In this document: positions 1 through 23,108 of the stretch, in pieces
How the letters are laid out: each line of letters starts with the position of its first letter
Numbering within the stretch: the stretch's first letter is position 1
From: an uncultured Pseudomonadaceae bacterium
Lineage (GTDB): Bacteria; Pseudomonadota; Gammaproteobacteria; Pseudomonadales; Pseudomonadaceae
Assembly: GCA_947630465.1 (NCBI GenBank)
Contig: CANRHT010000006.1
Coordinates: 1 to 23,108 of the forward strand
Direction: 5' to 3'
DNA length: 23,108 nucleotides
The notes under the pieces: model-generated
The model's input: the letters and a program-made list of their open reading frames with translations, nothing else
Databases searched by the model: none
Told to the model about the DNA's origin: nothing
Position numbers and translations under genes: made by a program

Positions 1-51
1 GTTTTGAGAGCTGCATCACAACACACTAATCCAGATTAAGACATGATGAAG

Positions 52-102
52 CCCAGTCACGGATGACTGGGAAACAATGTTTCATCTGCAAAAGGAGTTG
101 CA
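52..102 (+). other. Cluster of three small hairpins, possible sRNA segment
   Basis: Three consecutive inverted repeats are visible. The first is an 8-bp stem, 52-59 with 64-71, with loop CGGA. The second is GAAAC/GTTTC at 71-75 and 79-83. The third is TGCAA/TTGCA at 87-91 and 98-102, with loop AAGGAG. A strong terminator follows at 111-146. GGA exposed in hairpin loops, in contexts such as CACGGATG, is the hallmark of RsmA/CsrA-sequestering RNAs (RsmY/RsmZ type), so this could be the 3' part of such an RNA read on the plus strand and entering from left of the window. Only two GGA loops are visible, and no promoter can be seen. It could equally be the 3' untranslated region of an upstream gene: one plus-strand reading frame stays open from base 1 to a TAA at 37-39. 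Confidence 0.3.
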
Positions 103-110
103 ACAACACA

Positions 111-146
111 AAAGCCCAGCTTCACGAAAGTGCAGTTGGGCTTTTT
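111..146 (+). terminator. Rho-independent terminator, probably bidirectional
   Basis: AAAGCCCA (111-118) pairs with TGGGCTTT. Inner pairs close on a GAAA tetraloop, and the plus strand continues with a run of six T. On the minus strand the same stem is followed by TTTTG, so it can also stop transcripts leaving the DUF748-DUF2845 gene group whose last stop codon is at 219. Positions 147-218 hold nothing else I can identify. Confidence 0.8.
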
Positions 147-218
147 TATATCTGAAAATTAGCAATTGTAGTGGTATGTAGGATTGTTATTTTAGATAAA
201 AACAATACAGATGATGCT

Positions 219-518
219 TTATCTCTGGCTGGATATCTTAACTAAATCGCCACCAACAAAACGTAAATAATAGTACATACCGCCTTTAGGGCCATAGATC
301 CATTCGTTGATCTGTACTTCATGGGTATGACCATATTCATTAGTCAGCTGCTTGTAACCTAAGATTTGCTCGCTGATAGGCTCACCACACTTAGCGCGCA
401 CTTCGTAGAGCGACTGACCTAGGCTGACAAGCTTGCTATTGCAGCGATAGGTGGAGGATGCAAATGAGGTGCTTACTAAGCCAAAAGCAAGAGTGAGGCA
501 TAAGAGAGGGCGCAGCAT
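219..518 (-). CDS. Secreted DUF2845 family protein (second tandem copy)
   Basis: A 99-residue protein with an N-terminal hydrophobic segment ending in a Ser/Ala-rich stretch (about residues 1-20), consistent with Sec export to the periplasm. The mature part is CNSKLVSLG, then KCGEPI, then EWIYGP, then YLRFVGGDLVKI, the pattern of the DUF2845 family. Two cysteines (about 26 and 44) could form a disulfide. It is a clear paralogue of the gene just upstream at 531-830, with the same motif order and length. The ATG at 518 has AAGGA nine bases upstream. It is the last gene of a minus-strand group with DUF748 and the first DUF2845 copy, 12 bases after the previous stop. Molecular function is unknown; the export signal and linkage to an AsmA-like protein suggest an envelope role. 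Confidence 0.75.
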   Translation of the reverse strand: MLRPLLCLTLAFGLVSTSFASSTYRCNSKLVSLGQSLYEVRAKCGEPISEQILGYKQLTNEYGHTHEVQINEWIYGPKGGMYYYLRFVGGDLVKISSQR

Positions 519-530
519 ATAAATATATCC

Positions 531-830
531 TTACTGGTCGCGGTGACTGTCGATACGGGTTAAACGGCCACCGGTGAATCGTAAAAAATATAACATGCCG
601 TTACGTGGACCATACACCCATTCTTCAATATGAAGCTCAAGACGATTGTAGTCGGCAAGTGTATAGCCAATGTTATCTCGGGCTATGGGCTGACCGCATT
701 TGCGCAGTACTTGAAACGAGCGATCACCTAAGCTCACTAATTGTGTGCCGCAGCGAAAGGTGCTGGCTAATGAGGCGGTACTGATGAGTGCTAGCAGGAT
801 TGCTAAGGTTGTTTTGGTTAAATACGTCAT
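531..830 (-). CDS. Secreted DUF2845 family protein (first tandem copy)
   Basis: About 99 residues, with an N-terminal signal peptide (roughly the first 22 residues, hydrophobic and ending ASLAS). The mature domain has FRCGTQLVSLGD, RKCGQPIA, EEWVYGP and YFLRFTGG motifs typical of DUF2845. I chose the ATG at 830 over a GTG at 833 because GGAAG sits six bases before the ATG. The ATG shares one base with the TGA stop of the upstream DUF748 gene (TGATG), so translational coupling is likely. It is paralogous to the next gene downstream. A longer C-terminal tail (DSHRDQ) and a shorter middle loop are the main differences. Function is unknown. Confidence 0.77.
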   Translation of the reverse strand: MTYLTKTTLAILLALISTASLASTFRCGTQLVSLGDRSFQVLRKCGQPIARDNIGYTLADYNRLELHIEEWVYGPRNGMLYFLRFTGGRLTRIDSHRDQ

Positions 831-3721
831 CACATACTTCCTAGGTGTAGAGTGCTGATCACCTGTTGCTTAGCATTTGTTTTTCCTTCGCTCACGTCTA
901 ATAAATAGACACGCTCAGGGTCAAGTTGTGCTTGCTCAATTAAGTATTCTTTAATGCTATTGGCGCGTGCTTGCGCCAAACGACGTAAGCCTAAAATGCT
1001 GTGTTGATAGCTGTCCAGTACAGCTGTGCGCATGTGTTGCTCACGTTCTTGCTTATTCAGTTGTGCCCATTCGGCAGGAGGTTGCTGTTTGAGTTGTGTG
1101 CGATAGATGCCTTCAAGCAGTGCTGGTTTTTCTCCATCGGGCACAATAAGGTCTTCTTTGTTTGCTTCAATCTTGCTACCGCGTCGTTGTAAAATGCTGT
1201 ACCAGGCATTTTGGTAGGCGGCACTCAGTCGCATCTGACTTAAGGGTTCAGCGTCTAAGTCGGCTCTACTGCCCCCCTCGATCTCTAAGCGTAATTGCGG
1301 GCGTTTTTGCAAACCTTGGGCTAGCGTATCGAGACTTTCTGCAATGCTGGCGTTAAGGGTGAACTCGCCTGGAGCAAAGGCTATTTCTTGCAGTTCTTTG
1401 GCATCTTTGTTGACTAAACCAGCCAGCATATTGAATGGAGCAGATACGGCGCGGGTAATTAAGTTGCGCAGGGTTTTCCAGACAATGGGTGCAACTTTAA
1501 ACTCGGGGTTATTTAAATCGCCCTGCACGGGTAAATCAAGCTTGATGCGGCCTTTACTGTCTTTGAGTAAGGCAATTGCTAGGCGCACAGGTAAATCTAC
1601 AGCGTCAGGGCTATCAACACGCTCACCAAGTTGTAATTGCTCTAGTAATAAGCTGTTGCTGGCGTTGAGTTTGCCGTCAGTGATTTTATAGTGCAGATCC
1701 AGATTTAAACGGCCTTTCTGAATACGGTAGCCTGCAAATTTACCGGAGTATGGGGTGAGAGTTGTCAACTCTAGGTGCTTAAAACTGGTGGCAATATCTA
1801 GATTTTTAAGTGGATCGTTCGCTATAAGGTGGCCCTTAATTGTTACGGGCGCATAGCGATCAACGTTACCTTTTATGTCGACTGTCGTTGGTTTATTACT
1901 TGTGCTGTCTAGCGTGCCTATTTGTCCATTGAGTTGCTGTATAGCCGTAGCGAAATTGGGTGTCAGACTAAAATCTGCGAAGTTTGCAGAACCGTCTTTG
2001 ATATCGATGCCGCCAATCTGTAGAGCAAACTCAGGTTTTATATTTTCTGCTTGATTGGCGGTGGTTTGTAGCTGATCAGTCAGTAGTTCACTGATGTTTG
2101 TAGTGAGGTTTTCGTTGATAATAAAGCGCACGTAAGGCTGTTGTAATGCCAATTTGCTCATGAAAAGCTGTTGCTGTTGTAGATTATAATTTATGCCTTC
2201 GATATCAACAGTTTGCCATTTTAATAAATCGCGTGAACGTAAGCTATCGCGCAAGTGCAGTTGATTGATTGCGGCATTGCCTTGTAATGATAGCTGCAAG
2301 TCTTCGGCTTGATTGATCTGCAACTTAACTGCGCTACTGAGTAAAGCGCTGCGCAGTTCTACGTGGGCGTAAGGGCTGATCCAGGCTTGTGCAGGGCGCA
2401 AGTCAAGGTCGCTTGTATTCAGTGTCATATCAACGTTCAGCGGCTGTAAACTAACGCTGGCACTGCTACTGATCTTGCCTTGTTCGCCAATCTGGCTATC
2501 AAGCTCAACAAGAAAACGTGAACCTGCTGTGCTATCAAAATCTTTTACTTGCAGGTTTAGATTGTGCAACTCAAGCGCAACGGGCTGACTTTGGCTTAAG
2601 TCGGCTAAATGAAGTTGCTGTTGTTGAAAATCTGCCTGTTTAACACTGATACGCCACGCAGAATGATTAGAGCTTTGTTTACTCTGTGCGAGAACTGCAT
2701 TGTTGCTAGAAGGGGAGTCAGCCGTTGGCAATAATTTCTGCCAGTTGAGAACGCCTGACTTATCAATCTGTGCCCAAGCTTCAAGTTTAGAGCTGTGTGT
2801 TTTGCCAATGATTAAACGCTGCTTGGTGAGATCAAAAGAGCTGTCACTGATACTCAGCTGTGCTAGGCGTAGCAAGGGTTGTTGCTGCTGTTGGTTGAGG
2901 GCTAAGTTGCTGAGCTTGGCGCTGAGTTGGTTGGCTGTGAATTGTAAAGTTGGGCTGAGCTCAAGTGTGTAGCGAGTGTCTAGATTAATACGACCATCGG
3001 TCAGTTGCGCGCTAAAGTGTTCGCGCACGTAAGGCCACCAACTTTTCAGTTTTGCATCAGTTAACTGCACGTGCCCGCTAGAGCTGAGCGGACTCATGCT
3101 GATATCGCCTTGCCAGTGCAGTTGCGTCCCGTCGTTGGCTTGAGCTGTCAGTTGTAGAGTGCTACGCGTACTAGGGCTGGTATCAAAATTATTTAAGGTG
3201 ATATCTAAATTAGCAAAGGTTACATCGACGGTGTCCTGTTGACGTTGGTCGTTAAAACGAGCGCTGCCTTGTTGTAAGTATATACGGTCAATCAGGACAA
3301 TCAGTGGCGTATTTGCAGTGCTTTCTGCTGGCTTTGAGCTCTGCGGTAGATTAAAAAGCTGTGTGAGATTGAACTCGCCGTTCTTGTCAAAAATCACCTG
3401 TGCTTGAGGTTGTACAAGCTCTACATTGTCTAGGTGTAAGCGCTGCGTCCACAGACTATCGTATGCAAATTTGCCATACAGGTGCTGCAAGCTGGCTTGA
3501 TGATTGTTGCTGTCGCCGAGGTGAAAGCCCCATGCGTTGAGCTCAAAGCTAAACGGGTTCAGCTCTAAACGCTGTAAATGAGCAGGCGTATTGGCATAGA
3601 GGGATAATTGCTGGTTGATGACGTGCAAGGTCACGCTGGGTATCAGTAAAAAACCTAACCAGCTATATACAGCTAGGCAGCTGATTAAAATAACGACTAA
3701 GCGTTTGAACCCTTTGCGCAT
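830..3721 (-). CDS. DUF748 / AsmA-like envelope protein
   Basis: A 963-residue protein with one N-terminal membrane anchor (about residues 9-31: LVVILISCLAVYSWLGFLL), after which the chain should lie in the periplasm. The body is long, rich in beta-strand-like alternation, Gln and Leu. It includes IGGIDIKDGSANFADFSL and YSGKFAGYRIQKGRLNLDL segments characteristic of DUF748, a branch of the AsmA/TamB-like superfamily. The C-terminal ~180 residues contain a family-typical region with LRLEIEGGSR and an ARANSIKEYLIEQ segment. AsmA-like proteins are thought to help maintain the outer membrane or bridge lipids between membranes; that role here is inference. The ATG at 3721 is preferred over a GTG at 3724: AAGGAG lies about eight bases upstream. 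It overlaps the first DUF2845 gene at TGATG, indicating an operon. Confidence 0.85.
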   Translation of the reverse strand: MRKGFKRLVVILISCLAVYSWLGFLLIPSVTLHVINQQLSLYANTPAHLQRLELNPFSFELNAWGFHLGDSNNHQASLQHLYGKFAYDSLWTQRLHLDNVELVQPQAQVIFDKNGEFNLTQLFNLPQSSKPAESTANTPLIVLIDRIYLQQGSARFNDQRQQDTVDVTFANLDITLNNFDTSPSTRSTLQLTAQANDGTQLHWQGDISMSPLSSSGHVQLTDAKLKSWWPYVREHFSAQLTDGRINLDTRYTLELSPTLQFTANQLSAKLSNLALNQQQQQPLLRLAQLSISDSSFDLTKQRLIIGKTHSSKLEAWAQIDKSGVLNWQKLLPTADSPSSNNAVLAQSKQSSNHSAWRISVKQADFQQQQLHLADLSQSQPVALELHNLNLQVKDFDSTAGSRFLVELDSQIGEQGKISSSASVSLQPLNVDMTLNTSDLDLRPAQAWISPYAHVELRSALLSSAVKLQINQAEDLQLSLQGNAAINQLHLRDSLRSRDLLKWQTVDIEGINYNLQQQQLFMSKLALQQPYVRFIINENLTTNISELLTDQLQTTANQAENIKPEFALQIGGIDIKDGSANFADFSLTPNFATAIQQLNGQIGTLDSTSNKPTTVDIKGNVDRYAPVTIKGHLIANDPLKNLDIATSFKHLELTTLTPYSGKFAGYRIQKGRLNLDLHYKITDGKLNASNSLLLEQLQLGERVDSPDAVDLPVRLAIALLKDSKGRIKLDLPVQGDLNNPEFKVAPIVWKTLRNLITRAVSAPFNMLAGLVNKDAKELQEIAFAPGEFTLNASIAESLDTLAQGLQKRPQLRLEIEGGSRADLDAEPLSQMRLSAAYQNAWYSILQRRGSKIEANKEDLIVPDGEKPALLEGIYRTQLKQQPPAEWAQLNKQEREQHMRTAVLDSYQHSILGLRRLAQARANSIKEYLIEQAQLDPERVYLLDVSEGKTNAKQQVISTLHLGSM

Positions 3722-3835
3722 CACTGCAGCTCCTTAAGTAAACTAAGGCTTAGTGTATGTAAAATATGCACAAAACAGTAGGTGTGGCGATGTTTAGGGG
3801 GGAGATATATGTTGCGAAGTGTTTGTTTGGAAGTG

Positions 3836-3867
3836 CAGCGGCTGTGTATGGATAACGACAGCCGCTG
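3836..3867. repeat. Strong inverted repeat downstream of thiolase
   Basis: A 10-bp perfect stem (CAGCGGCTGT, 3836-3845, with 3858-3867) encloses a 12-base loop, 18 bases past the thiolase stop codon on the minus strand. Neither strand has a T run after it, so it is not a canonical intrinsic terminator. It may stabilise the 3' end of the thiolase mRNA or assist factor-dependent termination. The rest of 3725-3885 shows nothing else I recognise. Confidence 0.5.
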
Positions 3868-3885
3868 TGGTTACTGCTTTAGTGA

Positions 3886-5064
3886 TTAGCGCTCAATGGC
3901 TAATGCAACACCTTGGCCGCCACCGATACATAATGTAGCGAGACCTTTTTTAACATCACGACGCATCATTTCATGCAGCAAAGTGACTAAAATGCGGCAG
4001 CCTGATGCACCAATAGGGTGGCCCAGAGCAATAGCACCACCATTGACGTTAACTTTGTCAGTGTCCCAAGCCAATTCTTGGTTGACGCTTAACGCTTGTG
4101 CAGCAAAGGCTTCGTTGGCTTCGATCAAGTCTAAGTCAGCTGTAGTCCAGCCCGCTTTACTCAAGCATTTTTGTGTTGCGGCAACTGGGCCAATACCCAT
4201 AATTGTTGGATCAACACCAGCGTTTGCGTAAGCAACGATACGCGCTAATACAGGTACGCCAAGCTCTTTAGCTTTTTCTGCGCTCATCAGCATTACTGCA
4301 GCTGCACCATCATTCAACGTAGAGGCGTTACCGGCAGTCACTGAACCGTCTTTTTTGAATGCAGGACGCAATTTAGCTAATGCATCGGCAGTACTGCCAG
4401 CACGTGGTTGCTCGTCTGTATCAAAGATGATTGGATCACCTTTACGCTGCGGAATGCTCACCGGAGTGATTTCTGCAGCGAAACGGCCCGCAGCAATAGC
4501 CGCAGTCGCTTTTGCTTGTGAAGCTGCAGCGAACTCATCTTGCTGTTCGCGTGAGATGTTGTATTTTTCAACAAGGTTTTCTGCAGTAATACCCATGTGG
4601 ATATCATTAAACGCATCCCACAGACCATCTTGAATCATGGTGTCTACAACTTTACCGTGACCCATACGTAAACCTGTACGTGCACCCGGTAAAATGTAAG
4701 GTGACAGGCTCATGTTTTCTTGACCGCCAGCGATAATAACGTCAGCATCGCCACAACGAATCGCCTGTGCAGCAAGGTGCAGGGCTTTTAAGCCTGAACC
4801 GCACACTTTGTTGAGAGTTAAAGCTGCTGTAGTAAAAGGTAAGCCAGCGTGAACAGCCGTTTGGCGTGCTGGGTTTTGACCGCTACCTGCAGTGAGTACT
4901 TGTCCGAAAATGACTTCGTCAACCTGGTCGGCTGCAACACCTGTTTGCTCAAGCAAGCTACGGATAACAGTAGCGCCTAATTGCGGAGCAGGAATATTAG
5001 CCAAGCTGCCTTGAAAGCTACCTACAGCAGTACGAGTAGCGGCAACAATTACAACTTCATTCAT
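3886..5064 (-). CDS. Acetyl-CoA C-acetyltransferase (thiolase II)
   Basis: A 392-residue thiolase that condenses two acetyl-CoA to acetoacetyl-CoA, or cleaves it in reverse. It could serve short-chain fatty acid or ketone-body degradation or polyhydroxyalkanoate precursor supply. Visible catalytic residues are Cys88 in NKVCGSG (acyl-enzyme nucleophile), His349 in GHPIGASG and Cys379 in CIGGGQG, matching biosynthetic thiolases in position and in total length. NEAFAAQAL lies just before the His motif. The ATG at 5064 has AAGGAT six bases upstream. It stands alone: about 88 bases separate it from pgi and 164 from the DUF748 gene. The leader contains an AACAATAATAA motif and a GGCTC/GAGCC hairpin. 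An atoB or phaA symbol would fit, but the sequence does not decide between them. Confidence 0.93.
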
Positions 5065-5108
5065 AAGTACATCCTTTTTTGGTTTAACGGCTCACTGAGC
5101 CATGATAT

Positions 5109-5119
5109 TTATTATTGTT
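5109..5119 (-). promoter_or_regulatory. Candidate Hfq/Crc binding motif in thiolase leader
   Basis: Read on the minus strand, this is AACAATAATAA, two overlapping matches to the AAYAAYAA catabolite-activity motif bound by Hfq with Crc in Pseudomonas. It lies about 45 bases upstream of the acetyl-CoA acetyltransferase ATG, further from the ribosome binding site than in the best-known targets. A hairpin (5089-5101) sits between motif and gene. Because this leader is AT-rich, chance is a real alternative. Confidence 0.35.
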
Positions 5120-5152
5120 TCAGTGATTGTATAACAGCTATTAATATTTTAA

Positions 5153-6817
5153 TTAACCGCGGTGACGACTCCTGAAAAAATTAATCAAGCCCTGGGTCGA
5201 TGTATCGGTTGATTGCTGTACAACATGCCCAGTTAAACGCTGATACACATCTTCGCCTAATACTTTACCTAACTCAACACCCCATTGGTCGAATGCATTC
5301 GTGCCCCAGACCACGCTTTGCACAAATACTTTATGCTCATACAGGGCAATTAAGGCACCAAGGCGGCGTGGACAAATACGTTCTAACACGAGCGTATTGC
5401 TCGGCTTGTTGCCTAAGATTTCTTTGTGTGGAGCAAGGCGTTGTACTTCGCTTTCTGGTAAATGTTGCGCACGTAATTCTTGCGCGGCTTGTTCGCGGCT
5501 TTTGCCTTGCATCAAGGCTTGGCTTTGCGATAAGCAGTTGGCATACAACCATTGATGATGATCTGCGATTTGATTGTGGCTTACGACTGGGACAATAAAA
5601 TCAGCGGGTACCAATAAAGTGCCTTGATGCAGTAGTTGGTGATACGCATGTTGACCATTGCATCCCACACCGCCCCAGATCACTGAGCCACTTGAATAGT
5701 TTAAAGCAGTGCCATCTTGACGCACGTGCTTGCCGTTGGATTCCATGTCCAACTGCTGCAAGTGTTGGGTGAAGTTACGCAGGTAATGATCGTAAGGCAA
5801 AATAGCGTAACTTTGCGCTTGCCAAAAATCGCTGTACCAAATACCCAGCATTGCCATGATTACAGGCATGTTTTCAGCAAAAGGCGTTTCTTGGAAGTGT
5901 TGATCCATGCTCCAAGCACCGGCCAATAACTCTTTAAAATTCGACATACCAATCGACAAAGCAATGGGTAAACCTATGGCTGACCATAAAGAATAACGCC
6001 CGCCAACCCAGTCCCAGATGGGGAGAATATTCTCTGGGGCAATACCAAAGGCGACGGCTGCTTCTATATTGCTCGATACCGCAATGAAGTGCCGATCAAC
6101 ACAGGCTTCAGTGCCACCTTGCGCTAAATACCAGCGCCGCGCCGCTTGGGCGTTTTTTAATGTTTCTAGAGTATTAAATGACTTACTAGAGACAATAAAA
6201 AGTGTGGTTTGCGCGTTAAGTGTTTGGCTCAGTTCGTGAAACTCACTGCCATCAATATTGGCTAGAAAGTGACAGTGCACGCCTTGCTGCGCGAAGGGCA
6301 GTAAAGCTTCTGATACCAGTTGCGGACCTAAAAATGATCCACCGATACCAATATTAACCACGTCAGTGATTGGCTTTTCACTGTAACCGCGCCATAAACC
6401 GTTATGAATACGGTTGACCAGTTCTGTCATTTTATTGAGTACGTCGTGAATCAACGGCATTAAATCTTCGCCATCGACTAACAGCGTATCGCCAACAGGG
6501 CGGCGCAGGGCCGTATGTAGCGCAGCGCGCTGCTCAGAGGCGTTTACTTTTTCGCCATTAAAGAGGGCTTTAATAGCATCTTGCAGTTGGCTTTGTTGTG
6601 CCAGTTGCATGAGTAAATTAAGCGTTGTTTCATCTAAAATATTTTTAGAGAAATCGAGCAGTAAACCATCATGGTTGAGCGAAAAACGCTCAAAACGCTT
6701 TGGATCTGCGGCAAAAGCCTCTTGCATACTAAAGCTTTGCATGGCTTCGCGTTGCTTGACTAACAGTTGCCACGCGGGGAGTTGAGCGGCGTCATTAGGG
6801 TTTTGGTAATGGGTCAT
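5153..6817 (-). CDS. pgi: Glucose-6-phosphate isomerase
   Basis: A 554-residue cytoplasmic enzyme interconverting glucose 6-phosphate and fructose 6-phosphate. Both family signatures are present: [14 protein letters not shown] (about 269-282) and [17 protein letters not shown] (about 502-518). Expected catalytic residues are visible: Glu359 in MESNGK, His390 in CNGQHAYH and Lys518 at the end of the second signature. The phosphate-binding SSKSFNT segment is at about 210-216. Length equals the usual bacterial Pgi. The start at 6817 has only a weak AGAG-type ribosome binding site but matches the family's N-terminus. It follows panD by 63 bases on the same strand, the order known from Pseudomonas, and may be co-transcribed with the pan genes. 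Confidence 0.97.
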
Positions 6818-6880
6818 GATGCCGCTCTACTTGTATTGATGCGAGGGTGAAGTAGCCTCCACCCGGGTACATATTGAAAC

Positions 6881-7261
6881 TTAAGCCAGTTGTACAGGAA
6901 TAGCGTTGCTGCTATGGCTTAATGAGCCGTCTTTACCCATATAGAGTAAGCGTGGCTCATGTGTGGCAAGCTCGCTTTCTTCGTAGTTGCAATAAGCGCA
7001 AATAATCAATAAATCACCCACAGCCGCTTTGTGTGCTGCCGCGCCGTTCACTGAAATGATTTGTGAACCCGCTTCGCCACGAATAGCGTAAGTGGTAAAA
7101 CGCTCACCATTGTTTACGTTATAAATCTGGATTTGCTCGTACTCACGAATGCCAGACATATCCAGCCAATCGCCGTCAATGGCGCAAGAACCTTCGTAAT
7201 CAACGACGGCGTGAGTGGTAATTGCTCGGTGCAATTTTGCTTTGAGCATAATGGTTTGCAT
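6881..7261 (-). CDS. panD: Aspartate 1-decarboxylase
   Basis: A 126-residue pyruvoyl-dependent enzyme that makes beta-alanine from L-aspartate for pantothenate synthesis. The self-processing site is present as YEGSCAIDG, with cleavage expected between Gly24 and Ser25; Ser25 becomes the pyruvoyl group. Other family motifs are KAKLHRA near the N-terminus, [10 protein letters not shown] and [12 protein letters not shown]. The ATG at 7261 is supported by GAGGAA six bases upstream and by the conserved N-terminus. It lies 54 bases downstream of panC, so panB, panC and panD probably form one transcription unit supplying both precursors and the ligase. Confidence 0.97.
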
Positions 7262-7315
7262 GTTGATTTCCTCTTTGACATGGCGCGCTATAGTTGTGCG
7301 CTGCGATTGTCGTTA

Positions 7316-8164
7316 TTACAAGTCAATGATTAAGTTGTCGATCAGGCGCGTGCTGCCAAGATAAGCGGCCGCCAGTAAGATCAATTGTGTGCTGGCTAAG
7401 TCAGCTTTTTCTAGGGTTAATGCGTCGCGTAACTCTATGTAATCTAAGCGAAAACCTGCTGCATTAAGTTCACTGTTAAATTGTGCAAACAGTGCAGGGT
7501 AATCGCGATCACCAGTTATTATTTTTGCTTTGAGCGTCTGCATGCATTGGTGCAAAGCAGGCGCATTCGCGCGTTGTGGAGCGCTAAGATACCCATTTCG
7601 CGATGATAATGCGAGGCCATCATGGTCGCGCACTATAGGTACACCGAAAACCTGCACTGGAATATTAAGGTCCGCAACCATTTTTCGAATGACGGCTAAC
7701 TGCTGGAAATCTTTCTCGCCAAACAAGGCTATATCCGGCTGCACCATATTCAGCAGTTTGCACACTACAGTGGCGACACCATCAAAATGCCCTGGACGAC
7801 TGCCGCCACACAGGCCTGTGGAAACACCTGGAACACTGACCAGTGTATGTTGCTCCATACCATGGGGGTAGATGGTCTGGGCATCAGGTATGAACAATAG
7901 ATTGCAGCCGGCTTCTTGCAGCTTACTTTGATCCGCTTCTAGAGTGCGCGGGTAACTGTCTAAGTCTTCATTGGCACCAAATTGCAGCGGATTAACAAAG
8001 ATGCTGGCGACGACACAATCAGCACGCTCTACCGCTTGCTTGATAAGTGCTATATGGCCTGCGTGCAAATTACCCATGGTCGGCACTAGAGCAATACTCT
8101 GACCGGCTTGGCGCGCCTCGGCAATGGTGTCGCGCAGTTGTTGTAGATTATTAAGCGTTTTCAT
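7316..8164 (-). CDS. panC: Pantothenate synthetase (pantoate--beta-alanine ligase)
   Basis: A 282-residue cytoplasmic ligase joining pantoate and beta-alanine with ATP. It belongs to the cytidylyltransferase-like fold group: the HIGH-type motif is HAGH (34-37) in [14 protein letters not shown] is at about 149-152, and the KMSKS-like region is [10 protein letters not shown] (about 185-194). [12 protein letters not shown] is the conserved pantoate-site segment. Its ATG overlaps the panB stop codon by four bases (ATGA), giving tight translational coupling. Length is normal for the family. Confidence 0.97.
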
Positions 8165-8961
8165 GCGCTAAACTCATGCTCCGCAGCTGGAAAGGATTGA
8201 TCTTTAACTGAGCGTGCGTAGAGGCTAATAGCATCAGCAATACTGCTTTGCCCTTGCATAAAGTTACGCACAAATTTAGGGGTGCGACCGCTGAGAGACA
8301 ATCCCAACATGTCGTGCATCACCAGCACTTGTCCGTCAGTATCACGACCCGCACCAATGCCAATCACTGGGATTTGTACTGCACGACTGATCCGCGCGGC
8401 CAACTCGCTGGGCACGCATTCTAATAGCAGTAAAGCCGCGCCTGCTTGCTCAAGAGCTAGGGCATCTTCGAGCATTTTTTGCGCTTGTGCATCGCCGCGG
8501 CCTTGTACTTTATAACCACCAAAGACGTTCACCGATTGCGGGGTCAGTCCCATATGCACGCAGCTTGGAATACCGCGCTCAGCCAGTAAACGTACGGAGT
8601 CTGCTAGCCAAGCACCACCTTCGAGTTTGACCATATGTGCGCCTGCTTGCATCAGCGTGGTGCAGCTTTGGTAGGTTTGCTCCAATGTGGCTGCACTCAT
8701 AAAGGGTAAGTCGCAGAGAATTAATGCACCTTTATTACCGCGTTTTACACAAGCCGTGTGGTAGGCCATATCAGCAACGGTGACAGGTAAAGTGCTGTCG
8801 TGACCTTGCAGTACCATGCCTAAAGAGTCACCGATCAATAAGATCTCAATACCTGCAACGCACGCGGTTGCAGCAAAAGTGGCGTCATAGCAGGTCAGCA
8901 TGGTGATTTTTTCACCGCGCTGCTTGGATTTTAATAATGTTGTTAGGGTAACGTCAGACAT
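8161..8961 (-). CDS. panB: 3-methyl-2-oxobutanoate hydroxymethyltransferase
   Basis: A 266-residue enzyme transferring a hydroxymethyl group from methylene-tetrahydrofolate to 2-oxoisovalerate to form ketopantoate, the first committed step of pantothenate synthesis. Family motifs are TCYDATFA (23-30), IGDSLGMV (43-50, metal ligand Asp45), CDLPF (Asp84), KLEGG (Lys112, Glu114), GLTPQSV and GIGAG. The reading frame stays open 13 codons further upstream. I chose the ATG at 8961 because GAGGAT precedes it by seven bases and [10 protein letters not shown] matches the usual N-terminus. It follows folK with about 100 bases between them and overlaps panC. Confidence 0.97.
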
Positions 8962-8997
8962 GCAAGTGATCCTCTTTGGTACCCGTGTAGGTACTCG

Positions 8998-9022
8998 CAT
9001 CAGGGGCGTTATAGTCCTGATG
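8998..9022. repeat. Inverted repeat between folK and panB
   Basis: CATCAGG (8998-9004) and CCTGATG (9016-9022) form a perfect 7-bp stem with an 11-base spacer. A smaller GTACC/GGTAC pair lies at 8979-8983 and 8990-8994, next to the panB ribosome binding site. The pair could be RNA structure in the panB leader or an operator. There is no T run, so a terminator is unlikely. Confidence 0.4.
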
Positions 9023-9060
9023 ACTTAGGTTTAAGTCAATCATTTATATAGATTTACCGA

Positions 9061-9570
9061 TTAAATAGTGCAAGATTGCTGTGCGGGTAAGCGCTGTAGT
9101 GTTGGGTCGATAGGACAGTCGCGTAGCAAGTCTGCCAGTCGGCGGCCGTCAGCTAACTTAAAGTCTGTTGGGCATAAATCAGCTAAAGGTAACAAAACAA
9201 AAGGTCGCGCATGCATATGATAATGCGGAACGCAGAGGCGCTCGTCAGCCAGTATATGCTGGCCAAAGAGTAAAATATCTAAATCTAAAGTGCGTGGCCC
9301 CCAGCGCTCAGCTTTACGCACACGGCCCTGCTTGAGTTCAATGGCCTGCAGGTGATCGAGTAGTTGATGTGCTGTTAAAGTCGTAGCGAGGTGTGCGGCG
9401 GCATTGGTATAGCGCGGCTGGTCACTTGGACCTAACGGCGCGCTGGAATAATAAGCGGAGACAGCCACTAACTCTGTCTGTGGTAACTGAGACAGTGCGC
9501 TCAATGCGGCGTCCAGTTGTGCGACAGGTTCAGCGAGATTACTGCCTAAACCAATATACACCTGCTCCAT
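9061..9570 (-). CDS. folK: 2-amino-4-hydroxy-6-hydroxymethyldihydropteridine pyrophosphokinase
   Basis: A 169-residue HPPK, which pyrophosphorylates 6-hydroxymethyl-dihydropterin in folate synthesis. It has the N-terminal GLGSNL motif (7-12), the pterin-loop SSAPLGPSDQPRYTNA region (about 42-57) and the signature RWGPRTLDLDILLF, whose Asp96 and Asp98 bind magnesium. The PHYHMHARPFVLLPL segment near residue 115 is also conserved. Its ATG shares one base with the pcnB stop (TAATG), so translation is coupled to pcnB. Folate output links it loosely to panB, which uses methylene-tetrahydrofolate. Confidence 0.96.
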   Translation of the reverse strand: MEQVYIGLGSNLAEPVAQLDAALSALSQLPQTELVAVSAYYSSAPLGPSDQPRYTNAAAHLATTLTAHQLLDHLQAIELKQGRVRKAERWGPRTLDLDILLFGQHILADERLCVPHYHMHARPFVLLPLADLCPTDFKLADGRRLADLLRDCPIDPTLQRLPAQQSCTI

Positions 9571-10943
9571 TACTCTTGGCCTGCTTGCATGTGGCTGGGT
9601 TTGCTGGTGCGAGGCTTGCGGCGACGTTTGCGAGCAGGTGCGCCTTGACTGGATAAATTGCTGATCATGTCGCGGCGTTGGCTATCGCTGGCGTCTTGGT
9701 AGTCAGTCCACCAGTCACCTAGGTTGTGAGTATGCTCGCCAGCGCTTTCACGTAACAGCAAGAAATCATACCCGGCACGGAAACGCTGGTGGGCTAACAA
9801 CATATCGGCACGCTTGCCTGCACGACGCGGCAAGCGCTCTTGCATGTCCCATATTTCACGGGTAGGAATACTAAAGCGCTTGGGTATTGCTACTGTTTTT
9901 AATTGCTCGAGTAATACTTGATGCGCCGCCTCTTGCATGGCAGGCAAAGGATGCATACCGTCGTTTTGCAAGCTGATGGCGCGCGCGGTTAATGCGGGCC
10001 AAAGTAAGGCAGCAAATAAATACGCTGGAGTAACAGGTCGATCGGCGCTGATGCGCTTATCAGTATTGCTAAAGGCATTACGCAGTAAGCGATTAACATA
10101 TTCAGGGTTTTTCTCTAGCGCTTTGGCGGTGCTTGGGAACAGCGGCGCAAAGAGTCCGTATTCGCACAGCAGTTCATAGGTGCGCACCGCGTGGCCGCTG
10201 AGAAATAGCTTGAGGACTTCTTCGTACAAACGAGCAGCAGGAATGTCTCGCAGTAAATGCGCTAAGCGATGAATAGGCTCTGCAGTGCTGTCTTCAATGT
10301 CAAAATTGAGTTTGGCAGCAAAGCGTATCGCGCGCAGCATGCGTACGGGGTCTTCTAAATAGCGTTGTTCTGGATCGCCAATCAGGCGAATTAAGCGGCG
10401 CTGAATGTCAGCAAAACCAGTGCTGTAGTCATATACTTTTTCGTTGCTGACATCAAAGTACAGCGCATTCATGGTGAAATCGCGGCGTTGAGCATCATCA
10501 GCCATGCTGCCGTAAACGTTGTCACGTAAAATACGACCACTGGCATCGTGTGCCGAGCGGTCGTTGTTGTCATCGGTTGTTTGCGAGTGATCACTGCGAA
10601 AGGTCGCAACTTCAATCAGTTCACGACCAAAGTGCACGTGCACCAACTTAAAGCGTCGACCAATGATGCGTGAGTTGCGAAACTCATAACGCACTTGTTC
10701 GGGGGTGGCGCTGGTGGCCACATCAAAGTCTTTTGGAGTGACACCCAAGAGCGAGTCGCGCACACAACCGCCCACTAAATAAGCTTCAAAGCCGGCTTGC
10801 TGTAAACGTACGGCGACATTGGCTGAGTTGCGCGTGAAATCCGCGCAGCTTAAACGGTGCTCGTGTGCATCAAGTACGGTCGGGCCAGAGGGCTGTTTGG
10901 CCTTGCGTGAAAGGCGAAAGGGTTTAAAAAGCTTTTTCAGCAT
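9570..10943 (-). CDS. pcnB: Poly(A) polymerase I
   Basis: A 457-residue class II nucleotidyltransferase that adds 3' poly(A) tails to RNA and promotes decay. The nucleotidyltransferase core has LVGGCVRDSLLG (56-67) and the catalytic DFDVAT (72-77). RRDFTMNALYFD and YLEDPVRMLRAIRFAAKL follow, as expected. The last ~25 residues are strongly basic (RKRRRKPRTSK), as in PcnB rather than CCA-adding enzymes. The ATG at 10943 has only a weak ribosome binding site; pcnB starts are unusual in some bacteria, so a non-canonical upstream start is possible. A sigma-70-like promoter lies about 140 bases upstream (11086-11114), leaving a long 5' untranslated region. CrcZ is transcribed toward it, the arrangement known in Pseudomonas. 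Confidence 0.95.
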   Translation of the reverse strand: MLKKLFKPFRLSRKAKQPSGPTVLDAHEHRLSCADFTRNSANVAVRLQQAGFEAYLVGGCVRDSLLGVTPKDFDVATSATPEQVRYEFRNSRIIGRRFKLVHVHFGRELIEVATFRSDHSQTTDDNNDRSAHDASGRILRDNVYGSMADDAQRRDFTMNALYFDVSNEKVYDYSTGFADIQRRLIRLIGDPEQRYLEDPVRMLRAIRFAAKLNFDIEDSTAEPIHRLAHLLRDIPAARLYEEVLKLFLSGHAVRTYELLCEYGLFAPLFPSTAKALEKNPEYVNRLLRNAFSNTDKRISADRPVTPAYLFAALLWPALTARAISLQNDGMHPLPAMQEAAHQVLLEQLKTVAIPKRFSIPTREIWDMQERLPRRAGKRADMLLAHQRFRAGYDFLLLRESAGEHTHNLGDWWTDYQDASDSQRRDMISNLSSQGAPARKRRRKPRTSKPSHMQAGQE

Positions 10944-11085
10944 AGCAGGGCCTGTTTGCGACGAGCGACAAAAGAGGGAACGGTAAACGCTACGCGCAAT
11001 ACATACGACCGCGAAAGATGCGGTTCAGCCTGTGTAACTCGACGATAAAAAATATTGTAATGTGGGTTGCGTATCATAATTGGCG

Positions 11086-11114
11086 ATTCTACCACCGCTA
11101 GTGCGAGAGGTGAA
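11086..11114 (-). promoter_or_regulatory. Candidate sigma-70 promoter for pcnB
   Basis: Read on the minus strand, TTCACC (11114-11109) and TAGAAT (11091-11086) are separated by 17 bases, a good spacing with 4/6 and 5/6 matches to consensus. It lies between the CrcZ terminator and pcnB. I see no other gene in 10944-11201. Confidence 0.5.
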
Positions 11115-11190
11115 CGAGGAAAGTGATTAAGTCAATCAAGGTCAGTAGCGAGTAAGGGCGTTGAGGTGAAGGGAGTGTGATGGGGCTATT

Positions 11191-11543
11191 GAAATAATAG
11201 TATGGAGGAAGGCGAACCTTCCTCCATGTAATATGCTTGGCGTTGTTTTTATTATTGTGGCATTTTTGTTGTTGTTATCTGCCTGCTGTGTAACCAGCCT
11301 ATTGATCAGGCTGTAAAAGTTAACGGATTGCTTTGAATGCTGATGATCTTGTAGCTGTTTCAGTTAATACGGGTGCTGCATGATCTGCAGTTTTATTATT
11401 CTCGGATTATCTGTATCGCTACCTTCATTATCCTCTGCAAAGTAATCAGTTAGCTGCGTCTCCCATGCTGTTGTTTTTATTGTGCTGGAGCCGTTACGTC
11501 TTATTCTTATTATGGTTTTAGTATTTGTTATTGTTGTTATGTC
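11191..11543 (-). ncRNA. crcZ: CrcZ small RNA (Hfq/Crc-sequestering)
   Basis: A predicted RNA of about 350 nt, close to the size of Pseudomonas CrcZ, which binds Hfq/Crc and relieves carbon catabolite repression. Minus-strand AAYAAYAA motifs occur as an overlapping triple at 11538-11525 (AACAACAATAACAA), singly at 11400-11393, as a double at 11276-11266 and singly at 11256-11249; 11514-11507 matches at 7 of 8 positions. The 3' end is a perfect 11-bp hairpin with a 4-base loop (11202-11227) and a weak U tract. A sigma-54 promoter sits exactly where the 5' end should be, putting the start near 11543. It lies directly upstream of pcnB on the same strand, the known crcZ locus. A 76-codon Ile/Thr-rich frame inside it is an artefact of these repeats. 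The 5' and 3' ends are inferred. Confidence 0.85.
11202..11227 (-). terminator. CrcZ 3' hairpin terminator
   Basis: The arms ATGGAGGAAGG and CCTTCCTCCAT pair perfectly over 11 bp around a 4-base loop, UUCG in the minus-strand RNA. The minus strand continues ACTATTATTTC, a poor U tract, so efficiency is uncertain. Position and strength fit the end of CrcZ. Confidence 0.7.
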
Positions 11544-11553
11544 TAAATACAAA

Positions 11554-11568
11554 GCAGGTGCTGTGCCA
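11554..11568 (-). promoter_or_regulatory. Sigma-54 (-24/-12) promoter of crcZ
   Basis: On the minus strand the sequence is TGGCAC, five bases, then CTGC. This gives the obligatory GG-N10-GC spacing of RpoN promoters with a perfect -24 box and one mismatch in the -12 box. The predicted start is near 11542-11543, immediately before the first CA motif cluster. CrcZ of Pseudomonas is transcribed by RpoN with the activator CbrB. Confidence 0.8.
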
Positions 11569-11664
11569 TCTTTTTTAATTCTCTTATAAATCAATGGCTT
11601 ATGTTTTTTGTTGCCTGCTGGAGCTGTGTTGCGGTGCTCTGTGTAAGTGAGCCGTGGTGCGAAG

Positions 11665-11714
11665 TGTTACCTGTGGCTACGTTAGGTGTTACGTGCCGAG
11701 GGCTGGGGGTAACA
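11665..11714 (-). promoter_or_regulatory. Candidate CbrB upstream activating sites
   Basis: Three TGTTAC/GTAACA half-sites lie at 11665-11670, 11687-11692 and 11709-11714, each start exactly 22 bases from the next. Two point one way and the third is inverted, making a TGTTAC-N16-GTAACA inverted repeat. They sit about 100-160 bases upstream of the sigma-54 promoter, the normal place for enhancer sites. From memory, CbrB recognises TGTTAC/GTAACA inverted repeats; the exact published spacing should be checked. Confidence 0.6.
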
Positions 11715-11820
11715 GTGTGAGGCTGTTGTTGTTTTTGATCTGGCATGCTCAGCGCTGTTTATAGTCAAGACGCACTGAAAACCTTCGTGTGGCATTTGGA
11801 TGATCTGTTTTTACGGTTAG

Positions 11821-11834
11821 TTATATCGATATAA
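11821..11834. promoter_or_regulatory. Perfect 14-bp palindrome upstream of yeiH-type gene
   Basis: TTATATCGATATAA is fully self-complementary and about 90 bases before the start codon at 11923. Its right half plus the next base reads TATAAT, so it may overlap a -10 element for the plus strand, although no good -35 is visible. It could be an operator for a dimeric regulator. Nothing else in 11715-11922 is recognisable. Confidence 0.4.
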
Positions 11835-11922
11835 TCGGTTTTTATGTTGGTTTGAGGGCGTTTACACTGCGAGTTCTCAGGTGCTCTAGCAGCCCGCTTT
11901 ACACCCGCAAAGAGTGCTTACC

Positions 11923-13032
11923 ATGTTGACGCGAAAAAATACCCAAACTGTTCGTGATGCCTTACCTCGGTGGTTGCAGTTGCATACCAATTTAATGCTT
12001 GGGCTGCTGCTATGTGCAGGCTTGGCGGCTGGCGCCATGCTGTTAGGTGATATGCCTTGGCTGCAGGCGCATGGTCTATCAGCTTTAACCTTAGCTATTT
12101 TGTTGGGTTTTATTGTCGGTAATACGCTTTTTACCCAAGTAGCCGGCCATTGCTTGCCTGGAGTGCACTACGCTAAACAGTACTTACTGCGCTTGGGTAT
12201 TATTTTGTATGGCTTTCGTTTGACCTTTCAAGATATAGGGCATGTGGGTATGGCTGGCGTCTTGATTGATGCGCTGGTGGTGACCAGTACCTTTGCGCTG
12301 GCGCTATTGCTGGGGATTCGAGTGTTTAAGTTAGAGTGTGGCACAGCGATGTTGATTGGTATCGGTAGCTCTATTTGTGGTGCCGCGGCGATTATGGCTG
12401 CAGAGCCCGTATTAAAAGCACGGGCTGAGCAAATTACTGTGGCTGTGGCGACGGTTGTAGTGTTTGGCACTTTAGCTATTTTTGTTTACCCCTTGCTGCA
12501 CAGTTTAAACCTGCATTGGGGGTTATTAGAGACGACCGATTTTGCCTACGGAATGTTTGTGGGCTCTACTATTCATGAGGTTGCGCAAGTGGTAGCGGCG
12601 GGTGCTGCTATCAGCCCAGTCGCTGCTGATACGGCGGTGATCGCAAAAATGGTGCGAGTGATGATGCTGGCGCCGTTTTTAATTGTTTTGGCGGTGTATT
12701 TAGCGCGCAGGCAAGCTATACAGGTGGCTATGCCTAGTACTTCCAAGCAAGGCGTTTTTGCCGGGGTTACTGTGCCGTGGTTTGCTTTTATCTTTATTGC
12801 GGTGGCAGGTTTTAACTCTTTGCAATGGCTACCAGAAACAATGACTGTGCAGATTGCACAAGTGGATACGGGGTTGTTAGCGATGGCGATGGCAGGCTTG
12901 GGTTTAACCACTGAGATCAAGGCGATTCGCCGTGCAGGTTTAAAGCCGTTAATGTTAGCCAGCCTGTTGTTTGTCTGGTTAATTGTGGGCGGCGCTGCAC
13001 TGAACTACGCCATTACCGCTGTATTTGCTTAA
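11923..13032 (+). CDS. YeiH/UPF0324 family putative sulfate exporter
   Basis: A 369-residue, very hydrophobic inner-membrane protein with about ten predicted membrane segments. It carries family motifs NLMLGLLLCAGLAAGA near residue 20, KQYLLRLGIILYGFRLTF, IGIGSSICGAAAIMA and VGSTIHEVAQVVAAG. Databases usually label this family putative sulfate exporter; the substrate is not established, and in enterobacteria the gene is near a LysR regulator. I prefer the ATG at 11923, with AAAGAG eight bases upstream, over the in-frame GTG at 11914, which has no room for a ribosome binding site. It diverges from crcZ and stands where cbrB would normally be, with ruvA rather than its own operon partner downstream. 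No regulator gene is adjacent. Confidence 0.85.
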   Translation: MLTRKNTQTVRDALPRWLQLHTNLMLGLLLCAGLAAGAMLLGDMPWLQAHGLSALTLAILLGFIVGNTLFTQVAGHCLPGVHYAKQYLLRLGIILYGFRLTFQDIGHVGMAGVLIDALVVTSTFALALLLGIRVFKLECGTAMLIGIGSSICGAAAIMAAEPVLKARAEQITVAVATVVVFGTLAIFVYPLLHSLNLHWGLLETTDFAYGMFVGSTIHEVAQVVAAGAAISPVAADTAVIAKMVRVMMLAPFLIVLAVYLARRQAIQVAMPSTSKQGVFAGVTVPWFAFIFIAVAGFNSLQWLPETMTVQIAQVDTGLLAMAMAGLGLTTEIKAIRRAGLKPLMLASLLFVWLIVGGAALNYAITAVFA

Positions 13033-13143
13033 AGCCTTATGTTGGTCAGAAGTTTGGTTGGAGCTGTGTCGGTTTAATAGTGCTGTTACTAGGGCTGGCT
13101 CGGTGGTTGTGCATGATTCTGGCCTTGCCGTGCTTTAACTGTA

Positions 13144-13149
13144 TATAAT
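13144..13149 (+). promoter_or_regulatory. Candidate -10 box of ruvA promoter
   Basis: A perfect TATAAT preceded by TG lies 63 bases before the ruvA start. The -35 match is poor (TTGCCG is 13 bases away, too close), so an extended -10 promoter is possible. It would give ruvAB its own transcription start, needed here because ruvC is not upstream. Confidence 0.4.
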
Positions 13150-13211
13150 GCCAGCTTTTGCTGTTGGGCTTTGCGCTGCCTGCACGCGCTTTTTGTCGAT
13201 AAGGACTACTT

Positions 13212-13826
13212 GTGATTGGATACTTGCGTGGCACTTTGTTCGAAAAACAACCGCCGCACGTCATATTAGACGTCAATGGTGTAGGTTATGAGCTGGAAGT
13301 GCCTATGACCACTTTGTTTCAGCTGCCAGCGGTCGGCGAGCCACTGGTGTTGCATGTGCATTTGGTGGTGCGTGAAGATGCGCAGTTGCTCTACGGCTTT
13401 TATACAAAACGTGATCGAGCATTGTTTCGTGAGTTGATCCGTTTAAATGGTGTGGGGCCAAAGCTGGCGCTGGCGTTGATGTCAGGTCTGAGTGTTGATG
13501 AGCTGATTCAGTGTGTCAATGCTGAAGATACCAGTCGCTTGATGAAAGTGCCGGGTGTGGGTAAAAAAACGGCAGAGCGTTTATTGGTTGAATTAAAAGA
13601 CCGTTTTAAAAACTGGGATAGCACACCTTTGGCGGGCCAAGTCGCGATGGAACCGGCCGCTGCAGGCGCAGTCATAAACAGCCAGAGTGCTGAGAAGGAT
13701 GCAGTCAGCGCTTTAATCAGTTTAGGCTTTAAACCGGCTGAGGCGAGTCGTGCGGTTGGGCTGGTGGTTGAAGATGGCCTCAGCAGCGAAGACTTAATTC
13801 GTCGCGCTTTAAAAGGCATGGTGTGA
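13212..13826 (+). CDS. ruvA: Holliday junction DNA helicase subunit RuvA
   Basis: A 204-residue protein that binds four-way DNA junctions as a tetramer and loads RuvB for branch migration. It has an N-terminal OB-fold ([12 protein letters not shown], about 20-31), two helix-hairpin-helix motifs ([15 protein letters not shown] about 78-92 and [13 protein letters not shown] about 113-125), and the C-terminal RuvB-binding domain after a flexible Ala-rich linker (about 145-155). The start is a GTG at 13212, fixed by AAGGA six bases upstream and by the conserved (M)IGYLRG N-terminus. It is followed after 32 bases by ruvB. The usual partner ruvC is not upstream, and I saw no remnant of it in 13033-13211. 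Confidence 0.96.
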
Positions 13827-13858
13827 TTGCGCTACATTATTTGGGATAACTGCAGTTT

Positions 13859-14908
13859 ATGATTGAAGCTGATCGCTTAATTGACGCCACTCCGCGTGAG
13901 CGTGAGGAGCATATTGACCGCGCCATTCGTCCGCTGAGTCTGGCTGATTACATTGGCCAGCCGGTGGTGCGAGAGCAGATGGCGCTGTTTATGCAGGCTG
14001 CAAAAAACCGCTCTGAAGCGCTGGACCATACGCTGATTTTTGGGCCGCCCGGCTTAGGTAAAACCACGCTGGCCAATATTATTGCACAAGAAATGAATGT
14101 ATCGCTTAAAAGCACCTCAGGCCCAGTACTTGAGCGTCCAGGCGATTTGGCTGCCTTGCTGACCAATCTTGAAGAAGGCGATGTGCTCTTTATTGATGAG
14201 ATTCACCGCTTGCCGCCGATTGTTGAAGAAGTATTGTATCCGGCTATGGAAGATTTTCAGCTGGATATCATGATCGGTGAAGGTCCAGCGGCGCGTTCAA
14301 TTAAGTTGGATTTACCAGCCTTCACTTTGGTGGGTGCCACCACCCGCGCCGGAATGTTAACCAACCCACTGCGTGATCGCTTTGGTATTGTGCAGCGTTT
14401 AGAATTTTACAATGATACCGATTTGACGACCATCGTTTCGCGATCGGGTGGCATCTTAAAGATGCCGATTGAGCATGAGGGCGCGTATGAAATCGCCCGT
14501 CGTGCACGGGGTACGCCGCGTATTGCCAATCGTTTATTACGCCGCGTACGTGATTTTGCACAAGTGCGCGGTGATGGTCGTATCACCCAGTTGATTGCCA
14601 ATCAGGCGCTGAACCTGTTGGATGTGGATGAGCATGGCTTTGATCATCAAGATCGCCGGCTATTATTAGCCATGATCGAGAAGTTTGATGGCGGTCCTGT
14701 CGGCATTGATAGTTTGGCTGCTGCAATCAGTGAGGAACGACACACCATTGAAGATGTCCTAGAACCGTACTTGATTCAGCAGGGTTTTATTATGCGTACG
14801 CCACGTGGACGAGTGGTGACGCGTCACGCTTATCAGCATTTTGGTTTAAATGTGCCAGATCGCTTGCAAGATCCCAGCGTGTTAGCCATTTTTAGTGAAG
14901 ACGACTAA
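13859..14908 (+). CDS. ruvB: Holliday junction DNA helicase motor RuvB
   Basis: A 349-residue AAA+ ATPase forming hexameric rings that drive branch migration with RuvA. Walker A is GPPGLGKTT (62-70), Walker B is FIDEIH (111-116), sensor 1 is GATTRAG, and the arginine-finger region includes [17 protein letters not shown]. The winged-helix C-terminal domain ends with YQHFGL. Length is standard. The ATG at 13859 has only a weak ribosome binding site, but the N-terminus (MIEADRLI) matches the family. It is probably co-transcribed with ruvA; the tol genes follow on the same strand. Confidence 0.97.
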
Positions 14909-14957
14909 AAATATACCTGCGTTTTTGATTGGCAATTACACGAGGTAGCATTAAAGT

Positions 14958-15401
14958 ATGCGCGCATTAACAGCAGTATCGCGATTTACCTTTCCTTGTC
15001 GGGTCTACTACGAGGATACGGATGCAGGCGGCATCGTTTATTACGTGAATTATCTAAAATTCATGGAGCGTGCTCGCACTGAGCGTTTGCGTTATTTGGG
15101 CTTTTCTCAAGCGCAAATGGCCACCGAGAATCTACTGTTCGTTGTGCATTCCTCGCAAGCACGTTATCACGCTCCAGCTCGTTTAGACGATGAGCTGGTG
15201 GTGAGTGCGCAGGTGGAAGTATTAAAACGTGCCAGTTTGAAATTTTATCAGCAAGTGCGCCGCGCCAGTGATGATGTGTTGCTCTGTGAAGGGCATTTTA
15301 CTGTGGCCTGTGTGCATGCCGATACCCTAAAACCTCGGGGCATTCCCGAACAGTTATATGCGGCCTTTAAGGCTGATGTGCAAGATTTTGCAGGAGAGTA
15401 A
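14958..15401 (+). CDS. ybgC: Tol-Pal associated acyl-CoA thioesterase YbgC
   Basis: A 147-residue hotdog-fold thioesterase of the 4-hydroxybenzoyl-CoA thioesterase type, first gene of the tol-pal operon in many proteobacteria and linked to membrane phospholipid metabolism. The signature [17 protein letters not shown] (16-32) contains the expected catalytic Asp22, with [14 protein letters not shown] after it. At the position of Escherichia coli YbgC His25 (VYHASY) this protein has Tyr29 (VYYVNY). The gene starts at ATG 14958 with GAGG about eleven bases upstream and ends two bases before tolQ, indicating a single operon. Confidence 0.92.
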
Positions 15402-15403
15402 GC

Positions 15404-16099
15404 GTGGAAGCCAATGCCGTTGATCAGATGTCGATGTGGAGCCTAATCAGCAACGCCAGTCTGGTTGTTCAGTTTGTAATGTTGATCTTAGTGGGAGCCT
15501 CCATTACCTCATGGGTAATCATCTTCCAGCGCAGCCAATTACTGCGCGCTGCTCGTGCAGGCTTAAATAGTTTTGAAGATCGTTTCTGGTCCGGTACAGA
15601 CTTATCTAAACTCTACCGTCAGGTGTGTAATAACGCTGATCTGGATTCTGGTGTAGAGCAGATCTTTCGTGCTGGTTTCAAAGAGTTTTCACGCTTAAAC
15701 CAGCAGCCAGGCGCCAACCCCGATTCAGTAATGGAAGGCGTAGCACGCTCGATGCGTGTGGCGATTTCCCACGAAGAAGAAAAGCTTGAGCAAAGCCTAC
15801 CGTTTTTAGCCACGGTGGGTTCGACCAGTCCTTATATCGGTTTGTTCGGTACGGTCTGGGGCATCATGAACTCATTCCGCGGTTTAGCCCAAGTGCAGCA
15901 AGCCACTTTGGCGACGGTCGCGCCGGGTATTGCTGAGGCCTTGATTGCCACCGCCATTGGTTTGTTTGCGGCGATTCCTGCGGTGATTGCTTATAACCGT
16001 TTTGCCGCGCGCGGTGAAAATTTGATCGCGCGTTATTACACCTTTGCTGATGAGTTTCAAGCCATTTTGCATCGTAAAGTCCACTCCAAAGAGGATTAA
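15404..16099 (+). CDS. tolQ: Tol-Pal system protein TolQ
   Basis: A 231-residue inner-membrane protein of the TolQ/ExbB/MotA proton-channel family, which with TolR converts proton flow into motion of TolA. Three membrane segments are visible (about 18-40, 130-155 and 165-190), with a large cytoplasmic loop between the first and second. VGSTSPYIGLFGTVWGIMNSF and APGIAEALIATAIGLFAAIPAVIAYN are the conserved channel segments. It uses a GTG start at 15404, supported by GGAGA upstream and by the N-terminus MEANAVDQMSMWSLISNASL, which resembles Pseudomonas TolQ. Confidence 0.97.
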   Translation: MEANAVDQMSMWSLISNASLVVQFVMLILVGASITSWVIIFQRSQLLRAARAGLNSFEDRFWSGTDLSKLYRQVCNNADLDSGVEQIFRAGFKEFSRLNQQPGANPDSVMEGVARSMRVAISHEEEKLEQSLPFLATVGSTSPYIGLFGTVWGIMNSFRGLAQVQQATLATVAPGIAEALIATAIGLFAAIPAVIAYNRFAARGENLIARYYTFADEFQAILHRKVHSKED

Positions 16100-16107
16100 G
16101 GTGCCCC

Positions 16108-16566
16108 ATGCATAGAGGTCGGATTCGTAACCGTCGCAAACCCGTTGCTGAAATGAACGTGGTGCCTTATATCGACGTAATGCTGGTACTGCTGGTGATT
16201 TTTATGGTCACTGCACCCATGCTTAATCAAGGCGTAAAAGTTGATCTGCCACAGGTCAGTAGTGAAGTGTTGCCGCAAGATAATAATTCTATTGTGCTGA
16301 CCATTTCGATTCAGCCCGATAAGAGCTATTACTGGAATACCAGTACCGAAGTGGATGTCGACACAGTGCAAGATAAAGCAGTTGATCTGGCGCAAATGGT
16401 CAATGCAGCGCGTGCTATTTTGGCGGCGAATGCAGCCCAAGGTAAAAAGGTGCAAGTGTATGTACGTGCCGACAAAACAGTGGACTATGGCAGTGTTATG
16501 GCTGCGATGGGTGGCTTGCAGCAAGCAGGTGTGACTGATGTTGGCTTAATTACTGAGGCACCTTGA
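16108..16566 (+). CDS. tolR: Tol-Pal system protein TolR
   Basis: A 152-residue TolR/ExbD protein: a short cytoplasmic N-terminus, one membrane helix (about 21-41) and a periplasmic domain that contacts peptidoglycan. The helix carries the essential proton-pathway Asp23 in VPYIDVMLVLLVIFMV. The C-terminal VRADKTVDYGSVMAAMGGLQQAG is the family motif. It begins eight bases after tolQ with AAGGTG as ribosome binding site, and its TGA overlaps the tolA ATG by one base. Confidence 0.97.
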   Translation: MHRGRIRNRRKPVAEMNVVPYIDVMLVLLVIFMVTAPMLNQGVKVDLPQVSSEVLPQDNNSIVLTISIQPDKSYYWNTSTEVDVDTVQDKAVDLAQMVNAARAILAANAAQGKKVQVYVRADKTVDYGSVMAAMGGLQQAGVTDVGLITEAP

Positions 16567-17705
16567 TGCAGCAGCATGATCGTTCTTCTTCGGAAAATTT
16601 GTTTTGGCCGGTGGTCTGGGCTGTTGGCTTGCACGCGATGCTGTTTGCATTTTTGTTCGTCAGCTTTTCTAAAACACCAGAGTTGCCGCCAGCACGGCCA
16701 GTGATTAAAGCCACGCTCTATCAATTGCAATCACAAAGTCAGGCCACTACGCAAACCAATCAGAAAATTGCTGGAGAAGCGGCGAAAACCTCAGCGCAGC
16801 GTTACGAAACTGAGCAATTAGAGCAGAAAAAAGTCGAGCAAGAGCGTTTAGCTGCTTTAGCAGAAAAAGCTGCACAAGCTCAATCCAGTGCAGCTGCGCG
16901 TGCTGCGCAAGCACGTAAAGAGGCGCAGCAGAAAGCGGCCGAGGCACAGCAAAAAGCGGCTGCAGAAAAACAAGCGCAAGCCAAACAGCAGGAGCAAGCC
17001 AAGCAAGAGCAGGCCAAACTCGCTGCCGAGAAGCTTAAGCAGGCTGAAGCTGCGAAACTCAAGGCAGCTGAAGAGGCGAAGAAAAAAGCCAGCGCCGATG
17101 CACAGAAAAAAGCAGCGCAAGAAGCCGCTAAGAAAGCTGCGGATGACGCGCAGAAAAAAGCGGCCAAGGCGGCTGAAGACGCGAAAAAGAAAGCTGCCAC
17201 CGATGCTGCTAATAAAAAAGCCGCTGAGGATGCGAAGAAAAAAGCTGACGCGGATAAACAAAAGCGTGCCGCCGAGGAAGCTGCCAAGCAACGCAAGGCG
17301 CAAGAGGCCGCGCGCAAAGCTATGGAAGATAAAAAAGCCGGAGCCTTAGCTGAATTATTATCCGAGAGCACGCAGTACCAGCAAACCGCTGCCGATACTC
17401 AAGGTTCGCAAGTGGCGGGTGGCTTAGATGACTTGATTCGCATTCGGGCATCTGAAGGCTGGACGCGTCCACCGGGTGCAACGAACGGTATGACAGTGAT
17501 CATTCAAATTAATATGTTGTCAGATGGTACGGTAACTAATGTGAGTGTGGCACGCAGCAGTGGTAATCTGCCCTTTGATAACTCAGCGGTGGCTGCAGTA
17601 AAAAACATTGGACGATTGGTAGAAATGCAGCGCTTAAGTGCTAATGAGTTTGCACCGTATCGTTCGTTTAAAATGACATTCTCGCCTGAGGATTTAGCCT
17701 TGTGA
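16566..17705 (+). CDS. tolA: Tol-Pal system protein TolA
   Basis: A 379-residue protein spanning the periplasm: an N-terminal membrane helix (about 13-35, with His23 in the TolQR-interaction face), a long Ala/Lys/Glu-rich helical stalk (about 65-260) and a C-terminal globular domain (about 280-379) that binds TolB/Pal. The stalk DNA is low-complexity (repeated AAG/GCG/GCT codons) and creates several long shadow reading frames on both strands. The ATG at 16566 overlaps the tolR stop (TGATG); an in-frame TTG three bases earlier is less likely. Stalk sequence is poorly conserved, so identity rests on architecture, context and the C-terminal motif [19 protein letters not shown]. Confidence 0.95.
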
Positions 17706-18997
17706 TGAAAATATTTAAAACACTTTTTCTGGTTCTGTTATGCGCGCAGGCGATGGCTGACGAGAAAAACATCCGTGTCACCAGTGGTACTGATCGGGCG
17801 GTGCCCATCGCGGTAGTCCCTTTTGCTTGGCAAGGTGGCAGTGCATTGCCAGAGGATATTGGGCAAATCGTGGCCAATGATTTGCGCAACTCAGGTTCTT
17901 TTGAGCCTATTGCGCGTCAGAATATGATCAGTCAGCCTGCACAAGTGGGCGAGGTGATTTTTCGAGATTGGACAGCTATTGGTGCACAGTATCTTTTAGT
18001 GGGTAAAATCACGCCTGATGCAGGACGCGTTCAGGTCAGCTATGCACTGATCAACGTAACTACCGAGCAAGTGATGCTCAGTGGTAGCGTCGGCGGTTCG
18101 GTTGAGCAGTTGCGCGATTTGGCGCACCATATTTCTGATCAGTCGTATGACAAGCTGACCGGTGTTAAAGGTGCGTTTTCAACACGTTTGCTGTATGTCA
18201 CAGCGGAGCGTTTTTCCGCCAGCAATACCCGCTATACTTTGCAGCGTGCGGATTACGATGGTGCGCGTGCAGTCACTTTGTTGCAATCGCGTGAGCCCAT
18301 TTTGTCACCGTCGTTTGCTCCTGATGGTAAGCGTATTGCCTATGTGTCGTTTGAGCAAAAACGCCCACGTATTTTTGTGCAAAATATTGAAACCGGACAC
18401 CGCGAACAAGTCACGAACTATGAGGGCTTAAATGGTGCACCGTCGTGGTCACCGGATGGCAATCGTTTAGCTTTTGTTTTATCGCGTGATGGTAATCCAG
18501 AGATTTATGTCATGGATATGAGCTCACGCCAAGTGCGCCGAGTGACCAATCATGCAGCGATTGATACTGAGCCATTCTGGGGTAAAGATGGGCAAACGCT
18601 GTACTTCACTTCTGACCGTTCAGGCAAACCACAAATTTACCGGATGAACATCAATGGCGGCGCTGCTGAGCGTGTGACCTTTATTGGTAACTACAATGCT
18701 AATCCTAAATTATCCGCTGATGAAAAGACCTTGGTGATGATTCATCGTCAAGACGGCTATGCTGTGTTTAAGGTCGCTGCACAGGATTTACAGCGCGGTA
18801 ATTTACGTATTTTATCTGACTCAAGTTTAGATGAGTCACCTACTGTTGCGCCCAATGGAACAATGGTAATCTACGCTACTCACCAACAGGGCAGGGGTGT
18901 CCTGATGCTTGCATCTATCAATGGGCGGGTGCGGCTCCCACTACCTAGCATTCAAGGCGAAGTCAGAGAGCCTTCATGGTCCCCTTACCTAAACTGA
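17705..18997 (+). CDS. tolB: Tol-Pal system periplasmic protein TolB
   Basis: A 430-residue periplasmic protein with a signal peptide ([18 protein letters not shown], cleavage expected after residue 18). An N-terminal alpha/beta domain follows (about 20-160, including VVPFAWQG and LVGKI), then a six-bladed beta-propeller built from WD40-like repeats such as [36 protein letters not shown] and [19 protein letters not shown]. The propeller binds Pal. The ATG at 17705 shares one base with the tolA stop; the in-frame GTG one codon before is less likely. The C-terminus EPSWSPYLN is typical. Confidence 0.97.
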
Positions 18998-19043
18998 TGG
19001 TGAGTGAACTCACTTAATAATGTTGTTTTTTGGAGCTTGTAAA

Positions 19044-19553
19044 ATGGAAATGCTTAAATTCGGTAAACTTGCCGCTTTATCATTGGCTTTGGCTGTTGCA
19101 GTAGGTTGTTCTTCTAAAGGCGGCGACGCTAGCGGTGAAGGCGCAATTGATCCGAATGCGGGTTACGGTGCTAACACGGGCGCTGTTGACGGTAGCTTAG
19201 ATGGCTATGCGAGTGAAGAAGCAGCGTTGCGTGCAATCACTACGTTTTACTTTGAATTCGACAGTTCAGACCTGAAACCAGAAGCCATGCGCGCACTTGA
19301 TGTGCACGCGCGTGACTTACAAGGTAATGGCGCACGTGTTGTGCTCGAAGGTCACGCCGATGAGCGTGGTACGCGTGAATACAACATGGCACTGGGCGAG
19401 CGTCGTGCTAAAGCCGTACAGCGTTACTTAGTTCTGCAGGGTGTTTCACCTGCACAACTTGAGCCAGTATCGTACGGCGAAGAGCGTCCAAACGTGATTG
19501 GTCATGACGAAAGCTCATGGTCACAAAACCGTCGCGTTGAACTGCGTAAGTAA
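19044..19553 (+). CDS. pal: Peptidoglycan-associated lipoprotein Pal (OprL)
   Basis: A 169-residue outer-membrane lipoprotein that anchors the outer membrane to peptidoglycan and binds TolB. The signal sequence ends in AVAVGC, so lipidation is expected at Cys22. A flexible Gly/Asp/Ala linker precedes the OmpA-like domain, with [37 protein letters not shown] and NRRVELRK. Asp and Arg of the DERGTREYN motif bind meso-diaminopimelate. The open frame extends eight codons upstream, but ATG 19044 is chosen: GGAG lies eight bases before it and [12 protein letters not shown] matches Pseudomonas OprL. It follows tolB by 46 bases. Confidence 0.97.
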
Positions 19554-19565
19554 AAGGTAAGCTAT

Positions 19566-20351
19566 ATGATCCGTTCTACCCTGATAACCTTGGCCCTCGG
19601 CCTGCCCATGGTGGCAAGCGCTGCGATCCCAGTCACTGACCGCTCAGCATATGATCAAACCTATGCTGGCACAGAGCAGGGTATGAACGGTTCTGCGGCT
19701 GCAGGTGGTGCTTCGGCACTGCCTTCAGCTCAAGCTCAGCTGTTTATGCAGCTGCAACAGATGCAACAAGAAATTGCTACGCTGCGCGGTATGCTTGAAG
19801 AGCAGCAATATGAAATCACCCAGTTACGCCAAGAAAATCTTGAGCGTTACCAAGTGTTAGACAGCCGCATAAGTGGTGCAACACAACAAGCTACGAGTTC
19901 AACTACGGCGACTGAAGCGCCTGCTACGAGCACGGCCAGTAACTCAACGCCTGCAGAGCCAGCCTCTGCTGCTGATCCTGAAAAGGAAAAGCTATTTTAT
20001 GAAGCCTCTTTTGATTTAATTAAAGAGCGTGATTTTGATAAAGCGCAGCAAGCCTTCACGGCTTTTTTGCGTAAATACCCAAGCAGTCAATATGCGGGCA
20101 ATGCCCAGTACTGGTTAGGTGAAATACATTTAGTACAGAATGACTTGCAAGCGGCAGGTAAAGCTTTTGCATTGGTGGGCGAGAATTATCCAGAGCACAA
20201 TAAAGTGCCGGATTCATTGTACAAGCTCGCTGATGTTGAGCGTCGATTAGGGCGTGTTGACCGTGCGCGTGGCATTTTACAACAAGTACTCGCCCGCTAC
20301 CCCAACACCTCAGCGGCACAGTTGGCTGAAAAAGATCTAGCCAAACTCTAA
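19566..20351 (+). CDS. cpoB: Cell division coordinator CpoB (YbgF)
   Basis: A 261-residue periplasmic protein that links peptidoglycan synthesis to Tol-driven outer-membrane constriction. It has a signal peptide (about 1-19, ending VASAA), a trimerising coiled coil (about 57-97, LQQMQQEIATLRGMLEEQQ onward), a Thr/Ser/Ala-rich linker (about 105-140) and C-terminal TPR repeats (about 143-261: FDLIKERDFDKAQQAF, YWLGEIHLVQNDLQAAGKAF, YKLADVERRLGRVDRARGIL). It starts 12 bases after pal with AAGG eight bases upstream, and it is the last tol-pal gene. In Pseudomonas queE usually follows; here it does not. Confidence 0.95.
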   Translation: MIRSTLITLALGLPMVASAAIPVTDRSAYDQTYAGTEQGMNGSAAAGGASALPSAQAQLFMQLQQMQQEIATLRGMLEEQQYEITQLRQENLERYQVLDSRISGATQQATSSTTATEAPATSTASNSTPAEPASAADPEKEKLFYEASFDLIKERDFDKAQQAFTAFLRKYPSSQYAGNAQYWLGEIHLVQNDLQAAGKAFALVGENYPEHNKVPDSLYKLADVERRLGRVDRARGILQQVLARYPNTSAAQLAEKDLAKL

Positions 20352-20364
20352 TATACGGCTGTAA

Positions 20365-20397
20365 GCACTCTGTAATTTTAAACATAAAACAGAGTGC
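20365..20397 (+). terminator. Hairpin after cpoB, possible tol-pal operon end
   Basis: GCACTCTGT (20365-20373) and ACAGAGTGC (20389-20397) form a perfect 9-bp stem with a 15-base AT-rich loop, 14 bases after the cpoB stop. No T run follows, so it is a weak intrinsic terminator at best. The remainder of 20398-20520 contains no recognisable gene or queE remnant. Confidence 0.4.
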
Positions 20398-20520
20398 GGC
20401 ACGCGCAGTGTATTGAGCCATCTCGTCAGTTAGGCGTTCAGTTGCCCGTATGCGTTTATATCGTGATGCGGCCACTGATATCTGTACCCTAGCGCTGGTT
20501 TAAAATTTGAGGGGATCCCC

Positions 20521-21198
20521 ATGAGCAATAAGCGGGCAGTGGTTTTACTGTCAGGTGGCTTAGACTCAGCAACAGTGCTGGCGTCGGTTCGCGCGCAAGG
20601 CTTTGATTGCTACACCATGAGCTTTGATTACGGCCAGCGCCATCGCAGTGAGTTAGACGCCTCACGTCGTATTTCCAAAGCGCTAGGTGCCCTTGAGCAT
20701 AAAGTGATTGGGATTGATTTAGATGGTATCGGTGGTTCGGCACTGACCGATAGCACGCTGGCGGTACCGCAAGCCGCGACTCAGGGCGAAATTCCAGTGA
20801 CCTATGTGCCCGCGCGCAATACCGTTTTTTTATCGCTGGCGCTGGGTTGGGCGGAAGTGCTGCAGGCTTATGATATTTTTATCGGCGTCAATGATGTCGA
20901 TTACTCAGGCTATCCCGATTGTCGCATGGCCTTTATTCAAGCCTTTGAGCGTGTGGCTAACTTGGCAACCCGTGAAGGCGTTGAAGGACGCACCTTTCGG
21001 ATTCAAGCGCCCCTGCAAAGTATGAGTAAGGCTGATATTATTCGGCTTGGGACGCAGTTAGAGGTAGACTATGCGCTCACCGTATCTTGTTATCAGGCCG
21101 ATCTTGAGGGTCGCGCTTGCGGGAACTGTGAAAGCTGTCAACTGCGAAAACAAGGTTTTATCAACGCAGGAATCAACGACGTAACACGATACTTTTGA
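20521..21198 (+). CDS. queC: 7-cyano-7-deazaguanine synthase
   Basis: A 225-residue ATP-dependent enzyme converting 7-carboxy-7-deazaguanine to preQ0 in queuosine biosynthesis. The PP-loop is SGGLDS (11-16). [29 protein letters not shown] and [14 protein letters not shown] are conserved. Zinc ligands are the four cysteines at 190, 200, 203 and 206 (C...CGNCESC). The ribosome binding site GAGGGG is part of a perfect GGGGATCCCC palindrome directly abutting the ATG. The preceding pathway enzyme QueE, normally encoded just upstream in Pseudomonas, is absent from this window. Confidence 0.97.
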
Positions 21199-21216
21199 CA
21201 AAAATAAAACTTTCGC

Positions 21217-21244
21217 TTGATCTGAGCTCAAAAAGCCGTATGAT
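21217..21244 (+). promoter_or_regulatory. Sigma-70 promoter of tRNA-Lys
   Basis: TTGATC (21217-21222) and TATGAT (21239-21244) are 16 bases apart; transcription would start near 21251, just before the tRNA. A consensus TTGACA at 21195-21200 overlaps the queC stop but has no well-spaced -10. Confidence 0.5.
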
Positions 21245-21257
21245 TCGCATCCCTTTC

Positions 21258-21332
21258 GGGTCGTTAGCTCAGTGGTAGAGCAGTTGGCTTTTAACCAATT
21301 GGTCGTAGGTTCGAATCCCACACGACCCACCA
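21258..21332 (+). tRNA. tRNA-Lys (anticodon UUU)
   Basis: A complete cloverleaf: acceptor GGGTCGT pairs with ACGACCC (21322-21328), followed by discriminator A and an encoded CCA. The D arm is AGCTCAGTGGTAGAGC, the anticodon stem TTGG/CCAA holds loop CTTTTAA (anticodon TTT), and the T arm contains GGTTCGAATCC. It lies between queC and nadA, as in Pseudomonas. No T-rich hairpin terminator is visible immediately after it. Confidence 0.98.
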
Positions 21333-21438
21333 GTTTCCATAGCATTGTTTTATTGTCAGTATTGTTTGCGTTCTAATTCAATAAAGAAGCATACACTTGT
21401 TAACATTGCGCCCGTGTGCGCTGTGAGGACTGGCATCA

Positions 21439-22497
21439 ATGACGCAAATTTCTGAACGCATTTTAGTTCAAGCCCACTTAGCTGCAAAGCAAGTTGAAGT
21501 GCTAACGCCTGAGCAAGAAGCGCATTATTCTGAGCGTATTATTGCTGAGCTTAAAGCGCAAAATGCCGTGTTGGTCGCGCATTACTATTGCGATCCTATC
21601 ATTCAAGAACTCGCTGAAAAAAGCGGTGGCTGTGTCGCTGACTCGCTGGAGATGGCGCGTTTTGGCAGCCAGCACAGTGCGCAAACCTTAGTGGTTGCCG
21701 GTGTGCGCTTTATGGGCGAAACCGCCAAAATTTTAAACCCTGAAAAACGCATCCTCATGCCTACCTTAGAAGCGACCTGCTCGCTGGATTTGGGCTGCCC
21801 GGTGAAAGAGTTTTCTGAGTTTTGTGATCAACACCCTGAGCGTACTGTGGTGGTGTATGCCAATACTTCTGCCGCAGTGAAAGCGCGTGCCGATTGGGTG
21901 GTAACCTCCAGTTGTGCTTTGGATATCGTTGAAAGTCTGATGGATAACGGCGAGACCATTCTGTGGGCACCCGATCAGCATTTAGGGCGCTATATCCAGC
22001 GTGAAACCGGCGCAGATATGCTGCTCTGGGACGCTGCTTGCATTGTCCATGAAGAATTTAAAGCTAAGCAATTAGCCGATATGAAAGCGCTGTATCCAGA
22101 AGCCGCCGTGCTGGCGCATCCTGAATCACCCACTGCAGTGCTTGAATTGGCTGATGTGATTGGTTCGACCACGCAGTTGATTAAAGCCACACAAGAATTG
22201 CCGAATCAGCAGTTTATTGTGGCCACTGACCGCGGTATTTTCTACAAAATGCAGCAACTGAGCCCCAATAAGAGCTTTATTGAAGCGCCGACCGCTGGTG
22301 AAGGTGCGGCATGCCGCAGTTGTGCGAACTGTCCTTGGATGGCAATGAATACTTTGGAAGCAATGTTGCTGAGTTTGCAAAACGGCGACAATGAAATCAC
22401 TGTTGACCCGGCTATTATTCCTAAAGCTGTGCGTCCCTTACAACGTATGCTGGACTTTACCCGTGATGCGCAAATTAAGCTCACAGGCAACGCCTAG
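21439..22497 (+). CDS. nadA: Quinolinate synthase
   Basis: A 352-residue [4Fe-4S] enzyme that condenses iminoaspartate with dihydroxyacetone phosphate to give quinolinate for NAD synthesis. Cluster ligands are visible at Cys114 ([10 protein letters not shown]), Cys201 ([10 protein letters not shown]) and Cys298 in [28 protein letters not shown] near the N-terminus, [14 protein letters not shown] and [10 protein letters not shown] are conserved. The ATG at 21439 has AGGA nine bases upstream. It is monocistronic by context: a tRNA lies upstream and a strong terminator follows. Confidence 0.97.
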
Positions 22498-22520
22498 CGT
22501 ATAAAGCGCAGTGCTCATCT

Positions 22521-22553
22521 ACGACTTGAGCCCCGTGTGGCTCTAGTCGTTTT
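22521..22553 (+). terminator. nadA Rho-independent terminator
   Basis: ACGACT-T-GAGCC pairs with GGCTC-T-AGTCGT (one internal T/T mismatch) around a six-base loop, followed on the plus strand by TTT, 23 bases after the nadA stop. The remaining 22554-22668 holds only a small CCATCG/CGATGG inverted repeat (22616-22633) before the next gene. Confidence 0.75.
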
Positions 22554-22668
22554 GAACGCACGCTGTTGGCAAAGATGGTTTGCCCGAGTTGTACCTAAAA
22601 TCAACTGTACACATACCATCGATCTAGCGATGGATTTGCTAATTGTAATTATCAGGAAGAGGTGTGAT

Positions 22669-23108
22669 TTGACTCGTTTATATAAAGTATTGGCGCTGTC
22701 TGCAGCGCTATTGTTAACGGGTTGTCAAGCGGTTAACACGACAAGTTCCAGCGCGGTAGGTGTAGAGCGTAAGCAGTATATGTTCAGTATGCTGTCGACC
22801 CAGCAAGTGAATCAGAGTTATGCGCAGCACTATCAAGAAACCTTGCAAAAAGCTCAGTCCAAAGGCCAGCTTGATACGCGCAGTGCCAATGCCAAGCGTT
22901 TGCAAACAATCGGCAAGCGTTTGATTGCACAAGTGGGCCACTTTCGTCCTGATGCGCAGCAATGGGATTGGCAGGTTAATCTAATTGACAGCCCTGAGCT
23001 CAACGCTAACTGTGGCCCGGGCGGTAAAATTATCTTTTACAGTGGCATTATTACTAAACTCAAATTGACTGACGACGAAATTGCTGCGGTGATGGGGCAT
23101 GAGATTGC
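22669..23108 (+). CDS. M48 family metalloprotease lipoprotein, 5' part
   Basis: The gene is cut by the right edge, so only about 146 codons are present. It starts with TTG at 22669, supported by GAGG six bases upstream; no in-frame ATG or GTG gives the export signal. The first 19 residues are a lipoprotein signal ending LLLTGC, with lipidation expected at Cys19. The following region has LDTRSANAKRLQTIGKRLI, WDWQVNLIDSPELNA and the CGPGGKIIFYSGII segment of M48B peptidases. The window ends inside the zinc-binding HExxH motif (only MGHEI is seen). Such proteins act in outer-membrane protein quality control (LoiP/BepA-like); that role is inferred from the family. Position after nadA matches Pseudomonas order. 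Confidence 0.9.
   Translation, partial: MTRLYKVLALSAALLLTGCQAVNTTSSSAVGVERKQYMFSMLSTQQVNQSYAQHYQETLQKAQSKGQLDTRSANAKRLQTIGKRLIAQVGHFRPDAQQWDWQVNLIDSPELNANCGPGGKIIFYSGIITKLKLTDDEIAAVMGHEI

What the first reader, a model, noticed from the sequence alone, without database searches (positions are those of the whole stretch)
11191..11568. CrcZ-type regulatory RNA hidden in a region with no protein gene
The minus strand carries at least four clusters of the AAYAAYAA motif, a terminal 11-bp hairpin, and a GG-N10-GC sigma-54 promoter at the expected 5' end, beside pcnB as in Pseudomonas. The repeats generate a 76-codon Ile/Thr-rich open frame (11364-11594), so automated annotation may list a false protein and miss the RNA. 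At about 350 nt it looks shorter than the Pseudomonas aeruginosa form, so motif number and spacing may differ.
Basis: partly seen in the sequence, partly recalled or inferred. Interest (0 to 1): 0.7.

Follow-up and report, generated by a model that had tools for sequence, protein, structure and literature searches.

The report
CrcZ RNA separated from its regulator
The stretch encodes CrcZ, a known small RNA thought to let Pseudomonas-type bacteria switch to less preferred foods by soaking up the protein Hfq; here it lies far from the regulator genes that usually sit beside it, and similar-looking sequences turn up in many related bacterial families.

Summary
Present are a sigma-54 promoter, three CbrB-type subsites, an IHF-like site, six A-rich Hfq-type sites (six also reported for PAO1) and a covarying 11-bp terminal hairpin. 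The 76-codon frame starts upstream of the inferred transcript start and is not conserved. The genome also encodes CbrAB, Crc, Hfq and RpoN.

(1) In this genus (Denitrificimonas and relatives) and in a second genus that groups with it in a CbrB tree, crcZ-pcnB is not next to cbrAB; 73 of 78 testable named pcnB loci have cbrB upstream. (2) Texts call CbrAB exclusive to Pseudomonadaceae, yet 20 of 21 other-family genomes of the order (one per family) encode a CbrB orthologue. In 18 of those 20 a sigma-54 box followed by A-rich repeats lies downstream of cbrB and/or upstream of pcnB, against 3 of 6000 shuffled copies of these gaps. Expression and function are inferred, not shown.

The parts
11202..11542 (-). 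CrcZ sRNA, inferred transcript from +1 (about 11542) to end of terminal hairpin, about 341 nt; Rfam match spans 11176-11540
   Evidence: Rfam; +1 inferred 12 nt after the C of the -12 element; fold z-score -3.47
11554..11568 (-). sigma-54 promoter TGGCAC-N6-TGC
   Evidence: TGGCA and TGC invariant in 30 of 30 aligned Pseudomonadaceae sequences
11709..11714 (-). CbrB forward-type subsite TGTTAC (read on the minus strand)
   Evidence: conserved in 12 of 12 aligned sequences; motif from PMC6296734 passages
11687..11692 (-). CbrB reverse-type subsite R1 GTAACA
   Evidence: conserved in 12 of 12
11665..11670 (-). CbrB reverse-type subsite R2 GTAACA
   Evidence: conserved in 12 of 12
11589..11601 (-). 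IHF-like site TAA-N4-TTGATT between the CbrB subsites and the promoter
   Evidence: Read; TAA-N4-TTG in 12 of 12 and TTGATT in 10 of 12 aligned sequences; IHF consensus recalled; IHF assisting CbrB at crcZ from PMC6296734 passage
11525..11538 (-). A-rich site 1
   Evidence: six AANAANAA clusters at matching positions in the 11 genus members
11501..11511 (-). A-rich site 2
11471..11481 (-). A-rich site 3
11393..11400 (-). A-rich site 4
11263..11276 (-). A-rich site 5
11243..11256 (-). A-rich site 6
11202..11227 (-). terminal 11-bp hairpin, followed by ACTATTATTT (weak T tract)
   Evidence: 6 of 8 counted pairs have changes on both sides among 11 genus members
11364..11594 (-). probably spurious 76-codon frame (TTG start lies about 52 nt upstream of the inferred +1)
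   Evidence: no family match
9570..10943 (-). pcnB, poly(A) polymerase, downstream neighbour
   Evidence: TIGR01942, 560.3 bits
11914..13032 (+). yeiH-family transporter gene, divergent; stands where cbrB would be in Pseudomonas
   Evidence: TIGR00698, 355.2 bits

Best explanation
This is crcZ, the gene of a roughly 341-nt decoy RNA. When carbon is poor, the CbrA-CbrB two-component system, with IHF and sigma-54 RNA polymerase, turns on the promoter at 11554-11568. The RNA's six A-rich stretches then bind the distal face of Hfq and pull Hfq (with Crc) off catabolic mRNAs, so those mRNAs are translated. In this lineage cbrAB lies elsewhere in the chromosome, so crcZ depends on its own CbrB-activated promoter and cannot get basal transcription from read-through of cbrB. 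Shown here: the RNA family match, conserved promoter and CbrB-type subsites, A-rich sites, covarying hairpins, presence of the partner genes, and the broken linkage. Inferred from Pseudomonas work: transcription, CbrB and IHF action, Hfq binding, the physiological role, and the effect of losing read-through.
For: Rfam CrcZ 172.1 bits against a cut-off of 95, whole model 1-398; the only CrcZ match in the own genome. Promoter, subsites and IHF-like site are conserved across 12 relatives whose flanking DNA is otherwise diverged. Six A-rich clusters recur in 11 of 11 genus members; PAO1 CrcZ also has six, and its first 151 nt bind Hfq by the distal face (PMC4063720 passages). Covariation: 10 of 25 pairs change on both sides, 0 of 500 shuffles reach this. 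Own genome: a 259-aa Crc at C170 (best solved relatives 2myi, deposited as exodeoxyribonuclease III, 450.5 bits, and P. aeruginosa Crc 4jg3, 440.5 bits), Hfq at C147, RpoN at C57, CbrB at C51 (729 bits), CbrA split over contigs C51 and C207. Unlinked: single-contig genomes G008 and G004 have cbrAB about 0.53 and 0.70 Mb from crcZ; cbrB is absent from 11 of 11 genus crcZ loci (about 1.5 kb of flank each) and present in 4 of 4 family controls.
Against: No transcript or binding data. The T tract after the hairpin is weak, so the 3' end may be processed, or transcription may run into pcnB. The sigma-54 box and the GTAACA words alone are not rare in the window. The window is from a 76%-complete assembly. 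One genus member, G001 (83% complete), has no CrcZ match.
Confidence: 0.94

Rival explanations
1. The region encodes a small Ile/Thr-rich protein (frame 11364-11594).
For: An open frame of 76 codons exists; frames of 90 and 65 codons stand at the same place in G009 and G002.
Against: TTG start about 52 nt upstream of the inferred +1; no Pfam or NCBIfam match; frame not kept in 8 of 10 other genus members; conservation follows A-rich sites and paired stems.
Confidence: 0.02
2. It is a 5' leader or cis-regulatory element of pcnB rather than a free sRNA.
For: Same strand, the hairpin ends about 258 nt before pcnB, and its T tract is weak.
Against: Full-length match to an RNA known as a separate sRNA. 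Similar units are not always beside pcnB: in G023 one lies near neither pcnB nor cbrB, and G042 has extra units elsewhere.
Confidence: 0.05
3. A decayed CrcZ, no longer functional because cbrAB moved away and the genome is small.
For: Lower bit score than in family members with larger genomes (172 against up to 354).
Against: Promoter, subsites, six A-rich sites and stems are conserved across the genus with compensatory changes, and the partner genes persist.
Confidence: 0.03

Closest known systems
CrcZ (Rfam RF01675), Pseudomonas aeruginosa/putida
   Same: Sigma-54 promoter, CbrB subsites, six A-rich sites, stems, terminal hairpin, pcnB downstream (PMC4063720, PMC6296734 and PMC8395346 passages)
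   Different: About 341 nt (inferred) against 407 nt in PAO1; cbrAB not upstream (yeiH-family gene in the window; an iron-type alcohol dehydrogenase gene, named by eye, in several relatives), so no read-through from the cbrB promoter
CrcY / CrcX, further CrcZ-type RNAs of P. putida, P. fluorescens and P. syringae (PMC8395346 passage)
   Same: A-rich CrcZ-type RNAs; crcY is CbrB-driven (PMC6296734 passages). That they lie away from cbrB is recalled
   Different: The window RNA is beside pcnB, so it is positionally the crcZ copy, and it is the sole match in its genome
CrcZ-like units near cbrB or pcnB in other Pseudomonadales families (this work)
   Same: CbrB-type words, TGGCAY-N6-TGC, A-rich clusters starting 8-32 nt after the box
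   Different: 14 of the 18 have no Rfam CrcZ match; apparent lengths vary widely, some about 80-170 nt

Membership tests
CrcZ (RF01675) | Covariance-model score above gathering cut-off | tested here: met
   172.1 against 95 bits, model 1-398
CrcZ (RF01675) | Several A-rich (CA / ARN) Hfq-type sites | tested here: met
   Six clusters, above shuffles
CrcZ (RF01675) | Sigma-54 promoter with CbrB subsites upstream | tested here: met
   (sequence only)
CrcZ (RF01675) | Gene between cbrB and pcnB (usual context, which I do not take as defining) | tested here: not met
   pcnB downstream but cbrB is elsewhere. Not taken as defining because CrcY/CrcX are CrcZ-type RNAs at other places (location recalled) and the Rfam model is of the RNA alone
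CrcZ (RF01675) | Partners Crc, Hfq, RpoN, CbrAB encoded in genome | tested here: met
CrcZ (RF01675) | Transcription induced on poor carbon by CbrB | not testable with these tools
   Needs RNA from the organism
CrcZ (RF01675) | Binds and titrates Hfq | not testable with these tools
   Needs a binding assay

The most novel reading that the evidence does not exclude
The CbrAB to sigma-54 to A-rich decoy RNA circuit is ancestral to the whole order Pseudomonadales rather than exclusive to Pseudomonadaceae. The RNA is often far shorter than CrcZ and mostly invisible to Rfam. The window's lineage is a derived state in which regulator genes and RNA parted once, in the ancestor of two genera, giving a natural experiment on what cbrB-crcZ linkage and read-through are for.
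Probability: 0.72. Interest if true: 0.62.

Novelty: new member of a known kind. Interest (0 to 1): 0.45.

Why it matters
The RNA in the window is ordinary CrcZ and deserves annotation in place of a probable false small protein. [quoted passage not shown] A lineage without the linkage lets one test that directly. If real, the CrcZ-like units in other families would extend Hfq/Crc-type carbon control across an order and would supply very small natural decoys for finding the minimal working unit.

Tried and rejected
Protein reading of 11364-11594: rejected. A second CrcZ or a remnant beside cbrB in this genus: none seen; the AANAANAA count in the 1000 nt downstream of cbrB in G008 is 0, and another gene follows cbrB within about 30-35 nt in G000, G004 and G008. 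Extra sigma-70 promoter for basal crcZ: two weak matches, no more than shuffles (mean 1.6), neither upstream of +1. Single motifs (TGGCAYN6TGC, GTAACA) over the whole window: not above chance. Crc orthology in other families is uncertain: of the 21 genomes, 16 have a best match of 189-288 bits, G056 135 (part of the protein), G051 118, G052 97, and G037 and G053 none, while non-Crc exonuclease III-type proteins can reach 184 bits. The R1 model misses f7, f11, f12, f17 and f21, which look clear by eye, and only 149 first-look candidates per genome were scored. In one search the count of A-rich motifs downstream of cbrB is reached by at most 6 of 300 shuffles in 17 of 19 other-family loci (G036 left out because its contig ends; f10 300 of 300, where the unit lies further on beside pcnB; f18 20 of 300), and in none of 11 paralogue loci (lowest 10 of 300).

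Full report
1. Identity. Rfam's CrcZ model matches window 11176-11540 on the minus strand with 172.1 bits (cut-off 95, E 3.9e-46), over the whole model. It is the only CrcZ match in the window's own genome, a 2.2-Mb assembly of 308 contigs, 76% complete. The nearest named relatives by PcnB are Denitrificimonas caeni and gammaproteobacterial MAGs at 83-85% identity. Two genus genomes, G006 and G009, have contigs of exactly the lengths of the D. caeni records NZ_CAJHOA010000006.1 and NZ_ATXQ01000004.1.

2. Anatomy. Reading the minus strand: TGTTAC (11714-11709), GTAACA (11692-11687), GTAACA (11670-11665), an IHF-like site (11601-11589), TGGCAC-N6-TGC (11568-11554), inferred +1 about 11542, six A-rich clusters, and an 11-bp hairpin (11227-11202). 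The three subsite words stand in 12 of 12 relatives whose flanks are otherwise diverged. The words, and the layout of one forward and two reverse subsites, are those described for P. putida crcZ and crcY (PMC6296734, passages). Six A-rich clusters (AANAANAA) at matching positions recur in 11 of 11 genus members, some of which have more. PAO1 CrcZ is 407 nt with six A-rich stretches, and Hfq binds the first 151 nt by its distal face (PMC4063720, passages). Four helices taken from the consensus fold keep 96.4% of cells paired, with 10 of 25 pairs changed on both sides (0 of 500 shuffles) against 1-3 when slid; 6 of the 10 are in the terminal hairpin and 3 in the helix before it. The number of further pair types is not above shuffles (462 of 500 reach it), and the structure came from the same alignment, which favours it over the slid versions.

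3. The small frame. The 76-codon frame starts with TTG upstream of the inferred +1, matches no family, and is not kept in 8 of the 10 other genus members; G009 and G002 keep 90 and 65 codons. It is most likely a by-product of the A-rich repeats.

4. Partners. The own genome encodes CbrB (C51), CbrA (split over contigs C51 and C207), Crc (C170), Hfq (C147) and RpoN (C57). The neighbours of crc look like pyrE and rph by eye (names recalled). IHF genes were not searched for.

5. Broken linkage. Upstream of crcZ in the window is a divergent yeiH-family gene, not cbrB. The PcnB scan kept the best 80 of 571 confirmed loci, mostly Pseudomonas. Of these 80, 73 have cbrB upstream; 7 do not, of which 2 (L035, L060) have too little DNA upstream to tell, leaving 73 of 78; the 5 exceptions (L031, L032, L033, L034, L040) are the Denitrificimonas-type relatives. 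In the genus, 11 of 12 genomes including the own one have a CrcZ match, and none of those 11 crcZ loci, with about 1.5 kb of flank, holds cbrB, against 4 of 4 family controls that do. In single-contig genomes G008 and G004 the distance is about 0.53 and 0.70 Mb. Two genomes of another genus, g7, also have crcZ-pcnB and cbrAB on different contigs, with no cbrB on the pcnB stretch; their CrcZ scores, 93.6 and 82.7 bits, are just below the cut-off. In a CbrB tree g1 and g7 form one clade (support 0.968), so one move in their ancestor is the simplest reading; the gene after cbrB looks the same in g1 and in G017 but not in G033 (by eye). A review says crcZ receives read-through from the cbrB promoter that keeps basal levels high, and that the gene order is highly conserved and described only in Pseudomonas and Azotobacter (PMC8871633, passages). 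Here such read-through should be impossible; that it matters is inference.

6. Beyond the family. The set of relatives holds 21 genomes from other families of the order, one per family. CbrB orthologues (448-653 bits; the best paralogue reaches 340) occur in 20 of 21; G053 lacks one. cbrB and pcnB lie on one fetched stretch in 17 of the 20 (in f10 about 2.8 kb apart); f8 is unlinked, f2 is broken by contig ends and f3 is undetermined. Downstream of cbrB and/or upstream of pcnB I looked for TGGCAY-N6-TGC (at most one mismatch), a first AANAANAA 8-36 nt later, and at least three within about 150 nt. This criterion was set after looking at the sequences. It is met in 18 of 20 (16 without mismatch), each of the 18 with at least one perfect TGTTAC or GTAACA within 260 nt upstream; f9 has too few A-rich motifs and f18 has none of it. 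Controls: 0 hits in 696,036 bases of other held DNA and 0 in 200,132 bases of the same loci outside the gap, both strands, but this DNA is probably mostly coding and less A-rich (its make-up was not measured). A composition-matched control gives 3 of 6000 shuffled gaps (0 of 6000 without mismatch), and the opposite strand of the gaps gives 0 of 20. A less post-hoc test: a sequence model trained on 30 Pseudomonadaceae promoters only, run over whole genomes, has its best hit at this place in 12 of 21 other-family genomes. At E of 0.001 or less it gives 9 hits in 8 of these genomes, all 9 at this place; f13 and f14 are found there but not as the best hit, and f7, f11, f12, f17 and f21 are missed. 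Rfam CrcZ in the same 21 genomes gives one hit over cut-off (f2, 110.8 bits) and weak ones in f8, f20 and f14 (f2, f8 and f20 repeated), so 14 of the 18 have no Rfam match, whose filters were the stricter ones. Some units look very short: the distance from the estimated start to the end of the first terminator-like hairpin is about 81 nt in f4 and 100 nt in f14.

7. Literature. Searches of the open-licence library gave no listing that announces CrcZ outside Pseudomonadaceae. Of the few co-mention papers I looked at passages of two: PMC5073097 reports cbrA and cbrB transcripts in a mesopelagic seawater community, with no host taxon in the passages seen, and PMC5715377 places CbrA in the Pseudomonadaceae. 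The two CrcZ-Halomonas co-mentions were not opened, and subscription papers are mostly not held, so this is not proof that nothing is in print. Two texts call CbrAB exclusive to the family (PMC6296734, PMC8871633, passages).

8. Verdict. The window feature is a well-preserved CrcZ: a new member of a known kind in an unusual setting. The order-wide extension is the more novel part and rests on one genome per family and on sequence alone.

Noticed in passing
L244 (G040, f6) 4970-5076 and 5361-5504: Two CrcZ-like units in tandem between cbrB and pcnB, each with its own CbrB-type words and sigma-54 box. G046 (f12) also has two composite hits in its gap.
   Followed up: partly
L233 1737-1838 and 2484-2584, L234 3706-3805 (G042, f8): Extra CrcZ-like units away from both cbrB and pcnB, two of them in tandem, besides the copy upstream of pcnB.
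   Followed up: partly
L231 about 4150-3870 minus (G023, genus g13 of Pseudomonadaceae): Rfam finds no CrcZ in this genome, but a short CrcZ-like unit (GTAACA words, TGGCAT-N6-TGC, A-rich sites, hairpin) lies near neither cbrB nor pcnB.
   Followed up: partly
L247 3385-3659 (G052, f18): cbrB and pcnB are adjacent with no A-rich unit between them, and the best Crc match in that genome is only 97 bits: a possible joint loss of Crc and its decoy, one case only.
   Followed up: no
L190 952-2145 (G013, genus g3): The CbrA match covers only its C-terminal part in a frame of about 400 aa, as if the transporter part were missing; cbrB-crcZ-pcnB still linked.
   Followed up: no
L248, L249 (G047 f13, G049 f15): cbrB with a downstream unit but no CbrA match on the fetched stretch at E 1e-15.
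   Followed up: no
window 830-3724: 964-aa protein with DUF748/AsmA matches and an OmpA-like match, no NCBIfam name; two small DUF2845 proteins follow at 531-833 and 219-518.
   Followed up: no
window 14958-21329: ybgC-tolQRAB-pal-cpoB, queC, then a tRNA at 21258-21329: an ordinary conserved block.
   Followed up: no
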